From an uncultured Pelagibacteraceae bacterium (GTDB taxonomy: Bacteria; Pseudomonadota; Alphaproteobacteria; Pelagibacterales; Pelagibacteraceae): 64,000 nt of DNA. Below are positions 1 through 64,000 of this stretch, piece after piece (the first letter of the stretch is position 1; each line of letters starts with the position of its first letter). A program made the position numbers and the translations under genes. The stretch spans positions 1-64,000 of the forward strand of contig CACNAR010000001.1 in NCBI GenBank assembly GCA_902618485.1. Reading direction: 5' to 3'. The notes below the pieces were generated by a model that worked only from the letters and a program-made list of their open reading frames with translations, was not told the DNA's origin and did not search any database.

Positions 1-130
1 GTACAAAGTGTCCATCCATTACATCAACGTGAATCATATCTGCTCCTGCATCTTCCAATTTTTTTATTTCTTTTCCTAATTGGCTGAAATCTGCAGATAA
101 AATTGAAGGTGAAATTTGTATTTTTTTCAT
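1..130 (-). CDS. rpe: Ribulose-phosphate 3-epimerase, N-terminal part (cut by window edge)
   Basis: The reverse strand reads from an ATG at 130 through 43 codons to the window edge, so the C-terminal four fifths lie outside. The start of the protein has the rpe signatures: [12 protein letters not shown] near residues 4-15 (substrate-loop Ser and Leu of the TIM barrel) and the metal-ligand stretch HVDVMDGHF at residues 34-42, with His34 and Asp36 as expected metal ligands. The family interconverts ribulose-5-phosphate and xylulose-5-phosphate in the cytosolic pentose phosphate pathway. It is oriented like the two gene units that follow it in the window (171-515 and 586-2660). The identification is firm although only a fragment is visible. 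Confidence 0.9.
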
Positions 131-170
131 AGATTATTAAATTAACTAGTACCAAATTTTAAAATCTAAT

Positions 171-515
171 TTAATTAAAAAATTGATAAATTTGTCTTGA
201 AATTTCACTTTCTAACGGAAAAGATAGCATACCCATAACTGAGTATCCCAAAACCCAAGGCATAAAGTAAAACCTTATCATGAAAAAAAACCAAGCAACG
301 TAAAGGGGGACGATTGGTTGAATTATAAAAGATGGAGTTATAGGCTTAAATAAGTTAATGAGAGGATTGGTAAATTTAACAAAAACTCTCATAAAAAAAA
401 ATTGAGAGCCTTCTTTTTGAAAAATATTCATTGCAACTCTTCCAATTAAAGTCCACATGATTACCCCTAGAATATAGTCAATTATATATACTAAGGGATG
501 AAAGTTAGCCGACAT
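171..515 (-). CDS. Small integral membrane protein, possibly YggT-like
   Basis: A 114-residue hydrophobic protein with three likely membrane segments (about residues 8-28, 58-82 and 86-100). The central run FTNPLINLFKPITPSFI resembles the YggT-family pattern of a membrane helix followed by a Pro-rich loop (compare the clear YggT protein at 9740-10030), but the match is weak. No catalytic residues are visible. It lies 41 bases upstream of rpe on the same strand and 70 bases downstream of the sodium symporter, separated from the latter by a good terminator, so it probably has its own promoter or is co-transcribed with rpe. The function is unknown. Confidence 0.7.
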   Translation of the reverse strand: MSANFHPLVYIIDYILGVIMWTLIGRVAMNIFQKEGSQFFFMRVFVKFTNPLINLFKPITPSFIIQPIVPLYVAWFFFMIRFYFMPWVLGYSVMGMLSFPLESEISRQIYQFFN

Positions 516-549
516 TAAGAAATTTATATTTGAAAAAGATCGAAATTAA

Positions 550-573
550 AAGGGGCGAAATTAATCGCCCCTT
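550..573 (-). terminator. Rho-independent terminator after the symporter operon
   Basis: A perfect 9-base-pair inverted repeat (550-558 with 565-573, six-base loop) contains a GGGGCG/CGCCCC core, striking in such AT-rich DNA. Read on the minus strand it lies 13 bases past the symporter stop codon and is followed by a T-rich run (TTTTAATTT), as expected of an intrinsic terminator for the 2660-586 operon. Confidence 0.8.
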
Positions 574-585
574 AATAAAGATTAT

Positions 586-2400
586 TTAGTGTTGTTTTCC
601 AAGGATCGATTTACCAGCTGGTACACGAACCTCATCAACCATTTTCTGCGTAGCAGCGTTAGGTGCTTGAGTCATTAAACTGACTACAACCATAGCTACC
701 AAGCTGACAGCCGAACCAAAGATACCAAATGTTAACTGAGTAATACCTAAGAATCCACTTCCACCTGTTCTTACCCATACTAGGTAAGCAGCACCAGAAA
801 TTAATCCTAAAGCCATACCAGCTATAGCACCTTCTTTGTTAGCTCTCTTCCACCATACACCAAGTACTAGTGGGAAGAATAGTCCTGACATTGCAAAGTC
901 AAAAGCCCAGATTACTGAACCTAAAATACCTTGGATCTCAAGAGCTGCGATTGTTGCTCCTGCAAAACCAATTACCACAAGTAATACCCTTGCAACAACT
1001 AGTCTCTTCGCAGTCTCCGCTTTTGGATCGATGATCTTATAGTAAACATCGTGTGAGATTGCGTTTGCAATTGCTAAAATCAAACCATCAGCTGTTGACA
1101 TGGCAGCAGCCATACCTCCAGCAGCAACTAGACCTGAGATTACATATGGTAATCCAGCTATTTCTGGAGTTGCTAACACAACGGCTTTACCACCCATGAA
1201 AAACTCATTTAATTCGAGTGTTCCATTTCCGTTAAAGTCGCTTACAAACATTAAGTTTGCTTGGTTCCAGTTTTGATACCAATCTATCGCTTGAACTTCT
1301 GAAATTGATTTACCGATAATACCTGTTGGTAGTGACGGATCAATCAATGACAACTTAGATAGTGTCGCTAACATTGGAGCAGAAGAATAAAGTAAGAAGA
1401 TAAAGAATAATGACCAACCTACTGATTTTCTAGCTGCTTTTACACTTGGAGTAGTAAAATATCTCATCATAACGTGAGGCAATGAAGCTGTTCCCATCAT
1501 CATCGCTAACGCTAATGAAATAAATGCCCAAGGTGTTGCGTTCACCGCTGAGTGAGCTTTAGTTATTCCAGCCAAACCTTTTGGAACTTCTTTTAGATTT
1601 TCAGCAGAGTTTTTCACAAAACCAAACTGAGCCTCTAATTCAGCTATTCTAGAAACTTCATCAGCTAACATGAAGTGAGGGAAGAAACCTGCACCCATTT
1701 TGTTACTGATCCAGAATACTGGTAATAAGTAAGCTATGATTAGTACGATATATTGAGCTACCTGTGTCCAAGTTACCCCTCTCATACCACCAAGCATTGA
1801 ACAAAGTAAGATACTTATAAGTCCAACGTATACAGCGTATTGGAATGGAATATCAAGTGCAACAGATGCAATTGTACCTGTGGCGTTAATTTGTGCAGTC
1901 ACATAAGTAAATGAAGCAACAGTTAAAACTACCACTGCCATAAATCTACTTAAATTACCACCGTATCTTGTACCAATAAAATCTGGAACTGTGTAACAGC
2001 CAAATTTTCTTAGGTAAGGTGCTAATAGTGATGCGACTAATACATATCCACCAGTCCAACCTACAAGCAGTGCCATATAGCCGTAGCCTTTAAAATAAAT
2101 ACCACCTGCCATTGCAACGAATGATGCACCAGACATCCAGTCTGCTGCAGTTGCCATTCCGTTGAACACGGTTGGTACTTGTCTTCCAGCTACGTAATAC
2201 GCATCAGCTTGAGCTGTACGTGATAGATAACCAATTATAGCATAGATGGCTACTGTAAAAGCAACGAAACAAATTCCAATTGTTTTTGCAGTGACACCCA
2301 TTTGCTCGGCAATCGACATAATGATTATGAAAGCCAGGAAACCTCCTGTATAGATTCCATAAACTTTAGGTAGATTATCTATAAAATTACCTTTAATCAT
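586..2400 (-). CDS. Sodium:solute symporter, large subunit (acetate permease type)
   Basis: A 604-residue polytopic protein of the solute:sodium symporter family (SSF), with about 13 hydrophobic segments. The SSF signature region is seen near residues 65-115 (YYVAGRQVPTVFNGMATAADWMSGASF) and in the long middle section with GGMRGVTWTQVAQY. It belongs with the ActP-like group that works with a small partner subunit; here that partner (2400-2660) lies immediately upstream, overlapping by one base (TAATG). An insertion near residues 375-415 carries DFNGNGTLELNEFF, which looks like a single EF-hand-type calcium loop. Likely substrates are acetate or another short carboxylate, supported by the acetyl-CoA synthetase gene 1 kb away, but the substrate is inferred. 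Confidence 0.88.
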   Translation of the reverse strand: MIKGNFIDNLPKVYGIYTGGFLAFIIIMSIAEQMGVTAKTIGICFVAFTVAIYAIIGYLSRTAQADAYYVAGRQVPTVFNGMATAADWMSGASFVAMAGGIYFKGYGYMALLVGWTGGYVLVASLLAPYLRKFGCYTVPDFIGTRYGGNLSRFMAVVVLTVASFTYVTAQINATGTIASVALDIPFQYAVYVGLISILLCSMLGGMRGVTWTQVAQYIVLIIAYLLPVFWISNKMGAGFFPHFMLADEVSRIAELEAQFGFVKNSAENLKEVPKGLAGITKAHSAVNATPWAFISLALAMMMGTASLPHVMMRYFTTPSVKAARKSVGWSLFFIFLLYSSAPMLATLSKLSLIDPSLPTGIIGKSISEVQAIDWYQNWNQANLMFVSDFNGNGTLELNEFFMGGKAVVLATPEIAGLPYVISGLVAAGGMAAAMSTADGLILAIANAISHDVYYKIIDPKAETAKRLVVARVLLVVIGFAGATIAALEIQGILGSVIWAFDFAMSGLFFPLVLGVWWKRANKEGAIAGMALGLISGAAYLVWVRTGGSGFLGITQLTFGIFGSAVSLVAMVVVSLMTQAPNAATQKMVDEVRVPAGKSILGKQH

Positions 2401-2660
2401 TAGTCATCTCCTTTTTCACTGAAGCCGAACTCTTCATCAATTTTCTCTTGTCTATTTGCAAACCAAAAAATTAGTATTACGAATATTCCAAGAGATCCCT
2501 GACATGTGAACCAATAAGTCAATGGATAACCAAATGGTCCCGTGACTTCGTTCATTTCTGCTCCGAAAAGGAAGATGCCAATTGAGAATACAAACCAAAT
2601 TGCTAACGTCATCATCAGCAAACCCTTGGATTTTTCCCAGTGTTGTTCTTGTTTTGACAT
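2400..2660 (-). CDS. Symporter small subunit (DUF4212 family)
   Basis: An 86-residue protein with two membrane helices (about residues 14-33 and 49-68) and charged ends. The pattern EQHWEKSKGLLMMTLAIWF, then FGYPLTYWFTCQGSLGIF and a cytoplasmic NRQEKIDEEFG is typical of the DUF4212 small subunit that accompanies SSF symporters. The stop codon overlaps the ATG of the large subunit (TAATG), so translational coupling and complex formation are likely. A promoter should lie in the 125-base gap shared with the divergent gene at 2786. Confidence 0.87.
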   Translation of the reverse strand: MSKQEQHWEKSKGLLMMTLAIWFVFSIGIFLFGAEMNEVTGPFGYPLTYWFTCQGSLGIFVILIFWFANRQEKIDEEFGFSEKGDD

Positions 2661-2741
2661 TTATACCTCTCTCTTATTAGTTATAACTGCTTAAAACCAT
2701 AACCATTATCTAAGAGATTTAAAGTGTTAAAATTGTTCAAA

Positions 2742-2760
2742 ATCCCACTATTTTTGGGAT
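2742..2760. promoter_or_regulatory. Inverted repeat between divergent genes
   Basis: ATCCCA (2742-2747) and TGGGAT (2755-2760) form a perfect 6-base inverted repeat with a 7-base spacer, between the divergent symporter operon and the gene at 2786. Its position 82 bases before the symporter start and 26 bases before the other start suits an operator or a leader hairpin. No regulator is identified. Confidence 0.35.
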
Positions 2761-2785
2761 ATATATAATAAAAATATCTAATTTT

Positions 2786-3409
2786 ATGGGCAAATATAAG
2801 CTAACTTGGAGAGATCTCACGTGGAGAGATTTTAAAATTTACCTTTTCGCTCTCTTTAAAGCTTTTATTCCAAAAAAAAAGATTAAGAATCTTGATGATT
2901 TAGAAGAATTTATTCAATCCAAGTCAGCTTGGGTAACCCAAGTAACCCTATATGGATATTTGAAAACTAGAATGGGAACACGTTATGTTCTTCATTTTGA
3001 AAATGATGAATTTATGTCATCAGTTAACTTAGCAAAGTGGAACATTTACTCAGTAGCTTTGCAAGATCTTACTTTATATACGTTTTCTTACCTTAAGAAT
3101 AATTTCAATTTTAATGATCTTGAAAAATCTGAAGAGATTTTTTCAAAAATCTTAGATGATGAAATTTCCAACAAAATGCCGCTTAATATTATAGATGGTG
3201 CAAAAAATAATTTTAGTGAAAGGTTGCATAATATAAATTGGGATAATTATTATAGTGATCTGCCATTTAACCCGAGCGCTTTATCTTTATATAAATGGGC
3301 ACCTATCGCAGAAGAATTAAAAACTTTAGATAGAAAAATTGTTTTGAATTCTGTTATTTTAAAATGGGATACCGTTAAAAAAGAATTTCAAGAAAGAATA
3401 AATTTTTAA
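2786..3409 (+). CDS. Conserved hypothetical protein
   Basis: A 207-residue soluble protein without a signal peptide or membrane helix. A basic N-terminus ([25 protein letters not shown], with a repeated TWRD) is followed by a stretch that looks well conserved ([19 protein letters not shown], residues about 50-68), then mostly alpha-helical sequence. I recall similar sequences in other Alphaproteobacteria but no defined function. It converges on acs with a 4-base overlap of the two stop regions. Its neighbours suggest acetate metabolism only by proximity. Confidence 0.75.
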
Positions 3410-5481
3410 TTATTTTTTCTGTTCTCAACCAAACTATCAACAACATTTGGATCTGCTAAAGTGGTAGTGTCACCTAATTGACCGTGTTCATTGGCTGCAA
3501 TTTTTCTCAAAATTCTTCTCATAATTTTACCCGATCTAGTTTTAGGTAACCCTGGAGTAAATTGTATAAGATCAGGTGTTGCTAATGGGCCAATTTGTTT
3601 TCTTACCCATAGTTTTAACTCCCTTTCAAGATCACCCGTTTCAGTCTCTCCAGCATTAAGTGTAACATAACAGTAAAGTCCGTTACCTTTTATATCATGA
3701 GGATAACCAACGACAGCTGCTTCAGCAACTTTTGGATGCGCAACAAAAGCACTTTCAATTTCTGCTGTTCCAAGATTATGACCTGATACTATAATTACAT
3801 CATCTACTCTTCCTGTTATCCAATAATAACCATCTTTATCTCTTCGACATCCATCGCCTGTGAAATATTTTCCATCAAATTGAGAAAAGTAAGTATCAAT
3901 AAATCTTTGATGGTCACCATAAACTGTTCTCATCTGTCCTGGCCAAGACTGGGATATACAAAGCCTACCTTCACCTGCTCCTTTTATCTCTTTTCCGTCT
4001 TTGTCCACTAAGCATGGTTTTATTCCGTAAAAAGGTTTAGTAGCGGAACCGGGTTTAAGTGGAATAGCTCCCGTTTGAGGAGCGATAAGTATTCCCCCCG
4101 TTTCTGTTTGCCACCAAGTGTCAACTATTGGGCATTTTGAATTTCCAACAGTTTTGTAGTACCACATCCATGCCTCCGGGTTAATCGGCTCCCCAACAGT
4201 TCCCAATAATTTTAAAGATTTTCTAGATGTTTTATTGACTGGATCGCTGCCCTCTCTCATTAAAGCTCTGATGGCTGTTGGTGCTGTATAAAATGTGTTT
4301 ACTTTATATTTGTCGACTATTTGCCACCATCTAGAGCTATCAGGGTAATTAGGTATACCTTCAAACATTATGGTTGTAGCACCATTGGAAAGTGGTCCGT
4401 ATATAATATAACTATGTCCAGTTACCCACCCAATATCTGCCGTGCACCAATAAATATCTTTAGGTTTGTAGTTGAATATATATTGGTGAGTCATTGATGC
4501 ATAAACCATATATCCACCAGTCGTATGCAAAACACCTTTAGGTTTTCCAGTAGAGCCTGAAGTGTAGAGTATAAACAGCGGATCTTCCGCATTCATCTCT
4601 TCAGGTTCGCAGTGGGCCGGAACATCCTTTATTAAATCGTGATACCAAACGTCTCTATCATCATCCCAAAATACGTAATTTCCAGTTCTTTTAACAACAA
4701 TACACTTTTTAACATTTGGACAGTTTGTTAGTGCCTCATCAGTAGTAGCCTTTAAAGGTATTTTTTTTCCTCCCCTGACGCCTTCGTCTGCAGTGATTAT
4801 ATACTCTGATTCACAATCGTTAACTCTTCCCGAAATAGATTCAGCTGAAAATCCTCCAAATATAATAGAGTGAATTGCACCAATTCTTGCACAAGCTAGC
4901 ATTAAAATTGCTAACTCTGGTATCATAGTTAAATAAATTGTAACTCGGTCTCCTTTTTTAATTCCAAGTTTTTTCAATCCATTTGCAGCTTTTGATACTT
5001 TTTGGTGTAATTGTTTGTAAGAAATTTTTTGACTGTCTTTAGGATCATCACCAACCCAAATAATAGCAGTTTTATCTTTTTTATCTTTTAAATGTCTATC
5101 AATACAGTTTGCTGATGCATTAAGAGTTCCGTCTTCAAACCACTTAATTTTTACATCGTTCTTGCTGTATTTGACATCTTTGATTTTTTTATAGGGTTTT
5201 ATCCAAGTAATTCTTTTTCCTTCTTTTTTCCAAAAGGCGTTATTATTTTTAATTGACTCTTTATACCTTTTTAAATATTGCGCTTTATTTGCAAGACTAC
5301 TTTTAATCCATTCAGGTTTAGTTTTTATTATTAATTCAGAGACGGATGAGTTCTCTTTTTTAGATTGATTTTTCTTATTAGATGATATCTTTCTTTTAAC
5401 TAATTTCTTATTTTTAACAGTTTTTCTTTTAGTTTTTTTTTTAACTTTTTTTTTATTTCTATATTTTTTTCTTTTAGGCAT
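3406..5481 (-). CDS. acs: Acetyl-CoA synthetase with lysine-rich N-terminal tail
   Basis: A 691-residue AMP-forming acetate:CoA ligase, about 40-45 residues longer than the usual 650. It activates acetate through acetyl-AMP in the cytosol. The P-loop-like [11 protein letters not shown] motif, the WWQTETGG region, the hinge/A8 region ([15 protein letters not shown]) and the C-terminal [11 protein letters not shown] with the acetylatable lysine are all present. The extra N-terminus (residues 1-46) is a run of Lys, Arg, Ser and Asn. No ATG, GTG or TTG suitable for a shorter start was found before the core begins near residue 52, so the tail seems real. It follows the EVE gene by 16 bases on the same strand and lies close to the symporter, together forming a likely acetate-use module. 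Confidence 0.95.
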
Positions 5482-5497
5482 AGGTTTAATTTTATAG

Positions 5498-5911
5498 TTA
5501 AATTTTACTCATGTTATTCAATATTTTCCAGCTTTTAGAGTCTATAGGCATTACTGAGAGTCTACTCTGTTTTATTAATGATAAATGGCTTAATTCCTTG
5601 TTTTTTTTAATAGTTTCAAGTGAAACTGGTGTTTTAAGTTTTTTTACGAATTTAACTGTTACAGCTACAAAACGACCAGTTTTGTCTGTTTTATCTAAAT
5701 AAGCTTCTTTGATAACTTCAACAATGCCCACAATTTCTTTTCCAATATTTGAATGATAAAAAAAACACTGATCACCCTTTTTCATATTTTTTAAATTTTT
5801 TGCGGCTTGATAATTTCTAACACCATCCCAAGGGGCTCCTTTCTTTCCAGTTTTTTGTTGTTGATCTATTGACCAAACGTCTGGTTCAGATTTAAGTAAC
5901 CAATAACTCAT
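5498..5911 (-). CDS. EVE domain protein
   Basis: A 137-residue protein that is essentially one EVE domain, a PUA-like fold related to YTH domains that binds modified bases. Typical elements are [14 protein letters not shown] at the N-terminus, [20 protein letters not shown] (residues 29-48) and [17 protein letters not shown]. The stop codon of tsaD overlaps its start (TAATG), so the two are probably translated together. Pairing with tsaD, which modifies tRNA, makes a nucleic-acid role plausible but unproven. Confidence 0.9.
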
Positions 5912-6984
5912 TACAATTGGACACCAGCTCCTTTAAGAAAGGCCGCACCTTCATCTAATTGCCACCTAGGTTTTGCGGGATGATCCAGATCATTAAATAG
6001 CCTCAGCTTAAATTTTTCTAAACCAACCATGGCAATCATTGCTGCATTATCCCCACAGAATTCTATTGGAGGAAAAATACTTTGGTAATTTTTTTTTTTA
6101 CATAATTTCATTAACATTGCTCTTATTTTTTTATTTGCAGCTACACCACCAGCAACCACAAATTTTTTTTCTTTTAGAGTATTCATTTTTTCAAATTCAT
6201 TAAAAGCAATTATTGTTTTCTTATATAAAATTTCTTCAATCGTTTTTTGAAAAGAAGCTGCAAGATCAAATTTTTCTTGATCATTTTTAATTGTTTTGGA
6301 TATTTTAAGCACAGCAGTTTTTAATCCTGCAAAAGATAAATTGCATCCACCTTTATTTATAATTGGTTTGGGTAATTTGAATCTTTCTGGATTTCCTTTT
6401 TCAGCCAAAACTTCAATTTCACGTCCACCTGGAAATTCTATTTCTAAAAGTTTAGCAGTTTTATCAAATGCTTCTCCTAAAGCATCATCAATAGTTGTGC
6501 CTAATCGTTTATATCTTCCAAGAGCTTGAACGCTTAAATATTGAGAATGTCCACCCGAAATTAGTAAAAGTAAATATGGGTAGTCTAATTTAGAATTTAA
6601 TTTTGGGCTTAGGGCGTGTCCTTCAAGATGATTAACAGCAATAAATGGTTTGTTTGTTGTAAGTGCAAAAGTTTTTCCAAAGCTTAACCCAACTGATAGA
6701 CATACAATTAAACCAGGTCCTGCTGTAGAAGCTATAGCGTCAATTTCATCAATTTTTTTTCCACTTTTATCTATAGCTTTTTTTACAATCCAATCTATTT
6801 TTTCGATGTGTGATCTTGCTGCTAATTCAGGAACTACTCCCCCGAATTCTTTATGGACATCTTCTTGACTGGAAACAATGTTAGATAAAACAACTGGTAT
6901 TCCTTGCTCATTTTCGGTAACTACAGATGCCGCTGTTTCATCGCAACTCGATTCTATTCCAAGAATTAAGGGTTTTTTGCTCAT
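5911..6984 (-). CDS. tsaD: tRNA threonylcarbamoyladenosine synthesis protein TsaD
   Basis: A 357-residue member of the Kae1/TsaD ASKHA-fold family, which transfers the threonylcarbamoyl group to A37 of tRNAs decoding ANN codons, working with TsaB and TsaE. Visible motifs are ESSCDETAASV (residues 11-21), the metal-binding HLEGH (His119 and His123), SGGHSQY, the DDALGEAFDK stretch and FCGDNAAMIA near the C-terminus. The length is normal. It is divergent from hemC (53-base gap), and its stop overlaps the next gene start. Confidence 0.96.
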   Translation of the reverse strand: MSKKPLILGIESSCDETAASVVTENEQGIPVVLSNIVSSQEDVHKEFGGVVPELAARSHIEKIDWIVKKAIDKSGKKIDEIDAIASTAGPGLIVCLSVGLSFGKTFALTTNKPFIAVNHLEGHALSPKLNSKLDYPYLLLLISGGHSQYLSVQALGRYKRLGTTIDDALGEAFDKTAKLLEIEFPGGREIEVLAEKGNPERFKLPKPIINKGGCNLSFAGLKTAVLKISKTIKNDQEKFDLAASFQKTIEEILYKKTIIAFNEFEKMNTLKEKKFVVAGGVAANKKIRAMLMKLCKKKNYQSIFPPIEFCGDNAAMIAMVGLEKFKLRLFNDLDHPAKPRWQLDEGAAFLKGAGVQL

Positions 6985-7037
6985 TCAAATAAGTTTTAAT
7001 AATTGTACAATCTCAATACAAGTAAGAAATATATTTT

Positions 7038-7955
7038 ATGAAAGAAAAAATAACAATTGGTTCAAGAGGAAGCAAGTTGGCTATACTTTATGCACAAAAA
7101 GTAAAAGATAAGATTATTCAAAGTGCTAGTTTTAAGGAGGAGGAGGTTAATATAAAGCCAATATCAACAAAAGGTGATCAGATTAAAGATACAAGATTAT
7201 CAGATGTTGGTGGCAAAGGTCTATTTTCTAGTGAAATTGAAAAACAACTTCTTAAAAAAGAGATTGATATTGCTGTTCACGCTCTTAAAGATATGCCTAT
7301 AAATGAAACAAAAGGACTTATTACTGACACGTTCCTTGAAAGAAATGATCCGCGGGAAATTCTCATAACATTTAATAAAAAAAAAATTAAAAATCTAAGT
7401 GTTAACTCTATAATCGGAACCTCTTCCTATCGCAGAGAGTTTCAAATAAAAAAAAAGAGACCTGATCTTAATTGTAAACTTATAAGAGGAAACGTAGATA
7501 CCAGAATCAAAAAGTTAAAAGATGGTCTTTATGACGGAATACTTTTATCAAGTGCTGGAATAAAATCTTTAAAGCTTGAGGAATACATTACAGAAACTTT
7601 TGAAACTGAAGAGATTATACCTAGTGCTGGACAAGGTATTATTGCTATTCAGTGTAGAGAAAATGATGATGAAGTCATTTCAATTTTAAAAAAGATTAAT
7701 CATGATCAAACCTACAGAAGAGCACATTCTGAGCGAAATGTTTTAAAAGTTTTAGATGGCGACTGTGAAACTGCAGTGGGTGTCCATTCAAAAATAGAAG
7801 GTGACCAACTAACATTAGAAGCTGAGCTTTTTTCTTTAGATGGATCAGAGAGATACTATGAAAAAAAAATTGTTGAAAAATCAAAGTTTAGAGAGGTTGG
7901 TGAAGAGATTGGCGGGATTCTAAAAAAAAAATCTAATAATTCTTATAAGAAATGA
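7038..7955 (+). CDS. hemC: Porphobilinogen deaminase (hydroxymethylbilane synthase)
   Basis: A 305-residue enzyme that joins four porphobilinogen units into hydroxymethylbilane in tetrapyrrole synthesis. GSRGSKLAILYAQ begins the protein, followed by SDVGGKGLFSSEIE, the catalytic region HALKDMP, GTSSYRREFQ and RGNVDTR. Cys243, in LDGDCETAVG, is the expected attachment site of the dipyrromethane cofactor. The length is typical. The ATG at 7038 is preferred because the family starts just before the IGSRGS strand. hemD follows after one base. Confidence 0.96.
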   Translation: MKEKITIGSRGSKLAILYAQKVKDKIIQSASFKEEEVNIKPISTKGDQIKDTRLSDVGGKGLFSSEIEKQLLKKEIDIAVHALKDMPINETKGLITDTFLERNDPREILITFNKKKIKNLSVNSIIGTSSYRREFQIKKKRPDLNCKLIRGNVDTRIKKLKDGLYDGILLSSAGIKSLKLEEYITETFETEEIIPSAGQGIIAIQCRENDDEVISILKKINHDQTYRRAHSERNVLKVLDGDCETAVGVHSKIEGDQLTLEAELFSLDGSERYYEKKIVEKSKFREVGEEIGGILKKKSNNSYKK

Positions 7956-7956
7956 T

Positions 7957-8655
7957 ATGCATATTTTGTTGACTAGACCTTTGGAAGATTGCTCGGCACT
8001 AGCTTTAAAGTTTAAATCGCTTGGCCATAAAATATCCCATCTTCCCTTACTTAATATTGAAAAAATTAATTATGATGAAATTGATTTTTCTGAATTTGGG
8101 GGAATAATTTTCACCAGTGCTAACGCCGTTAAGTATTTAAATTTAAAAAACATAGATAAAAAAATTAAGTGTTTTTGTGTGGGAAATGTAACAGAAAAAA
8201 AAGCTCGTGATTTAGGTTTTCAAAATACAGTTGCCGCAGAGGGAAATGTTTCAAATTTAAAAGAATTAATTTTAAGGACTTACGATAATAAAAATAAAAA
8301 ACTTATTTATGTTAGTGGAGAAACGGTATCTGTTGACTTAGATCAACAGTTGGTTTTAGAGGGTTTTGTTGTAAAAAGAATTATTAATTATAGAGCAAAA
8401 TATAATCAAAAATTTGATGACGAGTTTATAATCAAATTAAAAGAAAATTTACCTGACATAGTTTATGTTTATTCACAAAATAGTGCCTCAAGTTTTCTTA
8501 ATTTTATAAAAATATATCAAACCGAGGGTTTATGGATGAATACAAATTTGATGTGTATTGGTGAGAAAACCTCGTCTATATTGAATGAAATTAAATGGAA
8601 AAAAATATTTCTTTTTAATCCTGGTGAAGAGGAGTTTTTGTTATATAAAATTTAG
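7957..8655 (+). CDS. hemD: Uroporphyrinogen-III synthase
   Basis: A 232-residue protein in the usual position after hemC, closing and inverting hydroxymethylbilane to uroporphyrinogen III. The family is weakly conserved; recognisable parts are LLTRPLEDC at the start, GGIIFTSANAVKYL (residues about 48-61), the VGNVTEKKARDLGF segment and YVYSQNSASSF in the second half. It lies one base after hemC and 2 bases before the channel gene, so the genes are surely co-transcribed. Confidence 0.9.
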   Translation: MHILLTRPLEDCSALALKFKSLGHKISHLPLLNIEKINYDEIDFSEFGGIIFTSANAVKYLNLKNIDKKIKCFCVGNVTEKKARDLGFQNTVAAEGNVSNLKELILRTYDNKNKKLIYVSGETVSVDLDQQLVLEGFVVKRIINYRAKYNQKFDDEFIIKLKENLPDIVYVYSQNSASSFLNFIKIYQTEGLWMNTNLMCIGEKTSSILNEIKWKKIFLFNPGEEEFLLYKI

Positions 8656-8657
8656 TT

Positions 8658-9743
8658 ATGGAATTAATAAATAATTTTTCAGAAATTTTTTTATCAGTTT
8701 GGAATAAAGGGATTTTAGGTGTTGATATTTTTCAAATATTAATCGGTTTAGGTATTTTTTTAATTTTCTTAATCTTCAGAGGAATTTTAAGCAAACTAAT
8801 AATAAAAAAATTAGAAATAATTTCAAAAAGAACAACTAATAAATTAGATGATACTTTTGTTAACGCTCTTGTAGGACCAGCAAGATTTTTACCAATAGTT
8901 TTAGGATTTTTTATTGCAAGTTATTATATGACTTTTTCTGCTGAAAGCAGAGATATTGTTGATACAATAAACAGAACTTTAATAACTATATTAATTTTTT
9001 GGGTAATGCATCAAATTATTGAACCCGTCTCATATGTTCTAAGTGGTCTTGATAAACTTTTAACCAAGGAGTTAATAGGATGGATAATTAAATCATTAAA
9101 GATTTTGATTTTTATTTTAGGTTTAGCTGCTGTTTTAGAATTATGGGGTATCAAAATCGGTCCCATAATCGCGGGTTTAGGTTTATTTGGTGTGGCTGTG
9201 GCTTTAGGTGCTCAAGATTTATTTAAAAATTTAATATCAGGCATTTTAGTTCTTGTTGAAAAAAGATTTAAAATAGGAGATTGGATTTTAGTTGATGGAA
9301 TAATAGAGGGCATAGTTGAAAAAATTGGTTTTAGATCTACGACTATTAGAAAATTTGACAAATCTTTAGCAATAATTCCTAATTTTCAATTTGCAGAAAA
9401 TGCAGTTATTAATGTAAGTGAAACTTCAAACTGGTTGATAAGTTGGATTATCACTCTTCAATATGACACAACAGTTGACCAATTAAAAACCATAAGAGAT
9501 CAAATCGAAAACCATATCAATAAAAGTGATGACTTTAAGCAAAGTATTGGTGTTGCGGTTAGAGTTGATAAATTTTCAGATAGTTCGATAGATATGTATG
9601 TTCGTTGTTTTACAAAAACTAGCAGCTGGAATGATTGGTTGTCTGTAAAAGAGCGTCTAGCAATAGAAATTAAACAAATTGTTGAAAGCAACAAAGCTTC
9701 TTTCGCATTTCCAAGTCAGTCGATTTATGTTGAAAAGAAATGA
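8658..9743 (+). CDS. Small-conductance mechanosensitive channel (MscS family)
   Basis: A 361-residue inner-membrane channel protein with four or five membrane helices. The pore-lining TM3 and the start of the beta domain are clear: GLGLFGVAVALGAQDLFKN, then LISGILVLVEKRFKIGDWILVDG and GIVEKIGFRSTTIRKFD, as in MscS, where Gly and Ala alternate in the pore helix. The family releases solutes on hypo-osmotic shock. It overlaps the next gene by four bases (ATGA) and follows hemD by two bases. Confidence 0.93.
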   Translation: MELINNFSEIFLSVWNKGILGVDIFQILIGLGIFLIFLIFRGILSKLIIKKLEIISKRTTNKLDDTFVNALVGPARFLPIVLGFFIASYYMTFSAESRDIVDTINRTLITILIFWVMHQIIEPVSYVLSGLDKLLTKELIGWIIKSLKILIFILGLAAVLELWGIKIGPIIAGLGLFGVAVALGAQDLFKNLISGILVLVEKRFKIGDWILVDGIIEGIVEKIGFRSTTIRKFDKSLAIIPNFQFAENAVINVSETSNWLISWIITLQYDTTVDQLKTIRDQIENHINKSDDFKQSIGVAVRVDKFSDSSIDMYVRCFTKTSSWNDWLSVKERLAIEIKQIVESNKASFAFPSQSIYVEKK

Positions 9744-10030
9744 TAGCTGTTTTTTATTTAGTCTTACAGATCCTAAAACTATATTCCTATGTTGTAATTG
9801 CGAATGTAATAATAAGTTGGCTAGTTGCTTTTAATATTCTAAATACTCAAAATAGATTTGTTTATTTAGTTTTAGACTTTACTTATCGATTAACTGATCC
9901 AATTTTAAATAAGATAAGACGTTTTTTGCCAAATTTAGGTGCTTTGGATATTTCACCTATAATTTTACTTCTATTGATTTGGTTTATAGAAATGTGTATG
10001 AAGCTTTACGTTGCACCAATGATATTTTAA
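9740..10030 (+). CDS. YggT family membrane protein
   Basis: A 96-residue protein with two hydrophobic hairpins, matching the YggT (CcmB3/YlmG) pattern: ILKLYSYVVIANVIISWLVAFNI, then LTDPILNKIRRFLPNLGALDISPIILLLLIWFIE. The TDP and ISPI motifs are characteristic. In other organisms the family is linked with osmotic shock survival or membrane organisation. The ATG overlaps the stop of the MscS gene, which fits a shared role in envelope stress, though this is inference. Confidence 0.92.
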   Translation: MIAVFYLVLQILKLYSYVVIANVIISWLVAFNILNTQNRFVYLVLDFTYRLTDPILNKIRRFLPNLGALDISPIILLLLIWFIEMCMKLYVAPMIF

Positions 10031-10037
10031 ATAAATT

Positions 10038-10883
10038 ATGATTTTAATTGATGGAAAAAAAGAAGCTGCATTATTAAGGCAAGAGCTTAAAAAAGAAGTC
10101 TCTGAACTTAAATCAAAATATAATAAAGTTCCTGGTCTGTCTGTAATCTTAATTGGAGATTTAACTCCAAGTCAAATTTATGTAAGAAATAAAGAAAAAT
10201 CAGCAAATGAGGTTGGACTAAAGTCCGAGGTAATAAAGTATCCCGATAACGTCGAAGAAAAAGTAATTTTAGAAAAAATAAATGAATTAAATAATGATAA
10301 AAGTGTTTCTGGTATATTAGTACAATTACCTTTGCCAAAACATATAGATAAAAAGAAAGTTATTGAAGCGATTGATCACACAAAAGATGTTGATGGATTT
10401 CATCCTATAAACGTCGGCAATCTTTCTTCTGGTTATGAAAGTTCAGTACCTTGTACTCCTCTAGGATGCTACTTATTAATTAAAAAATTTGAGCCAAATT
10501 TAAATGGTAAAAAAGCTGTTGTTATAGGTAGATCAAATTTAAATGGCAAACCAATGACACAACTTCTTTTGAAAGAAAACTGCACTGTAACGATAACTCA
10601 TTCAAAAACTAAAGATTTAAAAGCTGAATGTTTAGAGGCAGATATTGTTGTTGCTGCCGTCGGTATTCCTGAGTTGGTAAAAGGAGATTGGGTTAAAAAA
10701 GATGCAATTGTGATTGATGTAGGTATTAATAAAACTGAAAAGGGAATTGTTGGTGATGTTGCATTTGATGAAGTTTCAAAAAATGCAAAAGCCCTTACGC
10801 CAGTTCCTGGGGGTGTTGGTCCAATGACAATTGCGTGTTTGCTTAAAAATACGATTGACTGTTTCAAAAGATCGCAAATTTAA
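10038..10883 (+). CDS. folD: Bifunctional methylenetetrahydrofolate dehydrogenase/cyclohydrolase
   Basis: A 281-residue cytosolic enzyme interconverting 5,10-methylene-, 5,10-methenyl- and 10-formyl-tetrahydrofolate. The catalytic Lys is in YVRNKEKSANEVG (residues about 50-62). DVDGFHP, PCTPLGCYLL, the Rossmann motif VVIGRSNLNGKP and the C-terminal PVPGGVGPMTIACLL are all present. The length is normal. One-carbon folate chemistry is also the receiving end for the methyl group released by DmdA (55641-56750). Confidence 0.97.
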   Translation: MILIDGKKEAALLRQELKKEVSELKSKYNKVPGLSVILIGDLTPSQIYVRNKEKSANEVGLKSEVIKYPDNVEEKVILEKINELNNDKSVSGILVQLPLPKHIDKKKVIEAIDHTKDVDGFHPINVGNLSSGYESSVPCTPLGCYLLIKKFEPNLNGKKAVVIGRSNLNGKPMTQLLLKENCTVTITHSKTKDLKAECLEADIVVAAVGIPELVKGDWVKKDAIVIDVGINKTEKGIVGDVAFDEVSKNAKALTPVPGGVGPMTIACLLKNTIDCFKRSQI

Positions 10884-10920
10884 CATTTAAATCATTAAAA
10901 AATTTTTGATAAGCTAAGCT

Positions 10921-11124
10921 ATGAGAAAGCCAAAATACCCATATAGAATTTTAATTATTATGGCTATACTTACCATACCTCCGATTGGAGCAACTCAACT
11001 TGGTTGGTATCTATACGATCAACAAACTGGATTTGATTATGGTATGATTGTTGGAACTTTTTCAGTAATATTAGCAGCATGGCTTATGTACGAAAAAAAT
11101 TGGAGAGAGGAAGATGAGGACTAA
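10921..11124 (+). CDS. Small membrane protein, unknown function
   Basis: A 67-residue protein with a basic N-terminus (MRKPKYPYR) and two hydrophobic segments (about residues 9-30 and 38-56), ending in an acidic tail (NWREEDED). I do not recognise the family. It is followed after three bases by the SHOCT protein gene, with which it is likely co-expressed. Confidence 0.65.
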   Translation: MRKPKYPYRILIIMAILTIPPIGATQLGWYLYDQQTGFDYGMIVGTFSVILAAWLMYEKNWREEDED

Positions 11125-11127
11125 TTA

Positions 11128-11391
11128 ATGGAAAAAATTATCTTTCTTGGTTTGGTAATACCAATTTTTGGATTTGTTTTATATCTTGGCGCAACTGCAA
11201 TAATGAATGGATTTAGTGCCAAAAGTGCAAATAAAATAAATGAAAATTCTGATAATGAAAAAACTGATCCTCCTTTGGTTGATGAAGATAGTTTAAGTTA
11301 TGAGCTTGAAAAATTGAATAAACTTTTAAAAGATGGAGTTTTAACCCAGGAAGAATTTGAGAAAGCAAAAAGAAAAATTTTAGACAACTAA
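11128..11391 (+). CDS. Small membrane protein with a SHOCT domain
   Basis: An 87-residue protein with one N-terminal membrane helix (residues 4-27), a polar linker, and a C-terminal SHOCT-like helical pair (LSYELEKLNKLLKDGVLTQEEFEKAKRKILDN, residues 56-87). SHOCT domains are short oligomerisation modules found at protein ends. Its stop region overlaps the convergent MBL-fold gene by four bases. Function unknown. Confidence 0.8.
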   Translation: MEKIIFLGLVIPIFGFVLYLGATAIMNGFSAKSANKINENSDNEKTDPPLVDEDSLSYELEKLNKLLKDGVLTQEEFEKAKRKILDN

Positions 11392-12461
11392 TTGTAACTA
11401 AGTAATTTTTTAAGTGAGTCAAACTCACCAATTTTATAAATCAAAACATCCTCTTTTTTAAAACCATACTTGATGGCACTGGCTTTAAATCTTTTTGGTG
11501 GCTCCATTATAGGTTCTAAGGATAGAACGAAAGTTCCCCAATGCATGCCAACCACTTTCTTACTTTTAAGATTTTGAGCAATTTCTAAAGCTTCCTCTGG
11601 GTTTGTGTGATAGATAGATTTATCTTTATAAGGCATAATCGGATAAAAATTGTAAGCACCAATATTTATAAACGTTAAATCAATTGGACCATATTTTTGA
11701 CCAATAGACTTATATATGTCTCCAATCCCCGTATCACAGGCAAATAAAATTTTTTTTCCGTCATATTCAATTAAAAAATTTCCCCATAAAGTTTTATTGG
11801 TATCAGTTAGACTACGTTTTGACCAATGAACCGCGGGTAAAAATGTAACTTTTAATTTTTCGTTTATTTTTATTTCGTCATACCAATCCATTTCATTAAC
11901 ATCTTTATATCTTCTGAAGTATTTCCCAAGCTTAAGAGGCAATAACACTTTTGCATTTTTATATGGAAACTTCCTAATCGTGTATGCATCTTGATGGTCG
12001 TAGTGGTTATGAGTTAATAAAAATAAATCTATTTTTGGTATTTCATCTAGAGTAAGCGCCGGTTCTGTATATCTTTTTGGGCCAAATATAAGTGGGCCAG
12101 CATTTTTTGAGAAAACTGGGTCAGTAATTATTGTAGTTTCACCAAGTTTAATTAAGAAAGTTGCATGACCAATCCAAGCGATATAGTCGTCATCTTGATA
12201 TTTTTTAAGATCTAAAATTACTTTTTCTTTTTCAATAACATGACTTTTTGGCACCGTCATATCAAGTTTCTTTTTTTCTTTATTAAAAATTTTATATGAC
12301 CATTTTATATTGGCATCTCTTTTAGGTGATCCCTCAGGATTTCTAAAAGTTCCATCTGGCAAATGATGATAGGGTTTTTCCATTGCGATACTTAAACAAT
12401 TATAAAATATTATTCCAACTAAAATACATAAAAAATTAATTAATTTTTTTCCATTAACCAC
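11388..12461 (-). CDS. Exported MBL-fold metal-dependent hydrolase (NAPE-PLD/UlaG-like)
   Basis: A 357-residue protein whose N-terminus has a hydrophobic signal or anchor (residues 6-24). The metallo-beta-lactamase fold is shown by WIGHATFLIKLGETTIITDPVF, the zinc motif THNHYDHQD (HxHxDH, near residue 150), PAVHWSKRS, FACDTGIGD and a final GMHWGTF. The arrangement, with KRYTEPALTLDEIPKID ahead of the zinc motif, is that of the NAPE-PLD/RomA group, which hydrolyses phosphodiester or lactone bonds. The substrate is unknown. It starts inside the end of the sugar dehydrogenase gene (22-base overlap), so the two form an operon. Confidence 0.88.
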   Translation of the reverse strand: MVNGKKLINFLCILVGIIFYNCLSIAMEKPYHHLPDGTFRNPEGSPKRDANIKWSYKIFNKEKKKLDMTVPKSHVIEKEKVILDLKKYQDDDYIAWIGHATFLIKLGETTIITDPVFSKNAGPLIFGPKRYTEPALTLDEIPKIDLFLLTHNHYDHQDAYTIRKFPYKNAKVLLPLKLGKYFRRYKDVNEMDWYDEIKINEKLKVTFLPAVHWSKRSLTDTNKTLWGNFLIEYDGKKILFACDTGIGDIYKSIGQKYGPIDLTFINIGAYNFYPIMPYKDKSIYHTNPEEALEIAQNLKSKKVVGMHWGTFVLSLEPIMEPPKRFKASAIKYGFKKEDVLIYKIGEFDSLKKLLSYN

Positions 12462-13504
12462 AGACTATCTCCTGCTAAAAAATAAATTTTACCATTTTCT
12501 GGATGTACTTGTATATCTCTTAATCTTCCAATTTTTTTTTGAAAAATAATATCTTCTTTTACATTTGATAAATCTTTAAATATTAGTTTTCTTAGAGATT
12601 GATCTTTCAATGATGTTACAAGTGCATGACCATTCCATTCACTAAATTCCTTACCTTTGTAAATTGTGATGGCACTTGTGGCAATTGAGGGTACCCAATA
12701 ATGAATTGCTTTTGTGAAGCCTGGCTTCCATTTAGGTCCAATTGGGATACCAGAGTAATTAGTCCCTCCCCATCCTAAAATTTTCCAACCATAATTTTCA
12801 CCTTCTTTAGCCTCACCAAACCAATCTCCACCCCTTGCTCCGTGATTACTCATATAAATTTTTCCGTCAAATGGAGATAAAGTTAAACCTTGTGGATTTC
12901 TAATACCGATTTGATATATTTCTGGAAGCCAGTTGGATTTCCCTTTAAATCTAGGATTGTCTCGTGGAATACTGCCATCTAGATTTATTCTGATAATACT
13001 TCCTGGATGTTTTGTTGGATCTTGCGCAATCATACCCTCACCTCTTTCACCAGCAGATGCAAAAAGATAGTCATCTTTAATCGCTAATCTTGATCCAAAA
13101 TGATAACCAGAATTAATGGGAGGATTTGCTTGGAAAATATTTTCAAATTTTAATTCTTTTTCGGCAAATTTTGTTTTTGCAATTGAGGTGCTGGTTTTAC
13201 CATTACCTCTATTTTCTGTGTAAGATACATAAATAAAATTATCTTTAAAAAGGATATCTAGTATTCCACCTTGGCCATGTTCTAAAAAGTTAAGATTGTG
13301 CTTTATTTCAGAAATTTGTTTTGAAATAATGTTTACAACTTTTATTTTTCCACTTTTTTCAGTTATAATTAGCTCTTCATTATTAATAAATGATGAGCCC
13401 CAAGGACTGTTTAAATCGACAATTTTTTCTAAATTAAAATTTTTTGCAAATGAGAGGTTTGTTAAGAGTAAGAATAAAGATACTGAGAAAATAAACTTTT
13501 TCAC
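12440..13504 (-). CDS. PQQ-dependent sugar dehydrogenase family protein, exported
   Basis: A 354-residue periplasmic beta-propeller protein of the soluble aldose sugar dehydrogenase (YliI/Asd) group. After a signal peptide (VKKFIFSVSLFLLLTNLSFA) come propeller motifs: LDILFKDNFIYVSYTE, FGSRLAIKDDYLFASAGERG, LPEIYQIGIRNPQGLTLSP, MSNHGARGGDWFGEAKEGENYGW and the C-terminal LRDIQVHPENGKIYFLAGD. I chose the GTG at 13504 rather than the ATG ten codons upstream, because that ATG lies inside the SDR gene and would put an acidic stretch before the signal peptide. The GTG is one base after the SDR stop. Whether PQQ is made or scavenged cannot be seen here. Confidence 0.88.
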   Translation of the reverse strand: MKKFIFSVSLFLLLTNLSFAKNFNLEKIVDLNSPWGSSFINNEELIITEKSGKIKVVNIISKQISEIKHNLNFLEHGQGGILDILFKDNFIYVSYTENRGNGKTSTSIAKTKFAEKELKFENIFQANPPINSGYHFGSRLAIKDDYLFASAGERGEGMIAQDPTKHPGSIIRINLDGSIPRDNPRFKGKSNWLPEIYQIGIRNPQGLTLSPFDGKIYMSNHGARGGDWFGEAKEGENYGWKILGWGGTNYSGIPIGPKWKPGFTKAIHYWVPSIATSAITIYKGKEFSEWNGHALVTSLKDQSLRKLIFKDLSNVKEDIIFQKKIGRLRDIQVHPENGKIYFLAGDSLWLMEKN

Positions 13505-13505
13505 T

Positions 13506-14216
13506 TTACGAGAGCTTTGATCTTCCACCATCAACTGCTATAATTTGACCTGTCACCCATGAGCTATCATCTGTAATAAGAAATTTGGCTAAAGAGGCTG
13601 AGTCTTTTCCCTCTCCCAATCTCTTTAATGGATGAGCTTTTGCAATTCCATCTGCTAAGGCCTTATTTTTTAACATTGGTTCAGCGATTTTAGAATTGGT
13701 TAAACTTGGTGCAATACAGTTTACTCTTATGTTTGGAGCAAATTCTGCAGCCAAAGAAACTGTTAAACCCTCAACAGCAGCTTTTGTAGAGGCAATTATT
13801 GCATGATTTGTAAAACCTCTTTGAGCAGCAACTGTAGAAAATAAAACGACCGAACCTTTATTTTTTTTCAAAATATCCTGATATCCCTTTATAACCTCGA
13901 CAGCAGAGTATAAATTTAATTTCATACATTTATTAAAATCTTGCTCATTCACCATTCTTAAAGGTTTCAGATCAATTGAACCCACACAATAAGCAATACC
14001 TTTTACATCAGAAATATCACTTTTAACCTTATCCACAAATCCATCTTGCAAAACATCAGCTATTGTAAATTCACAACCTAATTTTTCAGAAATATTTTTA
14101 GTTTCATTTTCATTTCTACCAACTAAATGAACTGAATTCCCTGAATTTACTAATTGTTCAGCCAAACTAGAACCGATGGATCCTGTCGCACCAAAAATAA
14201 GATATTTTTCTGACAT
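13506..14216 (-). CDS. SDR-family oxidoreductase lacking the catalytic Tyr
   Basis: A 236-residue short-chain dehydrogenase/reductase with a clear Rossmann nucleotide motif (GATGSIG, residues 9-15) and a C-terminal RVNCIAPSLTNSKI and VTGQIIAVDGG. In the active site Ser127 and Lys145 are present, but the position of the catalytic Tyr (YxxxK) holds Ile141 (IASTK). It may be an atypical reductase or a non-catalytic member. Its stop is one base from the GTG of the sugar dehydrogenase, and it is divergent from the photolyase gene with a 27-base gap. This suggests that it belongs to the light-stress neighbourhood. Confidence 0.9.
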   Translation of the reverse strand: MSEKYLIFGATGSIGSSLAEQLVNSGNSVHLVGRNENETKNISEKLGCEFTIADVLQDGFVDKVKSDISDVKGIAYCVGSIDLKPLRMVNEQDFNKCMKLNLYSAVEVIKGYQDILKKNKGSVVLFSTVAAQRGFTNHAIIASTKAAVEGLTVSLAAEFAPNIRVNCIAPSLTNSKIAEPMLKNKALADGIAKAHPLKRLGEGKDSASLAKFLITDDSSWVTGQIIAVDGGRSKLS

Positions 14217-14243
14217 AAAAATTTTTATTAGTTATATTTAAAT

Positions 14244-15734
14244 ATGAAGTTATTTTTTATACTTGGCAATCAATTATTTCCACCAAAATACTTAGACCGC
14301 TTCAAAAAAGACCACCTATTTTTTATGGCAGAAGATTACCAATTATGCACTTATGAAAAACATCATAAAAATAAAATCCTTCTTTTCTTATCATCAATGC
14401 GTTCACATGCGGAGTCTCTTAAAAAGGATAAGTTCAAATTAGAATATTTGAGAATTGAAGATAAAGAATTTAAAGATGACTATTTAAAAAAATTAAAGAA
14501 ATTAATTAATTCAAAAAAAATAAAAGAAATTTCGAGTTTTGAAATTGAGGATAAATTTTTTGAGAAAAAAATTGATCAATTCATAAAAAAAGAAAAAATT
14601 AAATGGAATATTGTGCAAACTCCTATGTTTTTAAATTCGAGAGATGAATTTAAACAATATTTATCAAAATCAAAAAAACCTTTTATGGCAACTTTTTATA
14701 AAGAAGTTAGAAAAAAATCCGGCATATTAATGGGTTCAGATGGGAATCCTATAGGAGGTAAATGGAGTTTTGATGAAGATAATAGAAATAAGTTACCAAA
14801 AAATATCTCTATTCCAAAATTCCCAAAAATTAATGAGACTAACCATACTAAAAAATTAAAACCTATTATTGAAAAACTATTCAAAGATCATCCAGGAACA
14901 ACCAAAAACTTTTGGCTTGCTACAGAATTTAATGATGTGGTCAAATTATTAAATTTTTTTATTAAAGAGAAATCTAATTTATTTGGTGATTATGAGGACG
15001 CTGTTGATCAAAAAGATAATATTTTATTTCACAGTGCTTTAAGTCCTTACATTAACCTAGGATTAATAACGCCTGAATTTATTATAAAAAAAGTTTTAGA
15101 TTTCCATAAGAGTAAAAAAATCAAATTAAATTCTTTAGAAGGTTATGTGCGTCAGGTCATAGGATGGAGAGAATTTATGAGAGGAATTTATCAAAGTTAT
15201 TCAAACGAAATGGAAACTAGAAATTTTTTCAAACAAAATCGCAAAATGAAAAAATCATGGTATGAAGGTACAACTGGTTTACCACCACTAGATTATGCAA
15301 TCAAAAATGCTTTAAATCATGGATGGTCTCATCACATTGAAAGATTAATGATTTTATCAAACATCATGAATCTTTGCGAAATAAAGCCTACCATTGTTTA
15401 TAAATGGTTTATGGAAATGTTTGTAGATTCCTCAGATTGGGTAATGGTGCCTAATGTTTATGGTATGGGATTATTTAGTGATGGAGGAATATTTGCTACA
15501 AAACCATATATATGTGGCTCGAGTTACTTTATGAAAATGATGGATTTTAAAAAAGGCGATTGGTGCAACATAATGGATGGGTTGTATTGGAGATTCATTG
15601 ATAGAAATAGAAAATTTTTTTTGAAAAATCCAAGGTTATCTATGATGGTTAGAATTTTCGACAAAATGAAAAGTGACAGAAAAAAATTAATCCTTCCTGC
15701 TGCAGAAAAATTTATTAAACAAAACACACTTTAG
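14244..15734 (+). CDS. Cryptochrome/photolyase-related protein (DPRP, FeS-BCP clade relative)
   Basis: A 496-residue protein of the deoxyribodipyrimidine photolyase-related family, the group of bacterial (6-4) photolyases such as Agrobacterium PhrB. The N-terminal alpha/beta part (FFILGNQLFPPKYLD, FFMAEDY, FLSSMRSHAE) is followed by the FAD-binding helices: YVRQVIGWREFMRGIY, WSHHIERLMILSNIMNLCEI, WFMEMFVDSSDWVMVPNVYGMGLFSDGG, KPYICGSSYF. Only four cysteines exist (35, 378, 424, 441). The close CxxC pair that helps hold the [4Fe-4S] cluster in PhrB is not seen: after KPYICGSSYFMKMM the sequence runs DFKKGDWC. Its stop overlaps the GTG of the DUF2256 gene. Confidence 0.92.
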   Translation: MKLFFILGNQLFPPKYLDRFKKDHLFFMAEDYQLCTYEKHHKNKILLFLSSMRSHAESLKKDKFKLEYLRIEDKEFKDDYLKKLKKLINSKKIKEISSFEIEDKFFEKKIDQFIKKEKIKWNIVQTPMFLNSRDEFKQYLSKSKKPFMATFYKEVRKKSGILMGSDGNPIGGKWSFDEDNRNKLPKNISIPKFPKINETNHTKKLKPIIEKLFKDHPGTTKNFWLATEFNDVVKLLNFFIKEKSNLFGDYEDAVDQKDNILFHSALSPYINLGLITPEFIIKKVLDFHKSKKIKLNSLEGYVRQVIGWREFMRGIYQSYSNEMETRNFFKQNRKMKKSWYEGTTGLPPLDYAIKNALNHGWSHHIERLMILSNIMNLCEIKPTIVYKWFMEMFVDSSDWVMVPNVYGMGLFSDGGIFATKPYICGSSYFMKMMDFKKGDWCNIMDGLYWRFIDRNRKFFLKNPRLSMMVRIFDKMKSDRKKLILPAAEKFIKQNTL

Positions 15735-15865
15735 TGAAAAAAGAAAATCTTCCATCTAAAATCTGTATTGTTTGTAAGAGACCTTTCAATTGGCGAAGAA
15801 AATGGAAGCTAAATTGGGAAAGAGTTAAGTATTGCTCAAAAAGATGTTCTAGCAAAAAAATATGA
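15734..15865 (+). CDS. DUF2256 zinc-ribbon-like small protein
   Basis: A 43-residue open reading frame with a GTG start sharing one base with the photolyase stop (TAGTG), and a stop overlapping the next ATG (ATGA). The sequence has NLPSKICIVCKRPFNWRRKW near residues 5-24 and VKYCSKRC near 31-38. It is the DUF2256 pattern of Cys11, Cys14, Cys34 and Cys38 (CxxC...CxxxC) with the conserved RPFxWRRKW. The family is commonly found beside photolyase/cryptochrome genes, as here. Zinc binding and a role with the photolyase or with DNA are inferred; no function is established. It is shorter than usual gene-calling limits. Confidence 0.88.
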   Translation: MKKENLPSKICIVCKRPFNWRRKWKLNWERVKYCSKRCSSKKI

Positions 15866-16395
15866 ACTTAGAAAAATACAAATGGAAAAGTAGAATTTTA
15901 CTTGTTTCTACAACAAGTTATAAGGATAGAATTTATCTAGAGGCAAAAAAAATATATCAAGATAAAATAAAAGATTTTCATAAAAGATTTGTAAAATTAA
16001 TTTGTAAAATTAATAAGCAGGAAAAATCATCAATAGATTTAATTGGTTTTGATGGCAAATCTAAAAAAAAGATGAATAAACTTAATCATAAAACAATCTT
16101 TAAAATTATAGACAAAATGTCATTAAGTAAAAAATCTAAACCTATAAATTTATCGCTGTATTCAGATTATAATCCTAAAACTACTACTCATGGGCTAGGG
16201 TTCAAAAACAAAGAAAAAGCTCTTTACACAATTAGAACTATTAAAAATCGTTCAATTAAGTATCAGGTAAATGTTATTGCAACCATGCTGGGTAGAGCAA
16301 AGAACCATCCTAACAAAACTAGGGATATGGAAGGTGCTATAAAAATATTTGGTGATTGGATGAAAAAGTATAAAAGTAAAAAAAATGAAAATTAG
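15862..16395 (+). CDS. DUF4174-like domain fused to an unknown C-terminal domain
   Basis: A 177-residue basic protein without a signal peptide. Residues 2-90 fit DUF4174, a thioredoxin-like family: YKWKSRILLVSTTS at the start and IDLIGFDGKSKKKMNKLNHKTIFKIIDKM at its end. No CxxC redox pair is present. The second half (about 95-175) is a separate conserved-looking block, LSLYSDYNPKTTTHGLGFKNKEKALYTI followed by ATMLGRAKNHPNKTRDMEGAIKIFGDWM, which I do not recognise. It overlaps the DUF2256 gene by four bases and the CRTAC1 gene by eleven, so all four plus-strand genes from 14244 form one unit. Confidence 0.75.
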   Translation: MNLEKYKWKSRILLVSTTSYKDRIYLEAKKIYQDKIKDFHKRFVKLICKINKQEKSSIDLIGFDGKSKKKMNKLNHKTIFKIIDKMSLSKKSKPINLSLYSDYNPKTTTHGLGFKNKEKALYTIRTIKNRSIKYQVNVIATMLGRAKNHPNKTRDMEGAIKIFGDWMKKYKSKKNEN

Positions 16396-17827
16396 AATAA
16401 TTAATTATTTAAAGAAATTAGTAGTTTTGTTTTTTCTATTAATCCCAAATAATCTGAATGCTGATTTTTTTGAAGATATAACAAGCCAAATAGTTGAGAA
16501 TCCTAAAAGACTTAGTTATGGAGTTTCCGTCACCGATGTAAATCAAGATGGAAAATTTGATTTTATAGTTACTGGATTTGGTTATCTGAATTTAGCTTTA
16601 TCATATGAGAATGGAAAACTGATTAATATTGTAAATCAAAAAAAATTTTCTGATGAATTTAGAAGAACAATTGGTGTTGCTGCATGCGATATAGATAGAG
16701 ACGGTTATGAGGAAATATATTTTCTCAACACCGACACATATAGTGGAACAAAAAAATATTCAGATAGATTGATAGACTTAGAGAGGGATAATTTTATTGA
16801 TTTATTTGAAATTGAGAAAAATCAAAAAGATCTCAATTTAACTGCTGGGAGGTCAGTTGTTTGTGTTGATAGAAAAGGAGATGGCAATTATGGTGTATAT
16901 GTTGCTAACTACGGAGGACCCACAAGATATTACGAATATAATGACGACATAATAGTCGATAAATCTGTTCAATTGAATCTGGCCAAAGTTACAGGTGGAC
17001 GTGCTGTCGTGGCTGGACACATCATTTCTGATAAAATTGATATATTTGCAGCCAATGAGAGAGGAGCAAATTTTTTATACAAAAATGAAGAGGGTAAATT
17101 TTTAGATGTCGCATACGAATATAGAGTTCAAGACGTCCTTCAAAATGGGAGAGGTACAGCTTTGTCAGATATTTATTACCGAGGAAGACTTGATATTTTA
17201 AATGGAAATTGGGGAGGATTTCACAGAGCATATGTACTTAAAAATGATATTTTTGAGGATATAGCAAAGCCACCTTTTGATGAGCCGTCAAGAATAAGAA
17301 CTGTTATTTCAGCTGATTTAGATAATGATGGTTATGATGAAATATTCTTGAATAATATTGGTGAACCCAACAAACTTTTTAGAATTTTAGAGAATGGTTT
17401 GGTAAAACAAATACCTCTCGATATTGGTTTAGAACCAGATGGATATGGAACTGGAGCAGCAGTTGCTGACATAGATAACGATGGCATATTAGAATTGTTA
17501 GTTTCCCACGGAGAAAGCAGAGATCAGCCATTGTCTTTGTATAAAGCAAAGGTAAATCCTGAACACAAATATTTAAGGATTAGACCGCTAAATAAATATG
17601 GGGCACCCGCAAGAGGAGCAACAGTAACATTGATTTCAAATTTAAGAAAACATTCAAAAACAATTGACTCTGGTTCAGGGTATCTATGCCAAATGGAACC
17701 AGTAGCTCATTATGGTATTAGAAAAAATGAAAAGAGTATAAAAATAGAGGTTAGATGGACAAATGGAAAAACTAAAATAATCTCGGTAAAAAATCTAAAT
17801 CAAACAATTACTTTAAAACAAAAATAA
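16385..17827 (+). CDS. Exported CRTAC1-like protein with FG-GAP/VCBS repeats and ASPIC/UnbV domain
   Basis: A 480-residue protein with a signal peptide (residues 1-26). Repeated calcium-binding-type motifs of a beta-propeller follow: DVNQDGKFDF, DIDRDGYEEI, DLDNDGYDEI, DIDNDGILEL. The last 85 residues fit the ASPIC/UnbV domain (LRIRPLNKYGAPARGATVTL, GSGYLCQMEPVAHYGI, VRWTNGKTKIISV), as in the CRTAC1 family. It is probably periplasmic or surface-attached; its ligand is unknown. It begins within the preceding gene and converges with the fasciclin gene with no gap. Confidence 0.9.
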   Translation: MKIRIINYLKKLVVLFFLLIPNNLNADFFEDITSQIVENPKRLSYGVSVTDVNQDGKFDFIVTGFGYLNLALSYENGKLINIVNQKKFSDEFRRTIGVAACDIDRDGYEEIYFLNTDTYSGTKKYSDRLIDLERDNFIDLFEIEKNQKDLNLTAGRSVVCVDRKGDGNYGVYVANYGGPTRYYEYNDDIIVDKSVQLNLAKVTGGRAVVAGHIISDKIDIFAANERGANFLYKNEEGKFLDVAYEYRVQDVLQNGRGTALSDIYYRGRLDILNGNWGGFHRAYVLKNDIFEDIAKPPFDEPSRIRTVISADLDNDGYDEIFLNNIGEPNKLFRILENGLVKQIPLDIGLEPDGYGTGAAVADIDNDGILELLVSHGESRDQPLSLYKAKVNPEHKYLRIRPLNKYGAPARGATVTLISNLRKHSKTIDSGSGYLCQMEPVAHYGIRKNEKSIKIEVRWTNGKTKIISVKNLNQTITLKQK

Positions 17828-18301
17828 CTAGTTTAAGGGCTGAAGAACTCTATTTATAAAATGGATTATACCATTAGAAGTTTCAACATCAGCAGTTACA
17901 ACTTCAGCTTCATTTATATAAACTATACCATTAACTTTTTTTATAGTTATTTCCTCACCATTAATTGCTTTGAGTTTAATTTCACCTGCAACTTCTGAAG
18001 AAGGAATTTTTTTTGAAAAAACGTGTCGTCCCAAAATTTTTACAAGTTTATCTTTGTTTTCCTCTCTCAACAGACCATAATATGTTTGTGCACTAATTGC
18101 TGCAAATGCGTCGTCTAAAGGTGCAAAAACAGTAAATGGTCCTTCACCTTTTAAATTCTCACTTAATCCTGATTTCATTAAGGTTTCGTTTAATTTTGTA
18201 AATTTACCGGTTTCGTTTAATTTATCAATTACATTTCCAAATGTTATCGATGGGATAATCATCATGGCAAGTGTTAAAAATATTGTGTGGAATTTTTTCA
18301 T
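17828..18301 (-). CDS. Exported fasciclin (FAS1) domain protein
   Basis: A 157-residue protein with a signal peptide (residues 1-22) and one complete FAS1 domain. The H1 motif is FTVFAPLDDAFAAI (about residues 57-70), the central YH-type region is LGRHVFSKKIPSSEV, and the H2 motif is ETSNGIIHFINRVLQP at the C-terminus. FAS1 domains mediate adhesion or protein contacts. Small single-domain FAS1 proteins recur beside photolyase and light-stress genes in marine bacteria, which fits its place here. Confidence 0.93.
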   Translation of the reverse strand: MKKFHTIFLTLAMMIIPSITFGNVIDKLNETGKFTKLNETLMKSGLSENLKGEGPFTVFAPLDDAFAAISAQTYYGLLREENKDKLVKILGRHVFSKKIPSSEVAGEIKLKAINGEEITIKKVNGIVYINEAEVVTADVETSNGIIHFINRVLQPLN

Positions 18302-18385
18302 TGGACTTTAATAACTTTAAATTTATAATTTGAAAGTAAATTAAGTGCGACAAATAATAAAAATTTTTTTAAATTAATTAAATCT

Positions 18386-19087
18386 ATGAATTTTTCAAAA
18401 GCTATCTTTAGATTTGTAATTATTTCTATCTTTACTTTATCTTTTTCCAATATTTCAAATTCAGTGGAAAAAAATTATTATAAAGATTTAATAACAGATT
18501 GGTCTAGAATCTTTCCCGACAGCAACAGAAATGCTGCTGGTCCAAAATTCTTCAAACATATAATTGATAAAGACATAAATTATGAAGATTTCATTGAATA
18601 TAACAAACTTTATTGTGCTGTTTCTGGTTCTTTGATCGATCCCAATAGTGACCCTGATTTTTTATTTATCAGTGAGAGAGGAACTAAAAATAAAATTTGT
18701 GGTAATTACTATAAATGTTGTATTCCGTGTTCTTGTGATATTATGAAATATTCTGAAGTCGAAAGGATGAAATATAAATTTAAAGACGGCATCAAGGAGT
18801 TTTTTGTTTTTACAATTAAAAATCCCTGCAACAAAGAAGATTTTCCAAATAGGGTTAATAAAGATTATTTTTGTGTTGGAGAGAAAATAAATAACAAACA
18901 AGTTTATGATTTAAATGGCCGAATAGTAATTGGTTTATTGCATGACGGTAAAAGCTGCAGAAAAGATGAGATAGATTTTGTGAAAAGTCATCAGATAACT
19001 GGTAGATTTTGTGAATTTAGAAATAATACACCCATAGAGAATTTAGAGGCAGGCATGGGTGATATTTTTATTAAACTTGCGAGATAA
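18386..19087 (+). CDS. Cysteine-rich exported protein, unknown function
   Basis: A 233-residue protein with a signal peptide (about residues 1-26, ending ISNSVEK). The mature part has ten cysteines, several in tight groups: ICGNYYKCCIPCSCDIMKY near residues 107-125, then NPC, YFC, KSC and RFC. The even number and exported location suggest disulphides, or a metal site in the CCxPCxC cluster. It resembles no family that I can name. It starts 84 bases from the divergent fasciclin gene and is followed by a small membrane protein after five bases. Confidence 0.75.
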   Translation: MNFSKAIFRFVIISIFTLSFSNISNSVEKNYYKDLITDWSRIFPDSNRNAAGPKFFKHIIDKDINYEDFIEYNKLYCAVSGSLIDPNSDPDFLFISERGTKNKICGNYYKCCIPCSCDIMKYSEVERMKYKFKDGIKEFFVFTIKNPCNKEDFPNRVNKDYFCVGEKINNKQVYDLNGRIVIGLLHDGKSCRKDEIDFVKSHQITGRFCEFRNNTPIENLEAGMGDIFIKLAR

Positions 19088-19092
19088 AAATT

Positions 19093-19314
19093 ATGGATAA
19101 TAAGATTTTTGAATGGGCAGGAGTTATAACAGCAATATTATATTCATTATTCGTAGCTATGAATATTGGTATTGAATTTTTTGGTTTTTGCTTATTACTT
19201 TTATCTGCAATTTTAATTGGAATTTGGGCGTATAGAGGTGGTCATAGAGGAATATTATTTTTACAATTTTTTTACGCAACGGCAGGAATTATCGGAATGT
19301 TTAGGTGGTTTTAA
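19093..19314 (+). CDS. Small membrane protein, unknown function
   Basis: A 73-residue, almost wholly hydrophobic protein with three likely membrane helices (about residues 7-22, 25-47 and 53-72). The pattern FFGFCLLLLSAILIGIWAYRGGHRGILFLQFFYATAGIIGMFRW is like small proteins distantly similar to the PnuC transporter unit, but this is uncertain. Its stop overlaps the end of the convergent photolyase-like gene by four bases. Confidence 0.65.
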   Translation: MDNKIFEWAGVITAILYSLFVAMNIGIEFFGFCLLLLSAILIGIWAYRGGHRGILFLQFFYATAGIIGMFRWF

Positions 19315-20450
19315 TTGAAAGTTGAAATTATTTTTGGAATATAATTTTTAAAATTAAAAAAACCTTTGTTGCAATATTGCCAAGAATACTGATCAAGTTT
19401 TCTATATAAAAAAGTTATTTTTGAGTTATTTAAATTTAAATAATCTAAATTTTCACCAACTGAGGGATATAAACCATAACAGTTTTGAATATCTTTTATT
19501 TTACTTATATTGACCACCTCATAATCAATAGACTTGGCTTTTAACCTTTGTTCTTGGTCTTCAATTAAAAGGGATTTAAATTTTACAACTTTTTCACTCA
19601 GCTTAATAGATCTATTATTATTTTCATTTGAAATTAAATAAATTTTTTTAAATTTGTAATTTTGAAAATCAGTAATTTCAAAAGCAAGATTATTATCAAA
19701 AATTAATAGACTTTTATCTTCAATATTTTGAGGATTACTAAAATCTTGTTTTATTATTGAGTAAGTTTTTTCAGATACTTTTGGAGGAGCATTTTCATTT
19801 AAATTAATATTATTGAATCTGTTAGCAGTGAATTTTTTAATGTTCCATTCGCTCGCCAAATAATGTTTTCCTTGTGTTTGAACTCCAGCAACCCATCTCC
19901 ATCCAAGAGTATTAGACGCAGCATCGCCGTCATATAGATGTTGCATAAAAAATTCTGCACCTAATTGCCAAGGTAATTCTAGAGTAAAAATCCAAATACT
20001 GGCGAACCACATCCTTGTATGATTGTGTAAATAATTATTTTCTTTTAGTTCGATTACCCATTGATTAAAGCAATCTATCTTTGTTTTTCCTTCAATTGCA
20101 TTTTTATAATTTTGATTATTTTTTAAATTTTCCTTAATTTTAATTAATTCTGTTAAATAATCTGACCAAACATTTGGTCTTAATTCTAGCCAGCCCTTCC
20201 AATATGTGCGCCATAATACTTCTTGTATAAATTTTTCATTTTTTGAAAAAGAAAATTTACCTAGAGATTTTTTAATGATCTCTTGTTCATTAACAATTCC
20301 ATGAGTTACATATGGTGACAAACAAGAAACATTTGATCTTTTATCTGGACCAAAATCAAAATTTCTAAGCTTTGAATATTCTGTAAGATTGTTTTCAACA
20401 AAACTTTCTAATCGATCTAAGGCCTTAGCCCTTGAGGGTTCAAAATTCAT
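19311..20450 (-). CDS. Photolyase-like FAD-binding domain protein with domain order reversed
   Basis: A 379-residue protein. Residues 1 to about 235 are the FAD-binding helical domain of DNA photolyases and cryptochromes: VLWRTYWKGWLELRPNVW (78-95), HNHTRMWFASIWIF (142-155), and the flavin-contact motif DGDAASNTLGWRWVAG (174-189) with Asp174 and Asn180 conserved. No alpha/beta antenna domain precedes it. Instead the last 135 residues look like a Rossmann-type alpha/beta unit (SLLIFDNNLAFEI, KIYLISNENN, KVVKFKSLLIEDQEQRLKAKSIDYEVV). Repair of cyclobutane dimers is possible but not shown. PsiE lies upstream on the same strand after six bases. Confidence 0.87.
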   Translation of the reverse strand: MNFEPSRAKALDRLESFVENNLTEYSKLRNFDFGPDKRSNVSCLSPYVTHGIVNEQEIIKKSLGKFSFSKNEKFIQEVLWRTYWKGWLELRPNVWSDYLTELIKIKENLKNNQNYKNAIEGKTKIDCFNQWVIELKENNYLHNHTRMWFASIWIFTLELPWQLGAEFFMQHLYDGDAASNTLGWRWVAGVQTQGKHYLASEWNIKKFTANRFNNINLNENAPPKVSEKTYSIIKQDFSNPQNIEDKSLLIFDNNLAFEITDFQNYKFKKIYLISNENNNRSIKLSEKVVKFKSLLIEDQEQRLKAKSIDYEVVNISKIKDIQNCYGLYPSVGENLDYLNLNNSKITFLYRKLDQYSWQYCNKGFFNFKNYIPKIISTFN

Positions 20451-20456
20451 TTAAAA

Positions 20457-20837
20457 CTATTTAGATTTTTTTTTCTTAAGACCTAATTTATCACTATGTC
20501 TTAATCTCAAGATTACAATAGCACCAGCAATTAAAACTATTGCAACTGCCTCATAAACCAATGCAGTAGGGTCCATCTCTTTACCTTGAAGAATAATAAA
20601 TCGAGCAAGTGCAGTAATTGCTATTAGTAGTGGTAACGTAATACTGATTGATTGCTGGTTCCAAAAAACTCTAACCATTGCAAGAACTTCTAAATAAAGA
20701 AACATTAATAACAAGTCAGCTAACGTTACAGACATGTTTTGATACATTTTATAAATTTCAATACCTACAGCAATTACTGTGCTTATTAAAATAATGCACA
20801 TTAGTATAAGTTGTAGATTCTTAGCTATTTTTTCCAT
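20457..20837 (-). CDS. PsiE family membrane protein
   Basis: A 126-residue protein with four membrane helices (about 9-30, 38-57, 65-84 and 90-110) and a lysine-rich C-terminus (KLGLKKKKSK). The phosphate-starvation-inducible PsiE pattern is seen in LLLMFLYLEVLAMVRVFWNQQSISITLPLLIAITALARFII. Function in other species is unknown beyond induction by phosphate limitation. The start overlaps the stop of the preceding membrane protein by one base. Confidence 0.88.
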   Translation of the reverse strand: MEKIAKNLQLILMCIILISTVIAVGIEIYKMYQNMSVTLADLLLMFLYLEVLAMVRVFWNQQSISITLPLLIAITALARFIILQGKEMDPTALVYEAVAIVLIAGAIVILRLRHSDKLGLKKKKSK

Positions 20838-21289
20838 TATTTGTCCTTACTAAATGGCAACCATTTTTCAAACACTGATTTTGATGGACCATCATATGGA
20901 ATAGTATACGAGTTAGTATTTGTTAAAACTTCAATACCCTTAGAAAAAACAAAAATAAACACTATAACAAATACAATAACCATAATTTTAAATGGATCAA
21001 AATTTTTTGTTTGAAAGACGCTGGTCGATTTTTCCTCAGCTTTATGGAATTGTTTGAATGTCATATAGACTGCAAATATAAGGCCGATATGTGCCAAGTA
21101 TGTTCCAGCCCAGCCAAAAGCAAAAGTCGTATATGAAAATACATACAAACTAAATACTGTTGTCCATATAAAACTTAGGACTAGTAATATTTGTAATCTA
21201 ACAGCCTTAGGTAGTGATCTTAAATCATTTTTACTATCATCAAACAATATATTGGCTGAGTCTTGCATCCATTTTTTTAAATTGTCCAT
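20837..21289 (-). CDS. Membrane protein, unknown function
   Basis: A 150-residue protein with a polar N-terminus (residues 1-30), then three membrane segments (about 32-52, 56-78 and 101-119), and a periplasmic-looking C-terminal tail ending WLPFSKDK. I do not recognise the family. One-base overlap with psiE suggests that the two are made together. It begins 61 bases after the argG stop, with a strong hairpin between them. Confidence 0.7.
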   Translation of the reverse strand: MDNLKKWMQDSANILFDDSKNDLRSLPKAVRLQILLVLSFIWTTVFSLYVFSYTTFAFGWAGTYLAHIGLIFAVYMTFKQFHKAEEKSTSVFQTKNFDPFKIMVIVFVIVFIFVFSKGIEVLTNTNSYTIPYDGPSKSVFEKWLPFSKDK

Positions 21290-21315
21290 AAAACTAAGTT
21301 ATGTTTTTTTTCAGA

Positions 21316-21340
21316 ATTGACAATGTAAAAAATTGTCAAT
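21316..21340. repeat. Perfect inverted repeat between argG and the next gene
   Basis: ATTGACAAT (21316-21324) and ATTGTCAAT (21332-21340) pair perfectly over nine bases with a seven-base loop, and the pairing can extend outward by an A-T pair. On the plus strand it is followed by TTTTTC, but no plus-strand gene precedes it. On the minus strand, the direction of argG transcription, no T-run follows. It may be an operator for the 21289-20450 genes, an RNA stability hairpin, or an atypical terminator. Confidence 0.5.
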
Positions 21341-21350
21341 TTTTCTTGAG

Positions 21351-22535
21351 TTATCTTAATTTTTTTTTATGAAAATTTATAAATTTTTCAACGTTAGATT
21401 TATTGAAGGATTTATTTTCCTCAAATGAAACCTTTTTCATTGAATATGCTTTACTTTTTGTAATTCTTGATTGAGTAATAATATTTCCTTTATAAAGCTT
21501 AAGTTTTACAGTTCCATTTACTTTATTTCTTTTGAGGTCGACGATTTTTTGAAGTTTAAACCTTTCTTTTGAAAACCAATATCCATTGTAAATTAATTCT
21601 GCATATCTAGACATGATGGAGTCTTTTTTATGCATTGTGTTTTTGTCTAATGTTACAGACTCTATAGCTCTATGTGCATGAATAAGAAGTGTACCACCAG
21701 GTGTTTCATAAACTCCTCTAGATTTTATACCAAGAAATCTATTTTCAACTAAATCAACTCTTCCAATACCGTTTTTACCAGCTATTAAATTAAGTTTTGT
21801 TAAAATTTTCTCAGGATTATATTTTTTTCCATTAATACCAACTGGGTCTCCATTTTTAAAATTTATGGATATAAATGTAGGCTTATTAGGAGCTTTCTCT
21901 GCAGAAACCGTTCTTTGAAAAATAATTTCTGGAGCAGAATTTTTAGGATTTTCTAAAACTTTTCCCTCGGTAGAGGTATGAAACAAGTTATCATCAACAG
22001 AAAAAGGTGTGGAACCTGCTTTATCTTTAGGTATCGGTATTTTGTATTTTTTTGCATATTTAATAAGATCTGTTCTAGATCTTAAATTCCAAATTCGCCA
22101 GGGTGCTATTATCTTAATCTTTGGACCAAAAAAATGATAGCCAAGCTCAAATCTTACTTGATCATTTCCTTTACCGGTGGCTCCATGAGATACTGCATAA
22201 GCTTTATATTTTTTTGCAATTCTTATTTGATCTTTTGCTATTAAAGGTCTTGCAATTGAGGTACCCAATAAATATACGCCCTCATAAATCGCGTGACCTC
22301 TGATCATCGGAAAAACATAATCTTTAACAAAAATATTTTTTAAGTCTTTTATTATAATATTTTTTACCCCAAATTTTTTAGCATTTTTGATTATCTTTTT
22401 TTTATCTATCACTTGACCAATATCAGCCGTGTAACAGATTACTTCGGCATTATAATTTTCTTGAAGCCATTTAAGTATTATGGAGGTATCTAGTCCTCCA
22501 GAATAAGCTAATACAATTCTTCTGTTTTGTGTCAT
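21351..22535 (-). CDS. argG: Argininosuccinate synthase
   Basis: A 394-residue ATP-dependent ligase that joins citrulline and aspartate in arginine synthesis. The PP-loop LAYSGGLDTS is at residues 9-18. Further family motifs are SHGATGKGNDQVRFELGY (citrulline and ATP contacts), KDKAGSTPFSVDDNLFHTSTEGKVLENP and GRVDLVENRFLGIKSRGVYETPGGTLL. The length is normal. The IalB-family gene lies four bases upstream on the same strand, a chance neighbour by function. Confidence 0.97.
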   Translation of the reverse strand: MTQNRRIVLAYSGGLDTSIILKWLQENYNAEVICYTADIGQVIDKKKIIKNAKKFGVKNIIIKDLKNIFVKDYVFPMIRGHAIYEGVYLLGTSIARPLIAKDQIRIAKKYKAYAVSHGATGKGNDQVRFELGYHFFGPKIKIIAPWRIWNLRSRTDLIKYAKKYKIPIPKDKAGSTPFSVDDNLFHTSTEGKVLENPKNSAPEIIFQRTVSAEKAPNKPTFISINFKNGDPVGINGKKYNPEKILTKLNLIAGKNGIGRVDLVENRFLGIKSRGVYETPGGTLLIHAHRAIESVTLDKNTMHKKDSIMSRYAELIYNGYWFSKERFKLQKIVDLKRNKVNGTVKLKLYKGNIITQSRITKSKAYSMKKVSFEENKSFNKSNVEKFINFHKKKLR

Positions 22536-22538
22536 TAA

Positions 22539-23051
22539 CTAACTACAAGCTTTTTTCGCTGTGTTATAAGCTTTAGTGAAACCTAATAATGAATAATGAT
22601 CAATTGTTTGAGAACCTTTTTCGTTATAACCAGTAACCATAATTCTAGAACCTTTTTTCATAACCCTAACCATTATTTTTTCTTTTTTATTACTGGTCAT
22701 CCAAGCAAAACCTTGTTGTTTGATATCAAATTTAAATTTGTTATTTCCAGATGTTGCAAGAACAGTATTATTTTTATTAAATTCATATCCAGCGGTAGTG
22801 CTTATTTCATTAGTAATTTTTTCACCTGGTCTGAATGTCACAAACAGCCTTGCATCTCTTTTACTTGTTTTTGGAGATTGTAAAATTGGTGAGGATTGAG
22901 CAAAACAAACTTTACCCGATGTTTCTGCTAGCACTATGGTTTCCCAATCTTTATATTTTCCAATTTTTTTGAGATCTTCAGCTAGGGTTTTTGTAATTGA
23001 AAAAAAAATAAAAAATAAAGACAATAATAAAGTTTTTTTAATTATGGGCAT
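22539..23051 (-). CDS. Invasion-associated locus B (IalB) family exported protein
   Basis: A 170-residue protein with a signal peptide (residues 1-24, ending TLAED). The mature part follows the alphaproteobacterial IalB pattern: KYKDWETIVLAETSGKVCFAQSSP, RDARLFVTFRPGEKITNEIS, then a C-terminal GYNEKGSQTIDHYSLLGFTKAYNTAKKAC with the two Cys (near 49 and 169) able to form a disulphide. In Bartonella the name comes from erythrocyte invasion; in free-living species the role is unknown. It overlaps the aldo/keto reductase gene by ten bases. Confidence 0.85.
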   Translation of the reverse strand: MPIIKKTLLLSLFFIFFSITKTLAEDLKKIGKYKDWETIVLAETSGKVCFAQSSPILQSPKTSKRDARLFVTFRPGEKITNEISTTAGYEFNKNNTVLATSGNNKFKFDIKQQGFAWMTSNKKEKIMVRVMKKGSRIMVTGYNEKGSQTIDHYSLLGFTKAYNTAKKACS

Positions 23052-24082
23052 GGGTTTGGGTATTTTTTTTGAATATTATTAATTTCATTTAGCATTTCAC
23101 TTGATAGAGTTACATTTACACTTTCTATATTTGTTTTCAACTGTTCCATTGTCGTTGCTCCAATAATTACACTTGTTACGAAAGGCTGAATCTCACAAAA
23201 TTTTAAAGACATTTGGGTAAAATCAACGTTAAATTTTTTTGATATTTTATAATATTCCTCAATTGCGTTTTGACCATTTTCGTTTTTATATCTTGTAAAA
23301 TCTTTAAATAGTTTCATTCTTGATTTTTCAGGCAAATTATTATTCCTATATTTTCCCGTTAAGTAACCAAATGCTAGTGGTGAATAGGCTAACAATCCAC
23401 TTTTCTCTCTTACTGAAATTTCTGCTAATCCAACTTCATAAGATCTATTTAGTAAATTATAAGGGTTTTGAACAGACATCATTTTAGGAAGATTTTTTAA
23501 CTTAGAGATTTCAAGAAATTTTGACAAACCCCATGCTGTCTCGTTAGACAAACCTACATATCTAATTTTTCCCTGCTTAATAAAATTTTCTAGACTTTTA
23601 AGTATTTCCTCAAATGGTGTCCAGTCATTATCGTTTTCATCGTGCTCGTAACCGTGTTTTCCAAAAAAATTAGTATTTCTCTCAGGCCAATGAAGTTGAT
23701 ATAAATCTATGTAGTCTGTTTTTAACCTTTTAAGGCTTTCTTCTAAAGCATCTGAAATTTTCTTTTTTCCAAAATTATTTCCACCACCCCGAATATATTT
23801 ATTTGAGGTATTTCCACAGACTTTTGTAGCAATTACAACTTTGTCTCTTTTATTTGTTTTTTTAAACCAGTTTCCAATTATTCTCTCTGTTTCACCATAA
23901 GTTTCTTTTCTCATGGGAATTGAATAAATTTCTGCTGTATCCCAAAAGTTTACTCCATGATCTAATGCCCAGTCCATTTGCTCGAAACCTTCTTCTTCTG
24001 TATTTTGTTCTCCCCAGGTCATTGTACCGAGACAAATTGTACTAACGTCAAGATCAGTATTACCTAATTTTTTGTAATTCAT
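23042..24082 (-). CDS. Aldo/keto reductase, Tas-like
   Basis: A 346-residue NADP(H)-dependent oxidoreductase with the TIM-barrel AKR fold. The catalytic tetrad is visible as Asp48 and Tyr53 (WDTAEIY), Lys87 (ATKVCG) and His131 (YQLHWPERNTNFFG). The longer insertion after the His and the start YKKLGNTDLDVSTICLGTMTWGEQN match the Tas branch. Its physiological substrate is not known. It heads the minus-strand group with ialB and argG and is divergent from the Bax inhibitor-1 gene. Confidence 0.93.
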   Translation of the reverse strand: MNYKKLGNTDLDVSTICLGTMTWGEQNTEEEGFEQMDWALDHGVNFWDTAEIYSIPMRKETYGETERIIGNWFKKTNKRDKVVIATKVCGNTSNKYIRGGGNNFGKKKISDALEESLKRLKTDYIDLYQLHWPERNTNFFGKHGYEHDENDNDWTPFEEILKSLENFIKQGKIRYVGLSNETAWGLSKFLEISKLKNLPKMMSVQNPYNLLNRSYEVGLAEISVREKSGLLAYSPLAFGYLTGKYRNNNLPEKSRMKLFKDFTRYKNENGQNAIEEYYKISKKFNVDFTQMSLKFCEIQPFVTSVIIGATTMEQLKTNIESVNVTLSSEMLNEINNIQKKYPNPCP

Positions 24083-24125
24083 TGTGGTTTTAAAGTGTTA
24101 ATATTTATTAATCTTTTAAGGTATC

Positions 24126-24153
24126 TTGAATAATTAGTAAAAGACTATATATC
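24126..24153 (+). promoter_or_regulatory. Possible sigma-70-type promoter of the Bax inhibitor-1 gene
   Basis: TTGAAT (24126-24131) and TATATC (24148-24153) are spaced by 16 bases, 11 bases upstream of the ATG at 24164. In such AT-rich DNA chance matches are frequent, so this is weak. Confidence 0.25.
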
Positions 24154-24163
24154 TATATCAATT

Positions 24164-24928
24164 ATGGAATTTGATAAAAAAGGAATTTTAGCAAGAGCAA
24201 AAGCTGCAGCGCAAGAGACAACTGCGGTTATGGATGAAGGCTTAAGAGCCTATATGCTAAAAGTTTACAATTATATGGCAACCGGTGTTCTTTTAACTGG
24301 GATTGTAGCTTTATTATCCTTTAAGATGTCGGTAGTAACTGATGCAGGTGGTTCTATTGTTGCATTAACGAGTTTTGGTTCAGCAATTTATATGTCCGGA
24401 TTGAAATGGGTTGTAATGTTAGCTCCATTAGCAATTGTGTTTTACATGAGTTTTGGAATAAATAAAATGAGTGCTGGAAAAGCACAAACTACTTTTTGGG
24501 TTTTTGCTGCATTAATGGGATTATCTCTTTCATCAATATTATTAGTGTATACTGGTTTGAGTGTAACTAGAGTTTTCTTCATATCTTCAGCAACTTTTGG
24601 TGCGATGAGCATTTATGGATATACAACAAAAAGAGACTTAACGAAATTAGGTTCTTTCTTGATGATGGGATTGATTGGAATTATCATTGCTTCATTGGTA
24701 AATATTTTCATGAAGTCATCTATGATGTATTTTGTTATTTCAATTTTAGGTGTGCTTATATTTGTTGGATTAACCGCTTATGATACACAAAAAATAAAAA
24801 ATATGTATGTAGCAAGTGATACTGGTGAATTAATGGGTAAAAAGGCTGTAATGGGTGCTTTAACCTTGTATCTTGATTTCATAAATCTATTTATAATGCT
24901 TCTTAGACTTTTTGGTCAAAGAAGATAA
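24164..24928 (+). CDS. Bax inhibitor-1/YccA family membrane protein
   Basis: A 254-residue protein with a soluble N-terminus (about 30 residues, KAAAQETTAVMDEGLRAYMLKVYNYMATGV) and seven membrane helices. The family signature MATGVLLTGIVALLSF, then ATFGAMSIYGYTTKRDLTKLGSFLMMGLIG and the C-terminal AYDTQKIK with GALTLYLDFINLF are all present, including the acidic residues in the last helices that form the proton/calcium-leak sensor. In E. coli YccA modulates the FtsH protease. It converges with the DUF2794 gene. Confidence 0.94.
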   Translation: MEFDKKGILARAKAAAQETTAVMDEGLRAYMLKVYNYMATGVLLTGIVALLSFKMSVVTDAGGSIVALTSFGSAIYMSGLKWVVMLAPLAIVFYMSFGINKMSAGKAQTTFWVFAALMGLSLSSILLVYTGLSVTRVFFISSATFGAMSIYGYTTKRDLTKLGSFLMMGLIGIIIASLVNIFMKSSMMYFVISILGVLIFVGLTAYDTQKIKNMYVASDTGELMGKKAVMGALTLYLDFINLFIMLLRLFGQRR

Positions 24929-24930
24929 CG

Positions 24931-25278
24931 TTAATCTGAAAGTTTTTTCCAATTAGTATTTTTCAGCAAATTACTTAGATTGTCAGAATTTTTTAAAATC
25001 TTGCCATTTGTATCAGTAATCAAATATCTTAAATTTTTGTTTTTTGGTTTAAAATTTTTACAGATTTTATATAGAGCATTTTCAGCAGCATTCTTAAAAA
25101 CACTAAACCCAACCTGTCTACTGGAAATATTTAATCCATAATCTTTCCAAGATCCTTCAGAAACCATTTTAGCATATAAATCCAGAATTATTTTAAGTTC
25201 GTTTTTTTCAAAAAAATATTTTTCATCGATGCTTTTATTGTGTGTATTATTTATGATTAATCGTAAATTGTTATTCAT
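24931..25278 (-). CDS. DUF2794 family protein
   Basis: A 115-residue soluble protein of the DUF2794 family, restricted largely to Alphaproteobacteria. FFEKNELKIILDLYAKMVSEGSWKDYGLN (residues 22-50) and VGFSVFKNAAENALYKICK are the conserved parts. The C-terminus is the usual short beta region ITDTNGKILKNSDNLSNLL. Function unknown. It overlaps the yciB-type gene by eight bases. Confidence 0.85.
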   Translation of the reverse strand: MNNNLRLIINNTHNKSIDEKYFFEKNELKIILDLYAKMVSEGSWKDYGLNISSRQVGFSVFKNAAENALYKICKNFKPKNKNLRYLITDTNGKILKNSDNLSNLLKNTNWKKLSD

Positions 25279-25855
25279 TAATTTTATATTTATTAATTAA
25301 ACTGATCTGAAAAGCAGTGAAAATAAATGTGATAGGTAATAAGCCCCATACTTTAAAGTTAACCCAAAACTCCTCAGTTTGAGTTCTCCATACTAACTCA
25401 TTCAAAACTGCTAATCCAAAGAAAAAATATATCCATCTTTTATTCAATATTTCCCAGCCTGTATCTGATAATGAAATTGAACCACCCATAATTTTTTTAA
25501 GCACAGGCTCTTTTGTAAAATATCTACCAAATATTAGAGATAATCCGAATAAGATATTTATAATAGTTGGTTTAATATAAATGAAAACTGGATTATCAAA
25601 ATAGATAGTCAGTCCACCAAATAATGTAATTAATATTCCACTAATTAAAGGAACTTTAGGAATTTTTTTCTCTAGCATCCACATAATTATTAGTGCGATA
25701 ATAGTTGCAATTATGAAAGGTGGTATCGCAATCTTTAAATCTTTGTCACTATCGTAATAGTAGTAAAAAAAAATTATAAGCGGTCCAAAATCTGTAAGAA
25801 ATTTAATTAAGGATTTATTCACAAAAAAGATATTAACATAAATAAAATTTAACAA
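25271..25855 (-). CDS. yciB: Inner-membrane septation protein A family (YciB/IspZ)
   Basis: A 194-residue membrane protein with five or six helices. The family patterns LIKFLTDFGPLIIFFYYYY at the start, VPLISGILITLFGGLTIYFDNPVFIYIKPTIINILFG in the middle, and WEILNKRWIYFFFGLAVLNELVWRTQTEEFWVNFKVWGLLPITFIF near the end are clear. YciB links cell-wall synthesis and division machinery in the inner membrane. In Alphaproteobacteria it often sits near ftsY. The start ATG at 25855 fits, although a later start close to the FLTDFGP segment cannot be ruled out. Confidence 0.9.
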   Translation of the reverse strand: MLNFIYVNIFFVNKSLIKFLTDFGPLIIFFYYYYDSDKDLKIAIPPFIIATIIALIIMWMLEKKIPKVPLISGILITLFGGLTIYFDNPVFIYIKPTIINILFGLSLIFGRYFTKEPVLKKIMGGSISLSDTGWEILNKRWIYFFFGLAVLNELVWRTQTEEFWVNFKVWGLLPITFIFTAFQISLINKYKINE

Positions 25856-25910
25856 AAACTTTATATTTTTTCCTATTGATTTTTATTTTTAAATACCCAT
25901 ACTCTCTTTA

Positions 25911-26231
25911 ATGGCAATTCAAAAAGCGAAATTTTCAATTGGTGACATTGTAAAACATAAACACTTTGAATTTAGAGGTGTAATTTATGATGTTGATTTT
26001 GAATTTAATAATTCTGAGGAGTGGTATCAGTCTATTCCGAAAAATGTTAGACCAAGAAAAGATCAACCATTTTATCATTTATTGGCTGAAAATGATGAAA
26101 TTACATATGAGGCCTATGTCTCAGAGCAGAATTTATTAGTAGACGATTCTAATGAGCCCATAAAACACCCGCTTATAGAGGAAATTTTTTCTGGTAAAAA
26201 AGGCTCAAGTTATTTCAAGCAATCTAACTAA
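25911..26231 (+). CDS. hspQ: Heat shock protein HspQ (YccV-like)
   Basis: A 106-residue protein made of one hemimethylated-DNA-binding/YccV domain. The signatures are AKFSIGDIVKHKHFEFRGVIYDVDFEFNNSEEWYQSIP, DQPFYHLLAEN and the C-terminal AYVSEQNLLVDDS followed by a HPLIEEIFSGKK segment. In enterobacteria HspQ is a specificity factor for Lon protease. It is divergent from yciB and is followed by a 173-base gap with a long hairpin. Confidence 0.93.
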   Translation: MAIQKAKFSIGDIVKHKHFEFRGVIYDVDFEFNNSEEWYQSIPKNVRPRKDQPFYHLLAENDEITYEAYVSEQNLLVDDSNEPIKHPLIEEIFSGKKGSSYFKQSN

Positions 26232-26297
26232 AATTCATTTTTTAAACACAATTAGCTCAAAACTTAGACACACGATCCTTCTAAAAATAATATAATT

Positions 26298-26355
26298 CGA
26301 TCAAGGATGCTAAAGTTTTACCCTTCGTTATTATCTCCCTCTGCATTCTTGATCG
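26298..26355 (+). other. Long-stem hairpin between hspQ and ccmC
   Basis: CGATCAAGGATGC (26298-26310) pairs with GCATTCTTGATCG (26343-26355) over 13 positions. One is a G-T pair when read on the plus strand, which would be an A-C mismatch on the other. The 32-base loop is rich in pyrimidines, and the stem is followed by GATAATTTTTC. It lies in the 26232-26404 gap, which holds no gene. It could be an hspQ terminator with an unusually large loop, the leader of the ccm operon, or a small RNA. Confidence 0.5.
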
Positions 26356-26404
26356 GATAATTTTTCACATTATATTCAGCGTATGAATTAGTATACATCT
26401 TTAT

Positions 26405-27112
26405 ATGTTTAAACACTTTGAACCAAACAAAATATTTTCAATCACTTCCAAAGCCCCGAGATATGTCCTTTATCTACTTGTAATCGTTTTGACTATCGGT
26501 CTTATTGAGTCTTTATTATTGTCCCCCGAGGACTATTTGCAAAGTCATACTGTTAGAATTATGTATGTTCATGTACCCGCAGCATGGTTAGCACTTGGAA
26601 TTTTTTCTTCAATTACATTTTTATCAGTAACTGGTTATATTTTTAAATTAAAAAACTTTTTTTTGATCGCTAAAAGTTTAGCTCCATCAGGTTTCATCTT
26701 TAATATTATTGCTTTAGTCACAGGATCTATTTGGGGTAAACCAACATGGGGAACATGGTGGGCTTGGGATGCTAGAATTACTTCTATGTTAATTCTTGCA
26801 CTTTTTTATTTAATGTTTTTAATGGCTTGGAGAATTTATGATAAAAAAGAACAAGTTTTTAAAATTACCTCAATCATAACAGTTTTAGGAATAATAAATG
26901 TTCCAATTATTAAGTACTCTGTAGATTGGTGGAATACACTTCATCAGCCAGCATCAATAAATATTTTGTCAAAATCTACAATTCATTCTTCAATGTTGGT
27001 ACCTTTGATGATTATGACTGCGGCATTTGCCCTATTCTCGTTGTTAATTTTTTTAATGAAATATAATACAGAACTGATAAAAATAAAAAACAAGGGTTTA
27101 GACAGATTATGA
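26405..27112 (+). CDS. ccmC: Heme exporter protein CcmC
   Basis: A 235-residue inner-membrane protein with six helices. The heme-binding tryptophan-rich WWD loop is seen as WGKPTWGTWWAWDARITSM (residues about 116-134), with conserved His residues in YVHVPAAW and NTLHQPAS. CcmC delivers heme to CcmE on the periplasmic face for cytochrome c maturation. It is the first gene of a tight ccmCDEFGH operon; no ccmA or ccmB lies before it. Confidence 0.96.
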   Translation: MFKHFEPNKIFSITSKAPRYVLYLLVIVLTIGLIESLLLSPEDYLQSHTVRIMYVHVPAAWLALGIFSSITFLSVTGYIFKLKNFFLIAKSLAPSGFIFNIIALVTGSIWGKPTWGTWWAWDARITSMLILALFYLMFLMAWRIYDKKEQVFKITSIITVLGIINVPIIKYSVDWWNTLHQPASINILSKSTIHSSMLVPLMIMTAAFALFSLLIFLMKYNTELIKIKNKGLDRL

Positions 27113-27336
27113 TTACTGAAATATTTTATATGAGTGGATATGGAATTTATGTTTGGAGTTCATTTGCTTTTACTTTTTTAAGTTTTATTTCTTTATATGT
27201 CGTTACTAAGAATCAGTATGTAAAAGAAAAAAATAAGTTTATAGCTAAATTTGGGAACCTAAACGCTGAAAGAGCTGCCTCTGCTAAACTACAAAGAATT
27301 AATAGAGAGATTTTGTCCAACACTTCAACAATTTAA
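27109..27336 (+). CDS. ccmD: Heme exporter protein CcmD
   Basis: A 75-residue protein with one membrane helix (about residues 11-32, GIYVWSSFAFTFLSFISLYVV) and a charged cytoplasmic tail with a helical heptad-like run (NAERAASAKLQRINREIL). CcmD stabilises the CcmABC-CcmE complex. It overlaps ccmC by four bases and precedes ccmE by eleven. Confidence 0.9.
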   Translation: MITEIFYMSGYGIYVWSSFAFTFLSFISLYVVTKNQYVKEKNKFIAKFGNLNAERAASAKLQRINREILSNTSTI

Positions 27337-27347
27337 CTTTTTAAGCC

Positions 27348-27767
27348 ATGTATGGTCGTAAAGTTAAACTAAGATTTTTTTTTGTTTTCTTAATTATTGT
27401 TACATTAAGTTTGACAGTATTTCTTATTCTAAAATCTTTGGAAGAAAATGTTATTTATTTTAAATCTCCGTCTGAGGTAAAAGTTTTATCTGAAAAGCAG
27501 CAGAAAAAGATTAGAATTGGAGGAATGGTAAAAACTGACTCGATTTCTATTGTAAATAAAGAATTAAGTTTTGTTATCACAGACTTTAAAAGTGAAATTA
27601 ATGTTGTTTATTCAGGACTAATACCTAATCTTTTTGAAGAAGGTAAAGGTGTTGTTGCAGAAGGATTTTTAAAAGATGAAAATTTTTTTTCGGCAACTAA
27701 AATTTTAGCTAAACATGACGAAAATTATATGCCTCCCGAAGTTAAGGCTGCTTTAGAGGAGAAATAA
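27348..27767 (+). CDS. ccmE: Cytochrome c-type heme chaperone CcmE
   Basis: A 139-residue protein with an N-terminal membrane anchor (residues 8-28) and an OB-fold domain. [13 protein letters not shown] and [30 protein letters not shown] are typical; His123 in AKHDENY is the residue that binds heme covalently, and the following Tyr127 is the usual axial ligand. CcmE carries heme from CcmC to the CcmF/H lyase. The length is normal. Confidence 0.95.
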
Positions 27768-27768
27768 A

Positions 27769-29646
27769 ATGTCAAGCTTAATTGGATATTATTCTTTAAT
27801 TTTTGGTGTTGGTATTTCAATTCTAGTTATATTCTTTTCAATTAAAAATTTTAATGACACTCAAAATCTTGATATTAAAGTAATATCATTAGTCTTCTTA
27901 CAACTTTTATTCGTGATAATAAGTTTCTCAGGTTTAATTTTATCTTTTGTAAACTCTGATTTTAGTAATGAGACAGTTTTTAATCACTCCCACACGACTA
28001 AGCCTCTTTTTTATAAAATCTCTGGTACTTGGGGCAATCATGAAGGAAGTCTATTACTATGGTTGTTAGTTTTAACATTATTTATATTTGTTTTTTTGTT
28101 GAAATCCAAAAATCAACCAAACCAATATAGAATTTTAACTTTATTATTTCAGCAAATAATTATAGTAGGTTTTTTTATTTTTCTGATACAGACCTCTAAT
28201 CCTTTTAATCATATTTTTCCGGTTCCAAAAGAGGGATTAGGTTTAAATCCTATATTGCAAGACCCTGCATTAGCAATTCACCCACCAATTTTATATTTAG
28301 GATACGTTGGAACCTCTATAATTTTTTCCTCGGCACTTGCAGCAGTTTGTTCAAATAATATTACAAAGATGTGGGCGTCACATATAAAAAAATGGGTTTT
28401 AGTCTCTTGGATTTTCTTAACTTTAGGAATTTTACTTGGATCTATTTGGGCTTATTATGAGTTAGGTTGGGGAGGTTTTTGGTTTTGGGATCCGGTTGAA
28501 AATGTATCTTTAATGCCGTGGTTTGCACTAACAACTTTATTACATTGCGTACTAGTTTTAGAAAAGAAACTAATTCTTACCTCGTGGGTTGTTGTTTTAT
28601 CAATTGCAACTTTTACCTTAAGTATGTGTGGTACTTTTCTGGTTCGGTCGGGTATTTTAAATTCTGTCCACACATTTGCCAATGATCCAGAAAGAGGTTT
28701 GTATATTCTAATATTTTTATTTATTTTGATATTCTTATCTTTTTTTATTTTTTTAATTTTTCATAAAAGCGAAAACAATAACACTAAAACTTTCTATTTA
28801 TTAAGCAAGGAAACATCAATATTAGTAAATAATTGGTTCATGATGTATTTTTTATCTGTTGTTTTAATCGGTACAATTTATCCGATATTTTTAGAAGTAA
28901 TTTCATCTCAAAAAATATCTGTAGGTCCACCATTTTTTAACAAATTAATATTACCTTTTTTAATTCCTTTTATGTTGGCGATGGCAATAGGGCCTAAACT
29001 AAAGTGGATTAAATCAGATGTCGAAGACAAAATTTATTTAATTTTATTTTTTATTGTTTCTTTAATTTTATCCATGTTGATAATAAGAAATTTAGATATT
29101 GATTTTCTTTATAATACAGTTTTAATCACATCAGCTTTTTATTTATTTTTTATTACTCTTAGAGATTTTTTTCATGCAAAATATAGAAACCTATCACAAA
29201 TAATAGCGCATTTCAGTTTTAGCATTTTAATACTAAGTATTTTATTTAATAATATTTTCTCGTCTGAAATTATTACAAATTTAAAAATTAATGAAACTTA
29301 CCAAGATCAAAATTTGAAGATTAATTTTGAAAGCATTGAGCAAGAAAATAAACAAAATTTTAAAGCCATTCGGGGAAAGTTTACTGTAGAGGATCAAAAT
29401 GGATCAATTGAAGTGATGCAACCTGAATTAAGAATATATAATCAACCAAATATTGTTACTAGTGAAGCAGATATCAAAACAAACATGTTCACTGATAAAT
29501 TTATGACAATGAATTATGTTCAAAATCAAGATTATTTTAATATTCGTTATCAAGTAAAACCATTTATGATTTGGATTTGGATTTCTACAATTCTATTGTG
29601 TTTCAGTGGTAGTTTAAGTTTTATCAGAAAAAAGTATGAGAACTAA
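27769..29646 (+). CDS. ccmF: Heme lyase CcmF
   Basis: A 625-residue membrane protein with about 14 helices, the core of the heme ligation complex for c-type cytochromes. The WWD motif is AYYELGWGGFWFWDPVENVSLMPW (residues about 227-250). Other family parts are SGTWGNHEGSLLLWLL, LQDPALAIHPPILYLGYVG and LSMCGTFLVRSGILNSVHTFANDPERG. It starts one base after ccmE and overlaps ccmG by eleven bases. Confidence 0.96.
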   Translation: MSSLIGYYSLIFGVGISILVIFFSIKNFNDTQNLDIKVISLVFLQLLFVIISFSGLILSFVNSDFSNETVFNHSHTTKPLFYKISGTWGNHEGSLLLWLLVLTLFIFVFLLKSKNQPNQYRILTLLFQQIIIVGFFIFLIQTSNPFNHIFPVPKEGLGLNPILQDPALAIHPPILYLGYVGTSIIFSSALAAVCSNNITKMWASHIKKWVLVSWIFLTLGILLGSIWAYYELGWGGFWFWDPVENVSLMPWFALTTLLHCVLVLEKKLILTSWVVVLSIATFTLSMCGTFLVRSGILNSVHTFANDPERGLYILIFLFILIFLSFFIFLIFHKSENNNTKTFYLLSKETSILVNNWFMMYFLSVVLIGTIYPIFLEVISSQKISVGPPFFNKLILPFLIPFMLAMAIGPKLKWIKSDVEDKIYLILFFIVSLILSMLIIRNLDIDFLYNTVLITSAFYLFFITLRDFFHAKYRNLSQIIAHFSFSILILSILFNNIFSSEIITNLKINETYQDQNLKINFESIEQENKQNFKAIRGKFTVEDQNGSIEVMQPELRIYNQPNIVTSEADIKTNMFTDKFMTMNYVQNQDYFNIRYQVKPFMIWIWISTILLCFSGSLSFIRKKYEN

Positions 29647-30154
29647 AATTTTTCCAATATTTTTAATCATTACATTCTCAATAACTTTTTATGTTTTTTA
29701 TAAGGGTTTACAAAATTCTAATATTTATACTCCTGAAATTAAATCAGAAATTAAAATTCCAAGTTTTGAAGCAAAAGAATTTTTTTCAAAAGACACCATA
29801 AATTCAGATCAAATTTTTATAGGGAGTGAATTCTATTTATTAAATATTTGGGCTTCGTGGTGTATTCCTTGTAAAGAGGAACATAAGTATTTAATGGATT
29901 TAAGTAAAAAAGAAAATATTAAAATTATTGGACAAAATTACAAAGATAATTTTGTTAATGCTAAAAATTTTTTGATAAAGTTAGATAATCCATACGATTT
30001 AATTTTTTCTGATAATGATGGTACGATAGCAATTGAATGGGGTGCATACGGAGTACCTGAGAGCTTTTTAATCAAAAATAATCAAATAATAAAAAAAATA
30101 ATTGGTCCTTTGAATGAAAAATTATTTTCTGAGATAAAAGAATTGACCCAATGA
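29636..30154 (+). CDS. ccmG: Thiol:disulphide interchange protein CcmG/DsbE
   Basis: A 172-residue membrane-anchored thioredoxin-fold protein. The N-terminal helix (residues 5-23) anchors it, and the reductant motif WASWCIPCKEEH holds Cys76 and Cys79. The GAYGVPESFLI stretch gives the cis-Pro loop. It keeps apocytochrome c cysteines or CcmH reduced for heme attachment in the periplasm. It overlaps both neighbours (ATGA with ccmH). Confidence 0.95.
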   Translation: MRTKIFPIFLIITFSITFYVFYKGLQNSNIYTPEIKSEIKIPSFEAKEFFSKDTINSDQIFIGSEFYLLNIWASWCIPCKEEHKYLMDLSKKENIKIIGQNYKDNFVNAKNFLIKLDNPYDLIFSDNDGTIAIEWGAYGVPESFLIKNNQIIKKIIGPLNEKLFSEIKELTQ

Positions 30155-30522
30155 ATATTTTAAAGCTTTTAATTACAGTTATTTTTTTGATTAATTTTTA
30201 TTCCTCTGATTTAAAAGCTAAAAATTTAGGAACCGAAATTACAAAAAATTTAAGATGTTTAATTTGTCAAGGACAATCAGTATACGACTCAGATTCTGAA
30301 TTTGCTAATAGCTTAAAAATTTTGGTAGAAAAAAAATTAGATGATGGTTTAAATGAAAAACAGATATACGATTATTTGAAAAATAAATATGGAGATTGGA
30401 TTTTGTATGATCCAGGATTCAATAAAAACACCTATTTTCTTTGGTTATTGCCGATATTGATGTTTGTATTTGGTGGTGCAATAATACTTAGAAAAGTTAT
30501 ATTAAAAAAAAAAAAATTATGA
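30151..30522 (+). CDS. ccmH: Cytochrome c maturation protein CcmH
   Basis: A 123-residue protein with a signal peptide (residues 1-23), the redox motif LRCLICQGQSVYDSDSEFA (Cys36, Cys39), NKYGDWILYDPGF and one C-terminal membrane helix (about 96-116). It has the short form (CcmL/CycL) without the TPR-bearing CcmI part. No ccmI follows; the next gene encodes an unrelated outer-membrane protein, so CcmI is either elsewhere or absent. Confidence 0.95.
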   Translation: MNILKLLITVIFLINFYSSDLKAKNLGTEITKNLRCLICQGQSVYDSDSEFANSLKILVEKKLDDGLNEKQIYDYLKNKYGDWILYDPGFNKNTYFLWLLPILMFVFGGAIILRKVILKKKKL

Positions 30523-31034
30523 AACATCTAAGAATTTGTTACTTGGTTATATTGTCTTTTTTAATTTCTTCCTCAATTTTTGCTGAAGATATTAAAGTTA
30601 ATGACGATAATACAAAGTTTAATATTTATTCGGGTATGTTTGATTTTAGTGATAATGGAAAGAGATCAACTTTAATTGGTTTCCAACACCAAAATACTGA
30701 TTTAAATAGAGATACTTTTCTTGGTAATCTTTCTCCTATAACAGGTTTTATGTTTACCGCTGATAGTGCGGCTTATTTATATACCGGCATACAAGCACAA
30801 TATTCTTTGGGAGCATTAAATATTACACCTAGTTTTACTCCAGGTCTTTATAATCAGGGAGATGGGAAAGATCTTGGACACTTACTGGAATTCAAAAGTG
30901 AGGTTCAAATTTCATTAAATTTTTTAAAAAATAGCCAATTAGGCTTTTCATACAACCATTTATCCAATGCTAGCTTAGGTGATAAGAATCCTGGGGCAAA
31001 TAGTTATATGTTTAATTTTTTTAAAACCTTTTAA
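30519..31034 (+). CDS. Acyloxyacyl hydrolase/lipid A 3-O-deacylase (PagL-like)
   Basis: A 171-residue protein with a signal peptide (about residues 1-22, ending SSSIFAED) and alternating hydrophobic beta-strand sequence for an eight-stranded outer-membrane barrel. The C-terminal FSYNHLSNASLGDKNPGANSYMFNFFKTF contains the PagL/acyloxyacyl hydrolase pattern with catalytic His and Ser (HLSNA) and a terminal aromatic residue used for barrel insertion. PagL removes the 3-O acyl chain from lipid A. It overlaps ccmH by four bases, an unusual operon partner. Confidence 0.82.
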   Translation: MKHLRICYLVILSFLISSSIFAEDIKVNDDNTKFNIYSGMFDFSDNGKRSTLIGFQHQNTDLNRDTFLGNLSPITGFMFTADSAAYLYTGIQAQYSLGALNITPSFTPGLYNQGDGKDLGHLLEFKSEVQISLNFLKNSQLGFSYNHLSNASLGDKNPGANSYMFNFFKTF

Positions 31035-31043
31035 AAAACATTT

Positions 31044-32201
31044 ATGATATTAAGATTAAAAGACTGCCACAATTTTGCTGATTTTAGAAAACTTGCTAAG
31101 CTTAAGCTACCATCACCTATTTTTCATTACATTGACGGAGCAGCCGATGATGAGATTACATACGCCAGAAATACTAGTGCTTTTGATGATGTTGACTTGG
31201 TACCCAATGTTTTAAGAGGTGTTGAGGATGTTGATTTATCTACGACTATTTTTGGTAAAAAATTAGATTTACCATTTTATCTGTCACCAACAGCACTACA
31301 AAGACTTTTTCATTATGACGGTGAAAGAGCAGTTGGGAAAGCTGCCAAAAAATTCAATACAATGTTTGGTGTCTCTGCTTTAGCTACTGTCAGTGTTGAG
31401 GAAATTTCCTCAATGATTGATACACCTAAAATGTTTCAATTTTATTTTCATAAAGACAGAGGTTTAAATGACTCTTGCTTGGAAAGAGCAAAAGCTGCAA
31501 AATTTGATGTTATGGCTTTAACAGTTGATACTATTACTGGAGGAAATAGAGAGAGAGACTTAAGAACAGGATTTACCTCTCCACCAAAGTTAACTTTAGC
31601 AAGTTTATTTAGTTTTGCTACTAAACCGATGTGGGGAATTAATTATCTTACAAAAGGTAAGTTTGAATTACCTCATTTACAAGATTTCGTTAAAGAAGGT
31701 ACTGATGTTAACTCATCTATTGGAAATTATTTTTCAACTATGTTGGATCAATCTATGAATTGGAAAGACGCTGAAAATCTTTGTTCTAAATGGGGAGGTC
31801 ATTTCGCTCTTAAAGGAGTTATGAGTGTAGAAGATGCAAAAAGAGCAGCAGACATAGGATGTACAGGTATAATGGTATCAAACCATGGTGGAAGACAGTT
31901 AGATGGATCTAGAGCGCCTTTTGATCAACTTGCAGAAATTGTTGATGCAGTTGGTGATAAATTAGACGTAATTTGTGAAGGTGGGATTCATAGAGGTACA
32001 CATATGCTTAAAGCATTATCATTAGGTGCCAAGGCTTGTTCAGGAGGAAGATTATATCTTTATGCTTTAGCAGCTGGAGGTCAAGCAGGTGTAGAAAGAG
32101 CTTTAGAAAAATATAAAGCTGAACTAGTGCGTGATATGAAACTTATGGGCTGTACAAAAATAAGTGATTTAAGTCGAAATAATTTAAGATTCAGAACATA
32201 G
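31044..32201 (+). CDS. FMN-dependent alpha-hydroxyacid oxidase/dehydrogenase (LldD-like), copy 1
   Basis: A 385-residue TIM-barrel flavoprotein of the L-lactate dehydrogenase/glycolate oxidase family. Key motifs are FHYIDGAADDEITYARN (substrate Tyr), PFYLSPTALQRLFHYDGE, the catalytic His and Arg in SNHGGRQLDGSRAPFDQ (about residues 277-293) and the phosphate-binding ICEGGIHRGTHMLKALSLGA. It oxidises a 2-hydroxyacid to the 2-oxoacid, and the exact substrate cannot be told. Its stop shares a base with the start of a second homologue (TAGTG). Confidence 0.93.
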   Translation: MILRLKDCHNFADFRKLAKLKLPSPIFHYIDGAADDEITYARNTSAFDDVDLVPNVLRGVEDVDLSTTIFGKKLDLPFYLSPTALQRLFHYDGERAVGKAAKKFNTMFGVSALATVSVEEISSMIDTPKMFQFYFHKDRGLNDSCLERAKAAKFDVMALTVDTITGGNRERDLRTGFTSPPKLTLASLFSFATKPMWGINYLTKGKFELPHLQDFVKEGTDVNSSIGNYFSTMLDQSMNWKDAENLCSKWGGHFALKGVMSVEDAKRAADIGCTGIMVSNHGGRQLDGSRAPFDQLAEIVDAVGDKLDVICEGGIHRGTHMLKALSLGAKACSGGRLYLYALAAGGQAGVERALEKYKAELVRDMKLMGCTKISDLSRNNLRFRT

Positions 32202-33352
32202 TGAGTTTAAAAAATTGCTATAATTTTAAAGATTTTAGAAATTTAGCAAAAAAAAAATTACCATCACCAATTTTTCATTACATAGACGGTGGCTCAGATG
32301 ATGAAGCTACTTTAAGAAGAAACACAGAATCATTTAATGAATGTGATTTAGTTCCGAATGTGTTAGCAAATGTTGGTAAACCTGACTTAACAACAACTTT
32401 ATTTGGAAGGAAAATAGATATGCCAATTTTTCTTTCTCCAGCCGCAATGCAAAGACTTTATCACGTTGATGGTGACAAAGCATCAGCAAGAGCAGCAGAA
32501 AAATTTGGAACTTTTTATAGTATGTCTTCGATGAGTAATAATTCTATTGAGGAGATAGCCAATATTTCTGGTGGTCCAAAATTATTTCAACTTTATGTTC
32601 ATAAAGATAAATCAATCACAGATGATTTGATTGATAGGTCAAGAAGATCAGGATTTGATGCAATGTGTTTGACTGTAGATACATTGGTAGCTGGAAACAG
32701 AGAAAAAGATCATAAAACAGGATTTACAACACCTCCAAAACTTACATTAAAAAGCTTAATGAGTTTTGCAATGAGACCTAATTGGGTTTTTAATTATTTA
32801 ACTGGAAAAAAATTTGAACTCTCAAATGTTAAAAAAAAAACAGACAAAGGAACGAACATTGCAAAATCAGTTATTGAGTATATTAATGAGCAGTATGATC
32901 CACTAATGGGATGGAAAGATGCAGAATATTGTGCAAAAAAATGGAATGGACCATTTGCTCTAAAAGGAGTTATGTCAGTTGAGGACGCAAAAAAGGCTGT
33001 TGATATTGGTTGTACTGCTATTATGATCTCAAACCATGGAGGTCGACAGCTAGATGGCTCTAGATCACCTTTTGATCAAGTGAAAGCAATTTCAGATGCA
33101 GTTGGCGATAAACTTGAGATTATTCTAGATGGAGGTATTAGAAGAGGCACGCATGTTTTAAAAGCATTAGCAGCTGGCGCAAAAGCATGTAGTTTTGGTA
33201 AAATGTTTTTGTTCTCTTTGGCCGCAGGGGGTCAGCAAGGTGTTGAACATTTACTTAAAAATATGCACGATGAGATTTATAGAAATATGGTTTTAATGGG
33301 TTGCAAAAGTTTAAAAGAGTTGAATAGTTCAAAATTAATCTATAGAAAATAG
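32201..33352 (+). CDS. FMN-dependent alpha-hydroxyacid oxidase/dehydrogenase (LldD-like), copy 2
   Basis: A 383-residue paralogue of the preceding gene, alike over its whole length (for example FHYIDGGSDDEATLRRN, SNHGGRQLDGSRSPFDQ, ILDGGIRRGTHVLKALAAGA). Catalytic His, Arg and Tyr are retained, so both copies should be active. The start is a GTG overlapping the preceding stop (TAGTG), supported by alignment of the N-termini of the two copies. The tandem pair probably arose by duplication and may handle different hydroxyacids or form a mixed enzyme. Confidence 0.92.
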   Translation: MSLKNCYNFKDFRNLAKKKLPSPIFHYIDGGSDDEATLRRNTESFNECDLVPNVLANVGKPDLTTTLFGRKIDMPIFLSPAAMQRLYHVDGDKASARAAEKFGTFYSMSSMSNNSIEEIANISGGPKLFQLYVHKDKSITDDLIDRSRRSGFDAMCLTVDTLVAGNREKDHKTGFTTPPKLTLKSLMSFAMRPNWVFNYLTGKKFELSNVKKKTDKGTNIAKSVIEYINEQYDPLMGWKDAEYCAKKWNGPFALKGVMSVEDAKKAVDIGCTAIMISNHGGRQLDGSRSPFDQVKAISDAVGDKLEIILDGGIRRGTHVLKALAAGAKACSFGKMFLFSLAAGGQQGVEHLLKNMHDEIYRNMVLMGCKSLKELNSSKLIYRK

Positions 33353-33362
33353 AGGGGTAATT

Positions 33363-34529
33363 ATGAAGTTAGCAAAAAGTTTAGATAGATTAGGCACAGA
33401 GTCTGCATTTACTGTTCTTGCAGAAGCAAAAAAATTAGAGGCACAAGGAAAGCCAATGATTCATTTGGGATTAGGACAGCCAGATTTTAAAACTCCTAAA
33501 CATGTTGTTGAGGCTGCTAAAAAAGCACTAGATGATGGACATCATGGATATGTTATGTCAAATGGTATCCCAGAATGTCGTCAAGCTGTTACAAGGTGGA
33601 TTAAAAAACGTTACAATGTAGATATTAATTTTGAAAGAATTCTAATTATGCCTGGTGGAAAACCTACTATGAGTTATGCCATCCAATGTTTTGGTGAACC
33701 AGGAGCAGAGATTATACATCCTACACCTGCTTTTCCAATTTATGAGTCAATGATAAACTATACTGGTTCAACTTCTGTCCCATATGACTTAACAGAAAAT
33801 AAAGATTTAAAATTTGATCCAGATAAAATATTATCTATGATAACAGACAAAACTCGACTGTTAATTCTAATAAATCCAAATAATCCGACAGGAAGCTTTG
33901 TTGAAAAAAAAGACGTAGATGTTTTAGCTGACGGTCTGAAGAAGCACCCTCATGTTACAATACTTAGCGATGAAATTTATAGTAGACAAATTTTTGATGG
34001 AAAAGAAATGCCAACATTTTTTAATTATCCAGAGTTAAGAGAAAGATTAATTGTATTAGAAGGATGGAGTAAAGCTTATTCCATGACTGGATGGAGACTT
34101 GGTTGGAGCTTTTGGCCAGAACATTTAGTCGAACATGTTAATAAATTATTAATTAATAGTGTTTCATGTGTTAATGCTGCTGCTCAATTTGCTGGTATTG
34201 CTGCTTTAGATGGACCAGACGACTCAATTGATGCAATGATGGAAAAATTTACTCAAAGAAGAGATTTAATTTATAAAGGTTTAAATGATTTACCAGGTGT
34301 AGAATGTAGTTTACCTGGTGGGGCTTTCTATGCATTTCCTAAGGTAATCGGTACTGGTATGAATGGTGCAGAGTTTGCAAGGAAGGCTATGCATGAAGCA
34401 GGAGTTGCAATAGTTCCTGGATCGGCTTTTGGTGAAACTTGCCAAAATTACGTTAGATTTAGTTTTGCAGCATCAAGGGATAATATTTCTCAAGCTCTTG
34501 AAAATATAAAGAAAATGCTGACTAAATAA
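33363..34529 (+). CDS. Class I/II pyridoxal-phosphate aminotransferase
   Basis: A 388-residue fold-type I aminotransferase. Motifs are LGLGQPDFKTPKHV, GYVMSNGIPECRQAV, NPNNPTGSFV, ILSDEIYSRQIF and the PLP-lysine motif SKAYSMTGWRLGW (about residues 236-248). A C-terminal Arg (YVRFSFAAS) binds the substrate carboxylate. Its place between hydroxyacid oxidases suggests transamination of glyoxylate, pyruvate or a similar oxoacid. A GAGGGG Shine-Dalgarno-like stretch precedes the ATG, which few genes in this window have. Confidence 0.92.
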   Translation: MKLAKSLDRLGTESAFTVLAEAKKLEAQGKPMIHLGLGQPDFKTPKHVVEAAKKALDDGHHGYVMSNGIPECRQAVTRWIKKRYNVDINFERILIMPGGKPTMSYAIQCFGEPGAEIIHPTPAFPIYESMINYTGSTSVPYDLTENKDLKFDPDKILSMITDKTRLLILINPNNPTGSFVEKKDVDVLADGLKKHPHVTILSDEIYSRQIFDGKEMPTFFNYPELRERLIVLEGWSKAYSMTGWRLGWSFWPEHLVEHVNKLLINSVSCVNAAAQFAGIAALDGPDDSIDAMMEKFTQRRDLIYKGLNDLPGVECSLPGGAFYAFPKVIGTGMNGAEFARKAMHEAGVAIVPGSAFGETCQNYVRFSFAASRDNISQALENIKKMLTK

Positions 34530-34566
34530 GCTGTATTTTTGCTAAAATTTTTATTAATATTTATCA

Positions 34567-35940
34567 ATGAACGATCAAGTACAAGCTGAGTTAAAAAAGA
34601 TTTTTAATGGTAGGTTTTCAACATCAGTATCGACTAGAGCAAACTATGCAAGGGGTGAAGATACGTATGATCCTATTCTATCAAAGGCAGTTGTGTTCCC
34701 TGAAACTAATGAGGAAGTTTCTAAGATATTAAGCCTTTGCAACAAACATAAAATCCCAGTTGTTCCTTTTGGGACAGGAACCTCTTTAGAAGGAAACGTT
34801 GTGGGTCATGACAAGGGAATCACAATTAGTCTTGAAAAAATGAATAAAATTTTGAGTGTCAACGTTGAGGATTTTGATTGTAGAGTTCAAGCTTGTGTAA
34901 CTAAAGAGCAGCTAAATGATTATTTAAGGGAGGACGGAGTTTTCTTTCCAATCGATCCAGGAGCTAATGCAGCTATAGGTGGTATGGCGTCGACTTCAGC
35001 TTCGGGAACCATGGCAGTAAAATATGGCACAATGAAAACTGTAATAACTGGTTTAACTGTAATTTTGCCTAATGGAGATATTATTAATACAGGTAGCAGA
35101 ACTAAAAAAACCTCAGCAGGTTACAATTTGACAAATTTATTTATTGGTTCAGAGGGAACTTTGGGGATTATAACAGAAATTCAATTGAGATTATCCCCAA
35201 TACCAGAGAGTATTATGTCAGCTGTATGTCACTTTCCTACTTTAGAAAGCGCAGTTCAGACTGCTCAACAGGTTATTCAATATGGTGTGCCTATTGCTAG
35301 GATTGAAATGCTTAATAAAGATCAGATGGAAATTAGTATTAATTACTCAAAATTAAAAGATATTGAAGCAGTCCCAACTTTATTTTTTGAGTTTCACGGA
35401 ACAGAGGGATCAAATAAGGAGAATATAAAAATTGTTGAGGAAATCTCAAAGGATAATAATGGAAGTTCTTTTAAATGGGCAAAAGATTTAGAGGAAAGAA
35501 ATAAACTTTGGAAAGCTAGGTGGGATGTTTATTACTCTGTTAAAGCATTAATCAACAATGGGAGAGTTTATTCTACAGATGTTTGTTTACCTATTTCCAA
35601 AATCACTGAGTGTGTAAATTTTGCTGAGGCGCAAACAAAAAAGCTTGGTTTGAGAGCTCCAATGGTAGGTCATTTAGGTGATGGAAATTTTCATGTAATT
35701 TTACCTTATGATCCAAAAGAAGAGGGAACCTATAACAAAATAAGAGACTTTAGTGATCTTTTAATTGAAAAAACTTTGGAACTTAATGGTACAATAACAG
35801 GTGAACACGGAGTTGGATTACACAAAAAAGCTTATCTATTGAAAGAACATGGTGACTGTATTCCATTAATGAAATCTATTAAAAGAAGTATTGATCAAAA
35901 TAACATTATGAATCCTGGTAAGATATTTGATCTTAACTAG
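34567..35940 (+). CDS. FAD-linked 2-hydroxyacid dehydrogenase (GlcD/D-lactate dehydrogenase type)
   Basis: A 457-residue flavoprotein of the vanillyl-alcohol-oxidase superfamily. The PCMH FAD domain is shown by VVPFGTGTSLEGNVVGHDKGITISLEKM and GGMASTSASGTMAVKYGTM; the C-terminal cap has MVGHLGDGNFHVILP and GEHGVGLHKKAYLLKEHG, ending MNPGKIFDLN. It oxidises D-lactate or glycolate to pyruvate or glyoxylate. No GlcE or GlcF-like subunit lies beside it, so it is the one-subunit type. Confidence 0.93.
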   Translation: MNDQVQAELKKIFNGRFSTSVSTRANYARGEDTYDPILSKAVVFPETNEEVSKILSLCNKHKIPVVPFGTGTSLEGNVVGHDKGITISLEKMNKILSVNVEDFDCRVQACVTKEQLNDYLREDGVFFPIDPGANAAIGGMASTSASGTMAVKYGTMKTVITGLTVILPNGDIINTGSRTKKTSAGYNLTNLFIGSEGTLGIITEIQLRLSPIPESIMSAVCHFPTLESAVQTAQQVIQYGVPIARIEMLNKDQMEISINYSKLKDIEAVPTLFFEFHGTEGSNKENIKIVEEISKDNNGSSFKWAKDLEERNKLWKARWDVYYSVKALINNGRVYSTDVCLPISKITECVNFAEAQTKKLGLRAPMVGHLGDGNFHVILPYDPKEEGTYNKIRDFSDLLIEKTLELNGTITGEHGVGLHKKAYLLKEHGDCIPLMKSIKRSIDQNNIMNPGKIFDLN

Positions 35941-35957
35941 TTGAATTTAGGTATTTT

Positions 35958-36911
35958 ATGAAAAAAATTCTAATTACAAGAAAGTTGATTAAAGAAAGTG
36001 AAGACAAAGCTGTTAAAACTTTTAAACCAATATTTAACACTAATGATGAGCTGTACTCACAAAAAAAAGTTATTGAAATGAGTAATGGGTGTGATGGAAT
36101 TTTATCATCACTCACTGACAAAATGGATAAACAGACTATTGATAAACTACCTGATACTATCAAGATAATATCGAATTTTGCTGTTGGATTTGGAAACATT
36201 GATTTAGAGGCCGCAAAGAGCAGAGGTATTGTTGTTACAAATACTCCTGAGGTATTATCTGATGCAACTGCAGAGATAGGAATACTTTTAATTCTTGGTG
36301 CATGCAGAAGAGCTGCAGAGGGCATACAGTCAGCTCAAGAAGGTGGATGGAAATGGTCAGCAGATTATTTAATTGGTAAGCAATTAACGGGAACAAGATT
36401 AGGAGTTTTAGGAATGGGAAGAATAGGTCAAAAAATTGCTAAAATTGCTAGATCATTAGGAATGATAATTCATTATCACAACAGATCCAAACTTGGTGAG
36501 GAAAAAGAACAAGGCGCTGTTTATCATAAAGATATAAAAAGTCTTTTTTCTGTCTCTGATGTTTTATCTATTTGTTGTCCTGCAACTAAAGAAACAGAGA
36601 ACATGATTAACAAGGAAACAGTAGAGTATTTTCCAAAAGGTGCAGTAATAACCAATGTAGCTAGAGGAGACATTGTTGATGATGAGGCTTTAATAGATGC
36701 TTTAAATAGAAGAAAAATTTATGCAGTTGGTCTTGATGTTTATAAAAATGAGCCAAACTTAAATCCAGGATATAGTAAAATTAAATCAGCATTTATTTTA
36801 CCTCACCTTGGTAGCGCAACTAAAGATACAAGAATTGCGATGGCTAATTTGGCCATTGATAACATCGATGAATTTTTTAAAACTGGAAATTGTAAAAATA
36901 AAGTCAATTAA
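35958..36911 (+). CDS. D-2-hydroxyacid dehydrogenase (glyoxylate/hydroxypyruvate reductase type)
   Basis: A 317-residue NAD(P)-dependent enzyme of the D-isomer 2-hydroxyacid dehydrogenase family. Rossmann motif LGMGRIGQKIAKIA (about residues 150-163), catalytic Arg in NVARGDIVDDEAL, Glu in KNEPNLNP and His in LPHLGSATKDTR are present. The sequence is closest to the glycerate dehydrogenase/glyoxylate reductase branch. It would reduce glyoxylate or hydroxypyruvate to glycolate or glycerate. It is the last gene of the tight 31044-36911 group. Confidence 0.92.
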   Translation: MKKILITRKLIKESEDKAVKTFKPIFNTNDELYSQKKVIEMSNGCDGILSSLTDKMDKQTIDKLPDTIKIISNFAVGFGNIDLEAAKSRGIVVTNTPEVLSDATAEIGILLILGACRRAAEGIQSAQEGGWKWSADYLIGKQLTGTRLGVLGMGRIGQKIAKIARSLGMIIHYHNRSKLGEEKEQGAVYHKDIKSLFSVSDVLSICCPATKETENMINKETVEYFPKGAVITNVARGDIVDDEALIDALNRRKIYAVGLDVYKNEPNLNPGYSKIKSAFILPHLGSATKDTRIAMANLAIDNIDEFFKTGNCKNKVN

Positions 36912-37000
36912 TTCTACCTTGGATTGAATAAAATTCAACTTCTGCGACATCTACGCTACTTTTTAGAAAGACTCCAATCTCAAACTATGCTTAACTTCAT

Positions 37001-37014
37001 CAGTTAATTAACTG
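37001..37014. promoter_or_regulatory. Perfect 14-base palindrome ahead of the TRAP operon
   Basis: CAGTTAATTAACTG is a perfect 14-base palindrome ending five bases before the AGGAG ribosome-binding site of the binding-protein gene. It lies in the 117-base gap 36912-37028, which holds no gene. It may be an operator for a dimeric repressor or activator. Confidence 0.5.
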
Positions 37015-37018
37015 TAAT

Positions 37019-37023
37019 AGGAG
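37019..37023 (+). promoter_or_regulatory. Strong ribosome-binding site for the TRAP binding protein
   Basis: AGGAG five bases before the ATG at 37029. Clear Shine-Dalgarno sites are rare in this window, and this one fits a very highly made periplasmic binding protein. Confidence 0.75.
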
Positions 37024-37028
37024 AAATA

Positions 37029-38183
37029 ATGACTAAAGAAAATAAATCATTGAAGGTGAAAACATCTTCAAGACGTAAGTTCTTTAAGACTGCTGCGAAG
37101 ACAGGTGCTTTAGCTGCAGCCGCTGTTGCAATGCCATATGTAAAGGCAAATGCAGCAACTACATTAAAGATGCAAGCTGCATGGCCTAGTGGAGCAAACA
37201 TCTTTTTTGAAATGGCTGGAGACTATTGTAACATGGTAAAAGAAATGTCTGGAGGATCTCTTCAGATTGATCTTCAACCAGTTGGAGCAGTTGTAAAGAC
37301 TTCAGAAATCGGACAAGCGGTTAGTTCCGGTGTAGTAGATATGGGTCACTGGGTGACTGCATATTGGTATGGTAAAAATCCTGCTGCATCATTATTTGGA
37401 ACTGGTCCTTCATACGGAATGTCATCTCAAGAAGTAATGGGATGGATGGAGTATGGTGGAGGAAGAAAACTATATGACGAAACACTTGCAAAAGTTGGTT
37501 TCGATTACATTGGTTTTTTCCATATGCCTATGCCAGCACAGCCTTTTGGTTGGTTCAAAAAGAACGTAACTAAAGTATCTGATGTTAAAGGTATGAAGTA
37601 CAGAACTGTTGGTTTAGCGACTAACGTTTTGACTGCAATGGGAATGGTAGTTAGACAGTTACCAGGTGGTGAAATCCAGCCAGCAATGAAAACTGGTTTG
37701 ATTGAAGCTGCTGAGTTTAACAACCCGACTTCAGACTCTCAATTTGGTATGCAAGATGTTTCTAAGCATTATCACTTAGGAAGCTTCCACCAATCTCAAG
37801 AGATGTTTGAAATTCCAGTTAACAAAAAAACATACAATAGTTTATCACCTGCACATCAAGCAATATTGAAAAATGCTGCTTATGCCGCAAACAGTGATAA
37901 CTACTTTAAAGCTTTAGTAAGATACTCAGCTGACTTAGCTAAGTTAATGAATGAGCATAAAGTAAATGTGTATCAAACTTCAGATGAGATTTTAGCTCAA
38001 CAATTAAAAGGTTGGGATAAAGTTATCGGTGACTTCAATAAGAAAGATCCTTTCTTTAAGAAAGTCGTAGATTCTCAAAAATCATATGCGAAGAGAGTGA
38101 TGAAATACTTGCTGATGAATCAGCCAAATTACAAACTTGCATACGAAAATGAGTTTGGTCCAATAGGAAAAGTTAAACTGTAA
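37029..38183 (+). CDS. dctP: TRAP transporter substrate-binding protein, TakP/lactate-binding group
   Basis: A 384-residue periplasmic protein with a twin-arginine signal (SSRRKFFKTAAKTGALAAAAVAMPYVKANA, residues 13-42). The body fits the DctP-fold subgroup of 2-oxoacid- and lactate-binding proteins: QAAWPSGANIFF, MSGGSLQI, EIGQAVSSGVVDMGHW, YGKNPAASLFGTGPSYGM. Residues likely to hold the carboxylate and its metal are Gln in PAQPFGWF, Arg in MKYRTVGLA and Glu in AAEFNNPTSD. With hydroxyacid enzymes just upstream, a small 2-hydroxy or 2-oxo acid is the likely ligand; this is inferred. Confidence 0.92.
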   Translation: MTKENKSLKVKTSSRRKFFKTAAKTGALAAAAVAMPYVKANAATTLKMQAAWPSGANIFFEMAGDYCNMVKEMSGGSLQIDLQPVGAVVKTSEIGQAVSSGVVDMGHWVTAYWYGKNPAASLFGTGPSYGMSSQEVMGWMEYGGGRKLYDETLAKVGFDYIGFFHMPMPAQPFGWFKKNVTKVSDVKGMKYRTVGLATNVLTAMGMVVRQLPGGEIQPAMKTGLIEAAEFNNPTSDSQFGMQDVSKHYHLGSFHQSQEMFEIPVNKKTYNSLSPAHQAILKNAAYAANSDNYFKALVRYSADLAKLMNEHKVNVYQTSDEILAQQLKGWDKVIGDFNKKDPFFKKVVDSQKSYAKRVMKYLLMNQPNYKLAYENEFGPIGKVKL

Positions 38184-38201
38184 TTAACTTTAAATAAATT
38201 T

Positions 38202-38227
38202 AAAGGGGGGCTTAGGCCCCCTTTTTT
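38202..38227 (+). terminator. Rho-independent terminator or attenuator between dctP and dctQ
   Basis: GGGGG (38205-38209) pairs with CCCCC (38217-38221), extended by AAA/TTT, with a seven-base loop and a run of six T. This is the strongest GC hairpin in the window. Being inside the transporter gene set, 18 bases after the dctP stop, it likely lets most transcripts end after dctP and some read through to the membrane subunits. Confidence 0.88.
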
Positions 38228-38267
38228 ATTTGATTAATTCAATACAATTCAATAAAAGTTTATATCT

Positions 38268-38861
38268 ATGATGAGATCTTATATAAAATTTGCAGATAGA
38301 TTAAGCGTCTCAATGGGTAAAGCTTTCTCATGGTGCATCGTAATATTAATGGGAGGAACTTGCTATGAAGTTTTCATGGCATACGCTTTAAATGCACCAA
38401 CTTTATGGAATTTTGATTTTAGCCTTCAAATGTATGGCGCAATTTTTATGATGGCAGGTGCATACACTTTATGTACTGAAGCGCATGTTAGAGGAGACGT
38501 TATTTACAGATTATTTCCTCAAAAAACACAAGCTTGGATAGATTTAGTTTTGTATTTTATTTTCTTTTTCCCTGGTGTTGTTGCATTAGCTTTTTATGGT
38601 TACGAATACGCAGCGCTTGCATGGAAAATTAAAGAAACAAGTTGGAACAGCCCAGCTCAAATTCAAATTTACATGGCGAAATCTTTGATACCCTTGTCTG
38701 GAACTTTATTAACTCTCCAGGGAATAAGTGAGGTGTTCAGATGTATCATATGTATAAAAACCGGTAGTTGGCCAGAGAGAGGAACTGAACGTGACGCAGA
38801 AGAAACCGAAAAAGTATTAATGAGAACCTCACAAGAAGGAAATAAAGAAGATGTTATTTAG
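38268..38861 (+). CDS. dctQ: TRAP transporter small membrane subunit
   Basis: A 197-residue membrane protein with four helices (about 15-37, 53-73, 92-115 and 136-160). DRLSVSMGKAFSWCIVILMGGTCYEVFMAYALNAPTLWNFDFSLQMYGAIFMMAGAYTL has the DctQ pattern, and VRGDVIYRLF is the typical loop before the third helix. The C-terminus is charged (ERGTERDAEETEKV). The start has two adjacent ATGs. It overlaps dctM by eleven bases. Confidence 0.92.
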   Translation: MMRSYIKFADRLSVSMGKAFSWCIVILMGGTCYEVFMAYALNAPTLWNFDFSLQMYGAIFMMAGAYTLCTEAHVRGDVIYRLFPQKTQAWIDLVLYFIFFFPGVVALAFYGYEYAALAWKIKETSWNSPAQIQIYMAKSLIPLSGTLLTLQGISEVFRCIICIKTGSWPERGTERDAEETEKVLMRTSQEGNKEDVI

Positions 38862-40212
38862 TTTAACTAATCCTGAAGTGGCAATTATGATGATGGGTAT
38901 ATTTTTATTTGCCGTGTTATTAGGTTTCCCGATTGCGTTCACTTTAATGGCAATGGGACTTGGTTTTGGATATTATGCTTACTTTGATCCAACTAAGATG
39001 GAACATCTCTTTGATAATAGGATATTTCAACTTTTTGTTCAAAATACATACACTGTCATGGATAATAATGTGCTTACCGCGGTTCCGCTCTTTTTATTTA
39101 TGGGATATTTGGTTGAAAGAGCAGGTATCGTAGCAAAATTATTTTTTGCAATTAGATTAGCATCTCATAAGCTTCCTGCATCAATGGCAGTTGCAGCATT
39201 GATTACTTGTGCATTGTTTTCAACAGCTACAGGTATTATCGGTGCAGTTGTTACTTTAATGGGATTACTAGCATGGCCTGCTATGATTAAAGCGGGTTAT
39301 GACAAAAAATTTGCATCTGGAATAATTTGCTCAGGCGGGTGTTTAGGAATTTTAATTCCACCTAGCATTATGTTGATTGTTTACTCCGTAATTGCTCAAC
39401 TATCGCCCTTAAGATTATTCGCCGCTGCTATTTTTCCAGGACTTATGTTAGCGGGACTTTACATTGCCTATGCAGTGTTTAGAGCTTGGTTAAATCCATC
39501 GATAGCACCAAAACCTGCCGCAGAGGAAATACCTCCTACAGCAGTAATCATGAAAGAGGTTCTTGTCTCTTTTTTACCTTTATTTTCTCTAATAATTTTA
39601 GTTCTAGGTACAATTTTAGCTGGAATTGCAACACCTGCTGAAGCTGCAGCAGTAGGAGCATTTGGTTCATTAGTGCTCTCATATTTTTACAAAACTCTTA
39701 AATGGAAAAATTTCAAAGAGTCTGTCTTTCTAACAGCTAAAACAACTGCAATGATTATGTGGTTATTCATAGGATCGTGGACATTTGCCTCTGTATTTTC
39801 TTACCTTGGTGGTCACGAAGTTTTTGAACATTTTTTTAAATCTCTAAATTTACAGCCTTGGCAATTTTTAGTAATTACACAATTGATTATATTTTTATTA
39901 GGTTGGCCATTAGAGTGGACAGAAATATTAATTATTTTTGTGCCGATATTTTTACCATTAGTTGAATTTTTTGGAGTTAACCCATATTTCTTTGCAATGT
40001 TAATTGCTTTAAATTTGCAAACCTCATTTTTAACACCCCCCATGGCAATGTCCGCCTACTACTTAAAGGGAGTTCAATCAAAGAATGTAGAATTAATGCA
40101 GATCTTTGGAGGAATCATGCCATTTTTAGGTATTGTGATTTTAGCTATGGTTTTAATGTATTTATTCCCAGGTATAGCACTTTGGTTACCAGAGACATTA
40201 TTTGCAAATTAA
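38851..40212 (+). CDS. dctM: TRAP transporter large membrane subunit
   Basis: A 453-residue integral membrane protein with about 12 helices, the ion-coupled permease of the TRAP system. Typical DctM stretches are FAVLLGFPIAFTLMAMGLGFGYYA, AVPLFLFMGYLVERAGI, ALFSTATGIIGAVVTLMGLLAWP, ICSGGCLGILIPPSIMLIVYSVIA and the C-terminal LNLQTSFLTPPMAMSAYYLKG. It follows dctQ with an overlap and precedes the amidase gene by seven bases. Confidence 0.95.
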   Translation: MLFSLTNPEVAIMMMGIFLFAVLLGFPIAFTLMAMGLGFGYYAYFDPTKMEHLFDNRIFQLFVQNTYTVMDNNVLTAVPLFLFMGYLVERAGIVAKLFFAIRLASHKLPASMAVAALITCALFSTATGIIGAVVTLMGLLAWPAMIKAGYDKKFASGIICSGGCLGILIPPSIMLIVYSVIAQLSPLRLFAAAIFPGLMLAGLYIAYAVFRAWLNPSIAPKPAAEEIPPTAVIMKEVLVSFLPLFSLIILVLGTILAGIATPAEAAAVGAFGSLVLSYFYKTLKWKNFKESVFLTAKTTAMIMWLFIGSWTFASVFSYLGGHEVFEHFFKSLNLQPWQFLVITQLIIFLLGWPLEWTEILIIFVPIFLPLVEFFGVNPYFFAMLIALNLQTSFLTPPMAMSAYYLKGVQSKNVELMQIFGGIMPFLGIVILAMVLMYLFPGIALWLPETLFAN

Positions 40213-40219
40213 TTTTTAA

Positions 40220-41548
40220 ATGACAGATATATTTTCTTTAAGTCTTGAAGAACTTGCAGCCAAGATTAAAGACGCCCAACTCACTTCAGTTGATATTTGT
40301 GAAAAGTATATTGAAAGAATAAATAAATTTGACAAAGATATAAAGGCATGGGCCCATTTCGATAAAAAAGTTTTGTTGGAAAAAGCTTCTGAGGCTGATG
40401 ATCATAGAAGATCTGGAAAACCAACTGGTCCACTTCACGGTGTACCCATTGCGGTTAAAGACATCATTGGCACAGTTGATATGCCAACAGAATGTGGAAC
40501 AGTTATAAGAAAAGGTAAATCATATTCACAAAATGCAGAAATAATAGATTTACTTCATGCATCTGGAGCAATTGTAATGGGTAAAACAGCAACCTCAGAA
40601 CTTGCTTATTTAGGACCTCCGGCAACCACAAATCCGCACGATAAAACAAGAACACCAGGTGGTTCCTCAAGCGGATCTGCCGCATCTGTGGCTTCTTTTA
40701 TGGCACCTGCATCAATTGGATCTCAAACTGGTGGATCTATTATTAGACCAGCATCTTATTGTGGAGTAGTAGGATATAAGCCTAGTTACGGATTAATATC
40801 TAGAAATGGTGTTTTGAGAACATCTTATAGTCTAGATCATATAGGAATTTTTGGACGAAAAGTTGAAGATGTAGCTATGTTGGCAAAAGTTCTCATAAAA
40901 AAAGATAAATTTGATCCAGCAACCATACATTACTCAACAGAAAATATTTTATCTGAGACAAAAAAAGGACCTCTATTCGATCCAAAATTTATTTTTTACA
41001 AAACTGAACATTGGAAATTAATAGATAAAAAGTCTAGAGAGTCGTTTGAATACTTCATTAAATCATTTAAAAAAAATATTGAGATTTTTGATACTCCTTC
41101 TTATTTTAAAGATATACATAAATACCATCAAATTATTCATGAGACTGATTTAGCTAATAATTTTTCAGTTTATTTTAAAAAATTTAAAAAAAAATTGTCT
41201 AAGTATATGCAAGATGCAATCACAAGAGGAAATAAATATTCGGCCAAAGAATATGCAGAGGCAATTGATTTTATAAAAAGAAGTTATGAGTCATACCAAG
41301 AAGTTTTTGAGGATTATCATGGAGTATTGTCGCCAGCTAGTCCGGGTGTTGCGCCCACAGGTTTAAAAAGTACAGGAACAGCGGAATTTAATAAAGTTTG
41401 GTCTTATCTTGGGACGCCATGTATTTCGTTACCTTTACTTGAGGGAGAAAATAATTTACCATTAGGTGTTCAATTAATTGGCAATAAATATGATGATCAT
41501 AGATTTTTAGGAGTTGCTAATTGGTTAGAGAAAGAATGTCAGGAATAA
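40220..41548 (+). CDS. Amidase signature family hydrolase
   Basis: A 442-residue enzyme with the amidase signature Ser-cisSer-Lys triad. The Lys is in HGVPIAVKDIIG (about residues 74-85), the central GGSSSGSAASVASF supplies the cis-Ser, and GSQTGGSIIRPASYCGVVGYKP holds the nucleophile Ser. The C-terminal part has PASPGVAPTGLKSTG and PLGVQLIGNKYDD. It is not GatA, which would sit with gatB/C. Placement after the TRAP genes suggests that the transporter substrate or a related compound is an amide or feeds this step; unproven. Confidence 0.9.
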   Translation: MTDIFSLSLEELAAKIKDAQLTSVDICEKYIERINKFDKDIKAWAHFDKKVLLEKASEADDHRRSGKPTGPLHGVPIAVKDIIGTVDMPTECGTVIRKGKSYSQNAEIIDLLHASGAIVMGKTATSELAYLGPPATTNPHDKTRTPGGSSSGSAASVASFMAPASIGSQTGGSIIRPASYCGVVGYKPSYGLISRNGVLRTSYSLDHIGIFGRKVEDVAMLAKVLIKKDKFDPATIHYSTENILSETKKGPLFDPKFIFYKTEHWKLIDKKSRESFEYFIKSFKKNIEIFDTPSYFKDIHKYHQIIHETDLANNFSVYFKKFKKKLSKYMQDAITRGNKYSAKEYAEAIDFIKRSYESYQEVFEDYHGVLSPASPGVAPTGLKSTGTAEFNKVWSYLGTPCISLPLLEGENNLPLGVQLIGNKYDDHRFLGVANWLEKECQE

Positions 41549-41549
41549 A

Positions 41550-41726
41550 ATGAATAAAATTACTACAATCATAGGATTATCTTTTGCAGTTTTCTTTTTA
41601 ATTGGTTTAGCAACAACTCTAACGAGATCAATGATGATAGGCTTTTTGGATGTTATCCCAGTTTATCTTTTAATGGGTGCAGCAATCATCATGATGATAT
41701 ACGAAGCCTTCTTTGATAAAGATTAG
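41550..41726 (+). CDS. Small membrane protein, unknown function
   Basis: A 58-residue reading frame with an ATG one base after the amidase stop, encoding two hydrophobic helices (about residues 5-24 and 36-53) joined by a short loop (TRSMMIGFLDVIP), with a polar end (EAFFDKD). It fills the gap between amidase and EamA genes with no unused space on its 5' side. I do not recognise the family, but a typical membrane-hairpin pattern and tight spacing support its being real. Confidence 0.65.
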   Translation: MNKITTIIGLSFAVFFLIGLATTLTRSMMIGFLDVIPVYLLMGAAIIMMIYEAFFDKD

Positions 41727-41737
41727 TATCAATTAAA

Positions 41738-42643
41738 TTGAAAAATATTAAGACAGATATATTCTCATTCTCATTATTATTTATACAACCAATCTTTATG
41801 GCTAGTAACCTAGTTGTAGCTAGGGGTGGTGTTGAATTTGTTCCACCTATTTCACTTGCATTTTGGCGTTGGACAGTTGTTTTTTTAATTTTGTTACCAT
41901 TCACTTATGTAACTTTAAAAAATAATTTTCATATAATTAAAAAGGAATATAAAAAATTATTTTTTTTAGGATCAATGGGATGTGGTGTGTGTGGCGCCTT
42001 CCCTTTTTTAGCTGGTGAGACAACAACCGTTATCAATATGGGAATAATTTACACATCCTCTCCGGTTTTTATTATTCTAATCTCATATTTTTTTTTTCAT
42101 GAGAAAATAAATTCAACAAAGATAATTGGCTTAATTACTTGCTTGATCGGAGTACTTATCATCATTATTAAAGGTGATTTTGACTTATTGATTAATCTAA
42201 AATTTACAATTGGTGATTTGTGGATGTTAGCTGCCGCAATTGGATGGGCTTTATATTCAATTTATTTATTCTATTGGAAATCTAAATTAAAAATTTTTGA
42301 TAGATTTACTATGATTTCTTTTTTTGGTGCATTGAGCTTGTTACCTTTTTACGTTGGTGAGGAATTATTTTATAAAGAGACTATTTTTGCAACAGAATTC
42401 TATTTATGGGTAATTTTTGCAGCTATATCACCAGGGATAATTGCTTTTACTCTTTATACTATAGCTCAGAAAAAATTAGGTGCATCATTGACTGGCTTTA
42501 CGCTTTATGTTTTTACAGTTTATGGAGCAATTTATGGATACTTTTTATTTGACGAAAAATTTGAGAATTTTCATATTATTGGAACCATTTTAGTTTTCTT
42601 TGGCGTATATTTAGCTAAGAAAAATAATGTTAAAAAAGTTTAG
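41738..42643 (+). CDS. EamA/DMT family transporter
   Basis: A 301-residue membrane protein with ten helices in two EamA repeats (about residues 10-140 and 155-295). The family pattern is seen in PIFMASNLVVARGGVEFVPPISLAFWRW and ITCLIGVLIIIIKG for the first repeat and LGASLTGFTLYVFTVYGAIYGYFLFDE for the second. The start chosen is TTG at 41738, because no ATG or GTG precedes the first helix. The substrate is unknown; members export amino acids or metabolites. It overlaps the hydrolase gene by 17 bases. Confidence 0.9.
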   Translation: MKNIKTDIFSFSLLFIQPIFMASNLVVARGGVEFVPPISLAFWRWTVVFLILLPFTYVTLKNNFHIIKKEYKKLFFLGSMGCGVCGAFPFLAGETTTVINMGIIYTSSPVFIILISYFFFHEKINSTKIIGLITCLIGVLIIIIKGDFDLLINLKFTIGDLWMLAAAIGWALYSIYLFYWKSKLKIFDRFTMISFFGALSLLPFYVGEELFYKETIFATEFYLWVIFAAISPGIIAFTLYTIAQKKLGASLTGFTLYVFTVYGAIYGYFLFDEKFENFHIIGTILVFFGVYLAKKNNVKKV

Positions 42644-43445
42644 GAATAATTTGTTATCATTTTTACAACTAATAATTTTAGTTTACCTTTTTCTTCTGGC
42701 ATTTCTTTATTTTTATCAAAGAAATTTAATGTACCATCCTGATGAAAATAATTATTTTAACGATAAACTTTCAGTTATTATTGAAGAGGTTGAAATATCA
42801 ACACAAGACGGATTAGGTTTGTTAGGTTGGTATCATGAAAAAGATATAAGAAAAAATAAAACAATTTTATTTTTTCATGGGAATGCTGGATCTTTAGAAA
42901 ATAGAATTCATAAATTGAATCATTTTAGAGACATGAGTGTTAATTTTTTAATAGTTGCCTGGAGAGGTTTTAGTGGCAATGAGGGTAAACCATCAGAAAT
43001 TGGATTATATGAGGATGGTGAAAGTGCAATTAGATGGTTGATGAAAAAAGGTGTTGATGAAAAAAATATAGTAATTTATGGAGAGTCATTAGGAACAGGA
43101 GTTGCAACACATTTATCCCAAAATAGAAATTTTGCGGGTATAATTTTAGAAACTCCATTTACGTCAATGATTGACGCTGCTAAAAAATTTTACCCATATA
43201 TACCCGTTGGTCTTTTACTCAAAGATAAATTTGAAAATAAAAATAAAATTAAAAATGTTAAGTCTCCAATTTTGATAATGCACGGTGAAAAAGATCAAAT
43301 AGTCCCTTTTGAGATGGGTCAAAAGATGTTCGAAATAGCTAATGAACCTAAATATTCTTATTTTACCAAATATGACAATCATATGATGGAGTATGATGAG
43401 AATCTTATAAAAACATTAAATTCATTTTTAATTAATTTAAATTAG
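42627..43445 (+). CDS. Membrane-anchored alpha/beta hydrolase (BEM46/YfhR-like)
   Basis: A 272-residue protein with one N-terminal membrane helix (about residues 7-30), followed by QRNLMYHPDE, typical of the ABHD13/BEM46 group. The oxyanion region is FFHGNAGSLENRI, the nucleophile elbow is YGESLGTGVA, the acid lies in HGEKDQIVPFEMG and the His in KYDNHMMEYDE. Substrate unknown, probably an ester or a lipid. Confidence 0.9.
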   Translation: MLKKFRNNLLSFLQLIILVYLFLLAFLYFYQRNLMYHPDENNYFNDKLSVIIEEVEISTQDGLGLLGWYHEKDIRKNKTILFFHGNAGSLENRIHKLNHFRDMSVNFLIVAWRGFSGNEGKPSEIGLYEDGESAIRWLMKKGVDEKNIVIYGESLGTGVATHLSQNRNFAGIILETPFTSMIDAAKKFYPYIPVGLLLKDKFENKNKIKNVKSPILIMHGEKDQIVPFEMGQKMFEIANEPKYSYFTKYDNHMMEYDENLIKTLNSFLINLN

Positions 43446-43494
43446 GCCATATTCTAAACAAATAGTGCTCAAGATTTAATTTTACGGTAAAAAA

Positions 43495-44058
43495 GTGAAA
43501 ATTTTTTTTTTGATCACAATTTTATTATTAACTTTAAAAAGTTTTGCATTCTCAAAAGATAATTCATTTTATCCTGATGATTTATTTCATATAGACCATA
43601 TGGACTCACACAATAAAAAATTTGCACTATATTTTAAGACACGAAAGAAATCTATTTTGGCCAAAGGTGAAGAGAGTAATTATATAAATGATTACCCAAA
43701 AGATCTTTATATCTATAATTATTCAACAAAGTCCTCATCACCATTAATCTCTTATGATTGGTTTCCCTCTCAAGCCAAGTTTCATTTAACGGAATATAAC
43801 TTTCCCGTATTTCCAGATGATTTTGCCTATTACCTTTTAAAAGATGATAAAACCCTCGTAATGATTAGTGCAGTAAAAAGTTTAAATGCTAATTTCAAAT
43901 ACGATATTTTTAATAAGAAACTTGAACTCTATCCGACTACGGGAAAATTTGATTTTATTATTTCTTCGTTCTCTAAGGATTGTGGGCATTATAAATTTAA
44001 AGATAATTATGAGTGCAGTATTTATAAACCTTTAATTTCAAGTAATTTGATTAACTAA
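43495..44058 (+). CDS. Exported protein, unknown function
   Basis: A 187-residue protein starting at a GTG, with a signal peptide (about residues 1-20, KIFFLITILLLTLKSFAFS). The mature part is polar and mixed alpha/beta with two Cys near the C-terminus (KDCGHYKF, YECSIYKP), probably a disulphide. No motif is recognised. It converges with ftsY with an eight-base overlap. Confidence 0.65.
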   Translation: MKIFFLITILLLTLKSFAFSKDNSFYPDDLFHIDHMDSHNKKFALYFKTRKKSILAKGEESNYINDYPKDLYIYNYSTKSSSPLISYDWFPSQAKFHLTEYNFPVFPDDFAYYLLKDDKTLVMISAVKSLNANFKYDIFNKKLELYPTTGKFDFIISSFSKDCGHYKFKDNYECSIYKPLISSNLIN

Positions 44059-44968
44059 CTTGTGTAAAAGCCTCAGCAAATTTTTCTGCATTGAATAATT
44101 CTAAATCATCTTCTTTTTCACCTAAGCCTAAAGCAATAATAGGTAGTTGATATTTTTTTGCAATTGCCAGCAGAATACCACCTTTGGCTGTTCCATCTAA
44201 TTTGGTCATGATCAAACCAGTTAAAGGAATAATTTTGTTAAATTCCTCCACTTGATTAATCACATTTTGTCCTGATGTTGCATCTAAAACTAAAATAATA
44301 TTGTGAGGAGCATCTTGGTCAATTTTTTTTGTTACATTGGCTATCTTTTTATATTCTTCCATTAAGTTTTTTTTATTTTGTAGTCTTCCAGCAGTATCGA
44401 TTAAAACTTGGTGAAAATTATTTTTGATTGCTTCCTCAACTGCTTTGTATGCCACCGATGCTGGATCAGAACCTTGAGATGATTTAGTTAATTTTACGTC
44501 AATTTTATTTGCCCAATTTTCTAATTGTTCAATAGCAGCTGCCCGAAATGTGTCAGAAGCAGCAAACATAACTTTGTTGCCATTAGTTTTTAATATTTTA
44601 CCTATTTTACCAATAGTTGTTGTTTTACCAACACCATTTACTCCTGAGATTAAAGTTGCGTTGAGTTTATCTTTTTTTTCAAAAAAAGAATTATTTTCTA
44701 AAGGTTTCATTAAATTAACAATGTACTCTTTTAGAATAAGATTTATCTCAGTTGAGAGATCTTTGTTTGGATCAATTTTTTTATTTGAAATGATTTCTCT
44801 AATTTCGGATGCAGCCTCGACACCAACATCAGACTCAATTAAAAACTCCTCAATTTTATCTAAATTTTTATCGTCAATCTCTTTTTTTATTATTATTTCT
44901 TTTAATCCAGATGTTAGTGCGGATGCACTTTTTTTGAAACCTTTCTTAAATTTATCAAAAATTCCCAT
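44051..44968 (-). CDS. ftsY: Signal recognition particle receptor FtsY
   Basis: A 305-residue SRP GTPase made of N and G domains, without the acidic A domain found in E. coli. The G1 motif is GVNGVGKTTTIGKI (about residues 110-123), followed by DTFRAAAIEQL, the DTAGR motif, ILVLDATSGQN and the G4 region MTKLDGTAKGG. It docks Ffh-bound ribosomes at the membrane. The stop of dapF overlaps its start, and it lies near ffh on the other strand. Confidence 0.96.
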   Translation of the reverse strand: MGIFDKFKKGFKKSASALTSGLKEIIIKKEIDDKNLDKIEEFLIESDVGVEAASEIREIISNKKIDPNKDLSTEINLILKEYIVNLMKPLENNSFFEKKDKLNATLISGVNGVGKTTTIGKIGKILKTNGNKVMFAASDTFRAAAIEQLENWANKIDVKLTKSSQGSDPASVAYKAVEEAIKNNFHQVLIDTAGRLQNKKNLMEEYKKIANVTKKIDQDAPHNIILVLDATSGQNVINQVEEFNKIIPLTGLIMTKLDGTAKGGILLAIAKKYQLPIIALGLGEKEDDLELFNAEKFAEAFTQVS

Positions 44969-45792
44969 TATAGTTTGATTTCAATTTCTTTTATTTCTGA
45001 AACGGGTCCTTTCATGTGAATTGAATTTCTATCATCTATAAGAATTGATAACTTACCTGCTTGAAATTCTATGTCTGTTTTATTTTCATTAAGATTATTT
45101 AATTTACCAGCAAATGCAGTTGCGCATGCAGCTGTTCCACATGCTTTGGTTAGCCCAGCCCCTCTCTCCCATACTTTTACTTTAATCAAATTTTTATTAA
45201 TTATTTTAGCAATTGTAACATTACATTTTTCTGGAAAAATTTTATGATTTTCAATTTCTGGTCCAATTTTTTCAATATTAAAATTTTCAATTTCGTTTAC
45301 AAAAAAAACAATATGTGGATTTCCAACATTAACAGCAGTACCACCCAAATGTTCTTTATTATTTAAATCAGTGATTTTAATATTCAAATTTTTAGTATCT
45401 AATTTTTCCGATAAAGGAATTTCGTTCCATTGTAATTTAGCTTTACCAATTTCAGTTGTAACAAGATTTTTATCTAAAATTTTTGACTCTAAATTTCCAT
45501 TTAAAGTAGATAAAATGATCTTTTCAGTTTTTGTTTCTTCAGAGATTAATTTTGCAACACATCTAGTGCCATTTCCACATGCACCAGACTCCCCTCCATC
45601 AGAATTAAAAAATTTTAAATTCGCATCACTTGATTTGCTGGACTCAATAAATATTAATTGATCACAACCAATAAAATTTCTATCACAAATCTTTATAATT
45701 TGATCTTTAGTTAAATTGGTAATTTTTTGTCTATTATCAATGATGACAAAATCATTACCTAATCCATCCATTTTAAAAGCTCTAATCTCCAT
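44968..45792 (-). CDS. dapF: Diaminopimelate epimerase
   Basis: A 274-residue cofactor-free racemase that makes meso-diaminopimelate for lysine and peptidoglycan synthesis. The two catalytic Cys lie in SGACGNGTRCVA and KACGTAACA. MDGLGNDFVIID at the start and GNPHIVFFV in the middle are typical. It is translationally linked to ftsY (one-base overlap). In other Alphaproteobacteria a miaB-like gene often separates dapF and ftsY; none is present here. Confidence 0.96.
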   Translation of the reverse strand: MEIRAFKMDGLGNDFVIIDNRQKITNLTKDQIIKICDRNFIGCDQLIFIESSKSSDANLKFFNSDGGESGACGNGTRCVAKLISEETKTEKIILSTLNGNLESKILDKNLVTTEIGKAKLQWNEIPLSEKLDTKNLNIKITDLNNKEHLGGTAVNVGNPHIVFFVNEIENFNIEKIGPEIENHKIFPEKCNVTIAKIINKNLIKVKVWERGAGLTKACGTAACATAFAGKLNNLNENKTDIEFQAGKLSILIDDRNSIHMKGPVSEIKEIEIKL

Positions 45793-45814
45793 ATATAGTT
45801 ATTTAACTTATTTA

Positions 45815-45840
45815 TTGACTTTTTGAACCTCTATTATAGT
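45815..45840 (+). promoter_or_regulatory. Possible ffh promoter
   Basis: TTGACT (45815-45820) and TATAGT (45835-45840) are good matches to sigma-70 boxes, though the 14-base spacing is shorter than ideal. Transcription would start near 45846, almost exactly where the closing stem of the leader structure begins. Confidence 0.4.
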
Positions 45841-45843
45841 TTG

Positions 45844-45941
45844 TGGCAGTTTCCGCAAAAACGTTAAATTTGCGGTGTCTTTGGAAACAAAGAGATCGAC
45901 ACTAGTCAGCGAGGGTTCGCCCACTAGTGCGATTACTGCTG
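45844..45941 (+). ncRNA. Candidate structured leader RNA upstream of ffh
   Basis: The 98 bases before ffh fold by eye into a multibranched structure. A closing stem is formed by 45844-45850 with 45935-45941 (seven pairs, two of them G-U). Inside are hairpin A, 45853-45859 with 45869-45875 (CCGCAAA/TTTGCGG). Hairpin B is 45878-45883 with 45888-45893, capped by a GAAA tetraloop. Hairpin C is 45900-45906 with 45923-45929 (CACTAGT/ACTAGTG) and an inner GCGA/TCGC stem or a GGG-TTCG-CCC alternative. The GNRA and TTCG loops occur on the plus strand only, so the RNA is read with ffh. It ends 12 bases before the ffh ATG, suiting a cis-regulator. Confidence 0.5.
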
Positions 45942-45953
45942 GGTGAAATAAAT

Positions 45954-47312
45954 ATGTTTGAAAATTTGACAAATAAATTTGAGGAAGTCTTTTCCTCTTT
46001 AAAAAAAGCACCTTCGCTTGACGAGAGTCAAGTTGACGAAGGTCTTAGATCCATTAGGCAAGCTTTATTAGAAGCTGACGTATCACTTGATGTTGCAAAA
46101 GAGTTCATTGAAAAAATTAAACCTAAAGCTTTAGGACAAGAAATCATCAGATCCACGTCTCCTGGCGATATGGTTGTTAAGATTGTTTACGACGAATTAG
46201 TATCTTTATTAGGTGAAAAAAATAATGATGTAAATCTTAATGCCGTACCACCAGTGCCTATGATGTTAGTTGGTCTGCAGGGTTCTGGTAAAACTACAAC
46301 TACCGCTAAACTTGCAAAATATTTGGAAAATAACAAAAAAAAAAGAGTTATGATGGTGAGTTTAGATATTTATAGGCCAGCGGCCCAAGAGCAATTAAAA
46401 TCTTTAGGTGAACAAAATAATATTTTAACTTTGCCAATAATTGAAGGGCAACAACCTGCTGATATTTGTCAAAGAGCAATTAGCGCTGCAAATCTAAATG
46501 GTGCTGATGTAATTTTATTTGATACAGCAGGTAGAACACAAATAGATTTACAAATGATGAGTGAAATTAAACAAATCGAGAATATAATTAAACCTGCTGA
46601 AACCTTTTTAGTTGCTGACTCTTTGACTGGTCAAGTAGCAGCATCCGTAGCAAAAGAATTTAAAGATACTGTAAATCTCTCTGGTATAATTTTAACAAGA
46701 GCTGATGGTGATGCAAGAGGTGGAGCCGCAGTTAGTATGAAATTTATCTCACAAGTACCAATTAAATTTTTGGGTATCGGAGAAAAAATTAATAATCTTG
46801 AGGTTTTTCATCCAGATAGAATTGCTAATAGAATTTTAGGGATGGGAGATATTGTTTCTCTAGTAGAGAAAGCGGCTCAAGATCTTGGAGAAGAAAATAT
46901 TAAAAAGGCCGAAGAGAATTTAAAAAAGGGACAATTTTCTATGGAAGATTATTTGGCACAACTACGACAAATGAAAAAAATGGGTGGAATAGAAGGCATC
47001 ATGTCTTTTATGCCTGGTGTTTCAAAAGTTAAATCACAAATGGATGCGGCTGGAATTGATGAGAGTATTATTACAAAGAATGAAGCTATAATATTGTCTA
47101 TGACAAAAAAAGAGAGAGAGAACCCAAAGATAATTGATGGTTCTAGAAAAAAAAGAATTGCTAATGGTTCTGGCACAGATCCAGCCACTATCAATAAGTT
47201 GTTAAAACAATTTAAAATGATGTCTGAAATGATGAAAAAGATGTCAAAGGGTAATCTGAAAGGTATGACTGACAAAGGAATACCTCCAGAATTATTTAAT
47301 CAATTAAAATAA
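45954..47312 (+). CDS. ffh: Signal recognition particle protein Ffh
   Basis: A 452-residue SRP54 GTPase with N, G and M domains. The start MFENLTNKFEEVF at 45954 matches the family; a GTG nine codons upstream lies within the leader structure and is rejected. G1 is GLQGSGKTTTTAKL, followed by DIYRPAAQEQL, DTAGR and TRADGDARGGAA. The M domain from about residue 300 has the methionine-rich MKKMGGIEGIMSFMPG and a C-terminal SGTDPATINKLLKQFKMMSEMMKKM that binds SRP RNA and signal peptides. rpsP follows after 17 bases. Confidence 0.97.
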   Translation: MFENLTNKFEEVFSSLKKAPSLDESQVDEGLRSIRQALLEADVSLDVAKEFIEKIKPKALGQEIIRSTSPGDMVVKIVYDELVSLLGEKNNDVNLNAVPPVPMMLVGLQGSGKTTTTAKLAKYLENNKKKRVMMVSLDIYRPAAQEQLKSLGEQNNILTLPIIEGQQPADICQRAISAANLNGADVILFDTAGRTQIDLQMMSEIKQIENIIKPAETFLVADSLTGQVAASVAKEFKDTVNLSGIILTRADGDARGGAAVSMKFISQVPIKFLGIGEKINNLEVFHPDRIANRILGMGDIVSLVEKAAQDLGEENIKKAEENLKKGQFSMEDYLAQLRQMKKMGGIEGIMSFMPGVSKVKSQMDAAGIDESIITKNEAIILSMTKKERENPKIIDGSRKKRIANGSGTDPATINKLLKQFKMMSEMMKKMSKGNLKGMTDKGIPPELFNQLK

Positions 47313-47318
47313 AAAAAG

Positions 47319-47324
47319 AAGGAG
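47319..47324 (+). promoter_or_regulatory. Strong ribosome-binding site of rpsP
   Basis: AAGGAG five bases before the ATG at 47330. It is one of the few clear Shine-Dalgarno sites in the window, apt for a ribosomal protein. Confidence 0.75.
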
Positions 47325-47329
47325 AGTGA

Positions 47330-47809
47330 ATGTTAAAGTTAAGATTATCAAGAGGCGGAACTAAGAAAAGACCCGTTTATAAAGTAGTTGTTGCAGACAG
47401 TCGTTTTGCAAGAGATGGTAGATTTATAGAGAAAGTGGGATTTTTTAATCCACTACTGCCAAAGGAAAAAAAGGAAAGAATTGGATTAGAAGCAGAACGA
47501 ATAAAGTATTGGTTGGGTCAAGGCGCACAACCAACAACTAGAGTAGCAAGGATTTTAGGTGAAAACGAATTGATGCCTATGCCGGCGAATGGAAATAATC
47601 CTCAGAAAGCTATTCCAAAAAAAGATCGAAAAAAAGAAGGCAGTGAGGACGGTAAAAAAGAAGAAGCTCCAAAAGCAGAAGCTAAAAAAGAAGAAGCTCC
47701 AAAAGTAGAAGCTAAAAAAGAAGAAGCTAAAAAAGAAGAAGCTCCAAAAGAAGAAGCTCCAAAAGCAGAAGCTCCAAAAGCAGAAGCTAAAAAAGAGGAA
47801 AAGAAATAA
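47330..47809 (+). CDS. rpsP: Ribosomal protein S16 with a repetitive C-terminal tail
   Basis: A 159-residue protein of the 30S subunit. Residues 1 to about 90 are an ordinary S16 ([52 protein letters not shown]). Residues from about 98 onward are a low-complexity tail of repeated [10 protein letters not shown]-type units, encoded by near-perfect 30-base repeats. The usual length is 80-100 residues. rimM, which normally lies between rpsP and trmD, is not present. Confidence 0.96.
47654..47803 (+). repeat. Tandem repeat in the rpsP 3' end
   Basis: Units of 30 bases (first 47654-47683, second 47684-47713, differing at one position) followed by shorter 15-base variants made of AAAAAAGAAGAAGCT and CCAAAAGCAGAAGCT-like blocks. 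All are in frame and encode Lys, Glu, Ala and Pro. Slippage could readily change the tail length. Confidence 0.9.
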
Positions 47810-47823
47810 TACAAAGATTATTT

Positions 47824-48510
47824 ATGATGCAAGCTCAAGTATTTACACTTTATCCGGAAGTTTTCCCTGGGCCTTTAAATAAAGGTATTTACAGTAAAGC
47901 AATGGTTAAAAAGTTATGGAGCTTAAAAGTAATTAATATTAGAGACTCTGCTCAAGATAAACATAAAACAGTTGATGATACTCCTTACGGCGGTGGCACA
48001 GGTATGTTAATTAAACCAGATGTCTTGGCGAATTCTATTGATCAAAATGTAAATAAGGGAGATAAAATTTTTTATCTTTCACCAAAAGGTAAAAGATTTG
48101 ATCAAAAATTTGCACAAGATTTATCTAAAGAAAAATCATTTTCTTTAATTTGTGGACAGTTCGAGGGTGTTGATGAAAGAGTTTTGGGTACAAGAAATAT
48201 TGAAGAGGTGAGCATTGGAGATTATGTATTATCAGGAGGAGAAACGGCAGCTTTGGTTATTCTAGATAGCGTTTTAAGACTTTTACCTGGAGTTTTAGGA
48301 AATGATAAATCTCCAGCTGATGAAACTTTTGAAAATGGTCTTTTAGAGTATCCGCAGTTCACAAAACCTCAAATATGGGAAGAAAAAGCAGTGCCAGAAG
48401 TGTTATTATCTGGAGATCACAATAAAATTAAAGACTGGCGTTTATCTCAATCTGAGGCTATAACACGCGACCGAAGACCAGATTTGTGGCAAAAATATAA
48501 GAAAGATTAA
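47824..48510 (+). CDS. trmD: tRNA (guanine-37-N1)-methyltransferase
   Basis: A 228-residue SPOUT-class enzyme that methylates G37 of tRNAs reading CNN codons. [11 protein letters not shown] at the start, [17 protein letters not shown], the knot residues [30 protein letters not shown] and RPDLWQKY at the C-terminus are all family marks. It follows rpsP by 14 bases, where rimM is normally found. The two ATG codons at 47824 and 47827 make the exact start uncertain by one residue. Confidence 0.96.
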
Positions 48511-48526
48511 ATTGATAAATACTGAA

Positions 48527-49102
48527 ATGAAAACAATAGAGGAAATTAACCAAAACAACGTTAAAAAGATTCTCTCTGAAAAAAAGATACCTGAATTTTT
48601 CCCAGGAGATGTTGTAAAAGTTGGAGTAAGAATTACAGAGGGTAAAAAAGAGAGAATTCAATATTTTGAAGGAGTATGTATTGCTAAAAAAAGTAGAGAC
48701 CTAAACTCCTCGTTTACTGTCAGAAAAATATCATTTGGTGAGGGAGTTGAGAGAACATTTCCATTGTTTGGAACTGTGATTGACTCAATTAAAGTAATTC
48801 GATCTGGAAAAGTAAGAAGAGCAAAACTTTACTATTTAAGAGACAGAACTGGGAAGTCAGCAAGAATTGCCGAAAAGATTAGAAAAAAAATTGGTATCGA
48901 TGTTGATGTTAAACCAGAAACAGTAACTGAGGAAAATTTAGCTCCAATCACTGAAGAAAATACTTCAGAAATTAAAAATGAGGCTGCACCAGCGGTTGAG
49001 CCAAAAATAGACGAAACTTCAAAAAATGAAGTTAAAAAAGATGCCCCTAAGGCCGAAACTAGTACAGAAAAAAAGCTTGAAAACTTACAAGAAAAAAAAT
49101 AA
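48527..49102 (+). CDS. rplS: Ribosomal protein L19 with an extended C-terminal tail
   Basis: A 191-residue 50S protein. The L19 core runs to about residue 115 ([70 protein letters not shown]). Beyond it lies a 70-residue tail rich in Glu, Lys, Ala and Pro, absent in most L19 proteins and reminiscent of the S16 tail. I prefer the ATG at 48527; a TTG at 48512 would add five residues with no family support. Confidence 0.94.
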
Positions 49103-49113
49103 TTTTTTTCTCA

Positions 49114-50517
49114 ATGCCTAATACTCTTTACGATAAAATTTGGAATGACCATTTAGTACATCAACAAGATGATGGAACAGCATTATTATTTGTTGATAGA
49201 CATTTGGTCCATGAGGTTACTAGTCCACAAGCTTTTGAGGGACTTAGAAATACTCAAAGAAAAGTCAGGCACCCAAAATTAACTTTAGCTGTAGCAGACC
49301 ATAATGTGCCAACAACCGATAGATCAAAGGGTATTTCAGATCATGAATCTAAAATTCAGGTAGAGACCTTAGAGGAAAATTGCAAAGAATTTGGTATTAA
49401 ACTTTTTAGCATGAATGATAAGCGACAAGGTATTGTTCATGTAACTGGTCCAGAACAGGGTTTTACGCAACCCGGAACAGTTATTGTTTGTGGGGATAGC
49501 CATACTGCAACTCATGGAGCATTTGGTGCTTTAGCCTTCGGAATTGGAACTTCAGAGGTAGAACATGTTTTAGCAACTCAAACACTTGTTCAAAAAAAAG
49601 CAAAAAATTTTAGAATAAATGTTAATGGTAAACTTCCAGTAGGTGTCACTTCAAAAGATGTTATTTTACAAATAATTGGAAAAATTGGAACCGCAGGTGG
49701 CACAGGTTGTGTTGTTGAATATGCAGGTGATTTAATAAGGTCGCTAAGCGTTGAACAAAGAATGACGATATGCAATATGACAATAGAAGGTGGCGCAAGA
49801 GCTGGATTAATAGCACCAGATGAAAAAATATTTAAATATTTAGAAGGAAAACCAATGTCACCAAGAGGCGAAAAATGGAATAAAGCTTTAGAACATTGGC
49901 AAAGTTTAAAAACTGATGATGATGCAAACTTTGATAAAGAAGTAAGTTTGCAGGCTAACGAAATTTTGCCAATGATAACTTGGGGAACTTCGCCCCAAGA
50001 TGTAATTACGATTGACGGCAAAGTTCCAAATCCAAGTGAAGAAAAAGACGAGGACCGTAAAAATTCCATAGAGAGATCCTTAAAATATATGGGTCTCAAA
50101 CCTGATATGTCAGCCAGAGATATCAAAATAGATAAAGTTTTTATAGGTAGTTGCACAAATGGTAGAATTGAGGATCTAAGAGAAGCAGCAAAGATTTTAA
50201 AAGATAAAAAGATAGCTTCCCATGTTCATGCAATGGTAGTTCCAGGGTCTGGATTGGTAAAACAACAAGCAGAACAAGAGGGATTAGATAAAATCTTTGT
50301 TAATTCAGGATTTGAATGGAGAGAACCAGGTTGCTCAATGTGTTTAGCTATGAATGCAGACAAGTTGAAACCTGAAGAAAGATGTGCCTCTACCTCAAAT
50401 AGGAATTTTGAAGGAAGACAAGGAAGAGGTGGAAGAACTCATTTAGTTAGTCCTGGAATGGCTGCAGCCGCTGCCATATCAGGAAGTCTTGATGATGTGA
50501 GAAAGTATCAAAATTAA
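49114..50517 (+). CDS. leuC: 3-isopropylmalate dehydratase large subunit
   Basis: A 467-residue aconitase-family protein of leucine synthesis. The [4Fe-4S] cysteines are in [17 protein letters not shown] and [11 protein letters not shown]. The start [46 protein letters not shown] and the end [16 protein letters not shown] are typical. Length is normal. leuD begins on the next base after its stop, so the two subunits are made in step. Confidence 0.97.
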
Positions 50518-51123
50518 ATGCAAAAATTTAGCACATTAAGAAGTATCCCAGCTTATTTACCAATAGTAAATATTGATACAGATATGATTATTCCAAAACA
50601 ATTTCTTAAAACAATTAAGAGAACTGGATTGGGTAAAAATTTATTTTTTGAGATGAGATACGATGATAATGGTAAAGAAATAAATGATTTCATTTTAAAT
50701 AAAAATCCATTCAATAATTCAAAAATTTTAATTGCAGGAAAAAATTTTGGCTGTGGTTCATCAAGAGAGCACGCACCATGGGCATTATTAGATTTTGGTA
50801 TTACTTGTGTTATAAGCTCAAGTTTTGCTGATATTTTTCATAATAATTGTTTTAAGAATGGAATTTTACCAATCACACTAGATGATGAAAAAATAAAGGA
50901 GTTATCAGAGTATACCAATAGAAAAGAGGAAATTTTTGTGGATCTCAACGAGGAGAAAATTGTTTACGGAAACAACGAGGTTAAATTTAAAATTGACCCA
51001 TTTAAGAAAAAATGTCTTTTAGAGGGATTAGATGACATAGCTTTATCATTAAAAAAATCTGATAAAATTGAAAACTTTGAAAAAGATCTAAAAAATAAAA
51101 AGCCTTGGATCTTTAATGATTAA
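50518..51123 (+). CDS. leuD: 3-isopropylmalate dehydratase small subunit
   Basis: A 201-residue partner of LeuC with the swivelling domain that completes the active site. [35 protein letters not shown] and [20 protein letters not shown] are typical. It begins directly after the leuC stop and overlaps leuB by eight bases. Confidence 0.96.
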
Positions 51124-52222
51124 AGTTAAAAAAAGAAAAATCCTTTTATTGCCGGGGGATGGGATTGGACCAGAAGTTATTGGTGAAGTTAAAAAAATAA
51201 TAAATTGGTTCAATGATAAAAAATCTTTAGATTTTGAAATCGATGAAGATTTAGCAGGAGGTTGTTCTTATGACAAACATGGGACACCGATTACTGATGA
51301 AGTTTTTTATAAAGCCTTGGAAAGTGAAGCTGTTATGCTTGGTGCAGTTGGAGGACCTAAATGGGATAATGTTGAATTTTCAAAAAAACCCGAGAGAGCA
51401 CTTTTAAAATTGAGAAAAGAATTAAAATTATTTGCAAATTTAAGACCCGCTATATGTTTCAAACAATTAGTTGAAGCATCTACATTAAAACCTGAGATCG
51501 TCTCAGGATTAGATATTATGATCGTGAGAGAGTTGACTGGTGGAATTTATTTTGGTGAACCCAGAGGTATTAAACCAATTGAAAATGGTGAAAGAAAAGG
51601 AATAAATACTCACACTTACACAAGTAGTGAAATTACAAGAGTAGCAAGAGTAGCTTTTGATTTAGCAAAAAAAAGATCAAATAAAGTTACATCTTGTGAA
51701 AAATCTAATGTAATGGAGGCTGGACAATTATGGAAAGAGGAGGTTCAAGCACTTCATGAAAAGGAATATAAGGATGTGGAATTAAGTCATATGCTTGCCG
51801 ACAATTGTGCAATGCAGTTATTAAGAAATCCGAAACAATTTGATGTCATTGTTACAGATAATCTTTTTGGGGATATGCTTTCAGATCAAGCTTCAATGTT
51901 AACCGGTTCATTAGGATTATTACCCTCAGCCTCATTAGGTGCAAAAAATAAAGATGGAGAAATGAGAGCGATGTATGAGCCTATTCATGGGTCTGCACCT
52001 GATATAGCAGGGAAAGGTCTAGCAAATCCGATAGCAACAATTTTAAGCTTTGCAATGGCTTTAAGATACTCCTTGGATCTTGATAAAGAGGCAGAGGGCT
52101 TAGAAAAAGCTGTTCAGGATGTCTTAAATGATGGTTTAAGAACCAAAGATATTCTATCTAAGGGAATGAAAGAAATATCAACATCTAAAATGGGTGATGC
52201 GATCATTTCAAAATTGCAATAA
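51116..52222 (+). CDS. leuB: 3-isopropylmalate dehydrogenase
   Basis: A 368-residue NAD-dependent beta-decarboxylating dehydrogenase. [54 protein letters not shown], the metal-site [30 protein letters not shown] and [20 protein letters not shown] are present. It ends the leucine gene set; the final operon distance to the DMSP genes is 26 bases, so read-through is possible. Confidence 0.97.
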
Positions 52223-52248
52223 TTAATTAATTATTTTAAACTTTAAAT

Positions 52249-54015
52249 ATGCCAAGCTATATAGCACCAGTTGATGATATGATGTTTCTTTTTGAGAAAT
52301 TAAGGGACAATAAAAATTATAATGAACTTGAAAAATATAAAGATGTAAGTCCAGAGCTAGTAAAAGATATTTTAGAAGAAGCCGCAAAAATCAATCAAAA
52401 TTTGATTTTGCCACTCGCAAAAGCTGGAGATGAAAATCCTGCAATTCTAGAAAATGGAATCGTAAGAACTCCACCAGGATACAAAGAGGCTTATCAAAAA
52501 TATATTGAAGACGGTTGGACTTCATTATCTTGTGATCCAAAATACGGAGGACAAGGCATGCCTCGAACTGTTAGTGCATTTTTTGATGAAATGATATCAT
52601 CTGCAAGTCTAGCATTTAAACTTTACAGCGAATTAACTTTAGGAGCTTACAATTGTATTCATCACCATGCCACAGATGAAATAAAAAATAAATATCTTCC
52701 TAAAATGGTTGAAGGTAAATGGAGTGGCACAATGTGTTTAACCGAACCAGTCTGTGGAACAGACTTAGGTTTATTAAAAACAAAGGCGGTAGCACAACCA
52801 GATGGAACATATAAAATCACAGGGCAAAAAATATTTATTACCTCTGGTGATCATGATTTAACAGAAAATATTATACATTTGGTAATAGCAAGAGCAACAG
52901 ATTCGCCTAAAGGGACTAAGGGAATAAGCTTATTCTTAGTTCCAAAATTTATTGTAAAAGAAGATGGAACTGTTGGCTCAAGAAATGGGATTTCTACTGG
53001 ATCAATAGAAACAAAAATGGGTATTAAGGGTTCAGCTACATGTGTATTAAATTTTGATGAGGCCACAGGAATAATGATTGGCCCTAAAAACAAGGGATTG
53101 AGTCAAATGTTTACAATGATGAATCTAGAGAGAATCGTTGTAGGTATTCAAGGTTTAGGAATTTCAGAAATTGCTTATCAAAATTCTCTTAATTATGCAA
53201 AAGAGCGAAAACAAGGAAAAAGCAATAATAATAAGTCTGAAAATGGAAAAGCAGATTCAATTATTGAGCATGCTGATATAAGAAAAACTTTGTTGAACAT
53301 GAAGTCTATAATTGAGGGAGAAAGAGCGTTATGTTTCTGGTTGTCTCAACAAACTGAAGTTAGTTTAAATCATGATGATCTAAAGATCAAACAGGAGGCC
53401 TTGGATATTGTCTCGTTAATGACACCAGTTGTTAAATCGTTATTTTCTGATTTAGGAATGGAAATAACAAGTGATGCAATGCAAATATTTGGTGGATACG
53501 GTTATACAAAAGATCAAGGTATAGAGCAATTGTATAGAGATAACAGGATTACGCCGATTTATGAAGGAACTAATTCAGTACAAGCAGCTGATTTAGTTTT
53601 TAGAAAACTGTCAACTAAGAATGGAAACATAGTCGATAAATTTATGAATTTAATTAAATCTGAAACTAATTCAGATGATGAAAAAATGAAGCCATTTGTT
53701 GATACATTAAATTATAATTTAGGAATCTTAAAAAAATTTAGTGATTGGACTATTGATAAAATAAAGACTAACAAAGATGATGTCAGTGCAGCCGCTAATG
53801 ATTATTTGAAGACACTTGGTTATATATCTCTAGCTTTTTCTTGGGTAAAAGTTTTAACTGTAAGTTTTAAAGATTTTGAGGAAAATAAAAAGTTTCATGA
53901 AGATAAAATAAATACTGCGAAATTTTATTTTGAAAAAGTTCTGCCGAGAGCTGAACAACATTATAAATCTGCCATCTCGGGAAGTTCAAATATCATGAAT
54001 TTTAAATTTAATTAA
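52249..54015 (+). CDS. dmdC: 3-methylmercaptopropionyl-CoA dehydrogenase
   Basis: A 588-residue FAD acyl-CoA dehydrogenase of the long form with an extra N-terminal segment and C-terminal extension, as in DmdC. Motifs: CLTEPVCGTDLGLLKTKA (FAD and substrate region), KMGIKGSATCVLNFDEA, GGYGYTKDQGIEQLYRDNRITPIYEGTNSVQAADLV with the catalytic Glu. It oxidises methylmercaptopropionyl-CoA to methylthioacryloyl-CoA after DMSP demethylation. The assignment rests on its place with a CoA ligase and DmdA; by sequence alone it could be another FadE-type enzyme. Confidence 0.87.
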   Translation: MPSYIAPVDDMMFLFEKLRDNKNYNELEKYKDVSPELVKDILEEAAKINQNLILPLAKAGDENPAILENGIVRTPPGYKEAYQKYIEDGWTSLSCDPKYGGQGMPRTVSAFFDEMISSASLAFKLYSELTLGAYNCIHHHATDEIKNKYLPKMVEGKWSGTMCLTEPVCGTDLGLLKTKAVAQPDGTYKITGQKIFITSGDHDLTENIIHLVIARATDSPKGTKGISLFLVPKFIVKEDGTVGSRNGISTGSIETKMGIKGSATCVLNFDEATGIMIGPKNKGLSQMFTMMNLERIVVGIQGLGISEIAYQNSLNYAKERKQGKSNNNKSENGKADSIIEHADIRKTLLNMKSIIEGERALCFWLSQQTEVSLNHDDLKIKQEALDIVSLMTPVVKSLFSDLGMEITSDAMQIFGGYGYTKDQGIEQLYRDNRITPIYEGTNSVQAADLVFRKLSTKNGNIVDKFMNLIKSETNSDDEKMKPFVDTLNYNLGILKKFSDWTIDKIKTNKDDVSAAANDYLKTLGYISLAFSWVKVLTVSFKDFEENKKFHEDKINTAKFYFEKVLPRAEQHYKSAISGSSNIMNFKFN

Positions 54016-54016
54016 A

Positions 54017-55633
54017 ATGAGTCATTACGACACAAATTTAGATAAAAACGAGGCTAATTATATACCCTTAACACCCCTAACTTTCTTAAAAAGAGCCAAA
54101 GATATATATCCAGACTATGAGGCGGTTATTTATGAGGATCGTAAATACTCTTGGACTGAAGTCTATAAGCGTACTGTAAAATTTGCAAGTGCTCTCACTA
54201 AAATTGGTGTTAAAAAAGGTGACACTGTCTCATTTTTAGCTTTTAACACTCCAGAAATTTTTGAAGGTCATTACTCTGTACCAATGACTGGTGCAGTTCT
54301 AAACACAATCAATATTAGATTGGATGCTAAGACTATTGCATACATTTTAAATCATAGCGACGCAAAAGTATTAGTCGTTGATAGGCAGCTTCATGGTGAA
54401 GTTAAGAAAGCGTTGAACACACTAAATAAGAAAATAATCATTATTGATATTGTAGATAAATTTGCCGATCAATCAAAGTGTGAAAAAATTGGAGAGTTAG
54501 AATATGAAAGTTTTCTAAATACTGGAGATGAAAATTTTGATTGGAAAATGCCCGAGGATGAGTGGCAGGCGATTTCATTAAGTTATACATCTGGAACTAC
54601 TGGAAATCCAAAAGGTGTTGTTTATCATCACAGAGGATCTTATTTGATGTCTACTGGAAGTGCAGTTGCTTGGAATATGCCAAATAGGTTAAATTTCTTA
54701 ACTATTGTCCCAATGTTTCATTGTAATGGTTGGGGTTACCCGTGGACCGTGCCTATGTTAAATGGAAGAACTATTTGTTTAAGAAATATTGATGTGAAGA
54801 AGATATTTGAATTAATAGACAAACATAATATAACCCATTTTGGTGGAGCACCGATTGTATTAAACATGATCACTGGCGCACCTGAGTCTGATAGAAAAAA
54901 ATTAAAACAAAAAGTCTTTGTTTTAACTGCTGGAGCCCCCCCGCCTAGTATAATATTTAAAAAAATGAAAGAACTCGGATTTGAAGTTATGCATGTTTAT
55001 GGATTAACAGAAACTTATGGTCATGTCACTCAATGCGCATGGAATGAATCTTGGAATAAATTTGATGAAGAAAAACAGAATGAAATTAAAGCAAGACAGG
55101 GAGTTAGATATCCAAACACCGAGGGAATAGCTGTTATGGATCCTAAGACCATGAAAGAAGTACCAAAAGATGGAAAAACTATTGGTGAGATTATGATTAA
55201 AGGCAATGTTGTGATGAAAGGGTATTTTAAAGATAAAGATGCTACCAACAAAGCAATGGATGGAGGATGGTTTCATTCAGGTGACTTAGCGGTAATGCAT
55301 TCAGATGGCTATGTAAAAATTCAAGACAGGTCCAAAGATATTATTATTTCAGGCGGTGAAAATATTTCTTCAATCGAGATAGAAAATACTTTAGCTAAGC
55401 ATCCTTCAGTGTCCATTGCAGCTGTAGTTGCTAAACCAGATGATAAGTGGGGAGAAGTACCTTGCGCATTTATTGAAATGGTTAAGGACAAACCAGTGAC
55501 TGAAAAAGAGCTAATTAGTTTTTGTAAAGAAACTTTAGCAGGGTTTAAGGTCCCAAAACAAGTAGTTTTTTGTGACTTACCCAAAACATCAACAGGTAAA
55601 ATTCAAAAATTTGAATTGAGAAAAAAGTTTTAG
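54017..55633 (+). CDS. dmdB: 3-methylmercaptopropionate-CoA ligase
   Basis: A 538-residue AMP-forming acyl-CoA ligase. P-loop SYTSGTTGNPKGVVYHHRG, HVYGLTETYGHVTQC, the hinge GYVKIQDRSKDIIISGGENISSIEIEN and the catalytic lysine motif PKTSTGKIQKFELR are clear. In SAR11 the DmdB enzyme activates 3-methylmercaptopropionate made by DmdA. It lies one base after dmdC and seven before dmdA, which supports the specific assignment over a generic medium-chain ligase. Confidence 0.87.
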   Translation: MSHYDTNLDKNEANYIPLTPLTFLKRAKDIYPDYEAVIYEDRKYSWTEVYKRTVKFASALTKIGVKKGDTVSFLAFNTPEIFEGHYSVPMTGAVLNTINIRLDAKTIAYILNHSDAKVLVVDRQLHGEVKKALNTLNKKIIIIDIVDKFADQSKCEKIGELEYESFLNTGDENFDWKMPEDEWQAISLSYTSGTTGNPKGVVYHHRGSYLMSTGSAVAWNMPNRLNFLTIVPMFHCNGWGYPWTVPMLNGRTICLRNIDVKKIFELIDKHNITHFGGAPIVLNMITGAPESDRKKLKQKVFVLTAGAPPPSIIFKKMKELGFEVMHVYGLTETYGHVTQCAWNESWNKFDEEKQNEIKARQGVRYPNTEGIAVMDPKTMKEVPKDGKTIGEIMIKGNVVMKGYFKDKDATNKAMDGGWFHSGDLAVMHSDGYVKIQDRSKDIIISGGENISSIEIENTLAKHPSVSIAAVVAKPDDKWGEVPCAFIEMVKDKPVTEKELISFCKETLAGFKVPKQVVFCDLPKTSTGKIQKFELRKKF

Positions 55634-55640
55634 AAAATAA

Positions 55641-56750
55641 ATGAAAGGTTTTCCTATAGTAAAATCTAGAAGAGTAAGAAGTTCGCCTTATACTTCAAGG
55701 ATTGAAAAGCAAGGTGTAACTGCTTACACAGTATATAACCATATGCTTTTACCCGCAGCATTTGGATCTTTAGAAGATTCTTGTAATCATTTAAAAAAAA
55801 ATGTTCAAGTTTGGGATGTTGCTGCAGAAAGACAAGTTGAAATTTCAGGAAAAGACGCCTCAAAACTTGTCCAATTAATGACCTGTAGAGACTTATCTAA
55901 ATCAAAAATAGGAAGATGTTATTATTGTCCTTTAATTGATGGTGACGGTAAATTAGTAAATGATCCAGTAATTTTAAAATTGGCAGAAGATAGATGGTGG
56001 ATTTCTATTGCAGATTCAGATGTAATTTTTTTTGCAAAAGGACTAGCTTCTGGAAATAATTTTGATGTAGAAATATTTGAGCCCAATGTAGATATTTTAG
56101 CAATTCAAGGCCCAAAATCTTTTGACTTAATGGAAAAAATTTTTGGCAAAAAAATAAAAGAATTGAAATTTTTTGGTTTCGATTATTTTGATTTTAAAGG
56201 GATAAAACATTTAATTGCTAGGTCGGGATGGTCAAAACAAGGCGGTTTTGAAGTTTATGTAGAAAATACTAAATCTGGTTTAGATCTTTATGATGAATTG
56301 TTTAAAGTCGGAAAAGAATTTGATGTTAAACCAGGATGTCCAAATTTGATTGAGAGAATTGAAAGTGGCTTACTTTCTTACGGTAATGATTTTGATAACC
56401 AAGATAATCCATTTGAATGTGGGTTTGAAAAATATGTTCATTTAGATTCTGATGTCAATTTTTTAGGAAAAGAAAAATTAATCAAAATAAAAAAAGATGG
56501 TATCAAAAAAAAATTAATGGGTATTCAATTAGATACTAATAAAATTAATTTAACTAAATCTTTAGATATTAAAGATGAAAATGGAAATTTTGTCGGTGAA
56601 CTTAGGTCAGCCTGTTATTCACCTCATTTTAAAAAAGTTATAGGTATAGCAATGATAAATGAGCCATATTGTAAAGCTTCTATGGCTGGAAAGCTGGAAA
56701 TTGAGGGAAATTCATTTACTGTAAAAGTTTGCGATTTACCTTTCATCTAG
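55641..56750 (+). CDS. dmdA: Dimethylsulfoniopropionate (DMSP) demethylase
   Basis: A 369-residue GcvT-fold protein, the same length as the characterised Pelagibacter DmdA. It moves a methyl group from DMSP to tetrahydrofolate, giving 3-methylmercaptopropionate. Visible are [56 protein letters not shown] (folate-site region), [12 protein letters not shown] and the C-terminal [22 protein letters not shown] gcvT gene would sit with gcvH and gcvP; here it follows dmdC and dmdB, which strongly supports the DMSP role. Confidence 0.93.
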
Positions 56751-56765
56751 TATAAAACTTACATC

Positions 56766-57773
56766 ATGAATATCGTAATAGTCGGAGCTACAGGAAATGT
56801 AGGTAGAAAAACTCTCGAAGTTCTTGAAAAAAAAGAACTGTTTATCGATAATTTATATTTGGTGGCTTCATCAAAAAGTGCAGGAAAAAAAATGAATTTT
56901 AAAGGTAAAGAATTAGAGGTCTCTGATTTAGAGAGTTTTGATTTTTCAAAAGTTAAAATTGCTTTTTTTGCAGCTGGAGGAAAAATTTCAGAAAAATTTG
57001 CATCAAAAGCTGCAAAAGACTGTATCGTAATTGATAACTCAAGTTTTTTTAGAATGGATCCTGACGTACCTTTAATAGTTCCTCAAGTAAATCCTAATCA
57101 TTTAAACGATATAAAAAAAAATATTGTCGCAAATCCAAACTGCTCAACAGCTCAATTGGTAATCGTTTTAAAGCCTTTACATGACTTATTTAAAATTAAA
57201 AGAGTAGTTGTATCTACATATCAATCAGTTTCTGGGGGTGGTAAAGCTCCTATGGATGAATTGATTGAACAAACAAAGTTAATCTTACGAGGCAAAAACG
57301 TTGTATCAAAAAATTTTACCAAACAGATTGCATTTAATGCAATTCCTCACATTGATGTTTTTTCTGATGATGGTTATACGAAAGAAGAACTTAAAATGAG
57401 CAATGAAACAAAAAAAATTTTAGATAATAAAATTGATCTAACAGCAACTTGTGTAAGGTTACCAATTACTGTTTCACATTCAGAGTCTGTAAATTTAGAA
57501 TTTGAAAAACATTTTTCGCTTGAAGATGTAAGAGGAGCATTAAATAACTTTGAAGGTTGTAAAGTTATTGATGAAAGAAAGGATGGCGGATATTCAACAC
57601 CTTTAGAGGCAGCGGGAAAAGAAGAAACTTTTATTTCAAGAATAAGAGTGGATAAATCTATAAAAAATGGATTAAATCTTTGGATTGTTTCCGACAACTT
57701 ATTGAGAGGTGCGGCTTTGAATGCCGTAGAAATAGCTGAAACGTTGATAAAAAATAATTATTATGGAAAATAA
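56766..57773 (+). CDS. asd: Aspartate-semialdehyde dehydrogenase
   Basis: A 335-residue NADP enzyme converting aspartyl phosphate to aspartate semialdehyde for lysine, threonine and methionine synthesis. GATGNVGRKTLEVLE begins the Rossmann fold; the catalytic Cys is in ANPNCSTAQLVIVLKPLH; TYQSVSGGGKAPMDEL and RLPITVSHSESVNLEF follow. It overlaps sdhC by eleven bases, joining it to the succinate dehydrogenase operon. Confidence 0.96.
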   Translation: MNIVIVGATGNVGRKTLEVLEKKELFIDNLYLVASSKSAGKKMNFKGKELEVSDLESFDFSKVKIAFFAAGGKISEKFASKAAKDCIVIDNSSFFRMDPDVPLIVPQVNPNHLNDIKKNIVANPNCSTAQLVIVLKPLHDLFKIKRVVVSTYQSVSGGGKAPMDELIEQTKLILRGKNVVSKNFTKQIAFNAIPHIDVFSDDGYTKEELKMSNETKKILDNKIDLTATCVRLPITVSHSESVNLEFEKHFSLEDVRGALNNFEGCKVIDERKDGGYSTPLEAAGKEETFISRIRVDKSIKNGLNLWIVSDNLLRGAALNAVEIAETLIKNNYYGK

Positions 57774-58146
57774 AAGACCATTATCCCCACATATTCAAAT
57801 TTATAGATGGCATGTCTCATCTTTAGTATCCATATCGCATAGAATCACAGGAATTATAAATATCATTGCTATCACTCTAATTTGTTTGTGGGTATCATTA
57901 ATTTTTATTAGTGAAAATAATCACGAGATGATTAATTTATTCTTAAGTTCTAAAATTGGTAAATTTATTATTTTAGGTCTAACATGGTCTTTTTCATTTC
58001 AAATATTAAGTGAAATAAGACATTTGATCATGGATTTGGGCTATGGATTTGAGTTAAAGACTTCTAAAATTACAGGTCTGTTAGTTATGTTTGGTTCTTT
58101 AATTTTAACAGTGATATTTTATATAATTGGGAAAAATTTAATTTAA
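57763..58146 (+). CDS. sdhC: Succinate dehydrogenase cytochrome b556 subunit
   Basis: A 127-residue membrane protein with three helices. The SdhC signature RPLSPHIQIYRWHVSSLVSISHRITG is at the N-terminus, with Ser and Arg of SISHRITG near the quinone site, and the heme-ligand His is in LSEIRHLIMDLGYGFE. It starts within the asd gene and is followed by sdhD after one base. Confidence 0.95.
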   Translation: MENKRPLSPHIQIYRWHVSSLVSISHRITGIINIIAITLICLWVSLIFISENNHEMINLFLSSKIGKFIILGLTWSFSFQILSEIRHLIMDLGYGFELKTSKITGLLVMFGSLILTVIFYIIGKNLI

Positions 58147-58147
58147 C

Positions 58148-58465
58148 ATGATAAATGCAACGAAGAAGTGGATTTTTTTAAAAATAAGTGGTGCATTACT
58201 AGTTCCACTGATGTTGTGGTTCATTTTGAACTTTATAAAAATCTATGACCAAGATTACTTAAATTTTGTAAGCTTTTTTTCAAACCCTTTAACTAAGTTT
58301 TTATTTAGTATATTTATTGTTAATGCTTATTTCTTTTCTGCATTAAGTATAAGTGAGGTTTTTGAGGATTATATTAAGCAAGATAAAATCAAAAATGTCG
58401 CAAATAGGCTTTTATATATTTCGGCAGTGGTAATTCCTCTAATTACAATTATATTAATTAATTAA
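58148..58465 (+). CDS. sdhD: Succinate dehydrogenase membrane anchor subunit
   Basis: A 105-residue protein with three helices (about 11-31, 45-66 and 83-104). The motif [25 protein letters not shown] agrees with SdhD, though the usual His of the heme site in the second helix is not obvious. Its place between sdhC and sdhA makes the assignment secure. Confidence 0.9.
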
Positions 58466-58467
58466 AT

Positions 58468-60243
58468 ATGAGTTCTTATAAAATAGTTGATCATGAGTAT
58501 GATGTTGTTGTTTTAGGTGCGGGTGGGTCCGGACTAAGAGCTGCAGTAGGTTTAAGTGAAGCAGGATTAAAAACTGCATGTATTTCAAAAGTGTTTCCTA
58601 CCAGAAGTCATACTTCTGCTGCGCAAGGAGGAATATCAGCTGCGCTTGGTAACATGGGAGAAGATGATTGGCGTTGGCATATGTATGACACAGTCAAAGG
58701 TGCAGATTGGTTAGGTGATCAAGACAGTATTGAATACCTATGCAAAGAAGCTCCAAAGGCAGTAATTGAATTAGAAAAATACGGTGTACCGTTTAGTAGA
58801 ACTGAGGATGGAAAGATTTATCAGAGACCGTTTGGTGGTATGACCAAAGATTATGGAAATGGAATCGTCCAAAGAACTTGTGCGGCTGCTGATAGAACCG
58901 GACATGCAATTCTGCATACTCTGTATGGACAAGCTTTAAAACACAAAACAGAATTTTTTATTGAATATTTTGCATTAGATTTGTTGATGAAAGATGGAGC
59001 ATGCAAAGGCTTAATTGCTTGGAATTTGAATGACGGAACGATCCATAGATTCAGAGCCCATACAGTAATTATTGCAACAGGTGGTTATGGAAAAGTTTAT
59101 TATTCAGCAACCTCAGCACACACATGCACTGGAGATGGAAATGCTATGGTTTTAAGAGCAGGTTTGCCACTTCAGGATATGGAATTTGTTCAATTTCATC
59201 CTACAGGAATTTATGGACATGGTACACTAATAACTGAAGGTGCTAGAGGTGAAGGAGGCTACCTAACAAATTCTAAAGGTGAAAGGTTTATGGAGAGATA
59301 TGCACCTAAAGCAAAAGATTTGGCATCAAGAGATGTTGTAAGTAGATCAATGTCAATTGAAATAAATGAAGGAAGAGGTGTTGGAAAAGATCAAGATCAT
59401 GTTCATTTGAATTTAAGCCACTTAGATAAAGATATAATTGAAAGTAGGTTGCCAGGTATTACTGATGCTGCGCGATTATTTGCAAATGTTGATGTTACAA
59501 AAGATCCAATTCCTGTAGTACCAACTGTTCATTACAATATGGGCGGTATTCCAACGAATTACAAAGCAGAAGTACTGACTGTTAACGGTTCAGAAAAAAC
59601 TGTGCCTGGATTAATGGCAATAGGAGAAGCTGCATGCGTATCAGTGCACGGAGCTAATAGATTAGGTTCCAATTCGTTAATTGATTTAGTTGTTTTTGGA
59701 AGAGCAGCAGCAAAAAGAGCAGCAGAATTAATTAAACCAGGAACGCCTCATGAACAAATTAGTGAGACAGAAACACAAAAATGTTTGGATCGTTTTGATA
59801 AATTAAGGAATGCAGAAGGAGATATTGGTACAGCAGAATTGAGACAATCAATGCAAAAAACAATGCAATCAAAATGTGCAGTTTTTAGAACAGAGAAAAC
59901 TTTAAAAGAAGGTGTTAACGAAATTAGAAAGACCTACGATGGATTAGGCTCTGTATCAGTAAAAGATAAATCTTTAATATTTAACACAGATTTAATAGAG
60001 ACACTTGAATTTGATAATTTAATAAGACAGGCAGTTGTAACAGTAGATTCAGCGTATAACAGAAAAGAGAGCCGAGGAGCTCATGCGAGGGAGGATTATC
60101 CAAAAAGAGATGACGAAAAATTCATGCAACATACTCTTGCTTGGTGCAACGGAAAAGATACTAAAATAAGTTATAGGGAAGTTCATAAGTCTACTTTAAC
60201 TAACGATGTTCAATATTTTCCACCTCAGGAAAGAGTGTATTGA
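58468..60243 (+). CDS. sdhA: Succinate dehydrogenase flavoprotein subunit
   Basis: A 591-residue FAD protein of complex [23 protein letters not shown] is the dinucleotide motif; the FAD-linked His is in [17 protein letters not shown]. Active-site parts are [39 protein letters not shown] and [20 protein letters not shown]; the C-terminus has [16 protein letters not shown]. It overlaps sdhB by four bases. Confidence 0.98.
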
Positions 60244-61022
60244 TGGTACAAATTAATTTACCTAAAGACTCAGAGATAAAAAAAGGTAAATATTTTAAAG
60301 ATAAAACTGGCTCAAAAAATTTAAGAAAAGTAAATATTTATAGATGGGACCCTTCAACTGGCGAAAATCCTCGCATTGATACCTATGAGGTTGATATGGA
60401 TAATTGTCCATCCAAAGTTTTAGATATTTTAAATAAAATTAAAAATGAGATAGATCCAACATTAGCTTATAGGAGATCTTGTGCCCATGGGGTTTGTGGC
60501 TCATGTGCAATGAATATGGGTGGCAAAAATGGTTTAGCATGCACAAAACCACATGAAGAAATAGATGGCGATATAGATATTTATCCATTACCACACTTAA
60601 AAGTTAAAAAAGATTTAATCGGAGATTTAGATGGATTGTATAAACAATACCAGTCAATCGAGCCTTGGTTAAAGAATAATTCCAAATCCGAAACAAATGA
60701 AATTATTCAATCTAAAGAAGATAGGGCTAAACTAGATGGTGCATATGAGTGTATTATGTGTGCTTGTTGTTCAACATCATGCCCAAGCTATTGGTGGAAT
60801 GGTGATAAATATTTAGGTCCTGCAGTTCTTTTACAGGCATATAGATGGATAGTTGATAGCAGAGATGAGGAAAGAAATTCCAGACTAAAAAAAGTAGCAG
60901 ATGAGCTTAAACTTTATAGGTGTCATACAATTATGAACTGTACTAGTGCTTGTCCTAAAGGTTTAAATCCCGCAAAAGCTATTGCTGAAATAAAAAAGAT
61001 GTTAGCAACTGCCAATATTTAA
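60240..61022 (+). CDS. sdhB: Succinate dehydrogenase iron-sulphur subunit
   Basis: A 260-residue protein with three Fe-S clusters. The [2Fe-2S] ligands lie in [21 protein letters not shown], the [4Fe-4S] ligands in [17 protein letters not shown], and the [3Fe-4S] ligands in [17 protein letters not shown]. Length and spacing are normal. It ends the sdhCDAB set; the mmsA gene follows after 42 bases. Confidence 0.98.
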
Positions 61023-61064
61023 ACAATAGACTAATAAGAGTTTTTAATCTAAAACACCTTATTC

Positions 61065-62558
61065 ATGAAATTAATTGAACATTTCGTTGGTGGAAAAATA
61101 ATTCCTGGCACTTCAAATAAAAAAGGCAAAGTTTTTAATCCGGCTACAGGTGAACAAGAAAAAGAAGTAAGGTTAGGCTCTAAAGATGATCTGGATAAAG
61201 CAGTTTTAATTGCTAGAGAGGCCTTTGAAGAATGGTCTTTAAAACCTCCACTCCAAAGAGCCAGAATAATGTTCAAATTTAAGGAGCTTATAGAAAAAAA
61301 TTCAGATGAGTTAACAAAACTAATTGTTTCAGAACATGGAAAGGTTTATGAGGATGCAAAAGGTTCTCTTACTAGAGGTTTAGAAATTGTAGAATTTGCG
61401 TGCGGTATTCCTCATTTGCTTAAAGGAGAATTTTCAGAAAATGTTGGAACCAACGTTGATAGTTGGTCTATGAGACAGCCTTTAGGAGTTGTTGCTGGTA
61501 TCACACCATTTAATTTTCCCGCAATGGTCCCTATGTGGATGTTTCCAATAGCAATTGCTTGTGGAAATACTTTTATTTTAAAACCATCCGAAAAAGATCC
61601 ATCATGCTCGATTAAGTTAGCTGAATTATTAAAAGAAGCTGGACTTCCTGATGGAGTTTTTAATGTTGTAAATGGTGATAAAGAAGCGGTTGATGCAATT
61701 TTAACAAACAAAGACATTAAAGCAGTAAGTTTTGTTGGTTCCACTCCTATTGCTAAATACATTTATGAAAACTCAGCTAAAAATGAAAAAAGAGTTCAAG
61801 CACTTGGTGGTGCAAAAAATCATTTAGTTGTTATGCCTGATTGTGACTTGGATGGTGCAGTAAATGGCTTAATGGGGGCTGCTTATGGGTCTGCTGGAGA
61901 ACGATGTATGGCTCAATCGGTTGCAGTTGCAGTGGGTGATATAGGAGATGAATTAGTGTCAAGATTATCAAAAAAGGCTGAAGCTTTAAAAGTTGGTCCT
62001 GGGATGGACAAGGACTCTGAGATGGGCCCATTAGTTACAAAAGAACATCTTGAAAAAGTAAAAAGTTATGTAGACCTGGGTGAGAAAGAAGGTGCAAAAT
62101 TAATAGTTGATGGAAGAAATTTAAAATTACAAGGATATGAGAATGGTTTCTATATTGGTGGCTGTTTGTTTGATCATGTTAAAAAAGATATGAGAATTTA
62201 TAAGGAAGAAATTTTTGGGCCTGTTTTATCTGTTGTGAGAGTTAAAACTTTCGAAGAAGCAGTAAAATTAATCAATGATCATGAATATGGGAATGGAGTA
62301 AGTATTTACACTAGGGATGGTGATGCCGGAAGAACTTTTGCGAGTAAAATTCAAGTAGGTATGGTTGGTATTAATGTGCCTATTCCTGTGCCGATGGCTT
62401 TTCATAGTTTTGGCGGATGGAAAAGATCTTTATTTGGCGATAGTGCAATGCATGGCATGGAAGGAATTAAATTTTATACAAAATTAAAAACAATAACATC
62501 TAGATGGCCTTCAGGTATTCGGTCTAATGCCGAATTTGTGATGCCAATAATGAAATAA
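61065..62558 (+). CDS. mmsA: CoA-acylating methylmalonate-semialdehyde dehydrogenase
   Basis: A 497-residue aldehyde dehydrogenase of the CoA-dependent MMSDH branch, turning methylmalonate or malonate semialdehyde into propionyl- or acetyl-CoA. PFNFPAMVPMWMFPIAIACGNTFILKPSEKDP, GGAKNHLVVMPD, the nucleophile Cys in GSAGERCMAQSVAV and the closing FYTKLKTITSRWP are characteristic. The general-base Glu of other aldehyde dehydrogenases is absent in this branch, as usual. It sits between sdhB and mdh, away from valine or inositol genes. Confidence 0.94.
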   Translation: MKLIEHFVGGKIIPGTSNKKGKVFNPATGEQEKEVRLGSKDDLDKAVLIAREAFEEWSLKPPLQRARIMFKFKELIEKNSDELTKLIVSEHGKVYEDAKGSLTRGLEIVEFACGIPHLLKGEFSENVGTNVDSWSMRQPLGVVAGITPFNFPAMVPMWMFPIAIACGNTFILKPSEKDPSCSIKLAELLKEAGLPDGVFNVVNGDKEAVDAILTNKDIKAVSFVGSTPIAKYIYENSAKNEKRVQALGGAKNHLVVMPDCDLDGAVNGLMGAAYGSAGERCMAQSVAVAVGDIGDELVSRLSKKAEALKVGPGMDKDSEMGPLVTKEHLEKVKSYVDLGEKEGAKLIVDGRNLKLQGYENGFYIGGCLFDHVKKDMRIYKEEIFGPVLSVVRVKTFEEAVKLINDHEYGNGVSIYTRDGDAGRTFASKIQVGMVGINVPIPVPMAFHSFGGWKRSLFGDSAMHGMEGIKFYTKLKTITSRWPSGIRSNAEFVMPIMK

Positions 62559-62561
62559 AAA

Positions 62562-63524
62562 ATGAGTAAAATATCTTTAATTGGAGCAGGACAAATTGGT
62601 GGAACTCTTGCACATTTAATAGGAACAAAAGAACTAGTTAATGAAGTGGTTTTATTTGATGTGGCTAGTGGTATTGCTAAAGGAAAGGCATTAGACATTG
62701 CACAATCTTCATCTGTAGATGGATTTAACGTCAGGTTTTCTGGAACTGATAATTATGAGGATATAAAAAATTCAGACGTAATTATAATTACTGCAGGTGT
62801 CCCAAGAAAACCTGGAATGAGCCGCGATGATCTTCTTGGGATTAATTTAAAAATTATTAAACAGGTTGCTGAGGGGGTAAAGAAAAACGCTCCAAATGCC
62901 TTTGTGATTTGTATCACTAATCCTTTAGATGTTATGGTTATGGCATTCCAAAAATTTTCAGGTTTGTCATCAAATAAAGTTGTTGGTATGGCAGGTATTT
63001 TAGATAGTTCAAGATTTAAATTATTTTTATCACTAGAATTAAATGTGCCTGTAAGAGAAATTGAGGCAATGGTTATGGGTGGTCATGGTGATACCATGGT
63101 TCCTATGCCGAGATTTACAAAAATTTCAGATAAACCATTGTTAGAGCTTGTAAAGGATGGAAAGATCTCTTTAGAGAGAATTGAGGAAATTAATCAAAGA
63201 ACACGAGATGGTGGTGCGGAGATAGTTAAATTTTTAGAGAAAGGATCAGCCTTTTATGCACCAGCAGCTTCAGGTGTTCAAATGGCAGAAGCATATTTGA
63301 ATGACCAGAAAAAATTATTGCCTTGTGCTGTACAATTAAATGGGGAATACGGTGTGAAAAATGTTTATGCAGGTGTTCCTGTTGTAATTGGAAAAGATGG
63401 AGTAGAAAAAATTCAAGAGATTGATTTAGATGAAAAAGAAAAAAAAGAATTTATGCATTCAATAGATGCTGTAAAAGCTTTATGGGAAGCTGCATCTAAA
63501 ATAGATCCTGACTTATCTAAATAA
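62562..63524 (+). CDS. mdh: Malate dehydrogenase
   Basis: A 320-residue NAD-dependent enzyme of the LDH-like malate dehydrogenase group found in Alphaproteobacteria. [18 protein letters not shown] at the start, [20 protein letters not shown], and the catalytic His in [13 protein letters not shown] are clear; Arg residues in [17 protein letters not shown] bind substrate. mdh-sucC order is typical of the class. Confidence 0.97.
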
Positions 63525-63526
63525 TA

Positions 63527-64000
63527 ATGAATATTCACGAACATCAAGCGAAACAAATATTAAAAAAATATGGAGCTGTAGTTCCTAAAGGGGTGTTTGC
63601 GCTCAGTGTTGATGAGCTTATTGAAAAAGCAAAAGCGTTAAAAACTGATAAATATGTTCTTAAAGCACAAATTCACGCAGGTGGTAGAGGAAAAGCTGGT
63701 GGTGTAAAAATTTTAAAATCTATTGAGGAATTGACTGCAGCAGCTAAAGAATTAATTGGAAAAATACTAATAACTCATCAAACTGGCCCTGAAGGTAGAG
63801 AGGTAAAAAGATTATACGTAGAGGAATCTTCAAATATAGATAAAGAGTTTTATTTATCGTGTTTAGTTGATAGATCAAGTTCTAAAATTGCATTCATATC
63901 AAGCGATCAAGGAGGAATGGATATCGAAGAAGTTGCAAGCAGCTCACCTGAAAAAATTATAACCACAAAAGTAGATATGGGTAACGAAATTTCCAATTCG
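63527..64000 (+). CDS. sucC: Succinyl-CoA synthetase beta subunit, N-terminal part (cut by window edge)
   Basis: An ATG two bases after the mdh stop opens a frame of 158 codons that runs to the window edge, so more than half of the protein is missing. MNIHEHQAKQILKKYGAVVPKGVFA and LKAQIHAGGRGKAGGVKILKS (ATP-grasp domain) are unmistakable SucC sequence, with LYVEESSNIDKEFYLSCLVDRSS following. It makes succinate with ATP or GTP formation in the TCA cycle, and sucD should follow. Confidence 0.95.
   Translation, partial: MNIHEHQAKQILKKYGAVVPKGVFALSVDELIEKAKALKTDKYVLKAQIHAGGRGKAGGVKILKSIEELTAAAKELIGKILITHQTGPEGREVKRLYVEESSNIDKEFYLSCLVDRSSSKIAFISSDQGGMDIEEVASSSPEKIITTKVDMGNEISNS

Follow-up and report, generated by a model that had tools for sequence, protein, structure and literature searches.

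The ffh motif is the closest described relative of the RNA considered here. It was reported by Meyer et al. 2009 (PMC2704228) as one bulged hairpin preceding ffh in 'Cand. Pelagibacter ubique', was placed in the ffh-dapF intergenic region of this organism in Table 1 of that paper, and was found in sequenced Rhodobacterales, Sphingomonadales and Rhizobiales; a regulation of ffh was considered possible. Transcripts of the motif were reported as small RNAs (PMC2704228), as was an 'ffH leader RNA' in Bartonella (PMC7717549), and an sRNA of about 120 nt was predicted between dapF and ffh of Sinorhizobium (PMC2573895). An expressed RNA on a plasmid of Mesorhizobium huakuii, MH_s5, is labelled RF01793 in a published table (PMC5596092), this being the Rfam family of the motif, for which Rfam gives the type 'Gene; sRNA'. 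Among leaders of ribosomal protein genes, an S16 leader was proposed in Flavobacteria (Eckert and Weinberg 2020, PMC7247131), and Firmicutes are known to have leaders for L19 (PMC7247131). The Flavobacteria S16 leader lies directly before rpsP-rimM, and the paper makes no mention of ffh.

We analysed a stretch of 64,000 nucleotides (the window) from an uncultured Pelagibacteraceae bacterium, in which an RNA of the RF01793 family precedes ffh (Table 1). We propose that this RNA is the 5' leader of an ffh-rpsP-trmD-rplS operon, with three tandem hairpins and its own promoter, and that it acts as an autogenous ribosomal protein leader most likely bound by S16; we give this reading a probability of roughly 45%. 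The likeness to the Flavobacteria S16 leader consists in the proposed autogenous control of rpsP, and the two are likened by context and not by structure, the Flavobacteria leader belonging to another phylum.

The RF01793 member of the window and its fold

Among all Rfam models, RF01793 gave the sole match above its cut-off in the window, covering the full model (1-52) with 54.4 bits at a cut-off of 35. Score, position upstream of ffh on its coding strand and the cytosine pair in the internal loop all place the RNA in this family. Between 45700 and 46100 nothing else in Rfam was matched at E values up to 1, including the known riboswitch classes and RF00169, the bacterial small SRP RNA, to which the sole link of the window RNA is a functional one via Ffh. 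The initial annotation had proposed a conserved structured leader upstream of ffh, which is borne out by the family membership. It had also regarded the leader as new unless a strong Rfam match was found, and this novelty is lost, since the core of the RNA was published in 2009 (PMC2704228). The window RNA has H3, the place before ffh and the occurrence in Alphaproteobacteria including SAR11 in common with the published motif. The catalogued element, however, is a single bulged hairpin described by a 52-nt model, whereas we additionally found H1 and H2 with covariation and re-assign the target to the rpsP operon.

Table 1. Positions of the leader RNA, its putative promoter and the downstream genes in the window
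Feature	Position	Strand	Description
Promoter (predicted)	45815..45842	+	-35 TTGACT 45815-45820, 16-nt spacer, -10 TAGTTT 45837-45842
Hairpin H1	45853..45875	+	CCGCAAA...UUUGCGG; 90.4% of cells paired, both-side changes at 4 of 7 pairs in 29 sequences chosen by hand from SAR11 and other Alphaproteobacteria
Hairpin H2	45873..45898	+	Inner stem 45878-45883/45888-45893; proposed extension CGGU 45873-45876/AUCG 45895-45898
Hairpin H3	45900..45929	+	Core of RF01793 (Rfam match 45885-45938); C45907 faces C45922
Tail	45930..45946	+	CGAUUACUGCUGGGUGA, compared by eye; Shine-Dalgarno-like GGGUGA at 45941-45946 (putative role)
ffh	45954..47312	+	TIGR00959, 558 bits, cut-off 473.2
rpsP (S16)	47330..47809	+	TIGR00002, 99.3 bits, cut-off 45.3; proposed target and ligand
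trmD	47824..48510	+	NF000648 295.1 bits, TIGR00088 278.3 bits; putative operon member by spacing
rplS (L19)	48512..49102	+	TIGR01024, 140.6 bits; putative operon member by spacing

In the window ftsY and dapF (44051-45792) are minus-strand genes, divergent from the plus-strand genes ffh, rpsP, trmD and rplS. The genes for the SRP protein and the SRP receptor thus flank dapF and one short intergenic region. A query with RimM of the PS1 clade (see below) found no rimM between rpsP and trmD (47330-48510), unlike in PS1 itself (L116) and in 59 of 60 named alphaproteobacterial loci, where rimM was matched near rpsP. Both S16 and L19 of the window carry long C-terminal tails rich in Lys, Glu and Ala; the tail of PS1 S16 is rich in Ala, Pro and Glu.

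Folded on the ffh strand, region 45844-45941 reached -40.2 kcal/mol (z -5.13), a value equalled by 0 of 200 shuffles. This agrees with the initial annotation, and so do the raised G/C content (48% in the RNA region vs 31.4% in the window), the GAAA tetraloop at 45884-45887 and the end of the structure 12 nt before the ffh ATG. In SAR11 relatives the tetraloop position is occupied by GUAA, GCAA or GUUA, and by different loops elsewhere. A suggested TTCG loop was not recovered, as there is no UUCG tetraloop and H3 is closed by GCGA/UCGC around the loop GGGU. The assignment to the ffh-coding strand is supported by the Rfam match and the promoter, both on the plus strand, but not by energy: the antisense was equally or more stable (z -6.50), and folding energy is therefore insufficient to assign the strand.

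A larger correction concerns the multibranched form held together by a closing stem (45845-45850/45935-45940). For the window RNA this stem contributes 6.5 kcal/mol (-40.2 vs -33.7), yet among 47 distinct SAR11-group sequences only 56.0% of its cells were paired and one of its six pairs had changed on both sides. We rejected it because of this low pairing and because most of its 5' strand precedes the predicted transcript start; three tandem hairpins are supported instead. The promoter that was expected to start transcription right at this stem is present as the promoter-like TTGACT-N16-TAGTTT, although the start predicted from the usual distance of 6-7 nt after the -10 box (about 45848-45850) falls inside the 5' strand of the stem. 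Energy favours a further pairing in the window RNA, GAUCG/CGAUU (pair probability 0.70), which is part of the predicted fold and competes with CGGU/AUCG (see below). We likewise discarded it, as it was paired in 80.7% of cells and broken in up to 14 of the 47 SAR11-group rows per pair.

Additional hairpins and a proposed alternative pairing

Conservation of the hairpins was assessed in the SAR11 group after identical segments had been dropped (54 to 47 in alignment A1, 54 to 30 in A2). In the 47 distinct sequences, H3 was paired in 100% of cells with both-side changes at 2 of 11 pairs, H2 in 94.0% with changes at 4 of 6 pairs, and H1 in 92.4% with a change at 1 of 7 pairs. We also compared 29 loci from SAR11 and other Alphaproteobacteria (A3), which were chosen by hand, are biased to lineages with a CCGG-type H1 and include two loci (L056, L078) whose starts were set by hand. 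In this set H1 and H2 together had 79 double-changed cells, compared with 27.4 +/- 4.2 in shuffles and 6-18 in slid versions of the stems. With the alternative pairing described below, the count was again 79 (27.6 +/- 4.3 in shuffles).

The 60 nt upstream of H3 had a mean z of -2.51 among 35 segments of the SAR11 group, with flanking controls at -0.15 and -0.96. Among 103 other loci the mean was -1.30, with controls at -0.23 and 0.09, and just 28% of these loci were below -2. A stem test with shuffles was weak for single loci, with p <=0.05 in 46% of 24 SAR11-group loci and 30% of 103 other loci. H2 may be as short as a 14-nt hairpin in lineages further away, frequently with a CGAG or CAAG loop. 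A geometry of 5 bp and a 4-nt loop, tried at two offsets, occurred in 28 of 103 distant loci and at about 1% per position elsewhere; these 28 were picked for pairing, and the evidence lies in their number, not in covariation. A model of SAR11-group H1-H2 built without the Rfam core (R1) found the matching place in locus L085 (E 2.5e-8, search space 334 kb). When 100 of the 105 loci from outside the SAR11 group were searched, it gave eight matches, one in place and seven out of place. A second model (R2) gave 19 matches over 90 loci, the strongest of which (L059, E 5.9e-6; L071, E 1.1e-4) were in place, as were few of the weaker ones; since both loci are congeneric with training rows (L058, L061), R2 is not independent proof. 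As H1 and H2 are conserved with covariation, the RNA looks like a three-hairpin element of about 95 nt directly after a conserved promoter, larger than the catalogued one.

In the RNAalifold consensus CGGU was paired with AUCG, which extends H2 (Table 1). The extended H2 was paired in 92.6% of cells of A3, with both-side changes at seven of its nine pairs. The CGGU/AUCG extension itself is intact throughout A2 and A3, although two of the four pairs are invariant there and thus uninformative. The base of H1, itself almost without variation, shares C45873-G45875 with this extension. From the comparison, H2 probably extends in this way and competes with the base of H1. In two loci of the SAR11 family (L076 and L077) both partners of the shared C had changed together with it, from G-C-G to A-U-A, a change that probably arose once and is weak evidence by itself. 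For the window RNA, the form with extended H2 is predicted to be 7.9 kcal/mol worse than the form with H1 (-25.8 vs -33.7), and the pair probability is 0.58 for the base of H1 and 0.25 for the extension. The favoured form therefore differs between prediction for the window RNA alone (H1) and sequence comparison (extended H2), and two functional states of the leader are put forward as a proposal only.

Promoter, spacing and gene context across Alphaproteobacteria

Every one of 152 distinct loci has a TTGAC no more than 130 nt before H3, compared with 9.3% of background windows. Its median distance to H3 was 85-86 nt (range 44-114; 10th-90th percentile outside SAR11 74-96 nt), and the best -10 hexamer began with TA in 126 of the 152 loci, in a scan that favoured TA. 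The distance from the RNA to the start codon varied outside SAR11 from 8 to 284 nt (10th-90th percentile 19-89), and a single simple translation switch is therefore not obvious. By eye, repeats were seen between RNA and ffh in loci L065, L066, L067 and L073, and in L053 a sequence resembling a short open frame; such inserts bring RNA and start codon up to 284 nt apart. The tail after H3, roughly UUNNUG..UUGG, looks conserved across loci by eye and is not clearly paired.

Within H3, the C facing C of the internal loop was present in 156 of 158 placed loci (L101 was not placeable) and is the one fixed feature. The adjoining position was A.C in 101 loci, C-G in 23, A.A in 11, G.U in 8, U-A in 7 and others in 8. 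A nearly invariant mismatch suggests a specific contact or fold, which argues against a leader without any ligand, i.e. a stable 5' structure that would protect the mRNA or set its processing and translation. Such a structure would fit the place close behind the promoter, stems that tolerate much sequence change and the variable distance to the start codon, and we consider it rather unlikely but the most plausible of the alternatives weighed here. Mimicry of SRP RNA by H3 was considered and rejected, as only the C facing C is kept and the next position varies. Mimicry of 16S rRNA was looked for by eye at h15 in four genomes and at h17 in two (L259, L263), and nothing clear emerged.

A search of 386 genomes of the class gave matches in 113 at E up to 0.001, of which 89 were above the Rfam cut-off. 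Besides the window's own match, loci were fetched for 109 of 112; the three left out (G173, G234 and G398) were all below the cut-off, as are 21 of the 105 loci from outside the SAR11 group. Among the 61 genomes of the SAR11 group that were searched, 50 have the motif; of the 19 that are at least 90% complete, 17 do. All 50 loci have it between ffh and a divergent dapF. Outside this group 98 of the 105 loci precede ffh, four precede rpsP without ffh, and three lie on contigs that end first. Of the 71 loci with more than 1900 nt of downstream sequence, 70 have rpsP downstream. In the exception, L101 (G276:C222), a shortened ffh runs into recF- and dnaN-like genes by eye, and the contig is probably chimeric. 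The genes rimM, trmD and rplS usually come next, as in 50 of 60 named loci whose sequence runs on for at least 3.5 kb from the start of rpsP. In two sphingomonads (L221 and L228), in which the motif was found by pattern search, trmD lies 3.6-3.7 kb after rpsP. This pattern search recovered 90 of the 159 known loci, and absences in its table therefore mean little.

Of all 159 loci 156 can be judged, and in each of these the RNA lies upstream of ffh or rpsP and shares its strand. This speaks against a separate trans-acting small RNA that merely happens to be located before ffh, as does the lack, on reading the window, of a T-run hairpin between RNA and ffh ATG. The Rfam type, the own promoter, the reported or predicted small RNAs (PMC2704228, PMC7717549, PMC2573895) and the Mesorhizobium plasmid RNA labelled RF01793 (PMC5596092) would all suit such an RNA, which we nevertheless regard as very improbable. 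The RNA agrees with ribosomal protein leaders in being conserved, structured and located in the 5' UTR of a ribosomal protein operon, a location deduced from the promoter.

The PS1 clade and the candidate ligand of the leader

All four loci with rpsP but without ffh came from one family, f48, the PS1 clade or OCS116 cluster. A search at order level around this clade yielded the same 18 genomes. The motif was found in 14 of them, one of the four others being 96% complete (G446). The rpsP match started 33-40 nt after the motif in 14 of 14, and dapF was divergent in the 13 of 14 loci that reach that far. In a Pfam search for the SRP54 GTPase family, to which both Ffh and FtsY belong, none of the 18 PS1 genomes, six of them at least 90% complete, had a match above the cut-off; one match below it reads as a CysC-type kinase. 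As controls, 14 genomes and a SAR11 genome were searched in the same way; all 14 had the family, and the SAR11 genome had it twice. SecY was present in 14 of 18 PS1 genomes and in six of the six good ones. A search with Ffh of the window in four PS1 genomes, run without positive control, was empty. RF00169 was found neither in the 18 PS1 genomes nor in the window's own 90% complete assembly (G000), and these misses say little because SAR11 ('Cand. P. ubique') was reported to have 4.5S RNA (PMC2704228). PS1 represents a single lineage, sampled in draft genomes, and hence one evolutionary event. It seems to have lost the SRP pathway altogether. Such a loss in the 18 genomes of f48 (loci L160-L173) would be unusual in free-living bacteria, and SRP is usually taken as near-universal. 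We found no paper in the open-licence literature that treats both the PS1 clade and the signal recognition particle.

In the PS1 sequences (A4, from which two identical rows and one with an N were dropped), stems were taken as the longest stem ending beside H3 and pairs were read sequence by sequence. Pairs of H2 were kept through compensatory changes, e.g. from G-C to A-U and from U-A to C-G, which indicates that selection on the structure continued where the SRP proteins appear absent. This bears directly on the proposal, made in the initial annotation and close to the ffh regulation raised by Meyer et al. 2009, that Ffh or SRP RNA is sensed by the leader and represses ffh. The proposal draws on ffh being the downstream gene in all SAR11-group loci and 98 of the 105 others. 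It also draws on a GUCAG on the 5' side of H3, a motif that occurs near the Ffh site in SRP RNA as well. It is opposed by the RNA being retained before rpsP in PS1, in 14 of 18 genomes and with its compensatory changes, where SRP54-type GTPases were detected in 0 of 18; nor is the position adjoining the C.C mismatch kept, as A.C is found in only 101 of 158 loci. Provided that the PS1 result stands, the conserved function is unlikely to be the sensing of Ffh or SRP RNA, which we rate as decidedly improbable for the window leader.

Because PS1 keeps the RNA before rpsP without detectable SRP proteins, we assign the leader to the rpsP operon, and the conserved RNA seems to go with this operon rather than with ffh. 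We consider S16 the most likely ligand, with moderate confidence, since rpsP is the first gene once ffh is gone and by analogy with ribosomal protein leaders. L19 or TrmD might be bound in place of S16, given that rplS and trmD follow in the window and in most operons examined and that Firmicutes have leaders for L19 (PMC7247131). This is improbable in our view, as rpsP lies closest to the RNA in loci that lack ffh and trmD is remote from rpsP in the two motif-bearing sphingomonads.

Under control by S16, a leader RNA beginning just after its own promoter and reaching to 12 nt before the ffh start codon would be bound by free S16, and expression of the ffh-rpsP-trmD-rplS operon would be lowered. 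Binding may shift the CGG at 45873-45875 between pairing with CCG in H1 and with UCG in the extended H2. The ffh gene would be carried along, and synthesis of the export particle would thereby be coupled to that of ribosomes. A broader reading is possible, and we offer it tentatively: the 'ffh motif' may be both misnamed and truncated, the full element being a three-hairpin, possibly two-state autogenous S16 leader across Alphaproteobacteria, with Ffh under ribosomal protein control and PS1 as a natural experiment.

Since 2009 the motif has been known as ffh, together with a guess about SRP regulation, and a free-living clade without SRP GTPases would be a surprise in itself. If the RNA is the leader of the rpsP operon, the search for its ligand should begin with S16, and the Rfam model should gain some 30-40 nt on its upstream side. 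Such a leader would also suggest a way in which Alphaproteobacteria link the supply of export particles to the supply of ribosomes.
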